Assembly: GCA_022826565.1 (NCBI GenBank)
Contig: JAJDUP010000012.1
Coordinates: 124,001-188,000 of the forward strand
Direction of reading: 5' to 3'
Length of the DNA stretch: 64,000 bases
From: Gemmatimonadota bacterium
GTDB taxonomy: Bacteria > Gemmatimonadota > Gemmatimonadetes > Longimicrobiales > Gaopeijiaceae
Below are positions 1-64,000 of the stretch, in pieces. Position 1 is the first letter of the stretch. Every line of letters starts with the position of its first letter. Below the pieces are notes generated by a model. The model searched no databases. It saw nothing but the letters and a program-made list of their open reading frames with translations, and had not been told where the DNA came from. The translations under genes were made by a program, and so were the position numbers.

Positions 1-753
1 CAACTCGCGCGCATTCGCGACGTGATCCTGGGCACCGATGCCGACCTGTGGGGCGTTCAGGAGGTGTCGAGGGCGAGCGCGTTCGAGAGTCTGCTGGCCA
101 ACCTTCCGGGCTACGGGGGCCTGCTGGTGAACGACACGAGCGTGGTCGGCGGGACCGGCTCCTACACCGGGGGCGAGATCAAGGTCGGACTGATCTTCAA
201 GTCGTCCGCGGTGGAGGTGACCGGGGCGCGGGTCATCCTCGCCGAGCTGGACTACGAGTTCGCCGGCCGTCCGCCGCTGGAGGTGCGTGTCCGATTGAAC
301 CATGCAGGTGTCTCACGCGAAGCGGTCATAATCGTGCTGCATGCGAAGGCCAACCAGGATGCCACTTCCTGGGAGCGGCGCGCCGCGGCCGGCGAGGGCC
401 TGAAGGCGCACCTGGAGTCCACCCTTGCCGACGACATCGTGCTCGTCCCCGGCGACTGGAACGATGACATGGACGAGTCGATCACCTCGGGACGCGACAC
501 CCCGTACCGGCCGCTCGTCGACGCCGGCCCCGACTGGGTCTTCCCCACGGCCGAGCTCAGCACCACCGGGGTGACTTCGATCCTCGGCTACGACGACGTG
601 ATCGACCACATCCTCGCGTCGGACGAGATCATGGCGTGGTACGAGGCCGGGTCGGCGCTCGTCTACCGGGTCGACGAACACATTCCCGACTACGAAGACA
701 CCACGAGCGACCACCTGCCGGTGCTGGTGCGGTTCAGGCTGCCACCGAACTGA
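1..753 (+). CDS. Endonuclease/exonuclease/phosphatase family protein (5' truncated)
   Basis: The reading frame is open from the first base of the window, so the N-terminus lies outside. The remaining 250 residues carry the family's metal and catalytic signatures: a WGVQEV segment with the metal-binding Glu near residue 21, GDWND near 151-155, and a C-terminal SDHLPV box at 236-241. These are the hallmarks of the DNase I-like fold that hydrolyses phosphodiesters or phosphomonoesters in nucleic acids, lipids or sugars. The substrate cannot be read from the sequence. The gene converges on the MFS transporter with a 15-base gap. A GTG at 22 could start a shorter product, but it would lie almost on top of the catalytic Glu, so truncation by the window edge is more likely. 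Confidence 0.85.
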   Translation, partial: QLARIRDVILGTDADLWGVQEVSRASAFESLLANLPGYGGLLVNDTSVVGGTGSYTGGEIKVGLIFKSSAVEVTGARVILAELDYEFAGRPPLEVRVRLNHAGVSREAVIIVLHAKANQDATSWERRAAAGEGLKAHLESTLADDIVLVPGDWNDDMDESITSGRDTPYRPLVDAGPDWVFPTAELSTTGVTSILGYDDVIDHILASDEIMAWYEAGSALVYRVDEHIPDYEDTTSDHLPVLVRFRLPPN

Positions 754-768
754 GGGGTCCGCCGGCCA

Positions 769-2058
769 TCAATCCGCCGGGGTGACCCGCCCTCCAGGCA
801 CCGTCGCGAGCAGGAGCACCGCCGCGACGCCCGCCATCGCCGCACCGAAGACGAACGGCGCCGCCGGGCCGAGGCCCTGCCAGCCGAAAAGCCCCTCCCA
901 CAGCACGCCGGCCAGCACCGAAGCCGGGAGGGTGGCGAGGCCGATCGCAGCCGCGTAGCCTCCGTACGCCGTCCCCCGCTGCACCGTCGGCACCAGGTCC
1001 GCGACCAGCGCCTTCGCCGCGCCCGCCGCCAGCCCCTGATAGCAGCCATACAGCAGGTACAGCACCGTCACGTGCACGGCCGTGTCCGCGAGCGCGAAGC
1101 CGAGGTAGACCAGCGCGTACAACCCCCACGCCGCCGCCACGACGCGCTTGCGGGGGATCCGGTCGGCCAGCGCTCCCGCGGGGGTCGACACCAGCGTGTA
1201 GACCACGTTGAAGGCGAGGAGCAGCCACAGGATTCCGATCACCGACAGGCCCCGCTCCTGTGCCCTCAGCACGAGAAAGGCGTCCGCGGAGTTGCCAAGC
1301 TCGAAGATCACGGAGCAGACGACGAACGCCGCGAAGCCCCGGCCGAGTCCGCGCAGGCTCGGCCGGGGACGGCTGACGTCGGCAGGGCTGCCGCCCTGGT
1401 CGGCCCGGGCCTCGCCCTTCGCCCCGACATCCCGCGCCCCCACCGCGAGCACCACCACCCCGAGAAACGCGGGAACCAGGCTCCACAACACCAGGTTGCG
1501 GAACGTCCCGGCCTCGAGCAGCGCCCCGCCACCCTGCACCTGCTGCACGACCAAGATCGATACCGCGATCCCGATCACGGCGCCCGCGGTATCGGCCGCC
1601 CGGTGCAGCCCGAAGGCGAGGCCGCGTCGCTCCGGCGGCGTCGAATCGGCGAGGAGCGCGTCGCGGGGAGCCGTGCGCACCCCCTTCCCCACCCGGTCCC
1701 CCACCCGGATCGCCGCGATCGCCCCCCAGGTCGCAGCGAGCAGGTAGAACGGCTTCGCCAGCGCCGAAATCGCGTACCCGGCGACCGCCGGCCACTTGCG
1801 GGTCTGCAGCCGGTCCGACAGCCACCCCGAATACAGCTTGAGGATGCTCGCGCTCGCATCGGCCAGACCCTCGACAACGCCCACGGCCCAAATCCGCACC
1901 CCCAGCACATTCGAGAGAAAGAGCGGCAGGACGTTGAGGAGCATCTCGCTCGACACGTCGGTGAGGAAGCTCGTGCCGCTCGCGGCCCAGACGTTGCGGT
2001 GGAGACGGGGCTTCGGGGAGGCGGATCCGGGTCCGGTTGCGGCGGGTGGCTTGTTCAT
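769..2058 (-). CDS. MFS transporter
   Basis: A 429-residue inner-membrane carrier of the major facilitator superfamily. The N-terminal half carries an MFS-like loop (SGWLSDRLQTRKW near residues 75-87) and an RVGKG-RTAPRDALLADS segment, followed by long hydrophobic stretches consistent with about 12 helices. The start at 2058 (MNKPP) is chosen because upstream codons are low-complexity and hydrophilic and run into a repeat element, whereas hydrophobic sequence begins soon after this Met. The APRDALLADS motif resembles a group of uncharacterised bacterial MFS proteins, so the substrate is unknown. It is read divergently from the SprT-like gene, separated by about 300 bases holding a palindromic repeat pair. 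Confidence 0.88.
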   Translation of the reverse strand: MNKPPAATGPGSASPKPRLHRNVWAASGTSFLTDVSSEMLLNVLPLFLSNVLGVRIWAVGVVEGLADASASILKLYSGWLSDRLQTRKWPAVAGYAISALAKPFYLLAATWGAIAAIRVGDRVGKGVRTAPRDALLADSTPPERRGLAFGLHRAADTAGAVIGIAVSILVVQQVQGGGALLEAGTFRNLVLWSLVPAFLGVVVLAVGARDVGAKGEARADQGGSPADVSRPRPSLRGLGRGFAAFVVCSVIFELGNSADAFLVLRAQERGLSVIGILWLLLAFNVVYTLVSTPAGALADRIPRKRVVAAAWGLYALVYLGFALADTAVHVTVLYLLYGCYQGLAAGAAKALVADLVPTVQRGTAYGGYAAAIGLATLPASVLAGVLWEGLFGWQGLGPAAPFVFGAAMAGVAAVLLLATVPGGRVTPAD

Positions 2059-2128
2059 GGAGCTGTGCGGGGTTGAGCTCGTAGAGTGCGACGCCTTGCC
2101 ACAATGATAGCCGGTCGCGCGAGCGAAG

Positions 2129-2235
2129 GGTCCGCTTGTCCGCCAAAAAGGGGCGAATCTGGCGGACAACGAGCGCGCGGGCAGGTTGTCGGCCAAGATG
2201 GGGCGACAGTGGCGGACAATCTTGTGCCGCGGACC
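2129..2235. repeat. Paired 34-nt palindromic repeat element, copy 1
   Basis: Two 34-nt units lie at 2136-2169 and 2186-2219, 50 bases apart. Each is an inverted repeat with arms related to TTGTCCGCCA and TGGCGGACAA around a 14-nt core, and the units have the same orientation. The pair is framed by a 7-bp inverted repeat, GGTCCGC at 2129-2135 and GCGGACC at 2229-2235. The same architecture recurs at 12530-12639. The element occupies most of the useful space in the 298-base gap (2059-2356) between the divergent MFS and SprT-like genes; I see no gene in that gap. It could be a non-autonomous mobile element, a solo insertion-sequence end or a regulator site. No transposase is nearby. Confidence 0.75.
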
Positions 2236-2356
2236 GTTACGGCTCCCTTCATCAGCGGAACTCGACCATCGGAGTGACCCTTGTGAGATTACTGACTGTC
2301 AGCTCGGGCACTCTCGCGCACGATGCCTGAAGACCGCCTTGATCCGGAGCAGCCGT

Positions 2357-3172
2357 ATGCCCGTTCGCGATGTGAAGAAGCAAGCGCTGGCGCACATCCT
2401 GCTCACGCGTGACCCCGGGGCGACCCGGATTCGAAAGCGGACCCAGAGCATCGGTCGGCGTCTACTCGACACTTCCACACACGTCCGCGAGCCCAACTTC
2501 ACCGCGATCGATCCCGGCGACCTTTCACTCCTGTTCGCCGCCTACGACGCGCGGTTCATGGACGGGATCTGTGGACAGCTGCTCGGCCCGGACGGGGTGA
2601 CGTTTCGCGTCTCCACCAGAATGACACGCGCGGGCGGGAAGACGACGCGCTTCCGGCGCCCTGACGGCGCCATTCGTTACGAAATCGCCGTGGCTGCCTC
2701 AATCCTGTTTGACGGATTCGGAGTGGGAGATCCAAATGTGACTGTGTGCGGGCTGCCCTGCCGCCACCGGCTGGAGGCATTGCAGCGGCTGTTCGAGCAC
2801 GAACTTGTCCACCTCGCGGAATGGCTGTGCTGGGACGAGAGCCACTGTGCCCGTAGCCGCTTTCAGGATATCGCCTCCCGGCTGTTTCTCCACCGAGCCC
2901 ATACGCACGAGCTCATTACCCGCACAGAACGGGCCGCAAGCCTCGGGATCACCGTCGGCAGCCGTGTGACGTTTCCCTATCAGGGACAGCTGCTGCAAGG
3001 GCGCGTCAACCGGATCACCAAGCGTGCTACGGTACTGGTGGAAGACCCGGAGGGCGAGCGCTGGTCCGACGGGCAGCGCTACGCGCGGTATTACGTGCCC
3101 CTCGCGCAACTCCGCCCGTCTGACCCAGTCGTGGTTTCCGGACACGAGCGGAAGTCATCTCGGCAACTTTGA
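2357..3172 (+). CDS. SprT-like zinc metallopeptidase
   Basis: A 271-residue protein with an HELVH zinc-binding motif at residues 148-152, preceded by FE and followed by LAEWL, as in SprT-like metalloproteases. Basic and cysteine-containing segments surround it. The C-terminal third (from about residue 195) begins VGSRVTFPYQG and reads like a small beta-barrel of the SH3/KOW kind. The start at 2357 has a GGAG at 2346-2349; a longer frame back to 2186 would translate the palindromic repeat and is rejected. SprT/Spartan relatives cleave proteins crosslinked to DNA, but this family member is uncharacterised and its target is unknown. It heads the island that also contains the two ATPase genes. 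Confidence 0.7.
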   Translation: MPVRDVKKQALAHILLTRDPGATRIRKRTQSIGRRLLDTSTHVREPNFTAIDPGDLSLLFAAYDARFMDGICGQLLGPDGVTFRVSTRMTRAGGKTTRFRRPDGAIRYEIAVAASILFDGFGVGDPNVTVCGLPCRHRLEALQRLFEHELVHLAEWLCWDESHCARSRFQDIASRLFLHRAHTHELITRTERAASLGITVGSRVTFPYQGQLLQGRVNRITKRATVLVEDPEGERWSDGQRYARYYVPLAQLRPSDPVVVSGHERKSSRQL

Positions 3173-3260
3173 TCACCGTGGGATGACGCAGACCACGGGA
3201 AGCATGGTCGGGGGAGGTCGGCGACAATCCCGGAAGAGCGCCTTGACGCCGACTTGAGGT

Positions 3261-3305
3261 TTCCCAACATTACTGTTGCCAACAACATTGTTGCCAACAA
3301 TTATG
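3261..3305. repeat. Three tandem 15-nt AT-rich repeats
   Basis: Three consecutive 15-nt units lie at 3261-3275, 3276-3290 and 3291-3305, with consensus TTGCCAACAATTATG. The second and third copies differ only in the last few positions. The array is strikingly AT-rich for this DNA and ends eight bases before the first Met of the disrupted ATPase gene. It also contains the inverted repeat TTGTTGCCAACAA. Position and composition suggest an operator or promoter region, perhaps a phase-insensitive multi-site binding array. The 140-base gap it sits in holds nothing else recognisable. Confidence 0.65.
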
Positions 3306-3312
3306 ATGGGAA

Positions 3313-4163
3313 ATGGGAATGACTCTACGAAAAGCTGGAGGAAACTGGGTAGACGGTGACCGCTTCTTCGACCGCGAGGTCGAGATCGAAGCGCTGGTCG
3401 GCTTCTCAAGGGCCACGACTACGACATCACGCCGGAGCGCAGGCAGGACACGGATGCTTTTCTGAGCTGGCTTCGCAAGAACGGACAGGCCCACCGAGGC
3501 CGGATCCGATTGGTGGTCTCAGGCAGCGTGGGCCTGGAACCGATCCTGGAACAAGACGAGCTGAGCGCCCACGCCAACATATTCGCTTCGTTCGACCTGA
3601 GGCCTTGGAACGAGGAGATTGCGGTCGCGTGCCTCGGTGAACTGGCGGAGTCCTATCACCTGCGGATTCCTGAGCGTGTCCGCCAGGAGATGTTCCACCG
3701 CCTTCGATGCGGCATTCCGCACCACGTGCAGCAGTTCTTCGACAAACTCCACGAACATCTGCGACGGAACCATCGACGCGACGCGACACTGAATGACGTC
3801 GAGCGGGTTTATTCCGAGGACATGCTCGGCGTGCGAGGGCAGGTGCATCTCGAACACTACCAGAGCCGACTGCGACTGGTACTCGGCGATGTGGGCTACG
3901 AAGTCGCCCTTGAGCTGTTGACGCAAGCTGCGGTGAGCGACGGCCGACTCAGCGACGCTTCGATTGGGCAGTACGAAGCATACCGGTCGGTCGTGTCCGA
4001 AGAATCAGCCGCGCGAGTCACGGATGTGCTGCATGTGCTGGAGCACGATGGCTACCTGGTGCGCGGCGACGACGGTTACCGCTTCGTGTCCGGGCTGGTG
4101 GAGGATTGGTGGCGCGCGCGCAACGCAAGGGGATTCATCCCCTTCGCCGAGCGGCAGATTTAG
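3313..4163 (+). pseudogene. AAA-type ATP-binding protein, P-loop deleted
   Basis: The first 28 codons from ATG 3313 (GNWVDGDRFFDREVEIEALV) match the start of a recurrent bacterial ATP-binding protein family. The sequence then jumps, in another frame, to RLLKGHDYDITPERRQ and continues to a normal C-terminus (SGSVGLEPIL, IPHHVQQFFDKLHEH, DMLGVRGQ) ending at 4163. The segment that should hold Walker A and Walker B is missing, and the junction near 3396-3403 shifts the frame. A TTG at 3510 could start a 217-residue remnant, but it would be only the helical lid and winged-helix part. The family normally precedes a second ATPase like the one at 4180. I judge this a decayed gene; a functional truncated partner is the alternative. 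Confidence 0.75.
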
Positions 4164-4179
4164 GCACGGGGGGCGAGCC

Positions 4180-6339
4180 GTGGCCATCGCGACCAAAAGC
4201 TACAACCCGGGATTCCTGACTGACGATGAGCTCCGGCACATGTTCTGCGTGAGGGTCGGCGAGTTCGAATCGCTCCTTGAGACCCTGCGCGAGAATACCG
4301 GCGCCTCGAACCAGCACGTCGTAGTGGTCGGGCCGCGGGGCAGTGGAAAGACGACCCTGTTGCTGCGGGTCGCCCTGGAGGTCAGGTCGGACCCTGAACT
4401 CTCGTCCCGACTGTACCCGATCGTCTTTGCGGAGGAAAGCTATTCGGTCAGCTCCTGCGGCGAGTTCTGGCTGGAGTGTCTCTCCCGGTTGGCGCAGCAG
4501 GTACCACGCAGCGACCGGGAACCCGATCTACGACGCACGTTGGAGGACATCCGACAAGAACGAAACGACCGCGTGCTCCGTGAACGATGTCTGGGCGCGC
4601 TGCTCGATTTCGCCGACCGGGAGGGGAAGCGGCTGGTGCTACACGTCGAGAACCTCGACATGCTGTTCTCCGACATGATGGATCCCGACGCCGGCTGGTG
4701 CTTGAGAAAGACGCTCCAGACCGAGCCGCGAATCATGCTGATGGGTAGCGCAACGAGCAGATTCGGGGAAATCGACAGGCCCGACCGGCCTCTCTACGAC
4801 CTTTTCCGCGTACTCTCGCTGCAACCGCTGGACCGGAAGGAAAGCGCCATCCTCTGCAAGAGTGTATCCGGGAAAGCCGTGGACGACGGCGTGGCTCGTC
4901 GCCTTCAGATCCTGACCGGAGGAAGTCCCAGGTTGCTCGCCGTCGTGGCCCGGTTCGGTGCCGCCAGGTCGTTTCGCACCCTTCTGTCCGACCTCCTCGA
5001 TCTCGTTGACGAACACACGGCCTATTTCAAGAGCCACTTGGAGTCCCTGCCCCCTCAGGAACGGCGGGTCTACCTGGCCCTGGCAGAGTTGTGGAAACCG
5101 GCAACGGCCCGGGAAGTCGGCGAGCGTGCGCGGATGGAGACCAGCAAGTGCAGCGCGCAACTCAGGCGTCTGGTGGGGCGCGGCGTAGTCTCGAACGAGG
5201 GCGGAACCGACCGAAGGAAGTTGTACTACGTCAGTGAGCGTCTCTACAACATCTACTATCTGCTGCGCCGGAGCCGGGGCATGGACAGCCTGGTAGGGGC
5301 GCTCGTGCAGTTCATGGATGCGTACTATTCGCCGTCGGAACTACAGGGGCTTGTGGATGAAATGGTGGGGGAGCTGGGCAATGTGGACCCATACACGCGC
5401 TTGATCTACGAGGCCGCGTTGCATCGATTCAGCGGCCTGCCGGCGCTGGCTTGGCACTTCTATCGAACCCACCGGGAACACTTGCCGGACGAAGTGAGGG
5501 CGACCACGGAGACAGCCTCGAAGCTGCTGGAACGAGCTGGTGACAAGTTCGAGAAGGGCAACCTCCGTGGAGCACTACGGGTCCTGGCCGAGTTGTTGCA
5601 GGAGATGGATCGAGCGGAAGACGCGTTGGCCGCGTATGACGAGTTGTACAATCGATTCGGTGCCAGCGAGTCGGTAGACATCCTGGCACCAGTCGTGGGC
5701 GGGCAGGTCAACAAAGCGGCCACCCTTTTTGGTCTTCGGCGGTTGGACGAGGCGCTCGCGGTGTGCGAGGAGACCTGGCACCGCTTCGGCAACCACGGGT
5801 CTTTCCGTGTGTTTCAACCGGCCTGGACGGCGATGAGCATCAAAAGCGCGATCCTGAGCGTACAGGGGCGCATTCGCGAGCATCTCGCGATTTGTGAGGA
5901 ACTGTTGAATCGCCTGGACCGGCTTGATCAGCAAGCATTGGCTGGGAAAGTTGCTGACTACGACGCAGCAGCCGCTTTCACATTGCGTCTGGCGACCCAC
6001 AGGATCCGGATCATTACCTACGTTAGGGCTGCAAATGTACCAGCGGTCGTCGATGATGTCCAAGCGATTCTACAAACTCTTCCACGACTCGCCGCTATCC
6101 AGACGGAATCGATCCACGCCCTGATGTCAGCCAGCTTTGCGCTAGGTATCGATCAACTGGCTGTGCTGATCCGCGAGTCGCCCGCAGCCAACCACCTACT
6201 CCCGCTCACAACCGCGCTCGAACTGGAAATGGGTGAGGAACCCAGGGTCGCAATCGAAGTCCGTAGGGTCGCGGAGGACATGCAGCAGGAGCTTGCGAAG
6301 ATTCGGGAGCTGTTCAGGAAGGGGGAGGGGCACGCCTGA
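4180..6339 (+). CDS. AAA-family ATPase with winged-helix and TPR-like tail
   Basis: A 719-residue protein starting at GTG 4180, 16 bases after the stop of the broken ATPase gene. It has a Walker A motif GPRGSGKTT at residues 51-59, a Walker B-like LVLHVENLD around 155-165, and a following MLMGSAT sensor-like strand. A winged-helix segment follows (LPPQERRVYLALAELW, then AREVGERARM and LRRLVGRGVV). The last 300 residues are alpha-helical with repeated AL-AYDELYNRFG and ALAVCEETWHRFG units, resembling tetratricopeptide repeats. The layout is that of STAND-like signalling NTPases, but no effector domain is visible. Base composition is less GC-rich than in surrounding genes, suggesting transfer. 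Function is unknown; a defence or regulatory role is an inference only. Confidence 0.75.
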   Translation: MAIATKSYNPGFLTDDELRHMFCVRVGEFESLLETLRENTGASNQHVVVVGPRGSGKTTLLLRVALEVRSDPELSSRLYPIVFAEESYSVSSCGEFWLECLSRLAQQVPRSDREPDLRRTLEDIRQERNDRVLRERCLGALLDFADREGKRLVLHVENLDMLFSDMMDPDAGWCLRKTLQTEPRIMLMGSATSRFGEIDRPDRPLYDLFRVLSLQPLDRKESAILCKSVSGKAVDDGVARRLQILTGGSPRLLAVVARFGAARSFRTLLSDLLDLVDEHTAYFKSHLESLPPQERRVYLALAELWKPATAREVGERARMETSKCSAQLRRLVGRGVVSNEGGTDRRKLYYVSERLYNIYYLLRRSRGMDSLVGALVQFMDAYYSPSELQGLVDEMVGELGNVDPYTRLIYEAALHRFSGLPALAWHFYRTHREHLPDEVRATTETASKLLERAGDKFEKGNLRGALRVLAELLQEMDRAEDALAAYDELYNRFGASESVDILAPVVGGQVNKAATLFGLRRLDEALAVCEETWHRFGNHGSFRVFQPAWTAMSIKSAILSVQGRIREHLAICEELLNRLDRLDQQALAGKVADYDAAAAFTLRLATHRIRIITYVRAANVPAVVDDVQAILQTLPRLAAIQTESIHALMSASFALGIDQLAVLIRESPAANHLLPLTTALELEMGEEPRVAIEVRRVAEDMQQELAKIRELFRKGEGHA

Positions 6340-6372
6340 CCGATCAAGCCGCCAACTCCCCCCGGGCCCCCA

Positions 6373-7965
6373 TCACCCCTCCTCCACCAGCGACTTCGCC
6401 AGCCCCGCGATCATCAGCAACAGCACCACGCTGACCGGCAGCGCCGCAGCCATCGCGGCGGTCTGCAGCGCCTGCAGCCCATCGGCAAGCAGCAGCACGG
6501 CGGCCACCAACCCGATCCCGAGTCCCCAAACAACGCGAAAACGACGCGGGGGATGACGATCGCCCATGCTCAGCAGGGTCGTGAGGACGAGCGTGCCGGA
6601 GTCCGAGGACGTGACGAACCAGGTCGCCAGCAGGAGGGTGGCCAGGGCGGACATGGCCCAGGTCAGCCAGCCGATGTCGCTCAATCGGGCGATGGTCCCG
6701 TAGAGGGCGGCCTCGTAGTTGGCGTCCCGCACCAGATCGATGATCCCGGCGGTTCCGACGCCACCCGCCGCGTTGAGCTCCAGGTGGATGGCGTTGCCAC
6801 CGAGAATCCCGATCCACAGGAGCCCCAGGGCAGTCGGGACGACCAGCACGCCGATGACGAATTCGCGCAGCGTGCGACCGCGCGAAATGCGGGCGATGAA
6901 CATGCCGACGAAGGGCGCCCAGGAGATCCACCATCCCCAGTAGAAGATGGTCCAGCGATTCTGCCATTCGGCTTGCCCCGGATCATCGGCGATCCAGAAT
7001 CCCATGGGCAGTACATGCCGCACGTATTCGCCGAGCGAGGTCGCAACGAATCCCGCGAGCCAGGTGGCAGGACCGAGGAAGAGAAAGCAGCCCAGCAGGA
7101 TGACGCTCAGGACGATGTTCCACTCCGACAGGATGCGGATCCCGCGGCTCACGCCGGATACGGCCGACAGAGTGGCCGCCGCCGAGATGGCCGCGATCAC
7201 AGCAATCTGCGTAACGAGCCCCGGATCTACGCCGACCAGGACGTTGAGCCCGGTGGCCATCTGGCTTGCCCCGAGCCCCAGCGTTGTCGCGATGCCGAAG
7301 ACCGCACCGAACACCGCGAGCAGGTCCACGAGGTCGCCGATGGGGCCGTAGATCCGGTCGCCGACAAGCGGATGCAGGGCAGACCTCAGCGTCAGCGGCA
7401 GCTTCTTGCGGAATCCGAAGTAGGCCAGGCAAAGCCCCACCAGGACGTAGGCGGCCCAGCCGTGCAGGCCCCAATGGAAGTAGACCACGCGCATGGCGTG
7501 CAGGGCGCGCGGCTCGTCGAGCGACACGGCGCCGGCGAGGTCGGCCATGGGGTTGTTCGGGTAGCCCGCGCTGGCGTTGTTGTCGAAGTAGAAGAGCGGC
7601 TCGGCGATGGAGAAGAAGAGCAGCCCGATCCCCACGCCAGCGGAAAAGAGCATGGCGAGCCAGGAAGACGTGCGGAACTCCGGTTCGGCATCGTCGTCGC
7701 CAAGACGCACCCTTCCGAACCGGCTGCACGCCAGGAAGACGCAGGCAAAGAGGCAGGCGCAGACCGCCAGGATGTAGTACCAGTCCAGCGTCCCCTCGAT
7801 CCAGACGCGGACGCGCTCGAACGCGGCGCCGGCAGCCTCCACATCCCGGATGGCGAACAGCACGAATGCCAGGACGAAGCCCTTCGCGGCCAGCGCCATG
7901 GTGGGATTGAGCCCCTTCCACGGCCCGTCCGTCGCCCTGGCTCGCCGGTGCCGTCCGTCGCTCAT
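6373..7965 (-). CDS. BCCT-family betaine/choline/carnitine-type transporter
   Basis: A 530-residue inner-membrane protein with about 12 hydrophobic segments. It carries the family's signature around helix 8: WTIFYWGWWISWAPFVGMFI followed by ARISRGRTLREF, plus GVGIGLLFFSIAEPL in the N-terminal half. BCCT carriers import trimethylammonium or dimethylsulfonium compounds such as glycine betaine, choline, carnitine or DMSP, driven by sodium or protons. The substrate is not decidable here. It follows the lipoprotein gene by seven bases on the same strand, so the two are probably co-transcribed. The presence of a DmdA-like demethylase cluster near 40 kb makes a methylated osmolyte a reasonable guess. 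Confidence 0.92.
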   Translation of the reverse strand: MSDGRHRRARATDGPWKGLNPTMALAAKGFVLAFVLFAIRDVEAAGAAFERVRVWIEGTLDWYYILAVCACLFACVFLACSRFGRVRLGDDDAEPEFRTSSWLAMLFSAGVGIGLLFFSIAEPLFYFDNNASAGYPNNPMADLAGAVSLDEPRALHAMRVVYFHWGLHGWAAYVLVGLCLAYFGFRKKLPLTLRSALHPLVGDRIYGPIGDLVDLLAVFGAVFGIATTLGLGASQMATGLNVLVGVDPGLVTQIAVIAAISAAATLSAVSGVSRGIRILSEWNIVLSVILLGCFLFLGPATWLAGFVATSLGEYVRHVLPMGFWIADDPGQAEWQNRWTIFYWGWWISWAPFVGMFIARISRGRTLREFVIGVLVVPTALGLLWIGILGGNAIHLELNAAGGVGTAGIIDLVRDANYEAALYGTIARLSDIGWLTWAMSALATLLLATWFVTSSDSGTLVLTTLLSMGDRHPPRRFRVVWGLGIGLVAAVLLLADGLQALQTAAMAAALPVSVVLLLMIAGLAKSLVEEG

Positions 7966-7972
7966 GGGCCGG

Positions 7973-9244
7973 CTACCGCAGCCCCTCGACCTCGTACACC
8001 TCGATGAACTCGCCCTCCAGATCGTCCCGGCGGAGTACGGCGATCCGGCGCCCCGTCACATCGAGCAACTCGTGCTCCGGGTTCGGAATCGTGACCTCGA
8101 ACTCGACCCAGCCGTAGCCGGTCATCGCTCCGTCCCTCATCTGAACCCATTCAGGACGGAAAACGGGAAGGTTGACGGCGGCGATCGGGAGCCCGTCGGC
8201 ACCGAACACCGTCCACCGCCGCTCCTGTTCCTGGTGTTTGGCGTAGTCGCCGAGCCAGATCCGGCCGTCGGCGTCGACGCGGAGGGCGTCAAAGGCTGGG
8301 TAGGTGTCTCGCAGCGTCGAATTCTGCAGTCGCCGACGCTCGACCGGGCGCCGCTCTTCCGGGTACATACCGAGGAACAGGTCCATCCAGCCCGCCATTT
8401 CCACGGCCGTGATATCGCGGGGGGACGATCCGCCGCGAATTCCGGCGACGGGGATCGGTCCCTCGAAGCGGGTCAGGTCCAGGGAATCCGTTGTTGCCAT
8501 GACCACGTGTCGGCCGCGCCCGGCATAGAGGGCGGTGGCTCCGAAGGCGACGGGATTCCAACGATCCGCCGAGGATATGCGTTCCTTCCCGGCCCACGAC
8601 CCCAGGGTGTCGACATTCTCCCACGACTGGTCGCCGTGGAGGAGGTGCACAGGGATTCTCTGCAGCCCCTCCGGGATCTCGTACCTCGGCTCAAAAACGG
8701 CGATCAACTCTCCGCCGGTCAGGCGAACGAGCGGCACCACCTCGCCGAATCGCTCGATGTCCTGGACGCCGGTCACCGTCCCCTGCGCATCCATGAACGT
8801 GTACCGCCGCTGCCGCCGATCATAGACATGGAGCGTGCCGTCCGCGCTTACGCCGACGCGCGCGATGTCGGTGTATTCTCCCGGCCCCTCCCCCTCCCGG
8901 CCCGTACGCCCGAGCAGCTGTCCATCGGGGTCGAGGAAGATGATCTCGGTCGACGCGTCATCGGCGAAGACCAGCGACCCGTCCGGCAGGAATACCGCCC
9001 CCAGAACGTGCCCGAGCAGCAGATCCGTGGCGGTCGAGTAGACCAGTCGGGGTTCAAGCAAGGGCAGCGAAAGGGCTTGCAAGTCCGAGATCCGGACGAT
9101 CTGCACGCCGGCGGAATCGGAGGTGGATATGGTCGCCACGCCCACCGCATCGTCAGAGCCGGCCGCCGGTTCGGGAGCATCCCGGCAGCTTGCGATCGCC
9201 AGTGCCAGGGGCGGCAGGATGAAATACCACGAAGGCTGTGACAT
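7973..9244 (-). CDS. Beta-propeller lipoprotein
   Basis: A 423-residue secreted lipoprotein. The start at 9244 gives MSQPSWYFILPPLALAIASC, a lipoprotein signal whose lipobox Cys is near residue 20. The mature part has repeated strand patterns such as VFLPDGSLVFADD, IFLDPDGQLLG, VGVSADGTLHVYDRR and LRVDADGRIWLGDY, each resembling an NHL or six-bladed propeller blade. Such proteins are common in this kind of genome and usually of unknown function. Its position directly before the BCCT gene suggests co-expression, though I see no direct functional link. The unusually long codon stretch upstream of 9244 lacks any signal-like sequence and was excluded. Confidence 0.75.
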   Translation of the reverse strand: MSQPSWYFILPPLALAIASCRDAPEPAAGSDDAVGVATISTSDSAGVQIVRISDLQALSLPLLEPRLVYSTATDLLLGHVLGAVFLPDGSLVFADDASTEIIFLDPDGQLLGRTGREGEGPGEYTDIARVGVSADGTLHVYDRRQRRYTFMDAQGTVTGVQDIERFGEVVPLVRLTGGELIAVFEPRYEIPEGLQRIPVHLLHGDQSWENVDTLGSWAGKERISSADRWNPVAFGATALYAGRGRHVVMATTDSLDLTRFEGPIPVAGIRGGSSPRDITAVEMAGWMDLFLGMYPEERRPVERRRLQNSTLRDTYPAFDALRVDADGRIWLGDYAKHQEQERRWTVFGADGLPIAAVNLPVFRPEWVQMRDGAMTGYGWVEFEVTIPNPEHELLDVTGRRIAVLRRDDLEGEFIEVYEVEGLR

Positions 9245-9451
9245 GCTCAACTCCCTGCCAAGAGCAGGAGGATGACCGCGCTCGGTCGCGGACCCGGAGC
9301 CTCCTCGCTTCAGCCGCCCAAGACCTCCGGCAGGGTTCAAGGTACCGGGTCGAAGCGCGGCGTGCATCGCCCCTCAAGTGGCCCCGCGACCTCGTTACCC
9401 ACACATTCCCACGGCCACCACGCAACACGGCCGCGCCACCGGGATGCCCCC

Positions 9452-10732
9452 ATGGGACACGACTTCCCCGACAACCAAACGTCCAACCGCCGCGATTTCC
9501 TGCGCTGGCTGGCGGCCAGCCCGCTCCTCGCCACCATCCCGGGCTGCGCCCCGCGCGGCGCCTCGCCCGGCCCGCTCACCGGCGCAGCTGGCCAGGGCGT
9601 TCCCGCCGCCGAACCGCCCCCCACCCCCCGCCCCACCCTCGACGACCTCGTCACCAGCGCCGGCGACGCCCTCGACGTCTTCGACATGGAGAAGGTGGCC
9701 GAAACCGCCATGCCCCCGGCGCACTTCGGCTATATCCAGACCGGCGTCGACGGCGAATCCACCCAGCGCAACAACCGGGAGGCGCTGGAGCGCATCCATA
9801 TCCGCGCGCGCCGTCTCGTCGACGTCAGCCGCCTCGACACCCGCGTCACGCTCTTTGGCCGCGAATGGCCCACGCCGATCATGATCGCGCCGTGCGGGAG
9901 CCAGCGGGCGTTCCACCCCGAGGGCGAACTGGCGACGGCCCGGGCCGCGCAGGCGCGGAACCACCTCCAGACGCTGTCCACCGTGACCTCCACCGCGGTC
10001 GAAGAGGTGAACGAGGCGCGCGGCGAGCCGGTGTGGTACCAGCTCTACGCCACCTCGAACTGGGAGGTCACGCAAGCCGTGGTCGAACGCGTGCGCACGG
10101 CGGGATGTCCCGTCATCGTGCTCACCGTGGATCTGCCCACCGGGAGCAACCGCCTCACCGGGCGGCGGTGGTCGCGCATCGACGACCGCACCTGCACCCA
10201 GTGCCACCGTCCCCGTGGCCGCGCACCCGACATCAAGCCCATGTACCAGGGCACGGTGTACAGCCCCCGCGACTACCGCACCCCGGGCATGACCTGGGAC
10301 ATGATCGGCCGCCTCCGCGACATCACCGACCAGCGGATCCTGGTGAAGGGCATCATGACGCACGAGGACGCAGAACTCGCGCTGGTGAACGGGGTCGACG
10401 GGATCTGGGTCTCGAATCACGGGGGGCGCGCGGAGGGCAGCGGCCAGGCGACCATCGACGCCCTGCCCGAGATCACGGCGACGGTGGCCGGCCAGGTGCC
10501 CGTGATCGTGGACGGCGGTTTTCGACGCGGCACCGATATCTTCAAGGCGATCGCGCGCGGGGCGGACGCGGTGGCGGTGGGCCGTCCCTACCTGTGGGGA
10601 CTGGGGGCTTTCGGCCAGGCCGGCGTCGAGCGCGTGCTCGAAATCCTGCGCAACGAACTTGCGGTCACAATGCGGCTGGCGGGGACGCCCTCGCTGGCAA
10701 GCATCGTCGAGACATCCATAGGGACGGAATAG
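9452..10732 (+). CDS. Tat-exported FMN-dependent alpha-hydroxy-acid oxidase/dehydrogenase
   Basis: A 426-residue member of the lactate/glycolate oxidase family. Residues 14-35 are a twin-arginine signal (NRRDFLRWLAASPLL) ending at a Cys, so it is probably exported and perhaps lipid-anchored. The TIM-barrel FMN site is clear: SNHGGR, then DALPEI, DGGFRRGTDIFKAIARGADAVAVGRPYLWG near the C-terminus. The SNHGGR His and Arg are the catalytic base and carboxylate-binding pair of this family. Substrates are short alpha-hydroxy acids such as L-lactate. It begins a plus-strand run with two FKBP genes. Together with the LutABC-type genes at 25.7-28.4 kb it hints at lactate or hydroxy-acid use. Confidence 0.88.
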   Translation: MGHDFPDNQTSNRRDFLRWLAASPLLATIPGCAPRGASPGPLTGAAGQGVPAAEPPPTPRPTLDDLVTSAGDALDVFDMEKVAETAMPPAHFGYIQTGVDGESTQRNNREALERIHIRARRLVDVSRLDTRVTLFGREWPTPIMIAPCGSQRAFHPEGELATARAAQARNHLQTLSTVTSTAVEEVNEARGEPVWYQLYATSNWEVTQAVVERVRTAGCPVIVLTVDLPTGSNRLTGRRWSRIDDRTCTQCHRPRGRAPDIKPMYQGTVYSPRDYRTPGMTWDMIGRLRDITDQRILVKGIMTHEDAELALVNGVDGIWVSNHGGRAEGSGQATIDALPEITATVAGQVPVIVDGGFRRGTDIFKAIARGADAVAVGRPYLWGLGAFGQAGVERVLEILRNELAVTMRLAGTPSLASIVETSIGTE

Positions 10733-10764
10733 TGGCGGAACATGAATCGAACCAGGGAGACAGA

Positions 10765-11181
10765 ATGCGAAACCTCATGCGGATCACATTGGGCACCGCG
10801 GCACTCGCGCTCGTCACGGCCTGCGCGGACGCCGGGCCCGAAATGATCAACACCGAGAGCGGACTCCGGATCGAGGTCCTGCGCGCGGGTGACGGCACAT
10901 CGCCGACCATCGACGACGAGGTCGTGCTGCACTACCGCGGCACCCTCACCGACGGCTCGCAGTTCGACTCGTCCTACGACCGCGGCGAGCCCGCCACCTT
11001 CCCGGTGAGCGGCGTGATCGAGGGCTTCGGCGAGGCGTTGCAGCTGATGTCGGTCGGTGGCCACATCCGCGTCACGATCCCTTCGGCGCTTGGCTATGGC
11101 GAGACCGGTGCCGGCGACGTGATCGGCCCCAACGAGGACCTGATCTTCGAGATCGAGCTGCTGGAGATTGTTGGGAGTTAG
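10765..11181 (+). CDS. FKBP-type peptidyl-prolyl isomerase lipoprotein
   Basis: A 138-residue FK506-binding-protein domain behind a lipoprotein signal (ALALVTAC, Cys about residue 18). The fold is covered by VVLHYRGTLTDGSQFDSSYDRG, VIEGFGEALQLMSVGG, IPSALGYGE and IGPNEDLIFEIELLEI, including the aromatic and Asp residues that line the prolyl pocket. It should catalyse cis-trans isomerisation of Xaa-Pro bonds in periplasmic proteins. It lies 32 bases after the alpha-hydroxy-acid oxidase and is followed by a close paralog at 11243, indicating local duplication. Confidence 0.92.
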   Translation: MRNLMRITLGTAALALVTACADAGPEMINTESGLRIEVLRAGDGTSPTIDDEVVLHYRGTLTDGSQFDSSYDRGEPATFPVSGVIEGFGEALQLMSVGGHIRVTIPSALGYGETGAGDVIGPNEDLIFEIELLEIVGS

Positions 11182-11242
11182 GGCGGAGGCTCCGTTGCGG
11201 CAGGGAGTCCACACAACACCGGGCTCCGGTGTAAGGCAACGG

Positions 11243-11692
11243 ATGATGCGGACCCCGTCCCCGCTGGGCGTCTTCATGCTCCTGGCCTGCACCGCCTGCG
11301 CCGGCGGCGGAGCCCGGGCCTCCGCCGACCCCCCAACCCCCGACGCGGACGGCTACGTCACCACGGGAAGCGGCCTCAGGTACCGGGTCATCAGCGAGGG
11401 CACCGGCCCGAGGCCCACCGCGCGCGACCGCGTGGTGCTGCACTACCGGTGCACGACCGAGGACGGGACGGTTGTCGACTCGTCCTACGATCGCGGCGCG
11501 CCGGACGTGCTCGCACTGAGGGACCTGATCCGCGGCTTCCGCGAGGCGCTTCAGCTGATGTCGGTCGGGAGTCACTACCAGGTGACGCTGCCCGGTCGGC
11601 TTGGGTACGGCTGGGACGGCATTGACGGGTTGGTAGGGCCCAACGAGACACTGTTTTTTGAGATTCAGCTGTTTCGGATCGTGGAGCGATGA
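11243..11692 (+). CDS. FKBP-type peptidyl-prolyl isomerase lipoprotein (paralog)
   Basis: A 149-residue paralog of the preceding gene, with MMRTPSPLGVFMLLACTAC as lipoprotein signal. It repeats the same blocks: VVLHYRCTTEDGTVVDSSYDRG, LIRGFREALQLMSVGS, LPGRLGYG, VGPNETLFFEIQLFRI. The canonical FDSSYDRG is VDSSYDRG here, so the first pocket Phe is Val, and the loop before the last strand is altered (GYGWDGIDGL), so isomerase activity may be weaker. The ATGATG start at 11243 is close to the previous stop (11181). Its stop overlaps the next gene's ATG at 11689 (ATGA), implying translational coupling to the nucleotidyltransferase. Confidence 0.88.
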   Translation: MMRTPSPLGVFMLLACTACAGGGARASADPPTPDADGYVTTGSGLRYRVISEGTGPRPTARDRVVLHYRCTTEDGTVVDSSYDRGAPDVLALRDLIRGFREALQLMSVGSHYQVTLPGRLGYGWDGIDGLVGPNETLFFEIQLFRIVER

Positions 11693-12228
11693 GCACTGCC
11701 CGACTGCCCGCCGGTGCCGCCAAGGTACGTGAACTCATGCGGATGCTGGGCCGGGCGGCGCAGAGCGACGGAAGGATCTATCTGGTCGGCGGCAGCTCCG
11801 CCGTGCTTGTGGGCTGGAGGGATGTGACCGTTGATGTCGACTTGAAGCTCGAACCCGAGCCGCGCGGCGTTTTCACCGCGATCGCACGGGCGAAGGACGC
11901 TCTCAACATCAACGTCGAACTTGCCGCGCCCGACGACTTCATTCCGGCCCTGCCCGGCTGGCGCGAACGCAGTCCGTTTATCGCCCGGCATGGACGCGTG
12001 GATTACTATCACTACGACTTCCATGCACAGGCGCTGGCCAAGATTGAGCGGGGACACGAGCAGGACTTGAGCGATGTGAGGGCAATGACGCGGCTTGGGT
12101 TGATTCGGCGGGAACGGATGAGCGAGTTGTTTCAGGCGATCGAGCCGGCATTGGTGAGGTATCCGGCAATCGACCCAGCGAGTTTTCGGGAAAGGTTCCA
12201 CCAGGCTGCAAGCGAGATCTTTCCATGA
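11689..12228 (+). CDS. Nucleotidyltransferase-fold protein (DUF6036-like)
   Basis: A 179-residue protein with a minimal nucleotidyltransferase signature: YLVGGSSAVL at residues 31-40 and DVDLKLEP at 49-56, giving the GGS and DxD elements that bind NTP and metal. The middle part (HGRVDYYHYDFHAQALAKIERGHEQDLSDV) resembles the substrate-recognition segment of AbiEii/DUF6036-type proteins, which include toxins of toxin-antitoxin systems and housekeeping transferases. It overlaps the gene before and after it by four bases (ATGA), so it is translated in a chain with its small partner. Target and direction of the reaction are unknown. Confidence 0.65.
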   Translation: MSTARLPAGAAKVRELMRMLGRAAQSDGRIYLVGGSSAVLVGWRDVTVDVDLKLEPEPRGVFTAIARAKDALNINVELAAPDDFIPALPGWRERSPFIARHGRVDYYHYDFHAQALAKIERGHEQDLSDVRAMTRLGLIRRERMSELFQAIEPALVRYPAIDPASFRERFHQAASEIFP

Positions 12229-12536
12229 CGACCGTCCCCCCGGACCTCCCGGGCGCTGACCTGGTATCCTCTGGAGTCGAAGCGCTGAAGCGTGGAGAAG
12301 CGACCGTCGAAGCGCTCCTGGTGATGGTTGGAGCATCGCGCATGCGCGCCGCAGGTCTGGAGCTTCCCCATTGCCCGCCTCTTCCGCATCCTCCGGAAAT
12401 CGCACTTTACAAGGCCATCGGCGCCGAGCATCCTTCCGACACCCATTCCAGGTACAACGCATTGATTCGTCGCCTGGTCAGCTTCGAGCGGGCGCTGGAA
12501 CGGCTGAGCCGTCACGGGAGAATGACGACGCTGTAG
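12225..12536 (+). CDS. Small partner of the nucleotidyltransferase-fold gene (hypothetical)
   Basis: A 103-residue protein that I do not recognise. It is predicted to be mainly helical: GVEALKRGEATVEALLVMVGA, then RMRAAGLELP, a proline-rich linker and a C-terminal helix with FERALERLSRHGR. It starts four bases before the nucleotidyltransferase stop (ATGA overlap), the arrangement expected of a two-gene module such as antitoxin plus toxin, or of a regulatory subunit. Its TAG stop lies inside the left arm of the palindromic element at 12530-12639. Confidence 0.55.
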   Translation: MTTVPPDLPGADLVSSGVEALKRGEATVEALLVMVGASRMRAAGLELPHCPPLPHPPEIALYKAIGAEHPSDTHSRYNALIRRLVSFERALERLSRHGRMTTL

Positions 12537-12639
12537 GGTCTTGTCGGCCAGAAAAGGGCAAATCTGGCGGACAACGGTAGTGACGGACGGCTTGACCGCC
12601 AAAAAACGGCAAATCTGGCGGACAAATCGACCCTACAGC
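12530..12639. repeat. Paired 34-nt palindromic repeat element, copy 2
   Basis: A 110-bp element bounded by a perfect 11-bp inverted repeat, GCTGTAGGGTC at 12530-12540 and GACCCTACAGC at 12629-12639. Inside are two 34-nt units at 12541-12574 and 12592-12625, spaced 51 bases, each with arms TTGTCGGCCA or TTGACCGCCA and TGGCGGACAA. The units match those at 2136-2219 in length, spacing and orientation. The element sits between two convergent genes and supplies both their TAG stop codons. It could fold into one long or two short hairpins and may terminate transcription in both directions. Confidence 0.78.
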
Positions 12640-14102
12640 ATGCTCCCCAGCCACAGCGTCACGAACGCTCCGTAGAACACCGACATCGCAACCAGCGCCA
12701 CCCTGCGCCACATCGGCGGCCGCACTGCTTCCGGAAGCAGCCGCGTGTTGATGTAGAGCAGGTGCAGCGGAGCGATCACGAAGACCACGCCGGCCATGTT
12801 GGCGCCCAGCTGGAGCAGGAAGATCGGCTGCGCGAGCCTGAGCGCGATCACCCCCCAGATCGCCAGCACGCCGAGCACCGTGTAGTACAGGACCCGCACG
12901 TCGCCGTCGCGCCAGTTGCGGACCCGTTCGGACCCCGTCCAGAGGATGTCTGTGATCGCCCGGGTCATGCCTTCGAGGATGTCGAGCTGGGTCTTGAAGA
13001 GCACCCATACGGCCATCATCGCGATGACGCCGCCGAAGATCGCGCCCTTTTCGCTCGCGATGGCGTCGGCGAGGGTCGCTGCTACGGCGAGGCCGCGGAT
13101 GTCGGTGCCGCTCTCGATGAAGGTGACGTAGATGACCGCGGGCAGAACCATGCCCAGCATCGCACCCACGAAATAGATGCCCCACTGGTCGGCGCGCACG
13201 ATGCGCCACCAGCCGCGCCACCGGCTCATGGCGTCCGATGTGGTCTCGAAGGTGAAGCCGGTGGGCTCGAGTTGCCTGCGTTCGCCGCCGACCGCGGCGG
13301 GGATGTAGCCGACACGCTTGCCCATCCCATAGCCCTTGTCCCGGGCCCAGTTCGAGAGGGTCATGTTGATGACGCCGCCGGCGCCCGAGTACGCGGCGAA
13401 CGCGCCGATCAGGAACCAGTCCACGCCTTCCGGAATGAAGCGGAAGGCCCCCGCGCCCGGATCGTAGCCGACCAGTCCCGCCGCCGCCTCGACCCAGGTG
13501 GATGGCGCGACGAAGATCAGGGCCAGAATCAGGAAGCCGCCGATGATCGCTGCGACCAGGATCCAGTTAAGCAGCTCGAGCGTCCGTTCGATCCGCCTTC
13601 CGAAGAGCAGGATCCCGACGCAGAGCGCGAAGGTGCCGACCCCTATCAGGTACACGGTCAGTTCCTGCCCGGGGCCCGCGAGTTCGCGGAAGATGAGGAA
13701 GAAGATCGCGCCCGCGGCCGCGCCCGCCCAACCGGGCCAGCCGACCTGCAGGAAGTAGAGGAGCGCATAGAACCACGCCCAGAACCAGGCCCGCGGCTTC
13801 GTGCGCATGAACCCCGTCACGACGGGCTCCCCGGTGGCCAGCGTCCAGCGCATGAGTTCGGTGTTGAAGACCGTCTGCAGGAAGGCGGCGACGAGCGTCA
13901 CCCACAGCAGCACGAGCCCGTACTGGACGAACGCCGCCGGCCCGAGCAGGAACTCGCCGCTCCCGATCGAGGCGCCCAGCACGATGACGCCGGGGCCCAC
14001 GACGCCGATCCACGCCAGCCCCTTCGGCGCGGGCGGAGCCGGAAGCTCGGCCTTTTCGAAGGGCTTGAGCCCGGAGCGTGATTCCGGCGGAGGGGTGTTC
14101 AT
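12633..14102 (-). CDS. Nramp-related divalent-metal-type transporter
   Basis: A 489-residue inner-membrane protein with about 11 hydrophobic segments, matching the Nramp/SLC11 superfamily in layout. The first helix reads GPGVIVLGASIGSGEFLLGP, in the place where canonical Nramp proteins have the DPGN metal-binding loop, so the key Asp-Pro-Gly-Asn residues are absent. The sixth helix region (DWFLIGAFAAYSGAGGVINMTLSNW) likewise lacks the canonical Met-Pro-His. It therefore belongs to a divergent branch whose substrate may not be manganese or iron. It follows the S9 peptidase gene on the same strand by 74 bases. Its stop lies in the palindromic element. Confidence 0.75.
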   Translation of the reverse strand: MNTPPPESRSGLKPFEKAELPAPPAPKGLAWIGVVGPGVIVLGASIGSGEFLLGPAAFVQYGLVLLWVTLVAAFLQTVFNTELMRWTLATGEPVVTGFMRTKPRAWFWAWFYALLYFLQVGWPGWAGAAAGAIFFLIFRELAGPGQELTVYLIGVGTFALCVGILLFGRRIERTLELLNWILVAAIIGGFLILALIFVAPSTWVEAAAGLVGYDPGAGAFRFIPEGVDWFLIGAFAAYSGAGGVINMTLSNWARDKGYGMGKRVGYIPAAVGGERRQLEPTGFTFETTSDAMSRWRGWWRIVRADQWGIYFVGAMLGMVLPAVIYVTFIESGTDIRGLAVAATLADAIASEKGAIFGGVIAMMAVWVLFKTQLDILEGMTRAITDILWTGSERVRNWRDGDVRVLYYTVLGVLAIWGVIALRLAQPIFLLQLGANMAGVVFVIAPLHLLYINTRLLPEAVRPPMWRRVALVAMSVFYGAFVTLWLGSML

Positions 14103-14176
14103 GGTGTTGGTCCGGGGCTGTTGGTGGTCGTCACGATTCGTCGAGGGCCGCGGTCATGCGGAGGCCGGGGGCCCGC

Positions 14177-16264
14177 TCAGCTCACCGGCCGCTTCCCCAC
14201 CCACTGATCGTACCACTTCCGCATGTACAGCTGCGTGCGCATGAAGTTGGAGGGCTTCCGGCCGGTGCCGTGGTACTCCTCGTTGAAGCGGATGATGGCG
14301 GTGGGGACGCCGACCATCTTGAGCGCCTGGTAGTACTCCTCTGACTGGGTCATCGGGGTGCGGAGGTCGAGTTCGCCCGTCAGCAGCAGGGTCGGCGTCG
14401 TGACGTTGTCGACGTACATGAGCGACGAGTGGTGCAGCCACTTGTCCGGGTTGTCCCAGGGGAGTTCGCGGAAGCGGCGGTAGGCCCACATGGCCACGTC
14501 GGCGGTGCCGGCGAAGGACATCCAGTTGATGACGGGGCAGCGGACGGCGGCTGCGGCGAAGCGGTCGTCGTGGCCGATCACCCAGCTCGAGAGGACGCCG
14601 CCGCCGGAGCAGCCGCCGACGTACATCCGGTCCGTGTCGATGTAGCCGCGCCCGACGACTTCGTCGACGCCGTGCAGGAGGTCCGCGAGGTCGCGCTCGC
14701 CGGGGTAGCTGTCGTCGATGGCGTTGCCGAAGTCGGTGCCGTAGCCGGTCGAGCCGCGGGGGTTGGTGTAGAGGACCACGAAGTCGTTGGCGGCGAAGTT
14801 CTGGAACATCCAGTTGAAGCCCACGTTGTACATGGCGTGCGGGCCGCCGTGGATCTCGAAGACGAGGGGATATCTGCGTGTGGGGTCGAAGCCGGGTGGC
14901 TTGATGATCCATCCCTGTACCTGCGCCCCCTCGGTGGACTCGTACCAGATTTCCTCGATGTCGCCGAGAGCGACGCCCTCCAGCACATCATCATTCACAT
15001 CGGTGAGGCGGTTCGTTGCGGCGCCGGCTTCGAGGTCGTAACGGACCACGTCGCCGGGCGTCTGCGGGGCCGAGCGCACGCCGACCGCGGTGCCGCCGGC
15101 CATCGAGGTGAGCGAGAGCATGTGGACGCCGTCGGTGAGCTGCTGCAGGTCGCCGCCGGGCGTGGCGGAATAGATGTTGGACGAGCCGCGGTCGGCGACC
15201 GAGAAGTAGAAGCGGCTGCCGTCGGCGGCCCACATCATGTCGCCCACGTCGCGGTCGAGGTCGGGGGTGAGCTTGCGCATGCCGCTGCCGTCGATGCCGA
15301 TGGTGTGGATCTCGCCGACGTGGTAGGTCTGCGGTGACCATTCGTAGCCGGTGAAGGCGATCGTGCGGCCGTCGGGAGAGACCGAGGGGCTGTTCCACAG
15401 GCCGCGGACGGGAGTGATCTCGCGGGTCTCGCCGGTGGCCACGTCGACCGCGTTGATGGCGGACTCGAAGTAGCGCATGTCCCAGTCTTCCTTCATGAGC
15501 CCGTCGAAGACGATGGTGCTGCCGTCGGGGGTCCAGTCGTAGCCGACGCCGCCGTAGATGCCGATGAAGCGGGAGCCGACGTGCCACTTGCCGTGGGTGA
15601 TCTGGCGGGCGGTGCCTCCCTCGGCCGGGACGACAAAGAGGTGCACGTAGGCGGGGTCGGTGAAGCCGACGCGGTCCGCGCGGAAGTGCATGTTCTCGAC
15701 GATGCGGGGGGTGGCGGTCCAGTTGGCGCCCTCGGGAGCCGCCGGAAGGTCGATCGACCAGTCGCTGGGGAGCTCGCCGGGGGTGTACATGGTGAAGGCG
15801 ATCATGGTGCCGTCGGGCGACCACCGGGCGTTCATGGGGGTGTCGGAGACGCGGGTGACCTGGGTGACGGAGCCTCCGGCGTCCATGTGGCGGACGTGAA
15901 TCTGGGCACCGCCCTGTTCGCCGGGGGCGGTGAAGAGGATGCGCGTGCCGTCCGGCGACCAGCGCGGCGAGGAGCCCTCGATGAGGAAGCGCGGCCGGGA
16001 GCCGTCGGCGTCCATGATGTGGAGGGAGGACTCCCACTCGTCCTCCATCTGGTCGACCCAACTGCGCGTGTAGATGACCTGGCTGCCGTCGGGGGAGAGC
16101 TGGGGATCGCCGACGCGTTCCCAGTCGAGGTAGCGGTCGACGGTGAGGCGGGCGTCCTGGGCGGTGAGTTGGGCCGGGGTGAGGGCCAGGGCGGCGAGGG
16201 CCGGGACGGCAATCGCGAGCAGTGTGGCGGTGGCCGGAATCAGGAAACGGGTGTTGATGCGCAT
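14177..16264 (-). CDS. S9 family prolyl oligopeptidase-type peptidase
   Basis: A 695-residue secreted serine peptidase. After an N-terminal signal (MRINTRFLIPATATLLAIAV) comes a seven-bladed propeller with repeated SPDG and WSPDGT blades, and a C-terminal alpha/beta hydrolase domain. The catalytic triad is Ser553 in GGCSGGG, Asp633 in GELDLRTP and His665 in EEYHGT. GGPHAMY and NPRGSTGYG precede the serine as in S9C acylaminoacyl-type and dipeptidyl-type enzymes. It would trim peptides in the periplasm. The start at 16264 is supported by GGAG upstream (AAGGAGCCCGCACCG). A paralog lies at 55077-57137. It is divergent from the thioesterase gene. Confidence 0.92.
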   Translation of the reverse strand: MRINTRFLIPATATLLAIAVPALAALALTPAQLTAQDARLTVDRYLDWERVGDPQLSPDGSQVIYTRSWVDQMEDEWESSLHIMDADGSRPRFLIEGSSPRWSPDGTRILFTAPGEQGGAQIHVRHMDAGGSVTQVTRVSDTPMNARWSPDGTMIAFTMYTPGELPSDWSIDLPAAPEGANWTATPRIVENMHFRADRVGFTDPAYVHLFVVPAEGGTARQITHGKWHVGSRFIGIYGGVGYDWTPDGSTIVFDGLMKEDWDMRYFESAINAVDVATGETREITPVRGLWNSPSVSPDGRTIAFTGYEWSPQTYHVGEIHTIGIDGSGMRKLTPDLDRDVGDMMWAADGSRFYFSVADRGSSNIYSATPGGDLQQLTDGVHMLSLTSMAGGTAVGVRSAPQTPGDVVRYDLEAGAATNRLTDVNDDVLEGVALGDIEEIWYESTEGAQVQGWIIKPPGFDPTRRYPLVFEIHGGPHAMYNVGFNWMFQNFAANDFVVLYTNPRGSTGYGTDFGNAIDDSYPGERDLADLLHGVDEVVGRGYIDTDRMYVGGCSGGGVLSSWVIGHDDRFAAAAVRCPVINWMSFAGTADVAMWAYRRFRELPWDNPDKWLHHSSLMYVDNVTTPTLLLTGELDLRTPMTQSEEYYQALKMVGVPTAIIRFNEEYHGTGRKPSNFMRTQLYMRKWYDQWVGKRPVS

Positions 16265-16373
16265 CGGTGCGGGCTCCTTCGGACCTGAGGGAAATGCTCC
16301 GTGCAAGTGGGGGCGCGCGGGCGCGCGGGTCAAGGCTTGCCCGGCATCCCGGTTCGCGCTAATTCGTATCGCC

Positions 16374-16790
16374 ATGCCACCGAAAAAGACCGAGTCCTGG
16401 ACCCTCATCGAATCGATCCTCGCTGCTTCCGACGCGATCGTCGCCCTTGGGATCACCCTGGAGGACGTGGGCGAGGACACCTGCGTGCTCAAGATGCCGA
16501 AGCGGCTCGATCTCACCCGCGGCGACGGCACGATCTATCACGGCGGGCCGGTGGCGTCGCTGATCGACATCGCGGGGGACATGGTCGTCGCGGTGCGCGC
16601 CGGGGGCGGGGTGCCGACCATCTCATTGCGGGTCGATTACCTGCGCCCCTGCACCGGTCCCTACCTGCTGGCGACAGCGCGGCTGCGGCGCGCCGGCCGC
16701 ACCATCTCGACCTCCGACGTGGACGTGCACGACGACCAGGGGCGCCTTTGCGCGGTGGGACGCGGCACCTATTCCTCCCTGGTCGGCTGA
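16374..16790 (+). CDS. PaaI-type hotdog-fold thioesterase
   Basis: A 138-residue hotdog-fold protein. The IYHGGPVASLIDIAGDM segment at about residues 57-74 is the family's active-site helix, and PTISLRVDYLRPC followed by TARLRRAGRTIS matches the typical strands. Such proteins hydrolyse acyl- or aryl-CoA thioesters. It heads a plus-strand run with a reductase, a membrane carrier and an acyl-CoA ligase, which fits a role in clearing or recycling CoA thioesters in a carboxylic-acid pathway. The start at 16374 is the first Met giving a family-length product. Confidence 0.85.
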   Translation: MPPKKTESWTLIESILAASDAIVALGITLEDVGEDTCVLKMPKRLDLTRGDGTIYHGGPVASLIDIAGDMVVAVRAGGGVPTISLRVDYLRPCTGPYLLATARLRRAGRTISTSDVDVHDDQGRLCAVGRGTYSSLVG

Positions 16791-16794
16791 CGGG

Positions 16795-17805
16795 ATGAAG
16801 GCCGTCCTCTACGACCGCCACGGCGGCGTCGACGAACTCTACCTGGGCGACGTCCCCACCCCCGACCCCGCCCCAGGCGAGGCCCTCATTCGCATTCGGG
16901 CCTGCGCCCTCAACGGCTTCGACCCCATGATGCTCGGCGGGACCACCGGGCTGCACGTCCCGCTCCCCATGATCCCATGCGGCGACGCGGCCGGCGAGGT
17001 GGCGGGGTTCGGTCCCGGGACGGACGCGGCGGGGTGGCAGGTCGGGGACCGCGCAATGATCGACCCCATCATCGACGGCCGGGGCATGCTCGGTGAGAAG
17101 GCGCCCGGGGCGGCGGTCGAGTACCTCGCGGTCCCGCTGGAGAACCTGGTGCGGATCCCCGTGGGTGTCTCGTTCGAGCATGCCGCCGCCCTTCCGGTTG
17201 CGTACGGGACCGCCGTGCGCATGATCGAGGAGCGCGCCAGGGTGCAACCGGGCGAGACGGTGCTGATCCTCGGCGCGACCGGCGGCGTCGGGGCCTGCTG
17301 CGTCCAACTCTGCAAGCGGATCGGCACGCAGGTGATCGCCACCGGCGGTTCGGCCTGGAAGCTGGCCCGGCTGAGCGCGCTCGGCGCCGACCACGTCATC
17401 TCGTCTCGCTCGGACGAGCTGGTGCGGCTGGTCAGAGGCATCGCAGGCAAGCCGCGCTATCACGATCCGGACTCGGGCGGCGTGGACGTCGTCATCAACT
17501 ACATCGGCGGCACCACCTGGGTGGACAGCCTGAAGGTGCTGCGCTTCCGGGGCCGCATGGTCACCTGCGGCGCCACCGCCGGCTACGACCCGCCGACCGA
17601 CATCCGCTACATCTGGAGTTTCGAGCAGACGATCATGGGCTCGGACGGCTGGAGCCGAGAGGGCCTGGCGCGCTTGCTCGACATGGTGGCCGCCGGCAAG
17701 CTCGAGCCGGTGATCCATGTGGTCAGACCCGTCGAGCGGATCCGCACGGCGATGAGCGAACTCATGGCGCGCGAGGTCTTCGGGAAGTCGGTGCTGACGC
17801 TGTGA
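16795..17805 (+). CDS. Zinc-type medium-chain dehydrogenase/quinone oxidoreductase
   Basis: A 336-residue MDR-superfamily protein starting four bases after the thioesterase stop. A GroES-like N-terminal domain (GEALIRIRACALNGFDPMML, IPCGDAAGEVAGFG) precedes a Rossmann domain with ILGATGGVGACCVQLCKRIG at about residues 157-176 for NADPH. The lack of the catalytic-zinc Cys and His pattern points to the quinone-oxidoreductase or enoyl-reductase subgroup. The stop overlaps the GTG of the next gene. It probably reduces an enoyl or carbonyl intermediate of the same pathway as its neighbours; the substrate is unknown. Confidence 0.85.
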   Translation: MKAVLYDRHGGVDELYLGDVPTPDPAPGEALIRIRACALNGFDPMMLGGTTGLHVPLPMIPCGDAAGEVAGFGPGTDAAGWQVGDRAMIDPIIDGRGMLGEKAPGAAVEYLAVPLENLVRIPVGVSFEHAAALPVAYGTAVRMIEERARVQPGETVLILGATGGVGACCVQLCKRIGTQVIATGGSAWKLARLSALGADHVISSRSDELVRLVRGIAGKPRYHDPDSGGVDVVINYIGGTTWVDSLKVLRFRGRMVTCGATAGYDPPTDIRYIWSFEQTIMGSDGWSREGLARLLDMVAAGKLEPVIHVVRPVERIRTAMSELMAREVFGKSVLTL

Positions 17806-19181
17806 GTGGGGTTCCGCCCGGCGAGCCCGCCGCCCGCGACCCGGTCGAGTATCCTATCGCCCAAAAGATCCCGCGTGCGGTCCTGGACGCCGAGGCCGAG
17901 CGGCTGACCGAGCTGAGGCAGGCCCCGATCCACCGGCGTGCGGGTGGCTACGCCCGCCTTGCCGGTCCCGGCTTCATGGCCGCCGCCCTCACCCTCGGGG
18001 CGGGCACCCTCACCTCGTCCATGCTCTCCGGCGCGACCTTCGGCTACCGCACCCTCTGGCTGATCTGGCTCTCCTGCGGCCTCGGCCTCTTCATGATGGC
18101 CGCGATGGCGCGCTTCACCTGCAAGGGCGGCTTCCGCGTCATCCAGGTGCAGAACCGGCGGCATTCGTGGCTGATCGGCTCGCTGATGACGGCGCTCGTG
18201 GGCACCGCAGCCGTCGCGGTCATCTTCAACTTCGGCCAGGTCGCGCTCGGCACCCACCTGATCGAGTCGCTCGCGCCCTTCGCCGGCTTTTCCTTCCCCG
18301 CCGAGTACAACTGGATCGTCTATGTGGCCGTCACGAGCTGGCTGATCCTCAGCTACGGACGCCGTGGCGGCACCGGCACGCGCCTCGTGGAATGGGTGAT
18401 GAAGGCGGGGATCGCGATCATGATCGCCGCGTTCGGCGCGGTGCTGCTGGTCGTGGGCGTCGACTGGGGAGCGGCGGCGCGGGGAACCTTCGTGCCGTGG
18501 CTGCCGGGCGGGGGGGAGGGGCTCGACCTCTTCATCGCGTCGTCCGCGGCCGCCGTGGGCGTGATGGACTGGGTCTTCTTCAACTACGCCGGGCTGGGGC
18601 GCGGCTGGGGCCGCAACCACGAGTCGCTGGCCCGCTTCGACGTCATCGCCGGGCTCTTCCTCCCCTTCGTGATCGTCAACTTCCTGGTGATCGGTGTCTT
18701 CGCTGCCACCCTCTTCCCGCAGGGGATCACGCCCGAATCGGCGCCCGAACTCGCGGCCGCGCTGATGCCGCTGCTCGGCCCGACCTGGTCTCAGATCCTC
18801 TTCTACGTGGGGTTCCTGGCCGTCCCGATCACGACCACCGTCGGGATGAGCCTGGCCGGCGCAATGGCCATCCACGAAGCCTTCGGGTGGGAGCCCGACA
18901 CCTCGTCGTGGCGCTGGAAGATCAGCGCGCTGCTGCCGCAGATCGCCTTCCTGGCGGCCTGGAACGCGCGTCCCGTCTGGCTCGTCATCGCGATCGCGGC
19001 TTTCCTGTCGCTCGCCAACAACGTCGTCGGCTGGTCCATGTACCTCCTGCTCAACGACCGCAAGGTTCTGGGCGCTGACCGCAGCAAATCGTACCTCTGG
19101 AACCTGGGCATCCTCCTGCAGGTCACGCTGCTGAACGGGATCGCCATCACCTACGTCTTCAACCGCCTGGGGTGGTGGTGA
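17802..19181 (+). CDS. Nramp-like membrane transporter
   Basis: A 459-residue inner-membrane protein starting at GTG 17802, overlapping the previous stop. About 11 hydrophobic segments follow a roughly 45-residue cytoplasmic N-terminus. The first transmembrane region (LAGPGFMAAALTLGAGTLTSSM) occupies the Nramp substrate-loop position but lacks the DPGN motif, and the protein is therefore, like 12633-14102, a divergent Nramp-superfamily member. It sits between a reductase and an acyl-CoA ligase, so an organic substrate or a cofactor metal are both possible. Its TGA overlaps the ATG of the next gene. Confidence 0.7.
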   Translation: MSGVPPGEPAARDPVEYPIAQKIPRAVLDAEAERLTELRQAPIHRRAGGYARLAGPGFMAAALTLGAGTLTSSMLSGATFGYRTLWLIWLSCGLGLFMMAAMARFTCKGGFRVIQVQNRRHSWLIGSLMTALVGTAAVAVIFNFGQVALGTHLIESLAPFAGFSFPAEYNWIVYVAVTSWLILSYGRRGGTGTRLVEWVMKAGIAIMIAAFGAVLLVVGVDWGAAARGTFVPWLPGGGEGLDLFIASSAAAVGVMDWVFFNYAGLGRGWGRNHESLARFDVIAGLFLPFVIVNFLVIGVFAATLFPQGITPESAPELAAALMPLLGPTWSQILFYVGFLAVPITTTVGMSLAGAMAIHEAFGWEPDTSSWRWKISALLPQIAFLAAWNARPVWLVIAIAAFLSLANNVVGWSMYLLLNDRKVLGADRSKSYLWNLGILLQVTLLNGIAITYVFNRLGWW

Positions 19182-19426
19182 TGGGCACGGCAAGCAGCAG
19201 CGGCAGCGCGCTGCAACGGCTCCTGAAGCGTCGCATCGGGCCATGGTCCGGGCGCGTTTGGGGACTTGTCCTGAACCTGGCCGCGAACGCGGTCACGTTG
19301 TGGGGCGTGTCGTCGCAGTTGCGCACGGGCAGCGGCTGGGCCTGGATCCTGATCGGGGGCGTGGCCACGGTCGCATGCATGGCGGTGCTGGCCCTGCCCG
19401 ACCGCGCGGCGGATCCGGCCGAGTGA
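19181..19426 (+). CDS. Small two-helix membrane protein (hypothetical)
   Basis: An 81-residue protein overlapping the carrier gene before it (TGATG) and the ligase after it (GTGA). A basic N-terminus (LKRRIGPWSGRVWG) is followed by two hydrophobic segments, LVLNLAANAVTLWGV and WAWILIGGVATVACMAVLAL, with a short acidic tail. Tight coupling between a 12-helix-type carrier and a ligase suggests a small accessory subunit of the transporter. I recognise no family. Confidence 0.65.
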   Translation: MGTASSSGSALQRLLKRRIGPWSGRVWGLVLNLAANAVTLWGVSSQLRTGSGWAWILIGGVATVACMAVLALPDRAADPAE

Positions 19427-20976
19427 ACAACCTCGGCTACTGGCTGCACGACGCCCGTGCCGAGTTCCCGGACCGCGTCGCGCTGATAGACCTGTCGCGC
19501 ACCCCTCCCCGCGAGGTCACCTACCGCGAGCTCGACGAGCGCATGAACCGTGTCGCGAACCTGCTCACGGCGGCGGGGATCCGGGCTGGCGACCGATTCG
19601 TGCTTGGCGCCGCCAACCGCTTCGAGTTCGTCGAGATCATGTTCGGCGGCATGCGCTGCGGCGCGGTGCCCGTGCCCCTCAACTTCAAGCTCTCGGCCGA
19701 GTCGCTCGAGCACGTTGTCGCGGACGCCGATTGCCGGGCGGCGTTCGTCGAGGTCGCGGTCACGGAGCGCTCTGCGGCGGTCGTGGAGCAGTTGGGGATC
19801 GAGAAGAGGTGGGAGGTCGGCGGCGGCGAGACGGCGGACGAACCGGCCCGCGCCGGCTGGTTCGACTATGCAGCCGTCCTTGCGGAAGCGTCACCGGACT
19901 TCGATCCCCCCGTTCTCGGCGCGCACCACCCCGCCTTCCAGCCGTACACGTCCGGATCGACCGGAAAGCCCAAGGGCGTCGTCCTCGACCACGAGGGACA
20001 GATCTGGTGGGTGCGCTGCCTGAAGAAATACTGGCCGTCCGGGCCGGACGACCGGGCGCTCGCAGCAGTGCCGCTCTACCACAAGAACGCGATGGCGGGC
20101 GCGGTCAAGCCGCTGCTCCAGGCGGGGGGATCGGTCGTGATTCTCCCCGGGTTCGAGCCGGTGGCCTTCCTGCAGGCGCTGAGCGAATACCGATGCACGC
20201 AGGTCGGTGCGGTCCCGGCGGTCTTCACGATCCTGCTCGACCATATGAACCTCATACGGAGGCTCGACTTCTCGGCGCTCAGGAAGGTCGTGCTCGGATC
20301 CGCCCCCGTGCAGCCGGAGCTGATGGACGCGGTGGAGCGTGCGTTCGGCGTGCAGGTGGGTGAGAGCTACGGCCTGACCGAGGGTGGCCCCGTCATGCTC
20401 GGCCCCCCGCCCGACGGCCGCCCGGTGCCCAGGGGAAGCTGCGGCGCGGCGTGGCCCGAGGGCGAGATCAGGCTCATGCGCGACGGCGTCGAGGATGCGC
20501 GGTACGGTGAGCTGTGGGTCCGCAATCCCGGCGTGACGACCGGTTATCACAACCTGCCCGAGGTCAACGCGGCGCGGATCCGGGACGGCTGGCTCGCGAC
20601 CGGCGACCTGTTTCGCCGCGACGAAGACGGGTTCTTCCATTTCAGGGGCCGCACGGACGACATGTTCAACTCGGGCGGCGAGAATATCTACCCCAAGGAG
20701 GTCGAGGACCTGCTGCTCTCGCATCCTGATGTGCTCGATGCGGCGGTGGTGCCGGTGCCGCACGCGGTGAAGGGTGAGGTGCCTGCGGCGATGGTCAAGG
20801 TCGCGGCGGGGTCGGCTGCAACGGCCGACGCGCTCAGGATGTACACGCTGGACCGCGGGCCCGCGTATGCGCACCCGAGGCATATCGTGCTGGTGCGCGA
20901 GATGCCGCTGACGGGGGTGGGTAAAGTGGACCGGACGGAGATCGTGGAGGTGTTGCGAAGTTCAGCAACAGGCTGA
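19423..20976 (+). CDS. Acyl-CoA synthetase (AMP-dependent ligase)
   Basis: A 517-residue adenylate-forming enzyme starting at GTG 19423 with a GTGA overlap to the gene before. The P-loop-like AMP motif YTSGSTGKPKGV is at residues 175-186; YGLTEGGPVM and the WLATGDLFRRDEDGFFHFRGRTDD segment with the hinge Asp-Arg are present, and LTGVGKVDR near the C-terminus carries the catalytic Lys. It activates a carboxylic acid to acyl-CoA through acyl-AMP. With the thioesterase, reductase and carrier upstream it forms a likely acid-uptake and activation operon; the acid is not identifiable. Confidence 0.9.
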   Translation: MNNLGYWLHDARAEFPDRVALIDLSRTPPREVTYRELDERMNRVANLLTAAGIRAGDRFVLGAANRFEFVEIMFGGMRCGAVPVPLNFKLSAESLEHVVADADCRAAFVEVAVTERSAAVVEQLGIEKRWEVGGGETADEPARAGWFDYAAVLAEASPDFDPPVLGAHHPAFQPYTSGSTGKPKGVVLDHEGQIWWVRCLKKYWPSGPDDRALAAVPLYHKNAMAGAVKPLLQAGGSVVILPGFEPVAFLQALSEYRCTQVGAVPAVFTILLDHMNLIRRLDFSALRKVVLGSAPVQPELMDAVERAFGVQVGESYGLTEGGPVMLGPPPDGRPVPRGSCGAAWPEGEIRLMRDGVEDARYGELWVRNPGVTTGYHNLPEVNAARIRDGWLATGDLFRRDEDGFFHFRGRTDDMFNSGGENIYPKEVEDLLLSHPDVLDAAVVPVPHAVKGEVPAAMVKVAAGSAATADALRMYTLDRGPAYAHPRHIVLVREMPLTGVGKVDRTEIVEVLRSSATG

Positions 20977-21104
20977 TTCCAGCGGGGCCGCAACGAGCCG
21001 AGGCGGACCTCGTCATCGAGGGGTCTGAGGGCTTGACGGTGGTCGACGTGGACGGCGGCGTAGCGCCGTTGACGGGCTCCGGGCTCGGCGTCAATTTCGG
21101 TCGG

Positions 21105-22436
21105 ATGCGGAAGCTGCGAGTGCCGTGGGGCGTAGTGCGGGCCCCCAAGCCGATCGACGTTGCGGGACTCGGGTGCGCCCTGGGCTACGGAGTGCTCTCC
21201 TGGTCCGCGCGCCAGTCGGGCGATCCGCCGCTGATCCTCTTCCTTGGGGTCGCCGCGTGGGCCGCCCTGCTCACCTTCGGCCTGTACGCATACCACCGCC
21301 GCAACCCGGACGAGGCGTTTCCGCTGGGCCGCCTCCTCGGATGGGCCATCGTCTTTCGCATCTGCGGACTGCTGGGCGGGCCGATCTACGAGGACGACTT
21401 CTACCGCTACCTCTGGGACGCGTTTCGCTTCGCGCAGGAAGGCACGCCCTACGGTGCGCCGCCGGAAGCCTTCTTCGCCGACCCCGGGGTGCCCGCGCGG
21501 TTCCAGCGAATCCTCGACCAGATCAACTACCCGGAGCTGCCGACGATCTACGGGCCGGTGACCCAGCTCGTCTTTCTGCTGGGCTACGGGCTGAGCCCCG
21601 GTAACATCGCCGCGCTGCAGTTGCCGCTGATCCTGGTCGACCTCTTCGCCATCGGCCTGCTGCTTCGCCTGGCGCCGGCGCGCGCGGTGCTCCTGTACGC
21701 CTGGTGTCCGCTCGTGATCAAGGAGATCGCGTTTACGGCCCATCCCGACGGCGTAGGGGTCTGCCTGCTGCTCGTGGCGGTCCTGCTGGCGCAAAGGGGC
21801 CGCATGCCCGGTGCCGCCGTATGCCTCGGGCTGGCCGTCGGCGCCAAGGTGCTGGCGCTGCTGCTGGTGCCGTTTGTCCTTGCGCGGGCCCGGCCGGTCC
21901 ATTGGGGGATGTTCGCGGGTACACTGTTGTTCCTCTATCTGCCCTTCGTCCTCCAGGGTGCCACCGACCTGGGAACTTTGGTGGTGTTCGCGCGGGAGTG
22001 GGAATTCAATGCGGCCCTGTTCGCGTTCCTGAAGCCGTGGATGTCCAATCCCGCGGCCCGGGCGACCTGCGGGCTGGCGCTGGCATGTGGCGTCGCCTGG
22101 TACCATGCGGTGTATCGGAGATCGGCTTCGGCGGCCGTTCCGCGCGGCGACTGGATCTACGGCGGATTCCTCGCCTTGTGGCCGGTCGTCAACGCGTGGT
22201 ACCTGCTGTGGCTGCTGCCCTTTGCGGCGATCCGACCGAGCGCGTGGGCCTGGACTGCATCGGTGGCAGTGCTGCTCTCCTACCTGACGGGACTGAATCT
22301 GAACGATTTGCAGATGGAGCCCTTCGGGCATCCGTTCTGGGTGCGCCCGGTGGAGTATGGTTTGATCCTGACGGCGATGATGTATGACTTGAGCCGGCGC
22401 CGGGGCATCGGCGGTCGCCTGCCGGACTCGGCGTAG
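21105..22436 (+). CDS. Polytopic membrane glycosyltransferase-like protein (GT87/GT-C type)
   Basis: A 443-residue integral membrane protein with about ten hydrophobic segments. An early exoplasmic loop carries YEDDFYRYLWDAFRFAQEGTPYG, with the acidic pair typical of GT-C glycosyltransferases that use polyprenyl-phosphate sugars, and the later WEFNAALFAFLKPW loop fits the same group. It precedes a GT2 enzyme by 24 bases, which suggests the two act on one envelope glycan or lipid. The start is uncertain: 21105 (MRKLRV) is used, but a TTG at 21033 with GAGGG upstream would add 24 residues. Confidence 0.72.
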   Translation: MRKLRVPWGVVRAPKPIDVAGLGCALGYGVLSWSARQSGDPPLILFLGVAAWAALLTFGLYAYHRRNPDEAFPLGRLLGWAIVFRICGLLGGPIYEDDFYRYLWDAFRFAQEGTPYGAPPEAFFADPGVPARFQRILDQINYPELPTIYGPVTQLVFLLGYGLSPGNIAALQLPLILVDLFAIGLLLRLAPARAVLLYAWCPLVIKEIAFTAHPDGVGVCLLLVAVLLAQRGRMPGAAVCLGLAVGAKVLALLLVPFVLARARPVHWGMFAGTLLFLYLPFVLQGATDLGTLVVFAREWEFNAALFAFLKPWMSNPAARATCGLALACGVAWYHAVYRRSASAAVPRGDWIYGGFLALWPVVNAWYLLWLLPFAAIRPSAWAWTASVAVLLSYLTGLNLNDLQMEPFGHPFWVRPVEYGLILTAMMYDLSRRRGIGGRLPDSA

Positions 22437-22460
22437 GCGCCCGCCGCCGTGTACGGAGGG

Positions 22461-23198
22461 ATGACGGTCGGCGTGGTCGTACCGGCGAGGGACGAGGAGC
22501 AGAATATCGGAGCTGTCGTTGCCGACCTGCTCGCACTGCGCGACGACCGGGGCACGCGCCTGGTCGACGACTTTGTCGTCTGCGACAACGGATCGGCGGA
22601 CGAGACGGCGCTCAGAGCGCGTGATGCGGGGGCGCGGACGGTGCGACAGGACACACCGGGCTACGGACTGGCGTGTCTGACGGCCCTTGCGGCCCTCCGT
22701 CCGGTCGATGTCGTGCTCTTCACGGACGGCGACCGGTCGTTCAAGGCCGCGCAGGGACTCGGGCTGCTCGATGCCATCGCCGACGGGGCCGATCTGGCCA
22801 TCGGCTCACGAGTGCTGGGCCGGCGGGAGCCGGGCGCCCTGTCGTTCCCGCAACTGGCCGGCAACCGGATTGCCAGCCTGCTTATCCGCCTGCTGTGGGG
22901 GGCGGCGGTAACCGACCTCGGTCCCTACCGCGCCATTCGCTCCGAGGCGCTCCAGCGCCTTGACATGCAGGACCGCACATACGGCTGGACCGTCGAGATG
23001 CAGATCAAGGCCATCCAGCTCGGATTCGGGATCGCGGAGGTACCCGTGGACGCCTTGCGACGCCGTTTTGGCCGGTCTAAGGTAGGGGGCACAGTGCGGG
23101 GCGTGGTCGGCGCCAGCGTGGGAATCCTCTCGATGATCTCCCGGCTGCGCTGGCAGCAGGCGTGCTCACGCCGGCCGGTGCACTCCCCTGGGCCCTAG
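22461..23198 (+). CDS. GT2 family glycosyltransferase
   Basis: A 245-residue cytoplasmic GT-A enzyme. VGVVVPARDEEQNIGAVVADL at the N-terminus, CDNGSADET, and FTDGDRSF as the metal-binding DxD, define a family-2 transferase. The SRVLGRREPGALSFPQ and GNRIASLL segments resemble the dolichyl/polyprenyl-phosphate glucosyl- or mannosyltransferase subgroup. It likely charges a lipid carrier for the membrane transferase encoded just before. A GTG at 22449 is an alternative start; the GGAGGG directly before ATG 22461 is too close to act as its ribosome-binding site, so the start remains open. Confidence 0.85.
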   Translation: MTVGVVVPARDEEQNIGAVVADLLALRDDRGTRLVDDFVVCDNGSADETALRARDAGARTVRQDTPGYGLACLTALAALRPVDVVLFTDGDRSFKAAQGLGLLDAIADGADLAIGSRVLGRREPGALSFPQLAGNRIASLLIRLLWGAAVTDLGPYRAIRSEALQRLDMQDRTYGWTVEMQIKAIQLGFGIAEVPVDALRRRFGRSKVGGTVRGVVGASVGILSMISRLRWQQACSRRPVHSPGP

Positions 23199-23243
23199 GA
23201 CCGGGCAAGGCAACGCTCGATGAGCAGAAGGGAAGTACCCGAT

Positions 23244-24116
23244 ATGAACCGGTTGGCGCGGGTGCGGGAAACATGCGCCCTGGTGGCGGTTCGGTTCCGT
23301 CCGCTGGGGCTGCTCTGCCTCGTTGTGCCGGGCATGGCGTCGTGCGGCACTCCGTCCGCCGACGTGAGCTGGGCCGACCACGACCCGAACAATAGCGAGC
23401 GGCTCGACCACAGCGAGTGGCAGGCACTGCTGGACACCTACCTGATCACCGACGACCCTTCCGGCGTGAACCTGGTGGACTACGCGAAGCTGCAGGGGAA
23501 CGATGCGGACCAGGAGCGTCTCGCCGGGTACATCGACTACCTGCAGGAGCTGGACCCGCGGCAGTACGCGAAGGACGTGCAGATGGCGTACTGGATCAAT
23601 CTCTACAACGCGGTGACCCTGCGGGTGGTACTGGACGAATACCCCGTCGAATCGATCAAGGAAATCCACGAGGGCCTGATTCCCGGGACGGGGCCATGGG
23701 GTGACGTTCATGCGATGGCAGCCGGGGAGCCGCTGACGCTGGACAACATCGAACACGACATTCTGCGCCCCATCTGGCAGGACAACCGGATCCACTACGC
23801 CGTAAACTGCGCCAGCATGGGCTGCCCGAACCTGGCCCCGGAAGCCTACACCGCGGACAACCTGGAGCGGCTGCTGGAGCAGGGGGCGCGAGACTACGTG
23901 AATCACGTGCGGGGCGCGGAACTCCTGGACGAAGCGTTCGGCGTCGTCTCCAGCATCTACTACTGGTACCACGAGGACTTCGGGGACTCCGAGGCCGGCG
24001 TGCTGGAGCATCTGCGCCAATATGCGGAGGGCGACCTGGCCGAGCAGCTGAGGGATTTCGACGGGTCACTCGACCACGAGTACGACTGGAGCTTGAACGC
24101 GCCGTCTACCCCGTGA
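23244..24116 (+). CDS. DUF547 domain lipoprotein
   Basis: A 290-residue exported protein with a DUF547 domain. The signal region ends GLLCLVVPGMASCG, a lipobox-like Cys near residue 35. The domain is recognised by QMAYWINLYNAVTLRVVLDEYP and HYAVNCASMGCPNLAPEAY, both highly conserved in the family, plus YDWSLN at the end. Function of DUF547 is unknown. ATG 23244 is preferred because AAGGGA at 23229-23234 sits nine bases upstream; ATG 23220 is possible. The gene ends at a strong hairpin facing a convergent outer-membrane gene. Confidence 0.85.
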   Translation: MNRLARVRETCALVAVRFRPLGLLCLVVPGMASCGTPSADVSWADHDPNNSERLDHSEWQALLDTYLITDDPSGVNLVDYAKLQGNDADQERLAGYIDYLQELDPRQYAKDVQMAYWINLYNAVTLRVVLDEYPVESIKEIHEGLIPGTGPWGDVHAMAAGEPLTLDNIEHDILRPIWQDNRIHYAVNCASMGCPNLAPEAYTADNLERLLEQGARDYVNHVRGAELLDEAFGVVSSIYYWYHEDFGDSEAGVLEHLRQYAEGDLAEQLRDFDGSLDHEYDWSLNAPSTP

Positions 24117-24122
24117 CTTGCG

Positions 24123-24156
24123 GTGAGGCGTCGGCAAGGGAACCGCGACGCCTCAC
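24123..24156. terminator. Hairpin between convergent genes, probable bidirectional terminator
   Basis: A perfect 11-bp inverted repeat, GTGAGGCGTCG at 24123-24133 and CGACGCCTCAC at 24146-24156, with a 12-nt loop. It starts seven bases after the DUF547 stop and is 23 bases before the stop of the convergent gene. An AAAA run on the right flank gives a short U-tract only for minus-strand transcripts on the wrong side, so it is not a canonical intrinsic terminator; a structure-only or Rho-assisted terminator is likely. Confidence 0.6.
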
Positions 24157-24178
24157 AAAACCTGACGTCGGGGGGACT

Positions 24179-25132
24179 CTAAAAGCCCTCGCCGAAGCTG
24201 CCGCCGAACCCGACGGTGAGACCGAAGCCCAGGATCCGCGACTTGGCGGTATTTCGCCCACCCACCACCTGTCCGAAGAATGCGCTCATGCCAACGGTTC
24301 CGGTCAGGTCGGTCAGCAGCCGGCCGCCCAACATCTGCGCATCTTCCTGAAGCCCGGGAAACCGGCTTGGTGAGAACCCGTCGCCGCCGATGTCCAGACC
24401 GGAGAGTGCGTTGACCATCCGGTAATCGGCACCGAGCGTCACGCGGCTGCCGACCGGGAGGAAGAGAAACATGTTGACGAACATGTCTGCGGGGATGTCG
24501 ACCGTCTCGCCTGCCGCACCGGCCGCGCCGACGGCGTCGGGGTTGACATCGGTGCTGCCGCGGTTGCGATAGCCGACTTCCGCCGAGACCCCGAGGGCAT
24601 CCCAGAACTTCCCGATGACGAGCGAGGTCTCAATACCGTTGCCACCGTCTCCCAGCGAGTTGATATAACCGGTGTCGTAACCGCCGGCGATGATCGCGCC
24701 TACCCGAAGCGCAACGCTGGGCGCGTCGCTGATCAGTTCGTCGACGACCCGCCAGGTGACGGCGACGTTGGTGTCGAACAGACCGCTGTAGCTCTCCTGG
24801 CCGCCGGCCGGGCCGACTGCCCCCGCTACGAAGCTCCTCGCCCAAGCGGTTTGCACGTCCAGCGCCACCGCGTCGTGAAGAGCGTAGTTGAGCCCCATCC
24901 ACACGGTATTCTGCCCGAGGTTGGCGCCGGTCGCCTCCAGTGGTCCCTTGACCGTGGTCGTCTCGCGGTAGAACTCGTGCGCGTTCTGGTTGACGTACGA
25001 AATGCTGAAGGTGCCGGTCCCGGGCTCGGCGATCCACGCCGTACCCTGCGCGACGGCCGGGCGCGCCGCCAGGCACGCCAATAGACTCGATGCGGCCAGA
25101 ACGGCTGCAAACAATCTGCGGACGCGAGACAT
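24179..25132 (-). CDS. Outer-membrane beta-barrel protein (transporter-like)
   Basis: A 317-residue protein with a signal peptide (FAAVLAASSLLACLAARPAVAQ, cleavage after AQ near residue 29). The mature part is rich in alternating strands and ends GFGLTVGFGGSFGEGF, with the C-terminal Phe expected of BAM-inserted barrels. Segments such as TFSISYVNQNAHEF and TVWMGLNYALHDAVALDVQT resemble phenol-degradation/meta-pathway-like outer-membrane barrels. It lies 52 bases after a small secreted-protein gene and has GGAAGGGG before the start. Ligand unknown. Confidence 0.7.
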   Translation of the reverse strand: MSRVRRLFAAVLAASSLLACLAARPAVAQGTAWIAEPGTGTFSISYVNQNAHEFYRETTTVKGPLEATGANLGQNTVWMGLNYALHDAVALDVQTAWARSFVAGAVGPAGGQESYSGLFDTNVAVTWRVVDELISDAPSVALRVGAIIAGGYDTGYINSLGDGGNGIETSLVIGKFWDALGVSAEVGYRNRGSTDVNPDAVGAAGAAGETVDIPADMFVNMFLFLPVGSRVTLGADYRMVNALSGLDIGGDGFSPSRFPGLQEDAQMLGGRLLTDLTGTVGMSAFFGQVVGGRNTAKSRILGFGLTVGFGGSFGEGF

Positions 25133-25184
25133 TGCGTGTCCCCTTCCAGTATGGGTCGGTTTCGCGCACCCGAAGCGGTGCGCG

Positions 25185-25562
25185 TTATCCGGCTGACTCC
25201 AGCTTGAAGCGGCGGCTCAGGAAGTAGTGCACGACCTCCATGCGGATCCCGCAGTCGTCGACCTCCGGACCACAGAGCGCCTGGACCGTTTCGTCGTCCG
25301 GGGATCCGGTTTCCTCGCCATCGTAGACCGCCGCGAGGCTGGCCGTCAGGCTGAGCGCCCGATCGCGGTCGAGATCGTCCTTCTGGATCGGACAGTCGTC
25401 GCAGGCAAGCACCTTGAACGTCAGTGCCTTGCCCTGCGAGTAGGCCTTCCGCGGGCTGATCTGGCCAGGCCCGTGTCCGATCGATCCGGATGGCGAGATC
25501 GGCGCATAGGTGAAGCCGAGGGTGGCTGCGACCAGCACGGCCGCACAGACTGAGCGAATCAT
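25185..25562 (-). CDS. Small secreted cysteine-containing protein (hypothetical)
   Basis: A 125-residue protein with a signal peptide (MIRSVCAAVLVAATLGFTYA) and four cysteines in the mature part, in the pairs CDDC and C-GPEVDDC. This pattern could form disulfides or bind a metal. No family recognised. AGGGG sits upstream of ATG 25562, and a possible TTGACA box at 25659-25664 lies in the end of the lutC-like gene. It is followed closely by the outer-membrane barrel gene, so both may act in the same envelope process. Confidence 0.65.
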   Translation of the reverse strand: MIRSVCAAVLVAATLGFTYAPISPSGSIGHGPGQISPRKAYSQGKALTFKVLACDDCPIQKDDLDRDRALSLTASLAAVYDGEETGSPDDETVQALCGPEVDDCGIRMEVVHYFLSRRFKLESAG

Positions 25563-25660
25563 TGAATACCCCTTTATCGCAACGTGGCTTTTCGATTGAC
25601 GCATCGTGTCGGCCTTTGACCGGCCATGTGGCCAATACTCCGGTCGACGCGGCGCGCGTG

Positions 25661-26275
25661 TCAAGTTTCGGACGTGCCCGCTGAGGCGTGACTCCCCAGC
25701 ACTGCCATGCAGCGTCCCGGGCCGTGAACCCCGGTGACAACCGTCCGCCCGATGTCGGCCGATTTGCTCGGGCCGGAATGCAGACCCACACCGGCCGACA
25801 GGTTCCTCCGCAGCTCCCTCAGCGCGTCCTCGAGGCGACCGTACACGCGTCCCCGGGGCACCCACACCACATGAACGGGCGGCAGCAGCTGCACTGCCCG
25901 CGTGCCGGTCGATGGCAGGATCAGGCTCCCCGACTCGGCCACGGCCGCCCAGGCCACCGAGATGCCGGCGCCAGCGTGCGCTGCCGCGACCTCGGGCAAC
26001 CGCGGCCTGAACTCCGGCGGCACCTCCGGCCCCACGGCCACCCCCACGACCTCCGGGTCCAGCCCCCGCAGAAGACGAGTAAGCCACACGCTCCGCCCAC
26101 GGACCCGGTCGGCCTCCACCACCTCTCCGCCGCTGCTTGTGAAGCGTTTCACAAACGCGGCCTCCGGATCGTCCGTCAAGGGAGTCTCGAGCGCACCGGG
26201 GTGCGGCAGCCCGGCCCGACTCGCCGTGGCTTCGGCAACCCGTGCCAGTATCCGCTCGCGCGATTCGACGCTCAC
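25661..26275 (-). CDS. lutC: LUD-domain protein, LutC-type
   Basis: A 204-residue LutC/YkgG-type protein. It starts at GTG 26275, overlapping the lutB stop (GTGA). The LUD core is visible as ISVAWAAVAESGSLILPS and AVQLLPPVHVVWVPRGRVY, with GLHSGPSKSADIGRTVVTGVHGPG at the C-terminus, the conserved signature that ends in LutC proteins. LutA, LutB and LutC together oxidise L-lactate to pyruvate in Bacillus. Here it is the last gene of the operon. Confidence 0.88.
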   Translation of the reverse strand: MSVESRERILARVAEATASRAGLPHPGALETPLTDDPEAAFVKRFTSSGGEVVEADRVRGRSVWLTRLLRGLDPEVVGVAVGPEVPPEFRPRLPEVAAAHAGAGISVAWAAVAESGSLILPSTGTRAVQLLPPVHVVWVPRGRVYGRLEDALRELRRNLSAGVGLHSGPSKSADIGRTVVTGVHGPGRCMAVLGSHASAGTSET

Positions 26276-27663
26276 TCGATCCCCTCGCGCCACAGGTCTC
26301 GAAACGTGCGCGGACTCGGCTTCGGCAGCGCCCGGTCCTTCGACCACTCCCCGAGCATCGGCAACACCCGCGCGGCCCCCGTCGCGCCCAGCCTCGAGCC
26401 GATCTTCCCCGCCAGGCGGTACAGCCCCGGCCGGGTCGCCACGCTCGCGAGTCCCGCCAGTGCCGCGCGCTCCCTCCAGGGGGTCAGGCCTTCCTCCTGT
26501 GCCTCGCGCCGCCACTCGAGCAACAGTTCCGGGATCGGGATCCGGACCGGACAGGCATCCTGGCAGGCACCGCACAGGGACGACGCGAAGGGAAGCGGCA
26601 TCGCCTCGTGCAGCCCCAGCAGCCCGGGGTCGAGCACCGACCCGATGGGCCCCGAGTAGACGTACCCGTAGGCGTGGCCGCCGGTCTGGCGGTAGACCGG
26701 GCAGGCGTTCAGGCAGGCGCCGCAGCGTACGCAGCGCAACGCCTCCCAGGCGTGTTCGTGGGCAAGCACATCGGTCCGGCCATTGTCGACCAGAACGACG
26801 TGCACTTCCTCGGGGCCGTCGTCACCCGGATCCGCGGCCGGCCCCTGAATGAGCGATACGAAGCACCCGATCGGCTGGCCGGTCGCCGCACGGGCGGTGA
26901 GCTGGAGGAAGCCCGCCAGGTCCGTCATCCGTGGCAGCAGCTTCTCGATCCCCACCACGGCGACATGGACCCGGGGCAGCGAGGTGGTCAGGCGGATGTT
27001 CCCCTCGTTCTCGATCAGCGCGACGGTTCCCGTCTCCGCTACCAGGAAGTTGGCCCCGGTGATCCCCATGTCCGCGTGGATGAATGCATCGCGCAGCACC
27101 TCGCGGGCGGCCCTTGCCAGCGTGTCCGGGTCCCCGTCCCGCGCCGTGTCGAGCCGCTCGGCGAAGAGTTCCTGTACCTGCTCCAGGCTCTTGTGCAGCG
27201 CGGGCCCCAGGATGTGGCTCGGCGGCTCCTCGAGGAGTTGCAGGATGTATTCGCCCAGGTCGGTCTCGAAGACCTCGATCCCGGCAGCCTCCAGCACGGG
27301 ATTCAGGTCGATCTCCTCGGTGACCATGCTCTTGCCCTTGACCACGCTCCGGACACCATGCCGCACCGCAAGCCCGGTCACGATTTCCCGCGCCTCGGCC
27401 GCGTCCGCGGCCCAGTGCACCTGCGCACCGTTGGCCTGGAGTTGCTCCTCCGCTTCGGCGAGATAGCGGTCCAGGTGGGTGAGCGTGTGGTTCTTCACCC
27501 CCTCGGCCCAGCGCCGCCAGGTGTCCGCGTCGACTTCGGCGTAACCCTGCCGCCGCTTCTCGTCGAAAGCGATCGTCGCGCCGGTGACCGACTCCCTGAC
27601 ACCCGGCTCTTCGCGGATGATCTCGCGCGAGCGCGCCGCGTAGTCCTTGATGCCGGTGTCCAT
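26272..27663 (-). CDS. lutB: Iron-sulfur LUD protein, LutB-type
   Basis: A 463-residue LutB-like protein. The N-terminal LUD domain includes VVKGKSMVTEEIDLN at 108-121 and GITGANFLVAETGTVAL at 200-215. The C-terminal ferredoxin-like part carries CVRCGACLNACPVYR (Cys311, 314, 317, 321) and CGACQDACPV (Cys364, 367, 371), for two 4Fe-4S clusters. It relays electrons during lactate oxidation. The ATG follows the lutA stop by one base, and the stop overlaps the lutC start, so all three are translationally linked. Confidence 0.92.
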   Translation of the reverse strand: MDTGIKDYAARSREIIREEPGVRESVTGATIAFDEKRRQGYAEVDADTWRRWAEGVKNHTLTHLDRYLAEAEEQLQANGAQVHWAADAAEAREIVTGLAVRHGVRSVVKGKSMVTEEIDLNPVLEAAGIEVFETDLGEYILQLLEEPPSHILGPALHKSLEQVQELFAERLDTARDGDPDTLARAAREVLRDAFIHADMGITGANFLVAETGTVALIENEGNIRLTTSLPRVHVAVVGIEKLLPRMTDLAGFLQLTARAATGQPIGCFVSLIQGPAADPGDDGPEEVHVVLVDNGRTDVLAHEHAWEALRCVRCGACLNACPVYRQTGGHAYGYVYSGPIGSVLDPGLLGLHEAMPLPFASSLCGACQDACPVRIPIPELLLEWRREAQEEGLTPWRERAALAGLASVATRPGLYRLAGKIGSRLGATGAARVLPMLGEWSKDRALPKPSPRTFRDLWREGIE

Positions 27664-27664
27664 G

Positions 27665-28432
27665 TCACTCGGCTCCGGCTGTCCCGCCGGCGCCGTTCAC
27701 ACCGCGCCACAACGCGGTCGCCAGGTGCACGAATTCGACGCGATCACCGCGTGCCCGGCTTCGTCCGTCGAGGTGCAGCACGCATCCGCCGTCGCCCGAT
27801 ACCACCCAGTCGACGTCGGGCAGAGTCTCCAGCTTCCGATCCGCCATGGCCGCGGAAACCGCCGTCATCTTGACCGAGAACAGGCCACCGAACCCACAGC
27901 ACTCCTCCTGCGCCTCCCAGGGCACGATTACGGCACCGGCCCCCTCGAGGAGCGTTGCCGGTTCCGTCTCCAGACGCAGCTCGCGAAGCGCGTGGCACCC
28001 CTGATGCACCGCTATCCGCCGGCCCGCCAGCCCGTCGCCCAGCCGCGTGACGCCAAGCCGCCGGACGATGAACTCGGCCAGATCCCAGCTCCGCTCGGCG
28101 AGTGCCGTTGCGCGCACCGCGCTTCCCCCCGGACCCGTCGCCAGCCGCGGATAGAACTTCTTGACCATGGTCGCGCAGGATCCGCTGGGAAGTACGACGG
28201 CGTCGGCATCCGCGGGATTGTCGGGCAGGCCGCCGAAGACATCGAGCGTGTGCTCGGCCATTCGAAGCGCTTCCCCGGTCCGCCCCGCGTTGTACGCCGG
28301 TTGTCCGCAACACGTCTGATCGAGCGGAAAACTCACCTCGCACCCCAAATGGCGAAGGAGTCGGACCGCGTCGGCGGCGGCGTCCGCAAAGTAGTGGTCC
28401 GCGAGACAGGTGACGAAGAACGCGACTCTCAT
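27665..28432 (-). CDS. lutA: Cysteine-rich (Fe-S)-binding protein, LutA-type
   Basis: A 255-residue protein with two CCG repeats: DQTCCGQPAYNAG at about 38-50 and AQEECCGFGGLFS at about 190-203. The intervening HQGCHALREL and the terminal GDGGCVLHLDG complete the duplicated CCG domain that binds an iron-sulfur or heterodisulfide-type centre. It is the first of the LutABC set. The gap to the DUF2182 gene upstream is 77 bases and holds no obvious promoter. Confidence 0.9.
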   Translation of the reverse strand: MRVAFFVTCLADHYFADAAADAVRLLRHLGCEVSFPLDQTCCGQPAYNAGRTGEALRMAEHTLDVFGGLPDNPADADAVVLPSGSCATMVKKFYPRLATGPGGSAVRATALAERSWDLAEFIVRRLGVTRLGDGLAGRRIAVHQGCHALRELRLETEPATLLEGAGAVIVPWEAQEECCGFGGLFSVKMTAVSAAMADRKLETLPDVDWVVSGDGGCVLHLDGRSRARGDRVEFVHLATALWRGVNGAGGTAGAE

Positions 28433-28509
28433 GCGGGAAAGCTAGTGTCCCCGGACAGCCGTGACAGCATCACGGCACGCCTGCGGGAGGGCCGCCCGGC
28501 AGCTGATTG

Positions 28510-29178
28510 TCACGCAGAGCCGCCCGCGGCCGCCACGACCACGCCCGCGAGGATCAGCGCGGCACCGATCGGACGCGACAGCCGCGCTCCGAACGGCAGC
28601 GCGGTCTCGGCCACCATGACCGCCATCAGCACCGCCATCCACGCCAGGCTGCCCATCCCCACCACGAGCGCCACCGCCATCAGCGCCCAGCAGCACCCCA
28701 CGCAGTGCAGACCGTGCTCGAACCCCATGCGGACCTGCCCCGCGGCGCCGTCCCGCCAGTTCGACAGCAGGAACCCCGCCGGGGAGCGGCAGTGCGACAG
28801 GCACGCCCCCTTGAACGGGGTCAGCTGGTAGGCGCCGGTCAGCATCAGGACGGCCGCGGAGAGCACCGGCGCCTCCATGCCGAGCGGTACCGGGACGGCC
28901 ATCGCCGCGAGCGAGACATGCACGGCGGCCGCAGCCGCGCTGAAGCCGGCCCACGCGAGAATGTACCCGCCGAGAAACGGCGCGACGGGCGTGCGTGAGC
29001 GTGGCGCGACGGAGGCGGCATGGCGTGGCGCGTCCGAGGCGAGAGGGCCCGTGCCGGCGGAGGCAACCTGACGTCTCCCGATGCGGTTCAGCGCGCGCAG
29101 CCAGGGATGGACCACTGGTGCCATCATCAGGCCGGTCATGGCCAGCCACATGGCCAGGACGGGAAGGTAGCTACCCAC
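28510..29178 (-). CDS. DUF2182 predicted metal-binding membrane protein
   Basis: A 222-residue inner-membrane protein of the DUF2182 family. MWLAMTGLMMAPVVHPW in the first helix and FKGACLSHCRSP then GFEHGLHCVGCCWALMAVALVVG are the conserved Cys/His segments thought to bind metal. It overlaps the DUF1326 gene by eight bases from GTG 29178; a longer start at 29247 would overlap by 77 bases and is less likely. DUF1326 and DUF2182 genes commonly occur as neighbours, but their joint role is not established. Confidence 0.82.
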   Translation of the reverse strand: MGSYLPVLAMWLAMTGLMMAPVVHPWLRALNRIGRRQVASAGTGPLASDAPRHAASVAPRSRTPVAPFLGGYILAWAGFSAAAAAVHVSLAAMAVPVPLGMEAPVLSAAVLMLTGAYQLTPFKGACLSHCRSPAGFLLSNWRDGAAGQVRMGFEHGLHCVGCCWALMAVALVVGMGSLAWMAVLMAVMVAETALPFGARLSRPIGAALILAGVVVAAAGGSA

Positions 29179-29779
29179 CGGTCCAGCGGAAGCGCGACCA
29201 GAGGGCGTGGGTTCCTTCGATGGAGAAAGCGAAATCCCCGTCGTCACAGCGCGTCGATCCCATCGCGATCACCTGGGTGGAGTCGTGGATCTGGTTGAAG
29301 ATGTTGACGAAGTTGACCGGCTCGGCGCGGTTCCGGCCCCGGATCGCCTCGATGGCGCCCCGGAGCATGCCCTTGACCGTCACCCGTTTTCCCGTCGGCG
29401 GCTCGTCGATGGCGATTGGAGCCGCGCGGGTCGGCAACGCGTCGGCGACGAAACTGGCGAGGATGCGCCACGGTCCCCCGTGCACACCGGTGAGGATCTC
29501 CTCCACGGCCCGGTATTGCCCGGCCGTCGCGTCGTCCGAGATCACGATCCTCTGCTTCCAGCCTCCGTCGATCATCACGGGCGGTGTCTCGTAGATGATC
29601 ACCGCGGAGATCCCGCCCAGCTTCTCGTCGTCGAAGCGCCCGTCGTCGAAGCGGATGGCCCAGAATCCCCGGCAGACGTCGTGGGTGCACTTCTGGCTGA
29701 AGTGGATATGGCCGGGGCAGACCGCGGTGCAGTTGCAGTTCTCGAAGAGGAGCCCCTCGACCCACCAGTCGCTCAACAT
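29171..29779 (-). CDS. DUF1326 domain protein
   Basis: A 202-residue DUF1326 protein. The N-terminus FENCNCTAVCPG and the later CTHDVCRGFWAI supply the conserved cysteines. WWVEGLLFENC and VFNIFNQIHDSTQVIAM-like segments follow (NFVNIFNQIHDSTQ). Cysteine spacing suggests metal binding. It lies ten bases after the DUF4159 gene and overlaps the DUF2182 gene. Function is unknown. Confidence 0.85.
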   Translation of the reverse strand: MLSDWWVEGLLFENCNCTAVCPGHIHFSQKCTHDVCRGFWAIRFDDGRFDDEKLGGISAVIIYETPPVMIDGGWKQRIVISDDATAGQYRAVEEILTGVHGGPWRILASFVADALPTRAAPIAIDEPPTGKRVTVKGMLRGAIEAIRGRNRAEPVNFVNIFNQIHDSTQVIAMGSTRCDDGDFAFSIEGTHALWSRFRWTGG

Positions 29780-29789
29780 CGCCTCCGCG

Positions 29790-30632
29790 TCAGTGCGTGA
29801 GCATGTAGATGATCACATTGATCCCGACGGCGTACGCGTTGGGCGAGAAGAGGTAGAAGAACTCGTCGTCCTCGCCCTCGCGCTCCCAGCCGTCGGCGAT
29901 GTCGGTGTTGTGCGTCATGATCACCATCAGCCGGCCGGACTCGTCCATGATTCCGTGGAGGGCCGGCGTTGCGCTCTCGGCGCCGCGCTCGGAGGTGCCC
30001 ATGCGCCCGCTCCGCCTCCAGTACTGGATCGAGGGCACCTGGGGGATGCTGTCGACCGAGTAGAGCGTGTGGAAGAGCACATGATCGGCGGGCACCTCCA
30101 CGATCGGGTGGCCCGGCAGGACCTTGCCCATCTCGATCATCCAGTTGTGCCAGGCGTATTCGCCCCAGAAGTCGTCGGCCCACAGGAAGCCGCCCTTGAG
30201 GAGATAGTCGCGCAGACGCACGATCTCGATTTCGGAGAGCCCGACGGTGCCCACATCGGAGGCGAAGAGGAACGGGCAGGCGTACAGGTCGGCATCGGTG
30301 GCCTCGACGACCGCGTGGAAGGGATCGCCCCGCTCGTCGCGTGCGATATCGGCCCTGGTCAACTGCGAGAGGCGCAGAGGCAGATTGCGGTCGCCGTCGG
30401 GGTAGTCGGTGTCCCAGCCGGTGCCGAGCCACTCCCGCCGCACGGGCCGGTACTGAAGGCGGCAGAAGGTGAACTCGCCGAATTCGGTTACTTCCGAGGG
30501 TTTGCGGGGTGGTGCCCAGCGGGTGCGTGCGCCCCACTGTGCGTCGAGCGGTTCCGGCAGCGTGACGAGCAGCACGGTCAGGAAGGCAGCCGCAAGGAAA
30601 CCGGTGCGTCGGGCCGTATCGAGCCCCTTCAC
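29790..30632 (-). CDS. DUF4159 domain protein, exported
   Basis: A 280-residue protein with an N-terminal hydrophobic signal (TGFLAAAFLTVLLVTLPEPLDA). The DUF4159 domain is seen in FTFCRLQYRPVRREW, YPFLFASDVG-like CPFLFASDVGTVGLSEIEI, LRDYLLKGGFLWADDFWG, and ending FSPNAYAVGINVIIYMLTH. The fold resembles a glutamine-amidotransferase-like class usually found near gliding or secretion genes; role unknown. The GTG start at 30632 overlaps the GMC gene stop (GTGA), so the two are coupled. Confidence 0.8.
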   Translation of the reverse strand: MKGLDTARRTGFLAAAFLTVLLVTLPEPLDAQWGARTRWAPPRKPSEVTEFGEFTFCRLQYRPVRREWLGTGWDTDYPDGDRNLPLRLSQLTRADIARDERGDPFHAVVEATDADLYACPFLFASDVGTVGLSEIEIVRLRDYLLKGGFLWADDFWGEYAWHNWMIEMGKVLPGHPIVEVPADHVLFHTLYSVDSIPQVPSIQYWRRSGRMGTSERGAESATPALHGIMDESGRLMVIMTHNTDIADGWEREGEDDEFFYLFSPNAYAVGINVIIYMLTH

Positions 30633-32218
30633 CCGTTCAGCCCCTTCTCCATCTCCTCGGCGGCCATCAGCGACAGGGCGCAGAAGGTGAGGGTGCCGTT
30701 GGCGCATCCGCTCGAGACGATCGTCGGGGCGCCGACCACGAAGAGATTCTCGTGGTCGTGGGTTCGGCCCCAGCGGTCGACCACGCTCGTCGCGGGGTCG
30801 TCGCCCATGCGGCAGCCGCCGCCCGGGTGTTCCCAGAGGCGTGAGGTGCGCGTGCTCATCATCGAGCCGCCGGCGGCGCGGGCGAGGTGTTCGAAGCGGC
30901 CGAAGATGGTCTTGTGGGTGTGGCCTTCCAGGTCGAGGCTCGTCTGGGCGGGGCGGTAGTCGATGCGCGGCATGGGGTCGCCGAGGGCGTTCGTGTTCGA
31001 GCCGTCGAGGGTAAGGCGGCTGTCGCGGTCGGGCAGCACGTCGTAGTAGGAGCGGATGCGGGCGGTGGCGCCTGAATCGGTGCGCTCACGCCAGTCTGCC
31101 ATGATCTCGTCTCCCCACAGGAGGCTGCCGTCGCCGTTTCGGAGTCGTGGCGCTCGTCCCACATCCGACTCCCACAGGCGAATATCGTGGCGTACGTAGC
31201 GATCCAGGGGTCCGGGACTGGCAAAGCGGTGCGTCAGCAGGCTGTTGTTCGCGAAGATGCCCGGGTAGAGGCGCATGGGGAGATCGATGAAACCGCTCAC
31301 GTACCAGTGACCCGTCATGTAGCGTCCGACGTTGCCTGTGCGGTTCGCGAGCCCGTCGGGGAAGCGGCTGTTGCCGGACAGCAGGAGCAGGTGGGAGCTC
31401 CAGGCGTGGCCGCCGGCGAGGACGAAGGTGCCGGCGCGGAATTCGATGGGCTCGGCAGGCGCGTCACGGTTGACGGCTTCGGCGGCGGCGATGCGGTCGG
31501 TGCCGGGCTCGAGCGCGAGGCGGCGGACCAGCGTGCGGGTGACGAGGTCGATGCGCCCCTGCGCGAGAAGCTGGTCGAAGGCGAAGTCGGGGGTGTATTT
31601 GGCGCCGGTGGGGCAGACGGCGCAGGTGTCACAGCGCTGGCAGACGTTGCGGCCGCGGTACGGCTCGGTGTTGCGCGCCCAGGGCTGGGTCCAGAAGGGG
31701 ATGCCGGCGCTGTCGGTCCATTCGCGCATGCGGGCGAGGTTGTAGGACAGCGGGAGCGGAGGCATGGGGTAGGGCTTCGAGCGGGGATCGCAGTCCTCGG
31801 GGCCCTGTTCGCCGGCCGCGCCGATGCGCTCTTCGGCCTCCTGGTAGTAGGGCTCGATGTCGTCGAAGGAGATGGGCCAGTCGAAGCCGACGCCGTAGAG
31901 GGACCGGATGCGGAAGTCTTCCGGGGAGTAGCGCGGGATCGCCCCGCCCCAGTGCATGGCCGAGCCGCCGACGACCATCTGGCGGTACATGTTGCCTGTG
32001 CCGGTCTGGTCGGGGATGTGGTCGTTCGGGTAGGGGTTTTCGCCGTACGCCAACATGCGGGCACGGGTGTTGGTGCGCTCGGCGAGGGAGGCGGTGCGCT
32101 GGCCGGCTTCGATGATGGTGATGGATGCGCCCGTGCGCTCGGCGAGGCGTTCGGCGACCATGGCCGCTGTGATTCCCGCTCCGATGATGCAGACGTCGCT
32201 CTCGATGACGCGGCTCAT
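30629..32218 (-). CDS. GMC-family FAD oxidoreductase
   Basis: A 529-residue glucose-methanol-choline oxidoreductase. The N-terminal FAD motif is VCIIGAGITAAMVAERL at about 9-25; GGSAMHWGGAIPRYSPEDF binds the isoalloxazine; a CQRCDTCAVCPTGAKY segment gives four cysteines for a probable iron-sulfur or structural site, as in gluconate/sorbitol dehydrogenase large subunits; HPGGGCRMG and the terminal TIVSSGCANGTLTFCALS complete the family's C-terminal block. It is preceded by the small subunit with ATGA overlap. The substrate is probably a sugar, polyol or other alcohol, oxidised in the periplasm. Confidence 0.9.
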   Translation of the reverse strand: MSRVIESDVCIIGAGITAAMVAERLAERTGASITIIEAGQRTASLAERTNTRARMLAYGENPYPNDHIPDQTGTGNMYRQMVVGGSAMHWGGAIPRYSPEDFRIRSLYGVGFDWPISFDDIEPYYQEAEERIGAAGEQGPEDCDPRSKPYPMPPLPLSYNLARMREWTDSAGIPFWTQPWARNTEPYRGRNVCQRCDTCAVCPTGAKYTPDFAFDQLLAQGRIDLVTRTLVRRLALEPGTDRIAAAEAVNRDAPAEPIEFRAGTFVLAGGHAWSSHLLLLSGNSRFPDGLANRTGNVGRYMTGHWYVSGFIDLPMRLYPGIFANNSLLTHRFASPGPLDRYVRHDIRLWESDVGRAPRLRNGDGSLLWGDEIMADWRERTDSGATARIRSYYDVLPDRDSRLTLDGSNTNALGDPMPRIDYRPAQTSLDLEGHTHKTIFGRFEHLARAAGGSMMSTRTSRLWEHPGGGCRMGDDPATSVVDRWGRTHDHENLFVVGAPTIVSSGCANGTLTFCALSLMAAEEMEKGLNG

Positions 32219-32859
32219 GGGGCGCCTCCCTCGGAGCCGGCCACGTGCACCGGCTCGCCCAGCGCGCCGTCGAGTCCCCTGCACTGCTGCTTCGCGATCA
32301 CCCGCCCGTAGCACAGGTCGGTCGCGGTTGGCGACCTGAAGAAGTGCGCCATGAGCGCGACGGCGACGTGGCCTGCGTTCGACGGCGAGCCGAGGCCCGT
32401 TCCCGCCTGGCCGACCGGCCCTGCCAGCAGCTTCCTGCGACCGGCCACGTCGATTTCGCCCAACTCGCTGCCGAACCGGGCCCGGCACTCCTTCTCCAGC
32501 CCTTGAAGCTGCGCCGCCCAACCCGGCCGCGGGTCCGGCCCCGAGTATCGCGTTTCGGGCACGAGGTAGGGGTGGGCCAGTTCGGCGACGGGTTCCAGGC
32601 CATCGGACCAGCGTTCGAAGGCAGCCACGGCGCGCTCGCGGCCATCGTCGCCCAGTTCGGCGGGGAGGACGGTTTCGCCGACGGCCCGCAGGGTGTGGGC
32701 CGGGAGTCGGATCGCCTTTGTGCCGGGCGCCGCCCCGCGCGTCCCACCGTCGCTTGCGGCGCCGGATTCACCGTCCCCGTCAGGCGCGCACCCGGCGACG
32801 GAGGCCGCCGCCACGGTCGCGACCGACTGCTTCAGGAACGACCTGCGGGATCTCGGCAT
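32215..32859 (-). CDS. Gluconate 2-dehydrogenase subunit 3-like protein, Tat exported
   Basis: A 214-residue protein with a twin-arginine signal (SRRSFLKQSVATVAAASVAGC) and a helical domain like the small subunit of gluconate/fructose dehydrogenases. It would carry the cofactor-bearing GMC subunit (30629-32218) across the membrane by piggy-back; the GMC protein itself has no signal. The start at 32859 places RR immediately at the N-terminus. It heads the eight-gene minus-strand operon, and the promoter and palindromes at 32924-33014 lie just upstream. Confidence 0.82.
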   Translation of the reverse strand: MPRSRRSFLKQSVATVAAASVAGCAPDGDGESGAASDGGTRGAAPGTKAIRLPAHTLRAVGETVLPAELGDDGRERAVAAFERWSDGLEPVAELAHPYLVPETRYSGPDPRPGWAAQLQGLEKECRARFGSELGEIDVAGRRKLLAGPVGQAGTGLGSPSNAGHVAVALMAHFFRSPTATDLCYGRVIAKQQCRGLDGALGEPVHVAGSEGGAP

Positions 32860-32923
32860 CGCATGCGCCTCGTCTGCGGGGGTCGAATCGGGGTCGCGAG
32901 CGCGCCCACCGGTTCGTCCCCGC

Positions 32924-32953
32924 ATTATTGCGCCCGCCTTCGCCACCCGTCAA
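32924..32953 (-). promoter_or_regulatory. Predicted sigma-70 promoter for the GMC/LutABC operon
   Basis: On the minus strand TTGACG at 32948-32953 and AATAAT at 32924-32929 are separated by 18 bases, a good match to the -35 and -10 hexamers. The start codon of the first gene is at 32859, leaving a leader of about 55-60 bases. The tandem AT-rich palindrome begins 21 bases upstream of the -35 box. Confidence 0.5.
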
Positions 32954-32973
32954 CTATTGAGCGGTGAATTGAA

Positions 32974-33014
32974 ATGTAATGTTTAGATTACATTATGTAA
33001 TGTTTGATTTACAA
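32974..33014. promoter_or_regulatory. Tandem 20-nt palindromic operator-like site A
   Basis: Two 20-nt units, 32974-32993 and 32995-33014, are separated by one T, so they repeat every 21 bases (two helical turns). The left unit has arms ATGTAAT and ATTACAT around GTTTAG. The right unit agrees at 16 of 20 positions in direct orientation. The left unit is identical at 19 of 20 positions to the right unit of the site at 49061-49101. It lies just upstream of the promoter at 32924-32953 and eight bases after the end of the CysNC gene, as expected of a regulator site. Confidence 0.6.
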
Positions 33015-33021
33015 TCGTGAA

Positions 33022-34854
33022 TCACTCCACCTCCTCCATCTGCTGAATCACCAGCTTCACGCACTGTTCCGGAGACAGCTTCTCGGTGTCCAGGTGCACG
33101 TCCGGGTTCTCCGGTCGCTCATAGGGGCTGGACAAGCCGGTGAAGTTCCTGATCTCGCCATTCAATGCCCTGGCGTAGAGGCCCTTCGGGTCGCGCCTCG
33201 CGCACACCTCCACCGACGCGTCCACGAAGATCTCCATGAAGTCGCCCGGCTCGAAGAGACTGCGCGCGAACTCGCGCTCGGACCGAAAGGGACTGATGAA
33301 GGAGGCGATCACGATCAGCCCTGCATCCACCATGAGGCGCGCCACTTCCGCCACGCGCCTGATGTTCTCGACACGGTCGGCTTCGGTGAAGCCCAGGTCG
33401 CGATTCAGGCCGTGCCGCAGGTTGTCGCCGTCGAGCAGGTAGGTGTGGCGGCCGCCGGTCACGAGGCGCCGTTCGAGCAGGTTTGCAACGGTGGACTTGC
33501 CCGACGCGGAAAGACCGGTGAGCCACAGGCAGCGTGCTTGTTGGCGTTTCATCTGGGCACGGACCGCGCGGTCGATGTCGAAGGCCTGCCACGACAGGTT
33601 GGCCGCGCGCATGAGCGGAAAGGTGATCGTGCCCGCCCCGGCGGTGGCGTTGGTCGCACGGTCGATCAGGATGAAACCGCCCAGAGCACGGGACTCGTCG
33701 AAGGGAGCGAAGGGGACGGGACGGGTGGTCGCGAGGTTGATCACCCCGAGGTCGTTGCGTTCGAGGTTCGCGGCGGCGAGTTCCGCTCCGTCCGAGACGC
33801 CGACCCGGTGGCGGATGCGTGTCACCGTAGCGCCCAGCTCCTGGGTGTGCAATTTCATCCGGTAGGGGCGGCCCACGGTGAGCGGTTCATCTCCCATCCA
33901 CACGATCCGCGCCTGGAACTGGTCCGCTACTTCCAGGGGCTCCCCGGCGGCCACGATGACATCGCCGCGGGAAACGTCGACCTGCGGCTGCAGGGTGAGG
34001 GTGACCGAGTCGCCCCGGGCGGCCTGTTGACGCTCGCCCCCCCAGACCACGATCGATTCCACCTCGGCGGGGGTTCCCGCAGGCGAGACGAGGACCTGGT
34101 CACCCGGCGACACCGTTCCTGCCGCAACGCGTCCGCAGTATCCGCGGAAATCCGGGTTGGGGCGGTTGACGTACTGGACGGGCATGCGGAAGGGTTGGCG
34201 GTCGGCGGGCCGCTCGGCATCGACAGTCTCCAGGTGTTCCAGGAGGGTCGGGCCATCGTACCAGGTCGAAGCAGAGCCGCGACGGGTCAGGTTGTCGCCG
34301 GTCAGCGCGGAAACGGGGATGGCCTGCACCTTCGTCACGCCGATTCCGGCCACTTCGGCCCGGTACTGCGCGGCGATCGACTCGAATCTGTCGCGGTCCC
34401 AATCCACCAGGTCCATCTTGTTCACGGCGAGCACGATGTGCCTGACGCCCAACATGGCGACGATGCGGGTGTGCCGCGCCGTCTGCGGCAGGATGCCCTT
34501 GCGCGCGTCCGTCATGACCACGGCGAGGTGCGCGGTCGAAGCGCCGGTCGCCATGTTGCACGTGTACTGCTCGTGGCCGGGCGCGTCGGCTACGATGAAG
34601 CGGCGGCGCGGCGTTTCGAATGCGCGGTAGGCGACGTCGATGGTGATGCCCTGCTCTCGCTCGTCCAGCAGCCCGTCGACGAGGAGGGCGAGGTCGGCCG
34701 CGTCGCCCCGGGTGCCGTAGCGTCGGGAGTCCTCGGCGACCCGCTCCATTTCGTCGGCAAACACCTGGCGGGTGTCCTGGAGGATGCGGCCGAGCAGCGT
34801 GCTCTTTCCGTCGTCCACGCTGCCGCACAGGACGAATCGCAGGGTCGGTGACAT
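33022..34854 (-). CDS. cysNC: Fused sulfate adenylyltransferase large subunit and APS kinase (CysN-CysC)
   Basis: A 610-residue bifunctional enzyme. Residues 1-430 are CysN: a GTPase domain with GSVDDGKST at 11-19, DAPGHE, NKMD, followed by EF-Tu-like beta-barrel domains. Residues from about 440 are APS kinase with the P-loop GLSASGKST at 447-455 and FISPFRSER. CysN with CysD makes adenosine 5'-phosphosulfate from ATP and sulfate, driven by GTP, and CysC phosphorylates it to PAPS. The ATG overlaps the cysD stop (TGATG). PAPS serves assimilation or sulfotransferases; no reductase is seen in this window. Confidence 0.93.
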   Translation of the reverse strand: MSPTLRFVLCGSVDDGKSTLLGRILQDTRQVFADEMERVAEDSRRYGTRGDAADLALLVDGLLDEREQGITIDVAYRAFETPRRRFIVADAPGHEQYTCNMATGASTAHLAVVMTDARKGILPQTARHTRIVAMLGVRHIVLAVNKMDLVDWDRDRFESIAAQYRAEVAGIGVTKVQAIPVSALTGDNLTRRGSASTWYDGPTLLEHLETVDAERPADRQPFRMPVQYVNRPNPDFRGYCGRVAAGTVSPGDQVLVSPAGTPAEVESIVVWGGERQQAARGDSVTLTLQPQVDVSRGDVIVAAGEPLEVADQFQARIVWMGDEPLTVGRPYRMKLHTQELGATVTRIRHRVGVSDGAELAAANLERNDLGVINLATTRPVPFAPFDESRALGGFILIDRATNATAGAGTITFPLMRAANLSWQAFDIDRAVRAQMKRQQARCLWLTGLSASGKSTVANLLERRLVTGGRHTYLLDGDNLRHGLNRDLGFTEADRVENIRRVAEVARLMVDAGLIVIASFISPFRSEREFARSLFEPGDFMEIFVDASVEVCARRDPKGLYARALNGEIRNFTGLSSPYERPENPDVHLDTEKLSPEQCVKLVIQQMEEVE

Positions 34855-35756
34855 CAGAAGTAGCCCTCCCTCTTCTTGCGCTCCATCGACGCTTCGTCGT
34901 CGTGGTCGATGAGGCGGCCCTCGCGCTCCGAGTGGTCGGTGGCAATGGTCTCGGCGATGATCGCGGCGAGCGTGGCCGCGTCGCTCTCGATGGCGGCGGT
35001 GAGAGGATAGCACCCCAGCGTGCGGAAGCGGACGCGTCGCATCCGGGGCGTCTCGCCCGGCTCCAGCGGCATGCGGTCGTCATCCACCATGATCCAAAGG
35101 CCGTCGCGCTTCACTACCGGACGCGCCGCGGCGTAGTACAGCGGCACGATCGGAATCTCCTCGGCGGCGATGTAACGCCAGACGTCGGCCTCGGTCCAGT
35201 TCGAGAGAGGGGAGACCCGGAGCGATTCACCGGTCTGCAGGTGCGTGTTGTAGAGGTTCCACGGCTCGGGCCGCTGCGCCTTCGGATCCCACTGGTGGGT
35301 GGGGCTCCGTAGCGAGAAGACCCGCTCCTTGGCGCGCGACTTCTCTTCGTCGCGGCGCGCGCCCACGAAGACGATGTCGTAGCCGCCCCCGTCGAGGGCC
35401 TGGCGCAGCGCGACGGTCTTCATCGCCTCGGTGAAGCAGGCGGACCCGTGGGTGAAGGGGGTGATGCCCGCGTCCACGCCCTCCCGATTGGTGTGGACGA
35501 TGAGCTTCACGCCCGCCTCGGCCGCGACCCGGTCCCGGAAGGCGATCATTTCGCGGAACTTCCAGGTGGTGTCGACGTGCAGCAGAGGCATGGGCGGCGG
35601 AGCAGGCCAGAAGGCCTTCCGGGCCAGGTGCAGGAGAACCGACGAGTCTTTCCCGATGGAATAGAGCATCACCGGCCGGGCTGCCGCGGCGATCCCCTCG
35701 CGCATGATCTCGATGGCCTCGGATTCGAGGGCCGAGAGCCAGGGATACCGCTTCAA
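34854..35756 (-). CDS. cysD: Sulfate adenylyltransferase subunit 2 (CysD)
   Basis: A 300-residue ATP-pyrophosphatase-fold protein. [21 protein letters not shown] is the SGGKDS-type ATP-binding motif, followed by [18 protein letters not shown] and the C-terminal [14 protein letters not shown] and [10 protein letters not shown] segments that are family hallmarks. It forms the catalytic subunit with CysN. The start is TTG 35756 as judged from family length; the ribosome-binding site is not obvious, so translation could be coupled to the STAS gene upstream, which ends 70 bases earlier. Confidence 0.92.
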
Positions 35757-35826
35757 GGTAGAGCAGCCTTGCGGGTACGGGGGTCGGCGACCGATTCGAT
35801 GGCGGCAGCCGCCCAGGAGGGCAGGG

Positions 35827-36477
35827 TCAGGTGCTCCGTCCGAGCACGTCTTCGAGCGTTGCGGCAGCCTTGCGGAACATTTCTGCCAGGGCCTTCTTGC
35901 GACGCTCCTTCATGACCTCGACCTGCTGCCACAGGACAGCCTTGATCTCCGCATCCACCTTCGCCCGGAGGACGAACGGGATATCCTCGTTGTCGTATTC
36001 GTATTTCTCGATGGTGTATCCGGTGATGTCGGCGATGTTTTCGCTCACTACGGCGAAATTGATCGCATTGCGCATCGGGATTGGCGTTTCGCCGGCTTGC
36101 GTCGAGTAGACTGCGCCCACGCCGCCATCGGCCGCTCCACCGACCGCGTCGATGGCGTCCGCCCAAGTGGCATGGACCGGGATGACCTTGTCGAATCCGC
36201 TGGCCGAAACGACGGCGAGGATCGACTCCGAGAGGTTGCATAGGCCTACCGACTGGCCTGACCCTCGGAATCTCTTCGCCACGGTCAGCAGGACGCGAAG
36301 GCCGGCGCTGCTCATGTAGTACAGATGCCGACAATCGAGGACGAGAGCCTGTTCGTCCGCCTCTATCCCCTCGTCCAACGCCGATTGAAGAGCCGCACTG
36401 CTGCCGCTGTCCACACGGCCGGACACCGACGCCACCAGAACGCCGGCAGGACGACTCCAGCTGACTTGTATCGTCAT
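35827..36477 (-). CDS. STAS-domain protein with conserved helical tail (paralog A)
   Basis: A 216-residue protein. Residues 1-105 are a STAS domain (anti-anti-sigma factor-like) with [11 protein letters not shown] at 54-64; the Ser pair 56-57 includes the residue phosphorylated in SpoIIAA/RsbV-type regulators. The C-terminal half is an unfamiliar helical domain ([17 protein letters not shown], then [20 protein letters not shown]). The same domain follows the STAS domain at 45402-46064, so it is a shared module. The start at 36477 is preferred because GAGGG lies about seven bases upstream; 36483 is also possible. Directly upstream of cysD on the same strand. Confidence 0.8.
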
Positions 36478-36719
36478 TGTCATTCCCTCGTGATTTCAAG
36501 GTTCCGGGGTAAGGTCTCCGAAATACTGTCCGGCTCGCAGAGCGCTGTCAAACGGCTGCCCGAAACACTTTCCCCGGCCTGCTTCGGCGACGCGGAGGGC
36601 TCCCATCCCTGCGCCGCGCGGTTCGAGCAACGGGGAAGAGCGGGTCTGGCACGCCCGCGGTGCGGTGCTATCATCACAACGTCACGCGACGCGACCCCCC
36701 GAGCTCCAGGGCGAAATCC

Positions 36720-37976
36720 ATGAACAATGTGAATCGGCGACATTTTCTGAAGGCCAGTGCGATCGGGCTCTCGGCTCTTCCGGCAGCCCGCGGTCTCGCG
36801 GCTTCAACTCCCGGGGACGGGTCGGCCCCCCTGACCCGCACCCCCCCGCACCGCCTCGACGATCCGCTCGGGGTTCGCGCAAGCTTCCCCGTGACCGAGG
36901 AACTCGCCTATCTCAACACGGCTTCGGTCGGGCCGTTGTCGATCCCCGTGCGCGACGCCCTGCATGCCTACGCCGACGAAAAGATGCGGCGCCGCAACAC
37001 GTCCTCCGGGCGCGAGGCCATCGCGAGCGCCCGTTCCCGCTTCGCCAGGGTCTTCGGCACCGAAGAGGACGAAATCGCGTTCCTGTATGCGACGAGCGGC
37101 GCCGAGAACATCATCGCCAGCGCTCTCGACTGGCGCGCGGGCGACAACGTGGTGGTCGACGAACTCCATTTCGTGACCACCTTCGTCCTGTACCGGGAAC
37201 TCGAGCGCAGGCACGGAATCGCGCTGCGGATCATCCCCTCGCGCGAAGGCGTGGTCTCGGTCGACGACTTCGCCGAACACACCGATGACCGCACCCGCCT
37301 GATCAGCGTGGCCTGGGTGTCGAACCGCAACGGCTTCCGCTACGACCTGCCTCCCCTGGCCGACCTGGCGCACGCGCACGGGGCGTATCTCTACGCCGAC
37401 GCGATCCAGGCGTGGGGGACCTTCCCCACCAACCTGCACGACGAGAAGGTCGACTTCGCCTGCGGCAACGGCTACAAGTGGCTGCACGCGGACTTCGGGT
37501 GCGCGCCCTTCTATGTTCGCGCCGAGCACCTGGAGTGGATGACGGCCGACCGCCATGGCCACAGCCAGGTCGCCGAGACGCTCCCGGGCCACCGCTTCCG
37601 GCTGAAGACGAGCGCCGCAAAGCTCGAGTACGCCAATCCCGCCTATGGTCCGGTCAGCGCCATGGCCGCCGCGCTGGAGTTTCTCGAGGGCGTCGGCCCG
37701 GACCGCATCGCGGCGCATGTGCAGGGGCTGGCCGGCGAGCTGCGCACGGAAGCCGAGGCGCTCGGGATGCGGCTGTTCACGCCGCCAGGCAACCCGTCCG
37801 CAATCGTCAGCTTCCATCACGGCCTCGATCACGAGCGGCTGGCGCTGGCGCTCGAGGGCGAGGGGGTGGCGGTCACCTTCCAGGAGGACGGCGCGCTGTT
37901 GCGGGCAGCGGTGGGGATGTTCAACAACCGGAGTGATGTCGACCGGCTGCTCGGGGTGCTGGCGGGGATGGTCTGA
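36720..37976 (+). CDS. Class V aminotransferase, Tat exported
   Basis: A 418-residue PLP enzyme of the cysteine desulfurase/selenocysteine lyase class. Residues 6-12 are RRHFLKA, a twin-arginine signal. The cofactor Lys is K253 in CGNGYKWLHAD, with YADAIQAWG at 225-233 giving the PLP-binding Asp227. Substrate-binding segments and a GMFNNRSDVDRLL end are normal. Export of a PLP enzyme is uncommon but recurs in this kind of genome. Substrate unknown; reactions of the class include transamination, desulfuration and decarboxylation. The next plus-strand gene starts 105 bases later. Confidence 0.85.
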   Translation: MNNVNRRHFLKASAIGLSALPAARGLAASTPGDGSAPLTRTPPHRLDDPLGVRASFPVTEELAYLNTASVGPLSIPVRDALHAYADEKMRRRNTSSGREAIASARSRFARVFGTEEDEIAFLYATSGAENIIASALDWRAGDNVVVDELHFVTTFVLYRELERRHGIALRIIPSREGVVSVDDFAEHTDDRTRLISVAWVSNRNGFRYDLPPLADLAHAHGAYLYADAIQAWGTFPTNLHDEKVDFACGNGYKWLHADFGCAPFYVRAEHLEWMTADRHGHSQVAETLPGHRFRLKTSAAKLEYANPAYGPVSAMAAALEFLEGVGPDRIAAHVQGLAGELRTEAEALGMRLFTPPGNPSAIVSFHHGLDHERLALALEGEGVAVTFQEDGALLRAAVGMFNNRSDVDRLLGVLAGMV

Positions 37977-38081
37977 ACCGGACCGTCGCCCGGCGGCTGC
38001 AAGTTGCCCGCCGCGGGCGCGCCGTCCAAGATGGGTATCGGTGAAGACGCCTGCCATGTGAGCCTGGGCCGGAGGCGACCT

Positions 38082-39233
38082 GTGGATCGTAGAACGCTGC
38101 TGAAGATCGGCGGAATGAGCCTGATCGGAAGCGGATTGGGAGCGTGCTCGGTACGTTCCTGGTCCACGGACCGGCGCGCCCCGCTGCTGACGCCCGTGCG
38201 GGCGGAGTGGGACCGCATCATCCGCACCACCGTGGGGCTGCGACCGCACCGCCCTGCCGGTTTCCTGCTGCGCGCCGACCGGCTCGACGACACCACGGTG
38301 ATCCACAACTACGGTCACGGCGGGGCGGGCATGTCGATCTCGTGGGGCACGGGGCAGATGGCCGCCGAGATGGCTCTCGATCACCCCAGCCGAACTGCGG
38401 CGGTGATTGGATGCGGGGTCGCGGGGCTCACCTCCGCGCGTGAGCTCCAGCGGCGTGGCTTCGATGTCACCATCTACGCCATGACGGTGCCCCCGAACAC
38501 GACATCCAACATGTCGCTGGCAGGTTTCACTCCAACGTCGGGGCTCGTCGACGACGACTTGCGGACCCCGGCGTGGGACGCGCAATTCCGCGAAGCTGCG
38601 GACATCTCGTACCGCCAGTTGCAGCTCCTGGTGGGGCGGGGATACGGGGTGTCGTGGATCAGGAGCTACGCGCTGAGCGACAACGAGCCCCGCGCCCGGC
38701 AGAGCGAGGAGGAACCGGAGCGCGCTCCGCTGCTTCCGGCGCACCTGCGCACCGGAAGGACACGCCTCGGCCCCGGAGAGCACCCCTTTCCGACCCGCTA
38801 CGCGACCCGGCGCACCCAGCTGCGCATCGAGCCCACGGTCTATCTCGAGGCTCTCGTCGGCGACTTCATCGACTTCGGCGGGAGCATCGTCATTCGCAAG
38901 TTCACCGAGCCGCGAGAGTTGGCGGCGCTGGACGAATCCCTCGTGATCAACTGCACGGGCCTGGGAGCCCGCGACCTCTTCGGAGACACCGATCTGATTC
39001 CCGTGAAGGGGCAGCTGACCGTGCTGGTGCCGCAGCCGGAAGTGGACTACGGAACCTTCGGGGGACCCGGGCCATCCCGGGGCGGACTCGGCATCCACAT
39101 GCAACCCCGGAGCGACGGGATCGTGCTGGGAGGCACCGCCGAACGTGGAGAGTGGTCGCTGGAGCCCGACCCGGAGGCCATCGAGCGTATCGTGACCGGA
39201 CACCAGGCGGTCTTTTCGGCGATGCGTTTCTGA
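38082..39233 (+). CDS. D-amino-acid-oxidase-like FAD enzyme, circularly permuted
   Basis: A 383-residue flavoprotein with a Tat-like start (VDRRTLLKIGG) and a lipobox-like AC near residue 21. GTG 38082 has GGAGG at 38071-38075 upstream. The family's usually C-terminal block, VGLRPHRP at 51-58 and IHNYGHGGAGMSISWG at 74-89, comes first; the dinucleotide-binding motif AAVIGCGVAGLTSARELQRRG follows at 106-126; and the chain stops at a point corresponding to the middle of the usual C-terminal domain. The order is thus rotated relative to canonical D-amino-acid oxidase. Oxidative deamination of D-amino acids is expected if the fold closes normally. A deacylase for N-acyl-D-amino acids lies at 53519. 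Confidence 0.78.
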   Translation: MDRRTLLKIGGMSLIGSGLGACSVRSWSTDRRAPLLTPVRAEWDRIIRTTVGLRPHRPAGFLLRADRLDDTTVIHNYGHGGAGMSISWGTGQMAAEMALDHPSRTAAVIGCGVAGLTSARELQRRGFDVTIYAMTVPPNTTSNMSLAGFTPTSGLVDDDLRTPAWDAQFREAADISYRQLQLLVGRGYGVSWIRSYALSDNEPRARQSEEEPERAPLLPAHLRTGRTRLGPGEHPFPTRYATRRTQLRIEPTVYLEALVGDFIDFGGSIVIRKFTEPRELAALDESLVINCTGLGARDLFGDTDLIPVKGQLTVLVPQPEVDYGTFGGPGPSRGGLGIHMQPRSDGIVLGGTAERGEWSLEPDPEAIERIVTGHQAVFSAMRF

Positions 39234-39595
39234 GCCGGCGGGACATCACGCGGACGCATCCTGCATGCGGCTCAGGCCGAGCTTGATTTCGCAAGCCGCA
39301 GACGCAGTCGGACGATTCGGCCGACCCTGGTGTGGCGTGTGACGTCATCGGGTGGAACGGCCGGCTCACAGACACGATTTCAACGTTTGCGGAAACATGT
39401 TTTCAATGAGATTGCAGACATGATTTCAATGTTCCTGGAGACGAACATTCGGCAAAGGGATGCTGGCGCGAGGGTGCGCGATCGCCACGGCCAGCGTGGG
39501 AGCGCCGCCGTCCGAATGCACTGGGACCTGTTGCACCGACTGCGTGCCGCTCCCGGTGCTCGCGCGGGCTCATCCACGGCTTGCTAACTTCCGGC
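39234..39595. other. 362-base intergenic region with tandem repeats
   Basis: No gene is recognisable between the flavoprotein stop and the GcvT-like gene. The only structured sequence is the three-copy 23-nt repeat at 39372-39440. The rest is ordinary high-GC sequence with no convincing promoter that I can see. Confidence 0.5.
39372..39440. repeat. Three tandem 23-nt degenerate repeats
   Basis: Three units start at 39372, 39395 and 39418, exactly 23 bases apart, each beginning ACACGATTTCAACG, ACATGTTTTCAATG or ACATGATTTCAATG. Copies 2 and 3 and copies 1 and 3 share 17 of 23 positions. They are AT-rich in an otherwise GC-rich region, about 150 bases before the GcvT-like gene. They may be binding sites for a regulator or the residue of a promoter of a lost gene. 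Confidence 0.55.
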
Positions 39596-40789
39596 ATGCT
39601 CCTCGAGACCCCCTTCCACCCCCGTACCGCCCCCCTCTGCCGCAGCCGCCGCTGGCGCAACTGGTCGGGGTACGCCAGCGCGCTCACCTACGAGCCCGGC
39701 CACGAGTACGAGTACTACGCGGTGCGGAGCGGCGCCGGGCTGTTCGACATCTCGCCGCTGCGGAAGTACGAGATCGCGGGCACGGACGCGGCGGCGCTGG
39801 TGGACCGGGTGGTGACGCGCAGTGCGTTCGACTGTCCCGTGGGGATGGTGCTCTACACGCCCTGGTGCGACGAGGCGGGAAAGATGATCGACGACGGGAC
39901 GGTGCAGCGTCTGGGAGCGGACACCTTTCGCGTGACCTCGGCGGATCCGTGTCTGCGCTGGCTCCAGGACTGCGCGCTGGGGATGGACGCCGCCGTGCGC
40001 GACGTCACGCGCGAGCTGGCCGCGCTGGCGCTGCAGGGTCCCACATCGCGGGAGATTCTGGAGCGGGTGGTGACGGGCGCCGACGTTGCCGCGCTGCCTT
40101 TTTTCGGGCTGACCGGGGGGAGCATCGGCGTGGCCCCGGTGACCGTCACGCGCACGGGCTACACGGGGGATCTGGGGTACGAGATCTGGGTGCGCCCCGA
40201 AAATGCGGTGGGGGTCTGGGATGCGCTCGCCGAGGTGGGCCGCGGCTACGGGCTCGCGCCGGCGGGCCTCGACGCGCTCGACGTGGCGCGCATCGAGGCC
40301 GGGCTGCTGCTCAAGGACGTGGACTACGTCTCGACGTGGACGGCACTGATCGAATCGCGCAAGTCGTCGCCGTACGAGGCGGGGCTGGGGTGGGCGGTGC
40401 AGCCGCGGCCGGGGCGGGATTTCGTGGGGAGCCGGGCGCTGGCGCGGGAGGCGGCCGCGCCGTCGGAGTGGGGGTTTGCCGGGCTCGAGGTCGAGTGGCC
40501 GCACATCGAGAAGCGCTTCGCGGCGGTCGGGCTGCCGCCGCTGGTGGCCGGACGCGCGTCGCGCGAGGCGGTCCCGATCTACGCCGGTGGCAAGCAGGTG
40601 GGGTACGTCACCAGCTCCACCTTCTCGCCGATCCTGAAGAAGTACATCGCGCTCGCCACGGTCCGGCGGGAGTTCGCGCGGCCGGGCCATCGCGTCAAGT
40701 TCGAGCTGACGGTGGAGTTCGTGCGTCACACGGTGCCGGCGCGGGTGGTCAGGACACCGTTCTTCGACCCGGTGCGCAAGCGGCGTTGA
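39596..40789 (+). CDS. GcvT-family folate-dependent aminomethyltransferase
   Basis: A 397-residue GcvT-type protein. GLFDISPLRKYEIAGTDA near the N-terminus, ALQGPTSREIL, TRTGYTGDLGYEIWV and the C-terminal VGYVTSSTFSPILKKYIALATV are conserved blocks that bind tetrahydrofolate. Relatives include glycine-cleavage T protein, DMSP demethylase and sarcosine or dimethylglycine dehydrogenase domains. It is first in a four-gene run with two flavoproteins and a DmdA-like gene. ATG 39596 is used; a TTG at 39581 is possible. Confidence 0.82.
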   Translation: MLLETPFHPRTAPLCRSRRWRNWSGYASALTYEPGHEYEYYAVRSGAGLFDISPLRKYEIAGTDAAALVDRVVTRSAFDCPVGMVLYTPWCDEAGKMIDDGTVQRLGADTFRVTSADPCLRWLQDCALGMDAAVRDVTRELAALALQGPTSREILERVVTGADVAALPFFGLTGGSIGVAPVTVTRTGYTGDLGYEIWVRPENAVGVWDALAEVGRGYGLAPAGLDALDVARIEAGLLLKDVDYVSTWTALIESRKSSPYEAGLGWAVQPRPGRDFVGSRALAREAAAPSEWGFAGLEVEWPHIEKRFAAVGLPPLVAGRASREAVPIYAGGKQVGYVTSSTFSPILKKYIALATVRREFARPGHRVKFELTVEFVRHTVPARVVRTPFFDPVRKRR

Positions 40790-40821
40790 AGTCATGAACG
40801 GCTGTCACGCGAGCGCCCGGC

Positions 40822-40839
40822 TTGTGAAACTCTTCACAA
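40822..40839. promoter_or_regulatory. CRP/FNR-like palindrome before the flavoprotein gene
   Basis: TTGTGAAACTCTTCACAA is a perfect palindrome with TGTGA and TCACA half-sites separated by six bases, the spacing bound by CRP/FNR-family regulators. It lies 16 bases before ATG 40856, so binding would block initiation or repress. No CRP-like gene is in this window. Confidence 0.4.
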
Positions 40840-40855
40840 AGAGGCGCTGGTCACG

Positions 40856-42460
40856 ATGACCAGGCGATACGACGTCATCGTCATCGGCGGCGGTCACAAC
40901 GGCCTGGTCCACGCCGCCTACCTCGCGCGCGCCGGCCTCGACGTATGCGTCCTGGAGGCTCGCCCGCTCGTCGGCGGCGCCACGGTCACCGAGGAGATCT
41001 TCCCCGGCTTCAGGTACAGCGTGTTTTCCTACGTCGTCAGCCTGATGCGCCCCGATATCATCCGTGAGCTGGACCTGCCCCGCCACGGGCTGGCCATCCT
41101 GCCGCTCGAGAGCACCCTCACCCCCCTGCCGGACGGCGACCGCCTCTACCGCGACGCCGACCACCACCGCACCTGGCGCGAGATTTCCCGCTTCTCGATC
41201 CGCGACGCCGAGGCCTACGACGACTACGGCCGCTCGCTCTTCTACATGGCGCGGGCCGTGAAGTACCTGCTCGACATCGTCCCCCCCGACCCCGCCAGCC
41301 TCGCTCCCGGCGACATCTCCGGCATGCTCCGCCTGGGGCGCCATTTTCTGGATCTCGAGCCCGACCAGCTCCACCTCCTCGCCAAGCTGATGACCATGAG
41401 CTCGGCCGACTTCCTCGAGGAGTGGTTCGAGACCGACGTGCTGAAAGCCACGCTGTCGGCGAGCGGGATCATCGGCACCTTCCTCGGGCCGCGCTCGCCG
41501 GGGACCGCCTACGTGCTGCTTCACCACTACATGGGCGAGATCGACGGGCACTTCCGGGCGTGGGGCTTCGCGAAGGGCGGCACCGGGGCCGTGGCGCAGG
41601 CGATCGCGTCCGCCGCGCGCGAGGCGGGGGCCGAGATCCGCACGGACGCGCCGGTCGCACGGGTGCTGGTGCAGAACGGGCGGACGACCGGGGTGGCCCT
41701 CGCCAACGGGGACGAACTGCGCGCGAAGGTGGTCTCGTCCAGCCTCGATCCGCACCGCACCTTCCTCGATCTGGTCGCCGACGGTGAACTTCCCGACGAG
41801 GTCGTGCAAGGCATGCGCGGCTACCGCTTCCGCGGCTCCTCCGGCAAGGTGAACCTCGCCCTCGACGCGGCCCCGGACTTCAGCAGCATGCCCGGCCACG
41901 GCCCCCATCTGCGCGGCGCAGTCTCGATCAGCCCCTCGATCGACTACCTGGAACGCGCCTACGACGACGCCAAGTACGGGGATTTCTCGCGCGAACCGTA
42001 CATCGACATCGTCATCCCCTCGGCGATCGATCCGGGGATGGCGCCGCCGGGCAAGCACGTCATGTCGTGCTTCGTCCAGTACGCGCCCTATGAGCTGCGC
42101 GAGGGCACCTGGGACGAGAAGCGCGAGGCTTTCGGCGACACGGTGATCGACACGCTGGCCCGGTACATCCCCAACCTGATGGACATCATCCTGCACAGTC
42201 AGGTGGTCACGCCGCTCGACATCGAGCGCACCACGGGGCTGTCGCAGGGCAACATCTTCCAGGGTGAACTGACGCCGTCGCAGCTGTTCTTCCTGCGGCC
42301 CATCGCGGGTTACGCCAGGTACCGGACGCCGGTGCGAGGATACTACCAGTGCGGGTCGGGGACGCACCCGGGCGGGGGGATCATGGGGGCACCGGGGAAG
42401 CTGGCTGCGGGGGTGGTGATGAAGGATCTGGGTCGGGGGAAGGGGAGGAGGGGGCGGTGA
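40856..42460 (+). CDS. Phytoene-desaturase-like NAD(P)/FAD-dependent oxidoreductase (first copy)
   Basis: A 534-residue flavoprotein. DVIVIGGGHNGLVHAAYLARAGLDV near residues 6-30 is the FAD-binding Rossmann motif and GFAKGGTGAVAQAI is typical of the carotenoid-desaturase-like superfamily. YYQCGSGTHPGGGIMGAPGKLAA at the end binds the flavin pyrophosphate. The function of this branch is usually unknown. It is followed by a paralog at 42457 with GTGA overlap, so the pair arose by duplication and is translationally coupled. Between two folate-dependent methyltransferases, an amine- or sulfide-oxidising role is a reasonable inference. Confidence 0.85.
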   Translation: MTRRYDVIVIGGGHNGLVHAAYLARAGLDVCVLEARPLVGGATVTEEIFPGFRYSVFSYVVSLMRPDIIRELDLPRHGLAILPLESTLTPLPDGDRLYRDADHHRTWREISRFSIRDAEAYDDYGRSLFYMARAVKYLLDIVPPDPASLAPGDISGMLRLGRHFLDLEPDQLHLLAKLMTMSSADFLEEWFETDVLKATLSASGIIGTFLGPRSPGTAYVLLHHYMGEIDGHFRAWGFAKGGTGAVAQAIASAAREAGAEIRTDAPVARVLVQNGRTTGVALANGDELRAKVVSSSLDPHRTFLDLVADGELPDEVVQGMRGYRFRGSSGKVNLALDAAPDFSSMPGHGPHLRGAVSISPSIDYLERAYDDAKYGDFSREPYIDIVIPSAIDPGMAPPGKHVMSCFVQYAPYELREGTWDEKREAFGDTVIDTLARYIPNLMDIILHSQVVTPLDIERTTGLSQGNIFQGELTPSQLFFLRPIAGYARYRTPVRGYYQCGSGTHPGGGIMGAPGKLAAGVVMKDLGRGKGRRGR

Positions 42461-44109
42461 AGAAGTACGACGCGGTCCTCGTCGGCGCCGGCCACAACGC
42501 GCTGGCCACCGCCTGTGTGCTGGCACGAAGGGGATGGAAGGTGCTGGTGCTGGAGCGGCGTGGGGTCGTGGGGGGCGCTGCCGCGACCGAAGAGGTCTTC
42601 CCGGGATGCCGGGTGAACGTGGCCGCTCAGGACGCGGGACTCTTCCGGCGCGACTTTGTCGACGAGTTCGGGTTCGGCGCCAGCGCACCGGGTTGGGTGC
42701 ATCCCCCCGCGGTGGCGACCTCGCTCCTCGGCGGCGGAGACGGGCTGACGCTCTGGCGCGATCCCGCCGCCACCCAGGGCGAGATCGCCCGCCACAGCCG
42801 GGCCGACGCGAACCGCTTCCCCGAATGGGCCGACTACCTCGACGCGATGGCGCGCATCCTGCGAGTCGGCCTCGACCACCCCGCTCCGGCCCTGCACGAC
42901 TTCACAAGGCGGGAACGCCTCCGCCTGCTGCGCCCCCTCGCGCAGGCGGCCCGGCTCGGCAGGCGCCGCGTGGTCGAACTGCTGCGCGTCCTCCCCCTCC
43001 CCGCCCGCGACCTCCTCGACGACTGGTTCGCCGGCGACGCGCTGAAGGGCATGCTCGCCACCACCGCCCTGCCCGGCGCCAGCCACGGCCCCGGCGCCAT
43101 GGGCGGCGCCTTCCGCATGCTGTACCACGCGACCGGCGGCCAGGCACACGGCTTCCGCTCCACCTCCTTCCTGGAAGGCGGCATCGGCGCGCTCTCCGAG
43201 GCTCTCGCCGCGGCGGCGCGGGCTCGCGGGGCCGAAATCCGCACCGGGACCGAGGTCGAGCGCATTCTCGTGGAGGACGGAGCCGCCACCGGGGTACTGC
43301 TCGCCGGCCGCGAGGAGATACCTGCACACTGCGTCGTGTCGGGCGCCGACCCGCGCCGCACCTTCTTCGACCTGGTGGGCGCGCCGCAGCTCGGCCCCGA
43401 GTTCAACCGCAAGGTCGCCAGCATCCAGATGCGCGGTACGACCGCCATTCTGCACCTCCTCCTCGACGACCTTCCGCCGCTCGACGACGCCGAACAGCGC
43501 CTCGCCGGCCACACCCTCGTCGCTCCCTCCCTCGACTACCTCGAACGCGCCAGCGACGCCGCCAAGTACGGCCGCTGCTCGCCCCGCCCGCACCTCGACA
43601 TCGTCATCCCCACCCTGCACGACCCCACCCTCGCCCCGCCCGGCCGCCACATCGCATCGATCCAGATCCGCTACGCCCCCTACCACCTTCGCCCCGCCCC
43701 TGTCCGCGGTCCGCACGCCGGACCATCGCCCCCCGGCGGCGACATCGCGCCGGGCGCCACCCCCCGCGCCGGCGACATCTTCGACGAGTTCCTCGCCCGC
43801 ACCTGGGACACCCTCGACGAGTTCCTCCCCGGCACCCGCGACCGCATTCTCGACCACCGCCTCATCACGCCGCTCGACCTGGAGAGCGAATTCGGGCTGA
43901 CCTGCGGCGACGAATACCATGGCCAGATGGGGCTCGACCAACTCGCCTTCATGCGGCCGGTCGCCGGATGGGCCCGGCATCGGACGCCCGTGGAACGGCT
44001 GTTCCTCTGCGGCGCGGGAACCCATCCAGGCGGCGGCGTCACCTGCATGCCCGGCCGCCTTGCCGCCCGCGAGATTCTGCGCGCCCGCCGCCACCCAGCC
44101 CGCTCATGA
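42457..44109 (+). CDS. Phytoene-desaturase-like NAD(P)/FAD-dependent oxidoreductase (second copy)
   Basis: A 550-residue paralog of the preceding gene starting at GTG 42457. It repeats the FAD motif (DAVLVGAGHNALATACVLARRG), the TSFLEGGIGALSEALA segment and CGAGTHPGGGVTCMPGRLAA at the end. It differs by a proline-rich insertion around residues 409-430 (PVRGPHAGPSPPGG). The partner is just upstream and the DmdA-like gene starts 31 bases after the stop. The two could act as a heterodimer. Substrate is unknown. Confidence 0.85.
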   Translation: MKKYDAVLVGAGHNALATACVLARRGWKVLVLERRGVVGGAAATEEVFPGCRVNVAAQDAGLFRRDFVDEFGFGASAPGWVHPPAVATSLLGGGDGLTLWRDPAATQGEIARHSRADANRFPEWADYLDAMARILRVGLDHPAPALHDFTRRERLRLLRPLAQAARLGRRRVVELLRVLPLPARDLLDDWFAGDALKGMLATTALPGASHGPGAMGGAFRMLYHATGGQAHGFRSTSFLEGGIGALSEALAAAARARGAEIRTGTEVERILVEDGAATGVLLAGREEIPAHCVVSGADPRRTFFDLVGAPQLGPEFNRKVASIQMRGTTAILHLLLDDLPPLDDAEQRLAGHTLVAPSLDYLERASDAAKYGRCSPRPHLDIVIPTLHDPTLAPPGRHIASIQIRYAPYHLRPAPVRGPHAGPSPPGGDIAPGATPRAGDIFDEFLARTWDTLDEFLPGTRDRILDHRLITPLDLESEFGLTCGDEYHGQMGLDQLAFMRPVAGWARHRTPVERLFLCGAGTHPGGGVTCMPGRLAAREILRARRHPARS

Positions 44110-44140
44110 AACGCATCCACCTCCACCCCGGAGACACCCG

Positions 44141-45289
44141 ATGACCCAGACCTTCGACATGGCCCTCATCCAGCGCGGCGCCCGCCTCCGCCGTTCACCG
44201 TACTTCGACGCCACCCTGCGCGCCGGCTGCCGGAGCTATACCGTCTACAACCACATGTTCCTCCCCACCCGCTACGACGACCTCCACACCGAATACGAGA
44301 AGCTGCTGACCGGCGTCACGGTCTGGGACGTGAGCGTGGAGCGGCAGGTCGAGATCACCGGGCGGGACGCCTTCGAATTCACCAACCTGCTCACCCCCCG
44401 CGACCTCTCGAAGTGCGCGGTCGGACAGGGGAAGTACGTGCTGATCGGCGCGGACGACGGCGGCATCGTGAACGATCCCGTGCTGTTGCGACTCGGCGAG
44501 AATCACTTCTGGCTCGCCCTCGCGGACAGCGACGTGCTCCTCTACGCGAGGGGCGTAGCGCTCAATTCCGGCCTCGACGTCGAGATCTGCGAGCCGGACG
44601 TGTCGCCCATGCAGGTGCAGGGCCCGAAGTCGAAGGAGGTCGTGCAGCGGCTCTTCGGGGACGATGTCCTGAAGCTGCGCTACTACTGGTTCCTGGAGAC
44701 CGACCTGGACGGCATCCCGGTGGTGGTGACGCGCACCGGGTGGAGCGGCGAGGTCGGCTACGAGATCTACCTGCGCGACGGCAGCCGCGGCGTCGAACTC
44801 TGGGATCGCGTGATGGACGCGGGACGCGACCTGGGCATCACGCCGACGGGGCCGTCGGACATCCGCCGCATCGAAGCGGGGATCCTGAACTACGGCATCG
44901 ACATGACGCTCGACACGAACCCCTATGAGGTGGGGCTGGGGTGGCAGGTCGACCACGGCCAGGAGGGCGACTTCATCGGGCGCGAGGCGCTGGCGCGGAT
45001 CGCCGCGGAGGGGCCGCGGCGGAAGCTGGCCGGCGTCGAGATCGCGGGCGACCCGCTCGACCTGAACATGACCCGGTGGCCGGTGCACCAGGGTGGAAGG
45101 GTGATCGGCTTCGTGAGTTCGGCGGTGTACTCGCCCCGTCTCGACCGGAACATCGGTTACGCCATGGTGCCGTCCGGCGTCGCGGAACTGGGGACGCGGC
45201 TGAGCGTGACGACGGCGGAGGGCGAGCGCGGGGCGGTGGTGGTGCCGCGCCCCTTCGTGGATCCCGACAAGGCGATACCGAAATCGTAA
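44141..45289 (+). CDS. DmdA-like demethylase of the GcvT family
   Basis: A 382-residue protein that I recognise as close to DMSP demethylase (DmdA) in layout. SYTVYNHMFLPTRYDDL, WDVSVERQVEI, RDLSKCAVGQG, LADSDVLLYARG, CEPDVSPMQVQGPKSKEV, TRTGWSGEVGYEIYL and RRIEAGILNYGIDM follow one another as in DmdA and related aminomethyltransferases. DmdA transfers a methyl group from dimethylsulfoniopropionate to tetrahydrofolate. Other substrates (glycine betaine, dimethylglycine) cannot be excluded, so no gene symbol is given. GGAG lies before ATG 44141. Last gene of the four-gene run. Confidence 0.75.
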   Translation: MTQTFDMALIQRGARLRRSPYFDATLRAGCRSYTVYNHMFLPTRYDDLHTEYEKLLTGVTVWDVSVERQVEITGRDAFEFTNLLTPRDLSKCAVGQGKYVLIGADDGGIVNDPVLLRLGENHFWLALADSDVLLYARGVALNSGLDVEICEPDVSPMQVQGPKSKEVVQRLFGDDVLKLRYYWFLETDLDGIPVVVTRTGWSGEVGYEIYLRDGSRGVELWDRVMDAGRDLGITPTGPSDIRRIEAGILNYGIDMTLDTNPYEVGLGWQVDHGQEGDFIGREALARIAAEGPRRKLAGVEIAGDPLDLNMTRWPVHQGGRVIGFVSSAVYSPRLDRNIGYAMVPSGVAELGTRLSVTTAEGERGAVVVPRPFVDPDKAIPKS

Positions 45290-45401
45290 CATGCCAACCG
45301 GGACTCCTGGTTCGCTGGACCCGCCAGCACCGTTTCAATAGCTTTGGGCCGCGTCGATCAGATCGGTCGACCGATTCAAACGGCAGCCGATAGGAAAAGA
45401 C

Positions 45402-46064
45402 ATGGCAATGGAGTTGGGCTGGAGCCGGGATTCAGGGGTCCTCATCGGGACAGTCAGCGGTCGAATCGACAGCGCCAACAGCATGGACTGCCACGAAGCG
45501 CTCGGGTCGGGCATCGGTCCGGATGATCGGTTCCTGCTCCTGAACATGGCCGGGATCACCTTCCTCAGCAGCGCCGGCCTTCGCGTCCTGCTCATGCTCG
45601 CGAAGAAGTTCACCGGCGCCGACAAGACCTTCGCCCTTTGTGCACTGAAAGACCACATCAATGAAGTCATCTCGGTGAGCGGCTTCAGCCAGATCATCCA
45701 GGTGTTCGGCTCCCAGGGCGAAGCGTTAGGGGCGATCGCCGGTACAGGCGGCGGCGCGGAGGATGCCGCTTCCGGCGACGCCGAGGTGAAGCAGCCGGCC
45801 GCACCTCCGGAACTGCGCAACCCGCTCGACATGGGGATCGTGGGCGAGAATATCTCCGACGTCGCTCAATACACGGTCGAGAAGTACGAGTTCATCAACG
45901 CCCCTCTGGCGGAGGAAGTCCGGGCCGAGGCGGTAAACGCGATATCGACCCTTCTCTGGCAACACGTAAAACGCGCCATCGATCGACGGAGGAAGTTCCG
46001 CGCAGAGCTGTTCGAATCGGCGGAAGCGGCCCTTGAGAACGTAGTGGCCCAACGCGCGACCTGA
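45402..46064 (+). CDS. STAS-domain protein with conserved helical tail (paralog B)
   Basis: A 220-residue paralog of the protein at 35827-36477. The STAS core has [17 protein letters not shown] at 54-70 with the phosphorylatable Ser in the same position as in paralog A, and the tail repeats GENISDVAQYTVEKYEF and LWQHVKRAIDRRRKFRAELF. A glycine/alanine-rich linker separates the halves. It lies 1.25 kb before an NCS2 permease whose tail resembles an RsbW-type kinase. Partner switching between them is inferred, not shown. Confidence 0.78.
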   Translation: MAMELGWSRDSGVLIGTVSGRIDSANSMDCHEALGSGIGPDDRFLLLNMAGITFLSSAGLRVLLMLAKKFTGADKTFALCALKDHINEVISVSGFSQIIQVFGSQGEALGAIAGTGGGAEDAASGDAEVKQPAAPPELRNPLDMGIVGENISDVAQYTVEKYEFINAPLAEEVRAEAVNAISTLLWQHVKRAIDRRRKFRAELFESAEAALENVVAQRAT

Positions 46065-46102
46065 CGGTCGGCCGCCGGCGCCGTAGCTCGCAGGCAGGAC
46101 CT

Positions 46103-47183
46103 TCATTTCGCGGGTTTCGCGGGAGCCACCAGCCCGTCGTCCAGCAGTTGCCGGAAGTGTTCCACCACTGACTTGGCGGCTGGCCGAAAAGCAAGACCGA
46201 GAGCGGCTCGCGCCCGCGAGTTGTCGAAGCGGAGCGGAAAGCCGAGGTTGCGCCTGGCGACGGCCAGCGGTATGCCCCTTCGAGGTGCCAGCATCAGGGC
46301 CACGGATCTGGAGACGGTGTTGCGGGGCAGCGGGAATGCGTCGCCGAAGTGGCGCCGCAACACCCCGGCGATTTCGATCACGCTCAGCGTCTCGCTTACC
46401 AGGATGTGACGCCCGATCGCCTCTGGCATGAGGCCCGCGCGCAGATGGGCGTCCGCGACATCACGCACGTCGACGATGGCGAATTCGAGCTCGGGGGCGC
46501 CGAAGCGGTAGTAGCCGCTCCCGAAGTCCCGCATGACCAGGACTCCTTCCGCTTTCGTGTGGGGACTCAGGCACGGGGCCGAGCACGAGTCCCGGGTTCA
46601 CGACCACCAGGTCCCACCGGTCCTGGTCGGCCGCCAGCTTCCACGCCAGCCGCTCCGATAGCGTCTTGGAGCAGGAATAGGGCTGATGGCTCTCGCTGCT
46701 GGTCGTGTTCCAGTGGCGCTCGTCGAATTGGTCCTCCGGGATGTCCCGCAGGTCCGCGGCGTCGCCGTAGACCGCCACGATGCTCGAGGTGAGGACGACG
46801 CGGCGCACCGAGGGGGTCCGGTTGGCCGCCTCGAGCACGTTGCGCGTGCCCTCGGTGGCCGGCTCGATCAGGTCCCGCACCGGGTCGTCGACCCCGCGCA
46901 CGATGAGCGGCGAGGCTGTGTGGAAGACCAGGTCGCAGTCGGACATCGCCTGGTCGAAGCTGCCCCGGTCCAGCAGGTCGGCCCGAAAGAGGGACAGGGT
47001 GCCGGGACTGCCCTGCGCGATCGCCTCGAGGTGCGCGGTTTTCGTCTCGTCAAGGGGATCGCGAACCGTGGCATGCACCCGAAAGCCGTCGTCGAGCAGC
47101 CTCTTCACCAGCCAGGACGCGACATAGCCGTTGCCGCCGGTGACCAGGACGGGTCCTGGAGCACCCAGCACTCGATCGGGCAT
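46103..47183 (-). pseudogene. NAD-dependent epimerase/reductase (SDR), frameshifted
   Basis: The 5' part from ATG 47183 encodes GPVLVTGGNGYVASWLVKRLLDDG, RTAS-like HTASPLI, VLTSSIVAVYGDA and YSCSKTLSERLAW (the catalytic Tyr-x-x-x-Lys), ending in the frame at VVNPGLVLGPV. The frame for the rest (AEGVLVMRDFGSGYYRFGAPELEFAIVDVRDVADAH) runs from there to 46103. A single extra C near 46572-46577 (GTGCCTGAG for GTGCTGAG) restores both halves when removed. The whole length (1081 bases) is one base more than a multiple of three. It would be a dihydroflavonol-reductase-like enzyme. A sequencing error is the alternative. Confidence 0.78.
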
Positions 47184-47317
47184 GTTCTCTCCCCGTTGCG
47201 GACGCTTGCCATCGGGCGTCCTGAACCTATCATGACGGTCGAGAGTATTGGCGCGGTCGGTCCAACCGGCCGTCTTTTTCGGCCCTGCAGGCTGAATCGA
47301 GAGAAAGGCTCCCTCCA

Positions 47318-49060
47318 ATGGCTGCCCCACCCACACCAGGTCGGAATCTGCGGTTTGCCGCGAATGAGCGGCCGCCGAATCCGTTCTCGCTCGTCATCGG
47401 GTCGCAGGCCGCGATCCTGGTGTGTCTGCCCCTGGTCGTGGTCACGACCATCGTCGCCCGCGCGGCCGATCAGAGCGACGCCTATCTGTCCTGGTCGATC
47501 TTCGCGAGCATGGTGATCGGCGGCCTCCTCACGATCGTCCAGGCGAAGAGAATCGGGGGACTGGGCGCCGGCAGCCTGACGGTGATGGGCGCGTCCGGAG
47601 CCTCGATCGGGGTCTCGGCGCTCGCCCTCGCCGCGGGCGGCCCTCCGCTGCTCGCGACGCTGGTCGTGGCGGCTGCGCTCTGCCAGTTCATCCTTGCCTC
47701 CCGACTGGCGCTCCTGCGGAGGATCATCACGCCGGTCGTGTCCGGTACGCTTACGGCTCTCGTGTCGGTGACGGTCATGCCCCTCGCATTCGCCATGCTC
47801 ACGCGGGTCCCCGACGGCGCTCCTCCCGCTGCCGCTCCCACCATCGCCGTCATCACATTCCTGTTGGTCGTCATCCTGATGCTCCGCGGTCCCCGTTTCG
47901 TGCGGGCGTGGACTCCGGTCCTCGGGATGGGCGCGGGATGCATTGCCGCCGCATTCTTCGGGATTCTCGATTTCGGGCCTGTCGCGAACGCGCGCTGGAT
48001 CGGCGTGCCGGCCCCGGCGACCGCCGGGTTCGATCTGGGTTTCGGATCGAGCTTCTGGGTGCTCCTGCCCGGTTTCCTTTTCGTCACATTCGTGATCACG
48101 GTCAGGCAGGTCAGTGATACCGTCCGCATGCAGCGCCTGTCACGGCGCGAACCCAGGGCCATCGACTTCCGCAGGGTCCAGGGCGGCGTCGCGGCATGCG
48201 GCGCCGGGACGCTGCTATCGGGGCTGGCGGGCGTGCTTCCCCCCTGGCCGTATGCGGCCGGGATCGCTTTGGCCTCCGGTGCCGGCGTGGCCGCCAGGAG
48301 GATCGGGATCTTCATCGGCGCCTTCTTCATCGCGTTCGCCTTCGTTCCCAAGATCACCGCGCTGATTCTCGCGATCCCGCTGCCGGTGATCGGCGCGTAC
48401 ATCATGGTCGTCTTCGGGCTCATCTTTGCGCAGGGCATGCGCGTCATCTTCCAGGAGAGCATCGGACGCCAGCACGCGCTGGTCGCGGGGCTCTCGTTCT
48501 GGATAGGGATCGGGATTCAGTTCCAGGCGATCTTCCCCGGCCACCTGGGGACGCCGACTGCCCGTATGCTCGCCAACGGCCTCACAGCCGGCGGACTGTC
48601 GATTCTGCTCCTCAGCCTGTTCATGCAGCTCACCGGGCCGCGCCGCCACAAGACCGAGGTGGCCTTGAGTGCCGAGGAAATCCCCGAACTCGACAGGTTC
48701 CTTCTGGGGTTTGCATCGCGCTACAAATGGGGCGTCAAGGCCAGGGAACGCCTCCGGGCGGCGTCTGAAGAAGCGTTGTTGAGCCTCTTGCGACAGGAAG
48801 AGGACGAATACGCGCCGGCATCCCGGGGACGCCGGCTGCGGGTTGTAGCCGAGAACGTGCCGAGCGGTGCCCTGCTGGAGTTCACCGCGGCCGCGCACAC
48901 CGACAATCTTGAAGACGAGATCGTGCTCCTTGGAGGCCGTCCCGACCCGACCTCCGACCGTGATCTGTCGCTGTCCCTGCTGCGGCATCACGCTTCTTCG
49001 GTGAAGCATCACCAATACCACAACATCGACATCCTGACGGTGCAGGTGAGCAGCGCATGA
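47318..49060 (+). CDS. NCS2-type permease with fused GHKL-ATPase-like tail
   Basis: A 580-residue protein. Residues 20-455 have about 12 hydrophobic segments and the NCS2 (xanthine/uracil permease) style core, with GASGASIGVSALA, GPVANARWIGVPAP and IPLPVIGAYIMVVFGLIFAQGM. Residues 460-580 are cytoplasmic: RLRAASEEALLSLLRQEEDEY resembles the N-box helix of GHKL ATPases such as RsbW, and DRDLSLSLLRHHASSVKHHQ resembles the GLGL G-box part, but key residues are altered. Uracil-type nucleobases are the family's usual substrates. A STAS protein is encoded upstream. Kinase activity is doubtful; an adaptor role is possible. Confidence 0.7.
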   Translation: MAAPPTPGRNLRFAANERPPNPFSLVIGSQAAILVCLPLVVVTTIVARAADQSDAYLSWSIFASMVIGGLLTIVQAKRIGGLGAGSLTVMGASGASIGVSALALAAGGPPLLATLVVAAALCQFILASRLALLRRIITPVVSGTLTALVSVTVMPLAFAMLTRVPDGAPPAAAPTIAVITFLLVVILMLRGPRFVRAWTPVLGMGAGCIAAAFFGILDFGPVANARWIGVPAPATAGFDLGFGSSFWVLLPGFLFVTFVITVRQVSDTVRMQRLSRREPRAIDFRRVQGGVAACGAGTLLSGLAGVLPPWPYAAGIALASGAGVAARRIGIFIGAFFIAFAFVPKITALILAIPLPVIGAYIMVVFGLIFAQGMRVIFQESIGRQHALVAGLSFWIGIGIQFQAIFPGHLGTPTARMLANGLTAGGLSILLLSLFMQLTGPRRHKTEVALSAEEIPELDRFLLGFASRYKWGVKARERLRAASEEALLSLLRQEEDEYAPASRGRRLRVVAENVPSGALLEFTAAAHTDNLEDEIVLLGGRPDPTSDRDLSLSLLRHHASSVKHHQYHNIDILTVQVSSA

Positions 49061-49101
49061 ATGTAATGTAAACACGACATTATGTAGTGTTTAGATTACA
49101 T
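49061..49101. promoter_or_regulatory. 41-bp near-perfect palindrome, operator-like site B
   Basis: Two 20-nt arms, 49061-49080 and 49082-49101, around a single T, are inverted copies matching at 18 of 20 positions. The right arm equals the left unit of the site at 32974-32993 at 19 of 20 positions. It starts right after the permease stop (49058-49060) and 17 bases before the stop of the convergent TonB gene. It could be a terminator-like structure or a stray copy of the operator; its AT richness makes a strong terminator stem less likely. Confidence 0.6.
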
Positions 49102-49117
49102 ATCGCGATACCATACG

Positions 49118-52100
49118 CTAGAACCGGAGCCGCGCCCCCAGCTGCGCCCGCCGCGTGTCCCCCAGGCCGCTGCGGATCGAGCCGTCGAAGTTGAAGAGCA
49201 GCGAGCTGTGGGCGGTGTCGAGCGAGTTGTCCGCGTTGGTCAGGTTGAAGACCTCGAAGACCGGCTCGACGATGCGGCCGCCGCCGATGTCCACCGGGCG
49301 TGACAGCTTGATGTCCCAGGTGAAGAACTCGTTGTCGCGGCGCAGGGTGTTGCGCTCGAGGATCGTGCCGTCGGCGCAGACCCGGTCGGCGGGCTGGCTG
49401 GCCCGCTGGCCGCGGCTGGCACAGCTCTCCGAGACGGGCGAGGCCGACAGGTAGCGCACGATGTTGCTGAACGCCAGGTCGCCGGGGAGGTCGAAGGCGA
49501 GGTAGCCGGTGGCCTTGTGCCGGCGGTCGCGGTCCGACCAGCCGTACTCGGTCGCAAGGCGCGCGGCGTCGGCGTAACGGAAGGTGAAGGGGTCGCGCTC
49601 GTTGTCGTCGTCCGACCTGTCGAAGGAGAGCGTGTAGCTGAGGTCGAAGGTCAGCAGTTCGCCGAAGGCGTCCTGGCCGCGAAGCCCCGCGGTGACGGCG
49701 TGGTAGCGGGAGCGCGCGGTGCTCTCGGCCACGGTCAGGGTGCCGATTCCCCCGCCGCCGGGGTGAGTGCCGAGTCCGAAGGGCGACCCGAAGGCGGCGT
49801 CGTTGCGGTTCACGAAGCGGAAGAGATTGTCGCTCCGCGCATGTTGGTATGAGACGCTGGCGGCCACCCCGCGGGGCAGTTCGCGGTCGATTTCGGCGGC
49901 GAAGGACCAGGTGCGCGGCAGCTCCAGATCGCCGGACGTCACGTGGATGTCCGGGAGGAAGGGCGGGTTCGCGGATCCGTCGATGAGTTCGCCGATCGCC
50001 GGCGGTGCCTGCCCGGGGAGCCCGAAGCTGCTGCGGAAGAAGATCTGCTGAAACGCCCCGTTCGTCGTCACGCTCTGGGCGAAGACCAGGATCGGGATGC
50101 GCGCGTGGTACGCGCCGGCGTTGAGCCGCAGCACCGTCTCCTGGTCGCCGTACACGTCCCACGCCAGGCCGAAGCGCGGCTGGAAGTTGTCGAGGTCGTC
50201 GGGGATGGTCCCGTTGGAAGGAAATCGGGGATCGCCCAGGTAGGGGCCGTAGAAGGTGGCCTCCGGCTGCACCTTGACATCGGGGTGCCAGGTCCCCTCC
50301 CAGCGCAGTCCGAGGTTGAGGGTGAGCCTGTCGCTCGGCCGCCAGGTGTCCTGGACGAAGAACGCCAGTTCGTCCATGCCGAAATCGCCCCGGCCCAACC
50401 TGTCCGGCGCCACTCCGGGTACCGTCCCGGACTGGAGATAGACGAGCACCGGCCCGGTGATGCCGGCGCCTGCCGGACACTCGCCGGTCGCGCTGTCCGA
50501 CCCGTCCGAACATGTGACGTACCGGTTTCCGTGTGTGACGAAGTTGATGAAGCCGTCGACCGAATCGAAGATGTAGCGCCCGTTGGCGAAGCCGATGAAC
50601 TGCTGGGTTATCGCCGTCCGGTTGTATTCGACGCCCGCCTTGAAGAGGTGGCGGCCGCTGAGCCAGGACCAGTTGTCGACGACCTGCAAACGGGTGTCGT
50701 ACGCCGGATCGATGGGAAGGAAGAAGGGGAGTCCGATGCGGAACCCGTCGGCGAAGTCCATGCCGATGTCGGGGAAGGGACGGCCGCCCAGGGTGCGGAA
50801 CTGCGGCGGGGCGGGGACGGTCGCCCCGGCAGGCATCAGGGGCCCTTCGTACCAGCGGACGCGGTCCTCTCGCGCCCACTGCAGGCGCAGTTCATGGGAC
50901 AGGGTGCTGCTGAGCAGCGAGCGCCAGCTGGCGTTGAAGGCGTGCGCCTCGTCCGTCTCGACGCCGTTGGCCTACAGTCCCCACGAGTCCACGTCGAAGG
51001 TGCCGTTGAGCTGCTCGGACCAGTTGTAGTTGTACTTGAAAGAGACCTGGTTGCGCCCGTCGAGGTGCACGTCGGTCTTGAGCAGGAGGGCGCGGGCGTC
51101 GTCGGTGCGCGAGATGGGTCCGAACTCGCCGTCGAAGAGGCCCGGCCACTGCGTGCCGAGGAAGTCCCGCAGTTTCGCAAGGTTCGCCGGGTTTTCCACC
51201 AGGCGGTGCGCCTGCTTGGTTTCGCTGGCCGCCTGCTGGTCGTAGGCGACGAAGAAGAACGCCCGGTCGCGAGCGATGGGCCCGCCGAGGGTGAAGCCGA
51301 ACTGGTTGCGCAGGAAATCCGGCTCGCCCGCCTGCACCGCGGCCGGGTAGGCCGCCGAGACACCGTCCCACTGGCCGAAGTAGTGGGCGGAACCGGTCAG
51401 TTCGTTGGTGCCCGACTTTGTGATCACATTCACAAACCCGCCGGCCGACCTTCCGAACTCGGCCGCCGCGCCCTGGTTGACGACCACGACCTCCTCGATC
51501 GCGTCCTGGCTGAAGGTGAAGGCCGGCCGCTGCCCGCCCCGTTGCTCGCCGAAGAAGGGATTGTTGAAGTCGGCCCCGTCCACGATGAAGTTGTTGAAGA
51601 TCCCCCGCTGCCCGCCGATGTTGAGCTCGTCGCCGTCGGGTCCCTGCGAGATCGCGACGCCGGGGGTGAGGAGCGCGAAGTCGAGGTAGTTGCGCCCGTT
51701 GTTGGGCAGCCCGTCCACGACCTCCCCGGTGAGCCGGGTGGAGCTGGTCACGTCTTCGGGGTGCACGAGGTGTTCCCGGTGGCCTTCGACGGTGATGCCC
51801 TCGAGCTCCACCGCACTGAACCGCAGCGTCAGCGTGAGTTCCTCGCCGACGCGCAGGACGAGGCCGGATGCGGCCGCGGCCCCGAGCTGGGCGTCGGCCC
51901 GGGCGGTCACGTCGTAGGTGCCAACGGGGAGGAGCGGGCGCACAAAGGTGCCGGAGGCGGTGCTCTCGACGGTGGTGAGCAGCCCGGTCTCCCGGTGCGT
52001 CAGCGCGACGACCGCTCCCTGGACCGGCGCGCCGGCCGCGTCGAGGACCGCTCCCCGTATCACGCCGGTGGAGGCCTGTGACTGGGCGTTGGCCGTGCCG

Positions 52101-52153
52101 GGCGAGAACGCGAGGGCGAGGCTGAGGGCGAGCAGGCGTGTGCGGGATCTCAT
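49118..52153 (-). pseudogene. TonB-dependent receptor with regulatory domain, interrupted by an amber codon
   Basis: The coding frame runs from a signal peptide at 52153 (MRSRTRLLALSLALAFS) through a carboxypeptidase-like regulatory domain (GVIRGAVLDAAGAPVQGAV), a plug (GRNYLDFALLTPGV, NEFGRSAGGFVNVITKSGT) and a 22-strand-type barrel ending LGARLRF. Codon 394 (50972-50974) is TAG between DSWGL and ANGVETDEA; reading on without it leaves an open frame of 1011 residues. A Ser codon (TCG) with one base change would give this. Such receptors import large substrates across the outer membrane. If the stop is real, no complete receptor is made. Confidence 0.8.
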
Positions 52154-52255
52154 CGTGCGGGCTTCCGTAGCCAGGTGCGGGTTGCTTGCGTTGATGTCAG
52201 GTTGGGTTGGAGGCAGGACGACGTAATAGATCGCGCCCGACGGCTGTGTGGAGCA

Positions 52256-53428
52256 ATGCCTGGATCCGCGAACCCGATGGCAGGCCCAACGAATTCGACA
52301 GCGCGTGAGCCGAGTCGCTCGCGCTGCCGCCACCTCGGGTCCTCCGTTGCTCTGGCAGCGTTTGTGGCCTGCGGCGGCGGGGATCCGGCCGGCATTGGTC
52401 CGGATCCGGCCGACGAACTCATTTGCGACCTGGATCCGGCGTACCTCTCCGACGGTGAAGTCGGCAGGGACGGAATCCCGGCACTCACGGACCCTCCTCT
52501 CGTGCCGATTTCGCCGAACGTGCCCGCGAATTCCTTCGTTCGCGACCAGGACCGTGTGATCGCCGTGCAGCTCAACGCCGAATGGATCGTCGTCCCGCAC
52601 AATATCATGTGGCGGCACGAGATCGTGAACTTCAACGGCGCCGATCAGATGGTTGTCACCTACTGTCCGCTCACCGGGTCCGCCATGGCCTTCCGGCGAA
52701 ACGCCGTGGACGGCGCCGAGTTGCGGGTGTCGGGTCTGCTCTACCAGGCCAACCTCATCATGTACGACACCAACGTGCCCGAGTCCTTCTGGCCCCAGAT
52801 GTTCGGCGAGGCGCGCTGCGGTCCGCAGTCCGGGACCCGTCTCGAGCCGCTTCCCGTGGTCGAGATGACAATGGCAGGGTGGAAGGCTTTGCACCCCGAC
52901 TCCCGCATGGTGGGCGCCGCAGGCGGCCTCGACGACTGGCAGCGATACGTCCGCAACCCCTACGGCGACGACTACGAGGATCCGCACAACGGAGACTTCC
53001 TGGGCCACCCGATCCCGGTGGACGACCGGTTGCCGCCGAAGGAGCGGGTGCTGGGCCTGCCCGGCGAGTCGGTGGGAGCTCCGCCGCGAGCCTTCCCCTT
53101 CAGCGCCATGTCAGCGGCGGGCGATCACGCCGTCTTCACCTTCACCTGGGAGGGCGCGTCCGCAATGGTGATCTGGGACGCCACGAGGGAGGCGGCCATG
53201 GCGTATCGGCAGGAGATCGGCGGCCGGCCCGCCGGCTTCGCTGCCGGCGAGGAGGGGGTCGTCGACGACCTCACGGGTACGACCTGGGCCGTCGACGGCA
53301 GTCCCGTCGCCGGTCGGTTGGCCGGCACCGGCCGTCGCCTCCGCCCGATCGGCGACGCGTACATTGCTTTCTGGGCCGCCTGGGCCGCCTTCCATCCCGG
53401 GACGCAACTCATGCCGGGCGCGAGTTGA
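52256..53428 (+). CDS. DUF3179 domain lipoprotein
   Basis: A 390-residue exported protein. The signal region ends VALAAFVACGGGD, a lipobox with Cys near residue 39. DUF3179 is identified by YLSDGEVGRDGIPALTDPPLV, YCPLTGSAMAFRR and the GMTWAVDG-like GTTWAVDGSPVAGRL plus the terminal FWAAWAAFHPGTQLM. Function unknown. It is divergent from the TonB gene; 102 bases separate the starts and contain no obvious repeat. Confidence 0.85.
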   Translation: MPGSANPMAGPTNSTAREPSRSRCRHLGSSVALAAFVACGGGDPAGIGPDPADELICDLDPAYLSDGEVGRDGIPALTDPPLVPISPNVPANSFVRDQDRVIAVQLNAEWIVVPHNIMWRHEIVNFNGADQMVVTYCPLTGSAMAFRRNAVDGAELRVSGLLYQANLIMYDTNVPESFWPQMFGEARCGPQSGTRLEPLPVVEMTMAGWKALHPDSRMVGAAGGLDDWQRYVRNPYGDDYEDPHNGDFLGHPIPVDDRLPPKERVLGLPGESVGAPPRAFPFSAMSAAGDHAVFTFTWEGASAMVIWDATREAAMAYRQEIGGRPAGFAAGEEGVVDDLTGTTWAVDGSPVAGRLAGTGRRLRPIGDAYIAFWAAWAAFHPGTQLMPGAS

Positions 53429-53518
53429 CAGGGGCCGCAGCCGCCCAGGCTTGCGCACCGGTCCCTCCATGCGGAATCTGAGACAGCGAAACCCGCTGCC
53501 GAGGAGACGGACCCCGCC

Positions 53519-55015
53519 ATGCCACAGTCTGCAACAAGCAACCGCAACCTGCTCCTGCTGACCGCGGCCGCCGCCGTCTCGGCAGTGCTGTTCTGGTACC
53601 TGGGCCGCTCGCCGCACGACCTCGTGATCCTGAACGGACGGGTTATGGACCCCGAAACCGGGCTGGACGCCCCGCGGAACGTCGGGATCCTGGACGGCAC
53701 GATCGCGGTGATTACCGATGATGCGATCGAAGGCCTGGACACCCTCGATGCGGCCGGCCTCGTCGTCGCGCCCGGTTTCATCGATCTCCATGCGCACGGC
53801 CAGGATCCCATAAGCGCTCGCCTGCAGGCGCTGGACGGGGTGACCACCGCGCTGGAGATGGAGATCGGCGTCTACCCGGTGGCGCCCTGGTACGCATCCC
53901 GCGAGGGCCGCGCCCTGATCCACTTCGGCGCGACGGTGAGCCACCCGAACGCCCGCACGAAGCTCCTCGCGGGCATCGACGTCGGTCACCAGCCGACGCT
54001 GCCCCCGGGCGAAAACGAGTCGATGGGCTCGGACATCATCTACGAGGAGCTGGACGACGCCCAGGTCGCCGAACTCGCCGCCCTGATGGAGACGGGGCTG
54101 GAGGAGGGCGGCCTCGGCTATGGCTTCGGCATCACCTACACCCCCGGAGCGTCCCGCACCGAGATCTTCGACCTCTTCGTTTCGGCCCAGGCGTACGGCG
54201 TGCCGGCGTACGTCCATCTTCGGGCGGCGGACGAGGGCGGCAATCTCGGGCCCTTCCAGGAGGTCATCGCAAATGCGGCGGCAACCGGCGCATCGTTGCA
54301 CATCGTCCACCTCAACTCCTCGGCGGACGAGTCGGCGATGGACGCGGTGGGACTCGTGCGCGGAGCCGCGGAACAGGGACTGGACGTGACCACCGAAGCG
54401 TATCCGTACACGGCTTCGTCGACCTTCATCGAGTCCGCGCTCTTCGATCCCTGGGTGGGACTTGCGGACTCGGCCTACCAGCGGCTGCAGTGGCCGGGGC
54501 AGGAGGAACGGCTCAACGCGGAGACCTTCGCGCTGTACCGCGAGGAGGGAGGATGGGTGGTCATCCACGGGCGCAACGAGGCGACCAACGAGTGGATCGT
54601 CGCGCAGCCGGACGTGATCGCCGCAAGCGACGGCATCCCCTTCAGCTTCCTGTCAGTGCACCCGCGCGGGGCCGGGACCTTCGCGCGCATCCTGGGCCAC
54701 TACTCGCGAGACCGCGGCGTGATCAGTCTCATGGATGCGCTGGCCAAGATGACCATCCTTCCGGCGCGCCGGGTCGAGGGCGCTGCTCCGGTGATGGCGC
54801 GCAAGGGACGGGTGCAGGAGGGCGCGGACGCCGATCTCGCGCTCTTCGACCCGGAAACCGTAACCGATATGGCCGATTACGACGCACCGGCCAACCCCTC
54901 GCGCGGGTTCAGGTTCGTGCTCGTGGGTGGCACGGCCGTGGTGCGCGACGGGGCCGTGGTCGACGGTGTCTTCCCCGGCCAGGCGATCAGGAGGGGAAGC
55001 GCCCCGGTGTCGTAG
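53519..55015 (+). CDS. N-acyl-D-amino-acid deacylase (amidohydrolase family)
   Basis: A 498-residue amidohydrolase with an N-terminal membrane anchor (LLLLTAAAAVSAVLFWYLG). VVAPGFIDLHAHGQDP gives the metal-binding His-x-His, YVHLRAADEGG and LHIVHLNSSADE follow, and DGIPFSFLSVHPRGAG near residue 380 matches D-aminoacylase. The C-terminus KGRVQEGADADLALFDPETV is the family's closing beta-sandwich. It likely releases D-amino acids from N-acyl forms, which suits the D-amino-acid-oxidase-like gene at 38082. Confidence 0.88.
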   Translation: MPQSATSNRNLLLLTAAAAVSAVLFWYLGRSPHDLVILNGRVMDPETGLDAPRNVGILDGTIAVITDDAIEGLDTLDAAGLVVAPGFIDLHAHGQDPISARLQALDGVTTALEMEIGVYPVAPWYASREGRALIHFGATVSHPNARTKLLAGIDVGHQPTLPPGENESMGSDIIYEELDDAQVAELAALMETGLEEGGLGYGFGITYTPGASRTEIFDLFVSAQAYGVPAYVHLRAADEGGNLGPFQEVIANAAATGASLHIVHLNSSADESAMDAVGLVRGAAEQGLDVTTEAYPYTASSTFIESALFDPWVGLADSAYQRLQWPGQEERLNAETFALYREEGGWVVIHGRNEATNEWIVAQPDVIAASDGIPFSFLSVHPRGAGTFARILGHYSRDRGVISLMDALAKMTILPARRVEGAAPVMARKGRVQEGADADLALFDPETVTDMADYDAPANPSRGFRFVLVGGTAVVRDGAVVDGVFPGQAIRRGSAPVS

Positions 55016-55076
55016 CAGGCCCGGTGCGTACACTATGCAGGATGTCGCGAACACCCGACTTGCCCGGAGAACCGTC

Positions 55077-57137
55077 ATGAGACGCCCCCAACCAGTTCCG
55101 TTTGTGCTGTCCCGCATCGTGCCCGTAGCCTGCTCGATCGTCGTCCTCACTTCCACCGCCAGCGCTCAGCAGCGCCTCTCGCTGGACCAGTACATGGACA
55201 TCGAGAGCGTCTCCAACCCGCAGATCTCGCCCGACGGCGTGCGGATCGTGTACACGAAGGGGTGGATCGACGAGAGGAACGACCGGCGCGAGTCGGCGCT
55301 GTGGATGATGAACGCCGACGGATCCAGGAAGCGGCACCTTGTCGACGGCGGCGGCGGCAGGTGGTCGCCCGACGGCGCCAGAATCCTCTACACGGCGGCG
55401 GGCGCCCCGGGTGGCTCGCAGCTCTACGTGCGCTGGATGGACGCCGAGGGTCTGTCTACCCAGATCACGCGCCTCGAAAACGGGCCGTCCAACCCCCTCT
55501 GGTCTCCCGACAGCAAGTGGATCGCGTTTACGAGCCGCGTGTCCGACAGGGCCGACTTCGCCGGCGTCGATCTGCCCGACCGGCCCGACGGCGCCCAGTG
55601 GGAGCGTGAGCCCAAGGTCGTCGAACGCCCGGCGTACAAGCGCGACGGCATCGGCTACGTCGACACCGGATGGACGCACGTCTTTGTGGTCTCGGCCGAC
55701 GGAGGCACCCCACGGCAGCTCACCGACGGGGACTGGAACCATTCGTCCATTCATTGGAGCCCGGACGGCACCGAGATCTACTTCACCTCGTTCCGCCACG
55801 AGGACGCCGACCGGCCCGAGCACTGGCAGGAGTCCGAGATCTATGCCGTCTCCGTCGCCAGCGGCGACATCCGCCAGCTGACCACCCGCCGCGGCCCCGA
55901 CGGCAGCCCCGTCCCCTCGCCCGACGGCTCGCTCATCGCCTACACCGGCATCGACGCGCACGACGACACGTATCGCAACCAGAAGATCCACGTCATGCAC
56001 CGGGACGGGTCCGGCTCGCGGGTAATCTCGGGCGACTACGACCGTCAGGTCGGCCCCATGACCTGGGCGCCCGACGGCGGCGGCCTCTACTTCAACGTCA
56101 GCCGCGACGGTTACCGCCAGCTGCACTTCGTGTCGCTGGATCGGGGCGTCAGCATGCTCACATCGGGCGAGCACCTGTTCGCGATGTCGTCCTTCTCCCG
56201 GGACGGGGTCGCGGTGGCCACAATCTCGTCCGCGCACGAACCAGGCGACATCTACCGCTTCAACCTCACGCACCCCGAGGCCGTCACCCGACTCACCGAC
56301 GTCAACTCCGACGTCCTCGGCCACGTCACGCTCGGCGAAGTCGAAGAAGTCTGGTACGACTCGACCGACGACTTCCAGGTGCAGGGCTGGATCGTGAAGC
56401 CCCCCGACTTCGACCCGGCGCGCAGGTACCCGATGATGCTCGTCATCCACGGCGGGCCCCACGCCATGTACAACGGGGGCTTCAACTTTGCTTTCCAGGA
56501 GCACGCCGCGAACGACTACGTCGTCCTCTACACCAATCCCCGCGGCTCGACCGGGTACGGCACCGAATTCGCCAACGCCATCAACCACGACTACCCCGGC
56601 GCCGACTTCCCCGACCTCATGAACGGCGTCGACGAGATGCTGGAGCGCGGCTACGTCGACGAGGAGAACGTCTTCGTCTACGGCTGCTCCGGCGGCGGCA
56701 TCCTGACCAGCTACATCGTCGGCAACACCGACCGCTTCACCGCCGCGTCCGCCAACTGCCCCATCGTCAACTGGATCTCGGCGATGGGCACTTCGGACGC
56801 CATCAGCTACTTCCGCACCTTCGAAAAGCCCTTCTGGGAAGACCCCGCCGAATGGATCGACCGGTCGTCCATCTTCTATGTCGGCAACGTCACCACGCCG
56901 ACGATGTTCCTCACCGGCGAGATGGACATCCGCACACCGATGCCGCAGACCGAAGAGATGTATCAGGCGCTCCAGTACCTCGGCGTCCCGACAGTAATGG
57001 TGCGTTTCCAGGGCGAGTGGCACGGCACCAGCCGCCGCCCGTCCAACTTCCTGCGCACGCAGCTCTACCTGCGGAAGTGGTTTGAGAAGTGGGGGACCCA
57101 CAAGGACCCGATGACGACGGAACAGGGCGGGAGTTGA
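55077..57137 (+). CDS. S9 family prolyl oligopeptidase-type peptidase (paralog)
   Basis: A 686-residue paralog of 14177-16264. A signal peptide (VPVACSIVVLTSTASAQ) is followed by a propeller with SPDG repeats and an alpha/beta hydrolase domain. The triad is Ser538 in YGCSGGG, Asp617 in GEMDIRTP and His649 in GEWHGT. GGPHAMYNGGFN and NPRGSTGYG are also conserved. GGAG before ATG 55077 supports this start. It follows the deacylase by 61 bases, so both may act in peptide or D-amino-acid breakdown. The stop overlaps the next gene. Confidence 0.92.
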   Translation: MRRPQPVPFVLSRIVPVACSIVVLTSTASAQQRLSLDQYMDIESVSNPQISPDGVRIVYTKGWIDERNDRRESALWMMNADGSRKRHLVDGGGGRWSPDGARILYTAAGAPGGSQLYVRWMDAEGLSTQITRLENGPSNPLWSPDSKWIAFTSRVSDRADFAGVDLPDRPDGAQWEREPKVVERPAYKRDGIGYVDTGWTHVFVVSADGGTPRQLTDGDWNHSSIHWSPDGTEIYFTSFRHEDADRPEHWQESEIYAVSVASGDIRQLTTRRGPDGSPVPSPDGSLIAYTGIDAHDDTYRNQKIHVMHRDGSGSRVISGDYDRQVGPMTWAPDGGGLYFNVSRDGYRQLHFVSLDRGVSMLTSGEHLFAMSSFSRDGVAVATISSAHEPGDIYRFNLTHPEAVTRLTDVNSDVLGHVTLGEVEEVWYDSTDDFQVQGWIVKPPDFDPARRYPMMLVIHGGPHAMYNGGFNFAFQEHAANDYVVLYTNPRGSTGYGTEFANAINHDYPGADFPDLMNGVDEMLERGYVDEENVFVYGCSGGGILTSYIVGNTDRFTAASANCPIVNWISAMGTSDAISYFRTFEKPFWEDPAEWIDRSSIFYVGNVTTPTMFLTGEMDIRTPMPQTEEMYQALQYLGVPTVMVRFQGEWHGTSRRPSNFLRTQLYLRKWFEKWGTHKDPMTTEQGGS

Positions 57138-58114
57138 CGGACACGGGGAGCCTGCGGGAAGACCGCCGCAGCGCCGCGGCGACCGCGGCCACACATGGCA
57201 TCGGCGGTGGCGCGGCGATCGTCGACCTGCACCATGTAGGCCGCCGCACGATCATCGGAGTGGGCGTCCTGGAACTCCCGGATGGCGGGATCGCGCTGGT
57301 CGATCCCGGTCCCGAGGCTCGCCTGGACGCCCTGCGCGCCGGCCTGGGCGAGCTGGGACACACCCTGCAGGACGTGCGCGCCATCCTCCTCACCCACATC
57401 CACCTCGATCACGCCACCGCGGCGGGCGCGATCGTGCGGGAAGCGCCCCGCACGGCCGTGCACGTGCACGCGGTCGGCGCGCCCCACATGGCCGACCCGT
57501 CGCGCCTCCTCGCCTCGGCGGGGCGGATCTACGGCGACGCGATGGCCACCCTGTGGGGCGATTTCCTCCCGGTGCCGCGCGCGTCTCTTCGCGTCGTCGA
57601 CGAGGGGGACACCGTCGCGCCGGGGGGCCGCCGCTTCGAGGTGGCCTACGTTCCCGGGCACGCCAAACACCACGTCGCCTACTACGAAGCCGCGACGGGG
57701 ACTGCCTGGGTGGGCGACGTGGGCGGCATCCGGATTCGGGGCGGGCCGGCCATGCCGGTGACGCCGCCGCCGGACATCGACGTGGAGTTGTGGAGGGCGA
57801 GCATGGACCGGGTGATGGCCTGGGGGCCGGAGCGGATCGTGGCGACCCACTTCGGGCCGTACGATGACGTGGACGCCCACTTCGGCGAGCTCAGCTGGAG
57901 GCTGGGTGCGTGGGCGGGGTGGGTGCGCGAGTCGCTGCGGAACACCGCCTTCGCGAGCGACGCCGAACGGGCCCGAGCCTTCTCCGACTGGGTTGCGGAG
58001 CGCGTCACCCGCAAGACATCGGAGAGGCACGGCGAATGCTATGCGGTGGCTTCGGGGTTCAGGGACTCCTGGTGGGGACTGGCGCGCTACTGGCGGAAGC
58101 GGGAGGCGCGGTGA
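57134..58114 (+). CDS. Metallo-beta-lactamase-fold hydrolase
   Basis: A 326-residue MBL-fold protein. THIHLDHATAAG at 87-98 holds the HxHxDH motif (His88, His90, Asp92, His93), VPGHAKHHVAYY gives the next metal His and GDVGGI the bridging Asp, and THFGPYDDVDAH closes the site. Two metals and a hydrolytic, often thioester or lactone, role are expected. The start is uncertain: a TTG at 57134 overlapping the previous stop (TTGA) is used, and a GTG-type start at 57089 would overlap by 49 bases. Confidence 0.82.
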   Translation: MTDTGSLREDRRSAAATAATHGIGGGAAIVDLHHVGRRTIIGVGVLELPDGGIALVDPGPEARLDALRAGLGELGHTLQDVRAILLTHIHLDHATAAGAIVREAPRTAVHVHAVGAPHMADPSRLLASAGRIYGDAMATLWGDFLPVPRASLRVVDEGDTVAPGGRRFEVAYVPGHAKHHVAYYEAATGTAWVGDVGGIRIRGGPAMPVTPPPDIDVELWRASMDRVMAWGPERIVATHFGPYDDVDAHFGELSWRLGAWAGWVRESLRNTAFASDAERARAFSDWVAERVTRKTSERHGECYAVASGFRDSWWGLARYWRKREAR

Positions 58115-58188
58115 TCCAGGCGGGACAACCAGCCCTGCCTTGCGAGGGCACGCCGCTCCCTCGATGATGCGGCAGGACGGGAGCCACA

Positions 58189-59604
58189 ATGCGGATCACT
58201 GCCGGAACAGCCGCTGCCACCTCTTTCGCCGCCGCGATCGTCGCGGCCGCGTGCGGTGGCGGGGACAATGAACCCACCACGCCCGTCACCCCGGTAGCAC
58301 CGACGTTCACGGTAGAGGTCACACCCGCCAGCAGCTCCGTGGAGGTCGGCGACACCGTGCGCTTCACGGCTGTGGTCGCCGACGCCAACGGGCAGACCGT
58401 CGCGAACCCGACCATCACCTGGACCGCCTCGTCCACGCAGGCCTGGGCCGGCCCCGACGGCCTCGTTACCGGAGCCGGGCCGGGCCAGGCCACCATCACC
58501 GCCGCGAGCCAGGGCGCCGAAGGGACGGCCTCGCTGACGGTCACCGCATCTCCCGTCACAGCCGCCCTCCTCGGCGTGCGCCGGCAGCACGGAGTGGTCG
58601 GGCTGGCGGGGGCGATCGTGACCAGCGAGGGCCTGGCCGATGTCGCCGCGGTGGGCAACCGGGCCCGGGGATCGCCCGTTCCGGTGACGATCCATGACAA
58701 GTGGCACCTGGGGTCGATCACGAAGTCGATGACCTCGACGCTGGCGGCGGTCCTGGTCGAGCATGGGACGCTTGCCTGGACGACCACCCTCGAGGAGGCC
58801 TTCCCCGACATCGCACCGACCTTCCACGACGACCTGCGGCCCGTCCCCATCGAGCCGATGCTGGCCCACCGTGGCGGCTTCACCAACGACCTTCGGCAGT
58901 TCGCCGCCTGGAACACCATGTTCGGCAGCACCGATCCGCTCCCCGCGCAGCGGCGCGCATTCGTGGCCGAAGTCGCGGCCACCGCGCCGGCGTTTCCGCC
59001 GCTCCGGACCTACCACTACTCGAACGTGGGGTACATGATCGCCGGCGCGATGATGGAGTCGGTAACCGGAGAGGCCTGGGAAGCGCTCATGCGCACCCAC
59101 GTCTTCGCGCCCCTCGGCATGGGCGACACCGGGTTCGGGGCTCCCGGGGTAGCGGGAACCATGGACCAGCCGCGGGGACACTCCGGGCAGGGTGGCGCGC
59201 TCACCGCCATCGAACCCAATTCGCCCAACGCAGACAACCCGGCCGGCATCGGCCCCGCGGGCACGGTGCACGCCACCATGCAGGACCTGGCCCGCTACGT
59301 GGCGATGCACCTCGCCGGCGAGCAGGGGGTGGCGGATCTGCTGCAGCCGGAGACGATTCAGCGGCTGCACACGCCGGCCGAGGGCTTCACCTACGCATCC
59401 GGATGGGTGGTGACCAGCCGCGAATGGGCCGGCGGCCGCGCACTGGCGCACTCCGGCAGCAACCTGCGCTGGTACGCCGTCGTGTGGATGGCACCCGGCA
59501 GGGATTTCGCCGTTGTGGCCGCCACCAACCAGGGTGGAGACATCGCCTTCGAGGCCACCGACCTGACCGCCTGGCGTCTGATCCAGCTTTATCTGAATCC
59601 GTAG
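58189..59604 (+). CDS. Serine hydrolase (class C beta-lactamase fold) with Ig-like domain
   Basis: A 471-residue lipoprotein (signal ends AAACGGGD). Residues 40-125 are a bacterial Ig-like (Big-2) domain with VEVTPASSSVEVGDTVRFTA and GPGQATITA. The hydrolase part has the nucleophile motif SITK at 176-179, YSN in YHYSNVGY and HSGSN as third motif, as in D-alanyl-D-alanine carboxypeptidase-like and esterase-like proteins. Convergent with the next gene (12 bases between stops). Confidence 0.85.
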   Translation: MRITAGTAAATSFAAAIVAAACGGGDNEPTTPVTPVAPTFTVEVTPASSSVEVGDTVRFTAVVADANGQTVANPTITWTASSTQAWAGPDGLVTGAGPGQATITAASQGAEGTASLTVTASPVTAALLGVRRQHGVVGLAGAIVTSEGLADVAAVGNRARGSPVPVTIHDKWHLGSITKSMTSTLAAVLVEHGTLAWTTTLEEAFPDIAPTFHDDLRPVPIEPMLAHRGGFTNDLRQFAAWNTMFGSTDPLPAQRRAFVAEVAATAPAFPPLRTYHYSNVGYMIAGAMMESVTGEAWEALMRTHVFAPLGMGDTGFGAPGVAGTMDQPRGHSGQGGALTAIEPNSPNADNPAGIGPAGTVHATMQDLARYVAMHLAGEQGVADLLQPETIQRLHTPAEGFTYASGWVVTSREWAGGRALAHSGSNLRWYAVVWMAPGRDFAVVAATNQGGDIAFEATDLTAWRLIQLYLNP

Positions 59605-59616
59605 CGGCCCGCCGCC

Positions 59617-60846
59617 CTACCCCTCGATTGCGTCCCTCACCACCTGCAGGAACCGCCCCACCGGCCTCGCCCCCCGCGGCGTCTGCGTGAAGGCCAGCAC
59701 GATCAGCCCGTTCGCCGGATCGACGAAGGCGTTGGTGCCGTCGGATCCGCCGTGGGAGAACATCCCGTCCGCCGACACGCTCCAGCCGTAGCCGTAATAC
59801 GACGCCGGCCCGGCCGAGCCCGGGTTGGTGCGGATCTTCGGCGACGTCATCAGCGCCACCGATTCCTCCGACAGGTAGCGCCGCCCGTCGTACACGCCGC
59901 CGTTCAGGAACATCTGGCAGAAGATCACGTAGTCCTCGGCGGTCGAAATCATGCCGCCGGACGCGCGCACGAACGGCACCTGCGGCGCATCGCCCGGCGT
60001 CCACCCCGGCAGCCAGCCGCCCTCGCCGTCGCGCTCGTAATAGACGACGGACATGCGGTCGAGCTTGCCGTCCATCTTCTCGTCGACCTCGTGGTGATAG
60101 CTGTCGTGCATGCCCAGCGGCGTGTACAGCTCCCGGTCGAGATACTCGTCGAGCATCGTCCCCGACGCCATCTCGGTCAGGGCGCCCAGGGTGTTGTAGC
60201 CGGGATTGTTGTAGCTGTAGCTGGTGCCTGGCGTGACCTCGGCGCCCACCTCGCCGAAGCGCGCGACCTCGAGCTGCAGGGTGGGCGCGTCCGGGTGCTC
60301 GGCGTTCGGCTGCATGTACGGCTGCAGGAAGAGCGTGGGGATCCGGAGCCCGCTGGAGTGCGAGAGCAGGTGGCCGATGTTGATGAAGCCGGCCCGGTAG
60401 TTGTCCCACGACGGGATGTGCTCCCTCACCAGATCGTCGTATGCGAGCTTGCCGTCCTCCACGAGCATTGCGATCCCCGTCGCCACCACGGGCTTCGTGT
60501 TCGAGGCCATGCGGAACAGCGTGTTCGGCTCCATCGGGATGTCCCGCGCCCTGTCGCGCCACCCCAGCGCCTCGTGGAGCACGATTTTGCCGTCCTTCGC
60601 GACCAGCAGCACCGCGCCGACCACCTCGCCGCTCGCGATCGCCTCCTCGTAGAGCGCCAGGCCTCCGGCGAGCACCCCCGCCGACATCCCCGCTTCGGCC
60701 GGAATGCCGCGCGTGACGACGACGTCCTGGGCAGCCGCCGGCCCAGCCGCCAATAAGCCCCAGGCCACGCCCCACATGGAAGCGAGTGCCAGCATGCACC
60801 GCCGCCGCGCCCGCGTCACGCGCCCCGTCTCTGTCACTCTTCTCAT
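59617..60846 (-). CDS. Serine hydrolase (class C beta-lactamase fold)
   Basis: A 409-residue exported serine hydrolase. A signal peptide ends GPAAAQ near residue 40; SNTK at 115-118 is the nucleophile motif, YSYNNPGYNT the second, and FSHGGSDGT the third. The enzyme resembles EstB- or AmpH-like proteins acting on cell-wall peptides or esters. The ATG overlaps the DUF2891 stop (TGATG), so it is translationally coupled to that gene. Confidence 0.88.
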   Translation of the reverse strand: MRRVTETGRVTRARRRCMLALASMWGVAWGLLAAGPAAAQDVVVTRGIPAEAGMSAGVLAGGLALYEEAIASGEVVGAVLLVAKDGKIVLHEALGWRDRARDIPMEPNTLFRMASNTKPVVATGIAMLVEDGKLAYDDLVREHIPSWDNYRAGFINIGHLLSHSSGLRIPTLFLQPYMQPNAEHPDAPTLQLEVARFGEVGAEVTPGTSYSYNNPGYNTLGALTEMASGTMLDEYLDRELYTPLGMHDSYHHEVDEKMDGKLDRMSVVYYERDGEGGWLPGWTPGDAPQVPFVRASGGMISTAEDYVIFCQMFLNGGVYDGRRYLSEESVALMTSPKIRTNPGSAGPASYYGYGWSVSADGMFSHGGSDGTNAFVDPANGLIVLAFTQTPRGARPVGRFLQVVRDAIEG

Positions 60847-62099
60847 CAGCTGCTCCCTCTCGTTGCCTGCGCCAGGTACTTGACCGCAAACGACCCGATC
60901 CAGTGCGATCCGGCGTAGTCTGCATCGAACATCGTCTCGAATCCCGCCCGCGCGTGGATGCCCGCAAGATCGCGCAGACCGGCGGCCCGGGGATCGTCCG
61001 GCGGCAGGGCATCCGCGATCCGCAACATGGCGTCGGCCCGCGTGAACGCAAGTCCGATCAGATGCGACCGCGCACCCAGGACGGCCCGCAGCGAGTCGTC
61101 GGTGATCACCGCGCCTCCCTCCGAAGGCGGATCCTCGCTGGAGCCGGCCGGCGCGGGATCGCGGAGCGTCGCGAATTCGTCCGATTCCAGTGGGGGAAGG
61201 AAGGTGTCCAGCCATTCGACGTAGGCACCCTGCTCCATCACCATCCCCATCAGCGCCGCTTCTTCCAGACACGGCGACACGAAGTCCGAGCGCCCCGGTT
61301 CATACGCCGCCGGACACCGCCGATCCCCACCAAAGAAGCGGACAGCGGCATCCCTGAGCGCCGTCTCCAACTCGGGCCGGCCGCGCATCGCCGCCGCCTG
61401 AAGGCTCGTGGCGATCGCGAACGCGGTGTTGGGATGCACGCCGGTCCGCACCGGCCCCTCCAGGTCGGCCAGATAGGCGGCCAGACGATCGCTCACCAGA
61501 TCCGTGACCGGGTCGAGGCGCGCCGCCCAGACCGCGGCATCGGCATCGTCCCACGACGCGAACTCCGCCTGCAGGAGCAGCAGCCACGCCCAGCCGTAGG
61601 GGCGCTCGAAGGAGGGATTGTCGGTGAGGTACTGCAGTTCGCCCGCCAAGGCGTCCTCGGAGAGGTGGTCCCTGAGCTTTTCGCGGATCAGCGGCGCGAC
61701 CGCGAGCCCCGGCACCTCCTTGACCAGGCGCACCATCGCCCAGGTGGAGTTGACCGCCGAGTGCCAGTCCCAGCAGCCGTAGAAGGCGCGCTGCTGCTCG
61801 AAGCCGCGGCGCCTCGTGTACGCCACGTCATCAATGTACCCGGCGCGGTCGGGACGCAGGGCGTGCGGGCGGTCGATGCACGAGAGCGGCATCGCGGACA
61901 GGGACAGGGCCGTTTCGAGATCGAGGGAACCGTAGGGCGAAATCTCCGCGGAAGCGGCCTCCGGCTCGGCGGCGGTCGCGGCCCGTTCATCGATTCGCTC
62001 GTTGCCGTCGCCGTTGGACGGATTCGCTGTGCAACCGACAGCCATGAAGAGCGCGCAAATCCGGATACGGCACCAATGTCCGGCGCCAGGCGCTTTCAT
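60846..62099 (-). CDS. DUF2891 domain lipoprotein
   Basis: A 417-residue protein with a lipoprotein signal (CALFMAVGC, lipobox near residue 23). DUF2891 is recognised from FYGCWDWHSAVNSTWAMVRL, NPSFERPYGWAWLLLLQAEFASW and DYAGSHWIGSFAVKYL. Aromatic Trp-Asp-His motifs suggest an alpha/alpha toroid enzyme, possibly acting on sugars; function unknown. Upstream partner of the serine hydrolase. Confidence 0.85.
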   Translation of the reverse strand: MKAPGAGHWCRIRICALFMAVGCTANPSNGDGNERIDERAATAAEPEAASAEISPYGSLDLETALSLSAMPLSCIDRPHALRPDRAGYIDDVAYTRRRGFEQQRAFYGCWDWHSAVNSTWAMVRLVKEVPGLAVAPLIREKLRDHLSEDALAGELQYLTDNPSFERPYGWAWLLLLQAEFASWDDADAAVWAARLDPVTDLVSDRLAAYLADLEGPVRTGVHPNTAFAIATSLQAAAMRGRPELETALRDAAVRFFGGDRRCPAAYEPGRSDFVSPCLEEAALMGMVMEQGAYVEWLDTFLPPLESDEFATLRDPAPAGSSEDPPSEGGAVITDDSLRAVLGARSHLIGLAFTRADAMLRIADALPPDDPRAAGLRDLAGIHARAGFETMFDADYAGSHWIGSFAVKYLAQATRGSS

Positions 62100-62272
62100 A
62101 TCGGTTGATCGGCGCCACGCGGGCGCGTATCGTGGAGCGACGAAATCGGACGAGCCATTTGGACGGAGGTCGCGCGGGTTCCTGCCCAACGTGACGGGAG
62201 CCCGGGCATTCGGTCAAGATCGGAGGCCGGGGATGCCGTCCACGGTGCTGGCCGGAAAGCTCATTGGCTCGC

Positions 62273-62302
62273 TTGGGGATTTGGAATCAACGAATGTAAT
62301 AG
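62273..62302 (+). promoter_or_regulatory. Weak candidate promoter for the polyketide synthase
   Basis: TTGGGG at 62273-62278 and TAATAG at 62297-62302 are separated by 18 bases, about 80 bases before ATG 62385. The -35 hexamer is poor. Nothing else is evident in the 285-base gap (62100-62384). Confidence 0.3.
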
Positions 62303-62384
62303 CCGGAAGGCGTAATTGACCGGGCATGCGTGCCGCGTCCCGATTCTGGAGGCCGGTACCATACCCCAATTTGGAGTGCCACGA

Positions 62385-64000
62385 ATGAGTTTGGAAGCGA
62401 CGAAACGGGCTGTGCCCGTGGCAATTGTCGGCTACGCGTACCGCATGCCCGGCGGCATTGTCACCGACGATGACTTCTGGCGCCTTCTGAGCCGGCGCGA
62501 CATCGTCCGCGAACCCATTACAGACCGGTACGGCAAGGGCTATCAGCCGATCGGCGGATTCTCCGGCCCGGGCCGCTTCGGGAGCGCCTACGAGGGACTG
62601 ATCCGGGACGAAGGGGAGCAGCGAATGGACCCCGGCCTCTTCGGGGTGTCCCATCACGAAGTGACCTACATGGATCCGCAGATCCGCATGCTGCTGGGAT
62701 GCGCCTGGGAATGCTGTGAGCGGGCGGGCTGGGATCTGCACGCGTTGCGCAACAGTCCCACGGGCGTCTTTATCGGATCGCAGGTCGCGTCGACGGCCAA
62801 CTGGCGCGCGATGTACGGGACCAACGAGTTCTCGATTCTGAGCATCGACGCATCGATGCTGGCCAATCGCATTTCCTACCATCTCAACCTGATGGGGCCG
62901 TCGGTTGCGTGTGCAACGGCCTGCTCCGCTTCGCTCACCGCGCTGCACACGGCAGTGAACGCGATCACACAGGGCGACTGCGACCGCGCCCTGGTGGGAG
63001 CCGCGACCTACCTGGGTTCGGCGCGGTGCAGCGTCTCCTTCAATGCCCTCGGTGTCATCAGTCCTGACGGCCGTTGTCATTCCTTCGATGCCGACGCCAA
63101 CGGTTACATGCGCTCCGAAGGGTCCTTCGTCTTCGCCATCAAGCCATTGGAAGCGGCCGAAAGGGACGGAGACAACATCCATGCGGTGATCGAAGCCACC
63201 GCGGTGAATACCGCCGGAACCGCCGACGACAGCGGCGGACTCGCGCAAGGGCGCTACATCACGGCCCCGACCCGCCATTCGCAGGTCGAGCTGATGCGTG
63301 CCGCCCGTGCGCGGGCAGGGCTGGGGCCGGAGGACTTCGACTACATCGAGGCGCACGCCACCGGCACGGTGGTGGGCGACCGCATCGAGGGGAACGCCAT
63401 CGCCGAGGCCTTCGGGGGGGTGGAACGCGAGATTCCGCTGCGCGTGGCCAGCGTAAAGAGCAACGTGGGGCACCTGGAAGCGGCCGCCTTCAGCTGCGCG
63501 CTGCTCAAGGTCATCGTGATGATGCAACGACGTACCTTCGCCCCGATCTCGAGGAATTTTCTCGCCCCCAACCTGGAGATCGACTTCGACAGCTGCCCGA
63601 TGCAGGTGCAGACTGCGTGCGAGCCGTTTCCGGACCGGCCCGTCGTGGTCGGCATCAACTCCTTCGGCTTCGGCGGCGCCAACGGACACTGCGTGGTTCG
63701 GGAGTATCTTCCGAAGCAACCGAGGGTGTGGTCGGTGCCGCCGGCTCCGGAGGCTGGATACATGATCCCTCTGTCCGCGCGTACAAGCGGTGCTCTGACG
63801 GAGAGCGCACGGCACCTGCGCCGGGCCCTGGATGTACCAGACATCGATCTCTACACGCTGGCCGGGAATCTCGGCCGGCGACGCACGCATTTCCCGACCC
63901 GCACCGCCTTTGCCGTGCGTGACCGCGAAGCGCTGGCCCACGCGCTGGACGACTTTGTGGAAGACGCCTCCCCGGTCTCGACCGCGGACGAGGGCGAGTG
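62385..64000 (+). CDS. Polyketide/fatty-acid synthase, beta-ketoacyl synthase domain (3' truncated)
   Basis: The reading frame from ATG 62385 stays open for 538 codons to the window's edge. The beta-ketoacyl-synthase domain spans about residues 10-435: AIVGYAYRMPGG at the start, the nucleophile Cys180 in CATACSASLTALH, His324 in EAHATGT and His363 in SNVGHLEAA, then GINSFGFGGANGHCVV. A linker follows (ARTSGALTESARHLRRAL), as before an acyltransferase in type I synthases. The Cys is present, so it can condense acyl units. The family's FDADANGY replaces the more usual FDAAADGY. Downstream domains are outside the window. Confidence 0.88.
   Translation, partial: MSLEATKRAVPVAIVGYAYRMPGGIVTDDDFWRLLSRRDIVREPITDRYGKGYQPIGGFSGPGRFGSAYEGLIRDEGEQRMDPGLFGVSHHEVTYMDPQIRMLLGCAWECCERAGWDLHALRNSPTGVFIGSQVASTANWRAMYGTNEFSILSIDASMLANRISYHLNLMGPSVACATACSASLTALHTAVNAITQGDCDRALVGAATYLGSARCSVSFNALGVISPDGRCHSFDADANGYMRSEGSFVFAIKPLEAAERDGDNIHAVIEATAVNTAGTADDSGGLAQGRYITAPTRHSQVELMRAARARAGLGPEDFDYIEAHATGTVVGDRIEGNAIAEAFGGVEREIPLRVASVKSNVGHLEAAAFSCALLKVIVMMQRRTFAPISRNFLAPNLEIDFDSCPMQVQTACEPFPDRPVVVGINSFGFGGANGHCVVREYLPKQPRVWSVPPAPEAGYMIPLSARTSGALTESARHLRRALDVPDIDLYTLAGNLGRRRTHFPTRTAFAVRDREALAHALDDFVEDASPVSTADEGE

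Follow-up and report, generated by a model that had tools for sequence, protein, structure and literature searches.

The window analysed here is a 64,000-nucleotide stretch of DNA from a Gemmatimonadota bacterium. At positions 38082-39233 of its forward strand lies a complete gene for a DAO-family flavoprotein, open throughout its reading frame, in which the order of the sequence blocks is rotated relative to that of D-amino-acid oxidase (DAAO). The gene and its features are as follows.

38071..38075, + strand: Shine-Dalgarno sequence GGAGG, 6 nt 5' of the GTG, assigned from the sequence
38082..39233, + strand: complete gene of the permuted flavoprotein, with a GTG start and 383 aa; relatives share the start site
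38082..38147, + strand: predicted Tat signal peptide with lipobox, residues 1-22 (DRRTLLKIGG...GLGAC), conserved in the family
38148..38207, + strand: residues 23-42, a tether of variable length and sequence that links Cys22, the putative lipid anchor, to the fold
38208..38378, + strand: N-terminal block, residues 43-99, corresponding to the canonical C-terminus (RPHRP strand, NYGHGG, last helix)
38241..38243, + strand: Arg54, equivalent to the carboxylate-binding Arg283 of human DAAO and Arg278 of DASPO by alignment to 8hy5
38307..38324, + strand: NYGHGG motif, residues 76-81, identified by its conservation in the family
38379..38390, + strand: junction of the old termini, a 4-residue linker (residues 100-103) recognized from linker length in relatives
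38391..39230, + strand: body, residues 104-383, corresponding to canonical residues 1 to about 269 (FAD-binding Rossmann start and substrate domain)
38409..38426, + strand: GxGxxG FAD-binding motif GCGVAG, residues 110-115, with invariant glycines
39096..39098, + strand: His339, at the position of the carboxylate-binding Tyr228 of human DAAO

A class-V aminotransferase gene (36714-37976, +; Aminotran_5, cysteine-desulfurase-like), which has a Tat-type leader of its own, sits about 105 nt upstream, a pairing that is not conserved in relatives. Further along the same strand (39581-45289, +), a gene for a GcvT-like aminomethyltransferase is followed by two for CrtO-like FAD oxidoreductases and by one for another GcvT-like protein, which comes close to DMSP demethylase (391 bits, with a cut-off of 410 for NF009133). 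This run is kept with the DAO gene in the near relatives L001-L003; the neighborhood of DAO, GcvT-like, two CrtO-like and GcvT-like genes is conserved within the genus only and does not settle the substrate.

A preliminary description of the sequence had placed RPHRP and NYGHGG, at residues 51-81, ahead of GCGVAG at residues 110-115. The motifs do occur in this order, R54-P-H-R57-P58 being followed by N76-YGHGG-81 and then by G110-CGVAG-115. When the protein was searched against PDB sequences with phmmer, the DAAO and DASPO structures among the entries shown matched in two stretches with their order swapped. In the DASPO structure 6rkf, residues 105-371 of the query aligned to residues 14-264 of the chain and residues 47-98 to residues 280-334. 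The swapped match was reproduced by a profile search built with 22 relatives. In a search with the Pfam DAO family (PF01266), 22 of 22 relatives matched. The window protein itself matches PF01266 in two stretches (1.8e-32), the better of which aligns residues 107-378 to positions 3-297 of the 353-position profile.

The completeness of the fold was assessed with a profile of 318 positions built from 12 canonical-order bacterial DAAOs. The body covers profile positions 3-249 (126.9 bits) and the N-terminal block positions 249-313 (54.0 bits), so that the profile is covered completely and only once, in rotated order, with nothing absent and nothing doubled. The cut site corresponds to canonical position 249/250 or thereabouts, between the helix that follows the substrate domain and the RPxRP strand. 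About 60 residues of the canonical C-terminus, comprising the strand with the substrate-binding arginine, the NYGHGG flavin loop and the last helix, have been moved to the front, where the 4-residue linker connects them to what was the N-terminus, with its first Rossmann strand and GxGxxG. The linker has this length in 76 of the 93 permuted entries that we collected. In the preliminary description the C-terminus ended where the canonical middle ends; the chain stops near canonical residue 269. Chance similarity of the N-terminal block (residues 43-99) is ruled out by its 57.6 bits against the canonical bacterial DAAO profile, compared with a maximum of 7.3 bits among the 11,490 shuffles reported out of 20,000 made. 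Judged from the sequence, the DAAO fold has undergone a natural circular permutation in this protein, as had been proposed, and the resulting order is common to 75 distinct proteins.

The preliminary description would have been contradicted by a prediction in which the N-terminal block does not pack against the FAD domain; the predictions favor packing. A full-length AlphaFold2 model computed on the family alignment reached a pLDDT of 79.8 and a pTM of 0.80, with pLDDT below 50 up to residue 30. The modeled body (residues 101-380) matches residues 1-264 of the DASPO chain 6rkf with a Z score of 20.5 and an rmsd of 2.7 over 254 aligned residues (VIA-align); since Foldseek and VIA-align follow chain order, this alignment covers residues 101-380 only and does not place the N-terminal block. 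Aligned sequentially in this way, the model has TM-scores of 0.56-0.64. As a control, the body alone was predicted with the same relatives and compared with the full-length model. Its pTM was 0.66, the last 90 or so residues (approximately 292-383) lost about 30 points of pLDDT, from about 85 to about 55-60, and just 7 residues reached a pLDDT of 90 or more, compared with 161 in the whole chain of the full-length model. If the residues preceding the body contributed nothing, the pTM of the full-length model would have a ceiling of about 0.74-0.75 (the share of 282 residues out of 383, with a small background added). As the confidence drops without the block and the full-length pTM exceeds this ceiling, the model puts the block onto the core. 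Within the limits of a prediction, the N-terminal block probably packs against the FAD core.

The block could instead pack on the core of a second subunit, in a domain-swapped dimer. The prediction is of a monomer only, and in most members no more than 4 residues separate the block from the core, both of which leave room for such an exchange. The monomer model nevertheless seats the block confidently on its own core, and only a few residues are needed to bridge the old termini, so we regard a swapped dimer as having a slim chance of being correct.

A search for relatives of the same order, as suggested by the preliminary description, returned 75 distinct permuted proteins from Gemmatimonadota, Acidobacteriota, Alphaproteobacteria and an actinomycete. 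The DAO reading frames across 105 loci comprise 93 permuted entries, representing these 75 proteins, and 12 canonical ones. A related-locus search retrieved 24 co-linear relatives in independent genome records of Gemmatimonadota, Acidobacteriota and one Armatimonadetes MAG; no other permuted copy was found among 101 sampled genomes of the phylum of that MAG. Full-length permuted copies are present in 49 of the 249 Gemmatimonadota genomes sampled, and in 20 of 247 genomes from the phylum of an Acidobacteriota relative, a sample that included two known carriers. The permuted order also occurs in plasmid records of the Alphaproteobacteria Niveispirillum, Kozakia, Bradyrhizobium and Rhizobium, and in the actinomycete Nonomuraea. 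A reciprocal search with canonical DAAOs detected a full-length protein of canonical order in only 4 of the 249 Gemmatimonadota genomes, and all 4 lack the permuted form; in the genome of the window, the permuted copy is the only one.

An assembly error or frameshift is ruled out by full-length relatives of the same order in the 24 independent records and in many more genomes, and given the 93 entries in several phyla and the shuffle test, an artefact of either kind or of chance motif matches has a negligible probability. Since the rearranged version is present in dozens of other bacteria, the permuted order is an old and stable natural rearrangement and not an error. Two disrupted genes were encountered among the relatives. 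In a Mesorhizobium onobrychidis plasmid (L102, 3920-4983), a permuted DAO gene is frameshifted and annotated as two proteins; a natural split enzyme at the junction was considered for this case and rejected, as the break lies inside GxGxxG. A second permuted copy in another relative (G116:C5:158366-159263) is disrupted as well, its pieces matching profile positions 1-152 and 225-388 with a stop reported.

A tree of the sequences brought into the same order by rotation separates 54 permuted from 12 canonical proteins by a single branch (support 100/100). The body alone gives the same split with an SH-aLRT of 99, and the 57-column block alone gives it with a weaker support of 78. The two parts, treed separately, agree in placing the protein among the same DAAO relatives, which supports permutation, and a single origin of the permuted order is consistent with all the data. 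The wider DAO superfamily has the canonical order, from which it follows that the change ran from canonical to permuted.

These trees also bear on the possibility that a C-terminal piece of one DAO gene became attached 5' of a second, C-truncated DAO gene, producing a chimera that merely looks permuted. Joined fragments could yield an identical end product, and none of the 105 loci contained a duplicated form with one copy of the block at each terminus, an intermediate that would reveal the mechanism. Against such a fusion, body and block both group the permuted proteins apart from the canonical ones, and the two parts cover the canonical profile without overlap or gap. We consider a chimera unlikely; moreover, permutation by duplication normally proceeds through just such a fusion, of two close copies of a DAO gene, so that the two readings largely merge.

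With regard to localization, the preliminary description had called the protein exported, and the conserved Tat motif and lipobox support this. The window protein has a twin-arginine motif, a hydrophobic stretch and a lipobox cysteine. These signals are conserved in nearly all members of the family, with the exception of a branch comprising the rhizobial and Nonomuraea proteins, which is devoid of a signal. With simple patterns, a twin-arginine was detected in 72 of 75 permuted proteins, at least one of these matches (L103) falling upstream of the annotated, real start; 56 of the 75 have a lipobox-like match. One family member passes the Pfam TAT_signal model (PF10518) at 2e-4. The protein is probably an exported periplasmic lipoprotein, whose new N-terminus bears a predicted membrane anchor on a tether of about 20 residues. 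Tat export suits proteins that bind FAD before export; the protein would fold with FAD in the cytoplasm, be exported by the Tat system and be lipid-anchored on the periplasmic side.

The residues of the active site are in part strictly conserved. The substrate carboxylate is bound by Arg283 and Tyr228 in human DAAO and by Arg278 and Tyr223 in DASPO (PMC6279847, PMC8260693), and the arginine is described as essential and as conserved among oxidases acting on amino or hydroxy acids (PMC8260693). Its equivalent in the window protein, Arg54, is invariant in all 75 permuted and all 12 canonical proteins. Arg57, GxGxxG, GHG and Trp88 are likewise invariant in the 75 permuted proteins, and the (N)YGHGG flavin loop is invariant or nearly so. 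In contrast, the carboxylate-binding tyrosine is absent from the window protein, which has His339 instead. At this position, histidine is found in 44 and tyrosine in 15 of the 75 permuted proteins, compared with tyrosine in 11 of the 12 canonical ones. The histidine occurs in the clade of the window protein, whereas deeper-branching permuted relatives have tyrosine. The tyrosine persists in members of several other branches of the permuted group, so the permutation most likely came first and the change to histidine later. An equivalent of the lid residue Tyr224 is not present in the window protein in the alignment of the permuted family. Given His339 and the missing lid tyrosine, the substrate profile of a standard D-amino-acid oxidase should not be assumed.

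On the basis of the conserved arginine, the fold and the neighboring genes in other lineages, the enzyme most likely oxidizes an alpha-amino or related carboxylic acid by means of FAD. Arg54 would hold the substrate carboxylate while the alpha-hydrogen is transferred to flavin N5, an alpha-keto or imino acid would be released, and the flavin would be reoxidized by oxygen or, in some relatives, by a c-type cytochrome. A gene for a TPP-dependent decarboxylase-type enzyme lies 3' of the permuted gene in Bradyrhizobium, Rhizobium, Mesorhizobium and Nonomuraea, which fits an alpha-keto acid product. In these rhizobial plasmids and in Nonomuraea (L062, L064, L102, L103), the permuted DAO preceding the decarboxylase-type enzyme has no signal peptide, and the pair could possibly form a two-step pathway from a D-amino acid to an aldehyde. 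A c-type cytochrome gene follows the permuted gene on the same strand in two members of the genus of the window (L093 4092-5369, L098 3865-5316), and a cytochrome c gene (L063 6092-6520) follows it in Kozakia, where serine hydrolases and peptidases are nearby. A cytochrome c neighbor fits a periplasmic dehydrogenase. Neither cytochrome c nor a keto-acid enzyme adjoins the gene in the window.

These observations raise the question of whether the DAO fold was kept while the amino-acid oxidase activity was lost, the protein now being a cytochrome-c-linked periplasmic dehydrogenase acting on another carboxylic acid, such as a hydroxy acid, an N-substituted amino acid or a D-residue derived from peptidoglycan or peptides. 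The replacement of Tyr228 by histidine and the missing lid tyrosine in the window clade, the Tat export signal, the cytochrome c genes in Kozakia, L093 and L098 and the hydrolases and peptidases of Kozakia are all in keeping with such an enzyme. Nevertheless, the carboxylate arginine is retained in every member, the cytochrome neighbors are restricted to few lineages and do not include the window, and the TPP-enzyme neighbors indicate keto-acid production in the clade without signal. We take this alternative seriously, although the odds are somewhat against it. Our preferred reading, to which we assign a probability of about 0.72, is that of a complete, circularly permuted FAD enzyme of the DAAO/DASPO type, exported by the Tat system and lipid-anchored, which oxidizes a small alpha-amino (or alpha-hydroxy or imino) acid. 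More tentatively, an ancient permutation of single origin could have founded a family of periplasmic Tat lipoproteins, in which the change from tyrosine to histidine in the Gemmatimonadota/Acidobacteriota clade gave a new activity linked to cytochrome c or oxygen.

Whole-enzyme natural circular permutations are uncommon, and DAAO is a flavoenzyme familiar from textbooks and used as a biocatalyst in industry. The literature searched contained no description of a permuted DAAO, an absence that is no proof of novelty. The main text of the CIRPIN permutation survey does not mention oxidases or FAD proteins (PMC12667903), and a survey of new DAAOs does not mention permutation (PMC9844085). Beyond what had been noticed initially, the rotated order marks a widespread family, and an active-site tyrosine has been changed to histidine. 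As the canonical and permuted forms are both abundant in nature, with a clear cut site and a short linker of nearly constant length, they allow a direct test of how a Rossmann-type flavoenzyme can tolerate permutation, and of why it does. The new termini also offer a practical means of fusing DAAO-type enzymes to other proteins or anchoring them.

In comparison with known systems, the fold is like that of DASPO (6rkf), human DAAO (2du8) and Rhodotorula DAAO (1c0p), all of PF01266, with Z scores of about 20. The FAD motif, the carboxylate-binding arginine, the RPxRP strand and the NYGHGG flavin loop are shared with DASPO and DAAO, whereas the rotated order, the Tat/lipoprotein signal, the histidine at the position of Tyr228 and the missing lid Tyr224 distinguish the window protein from them. 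Both of its parts align over their whole length with canonical-order bacterial DAAOs (L089, L084, L105), which differ in their order and, in 11 of 12 cases, in having tyrosine at position 228. Glycine oxidase ThiO and the DadA-type D-amino-acid dehydrogenases, the latter membrane-associated, have the same DAO superfamily fold in canonical order. Membership in the ThiO, DadA or MnmC families was rejected, as the scores lie far below the NCBIfam cut-offs (for ThiO, TIGR02352, 44.3 against a curated cut-off of 250.8). Plasmid-borne proteins of rhizobia and Kozakia (WP_304495191.1, WP_070404188.1) are permuted like the window protein; the rhizobial ones differ from it in having no signal peptide and in keeping the tyrosine. 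The annotation of these proteins does not mention the permutation and, as elsewhere where one is available, reads only "FAD-dependent oxidoreductase", so that the order, the export and the change from tyrosine to histidine are easily missed.
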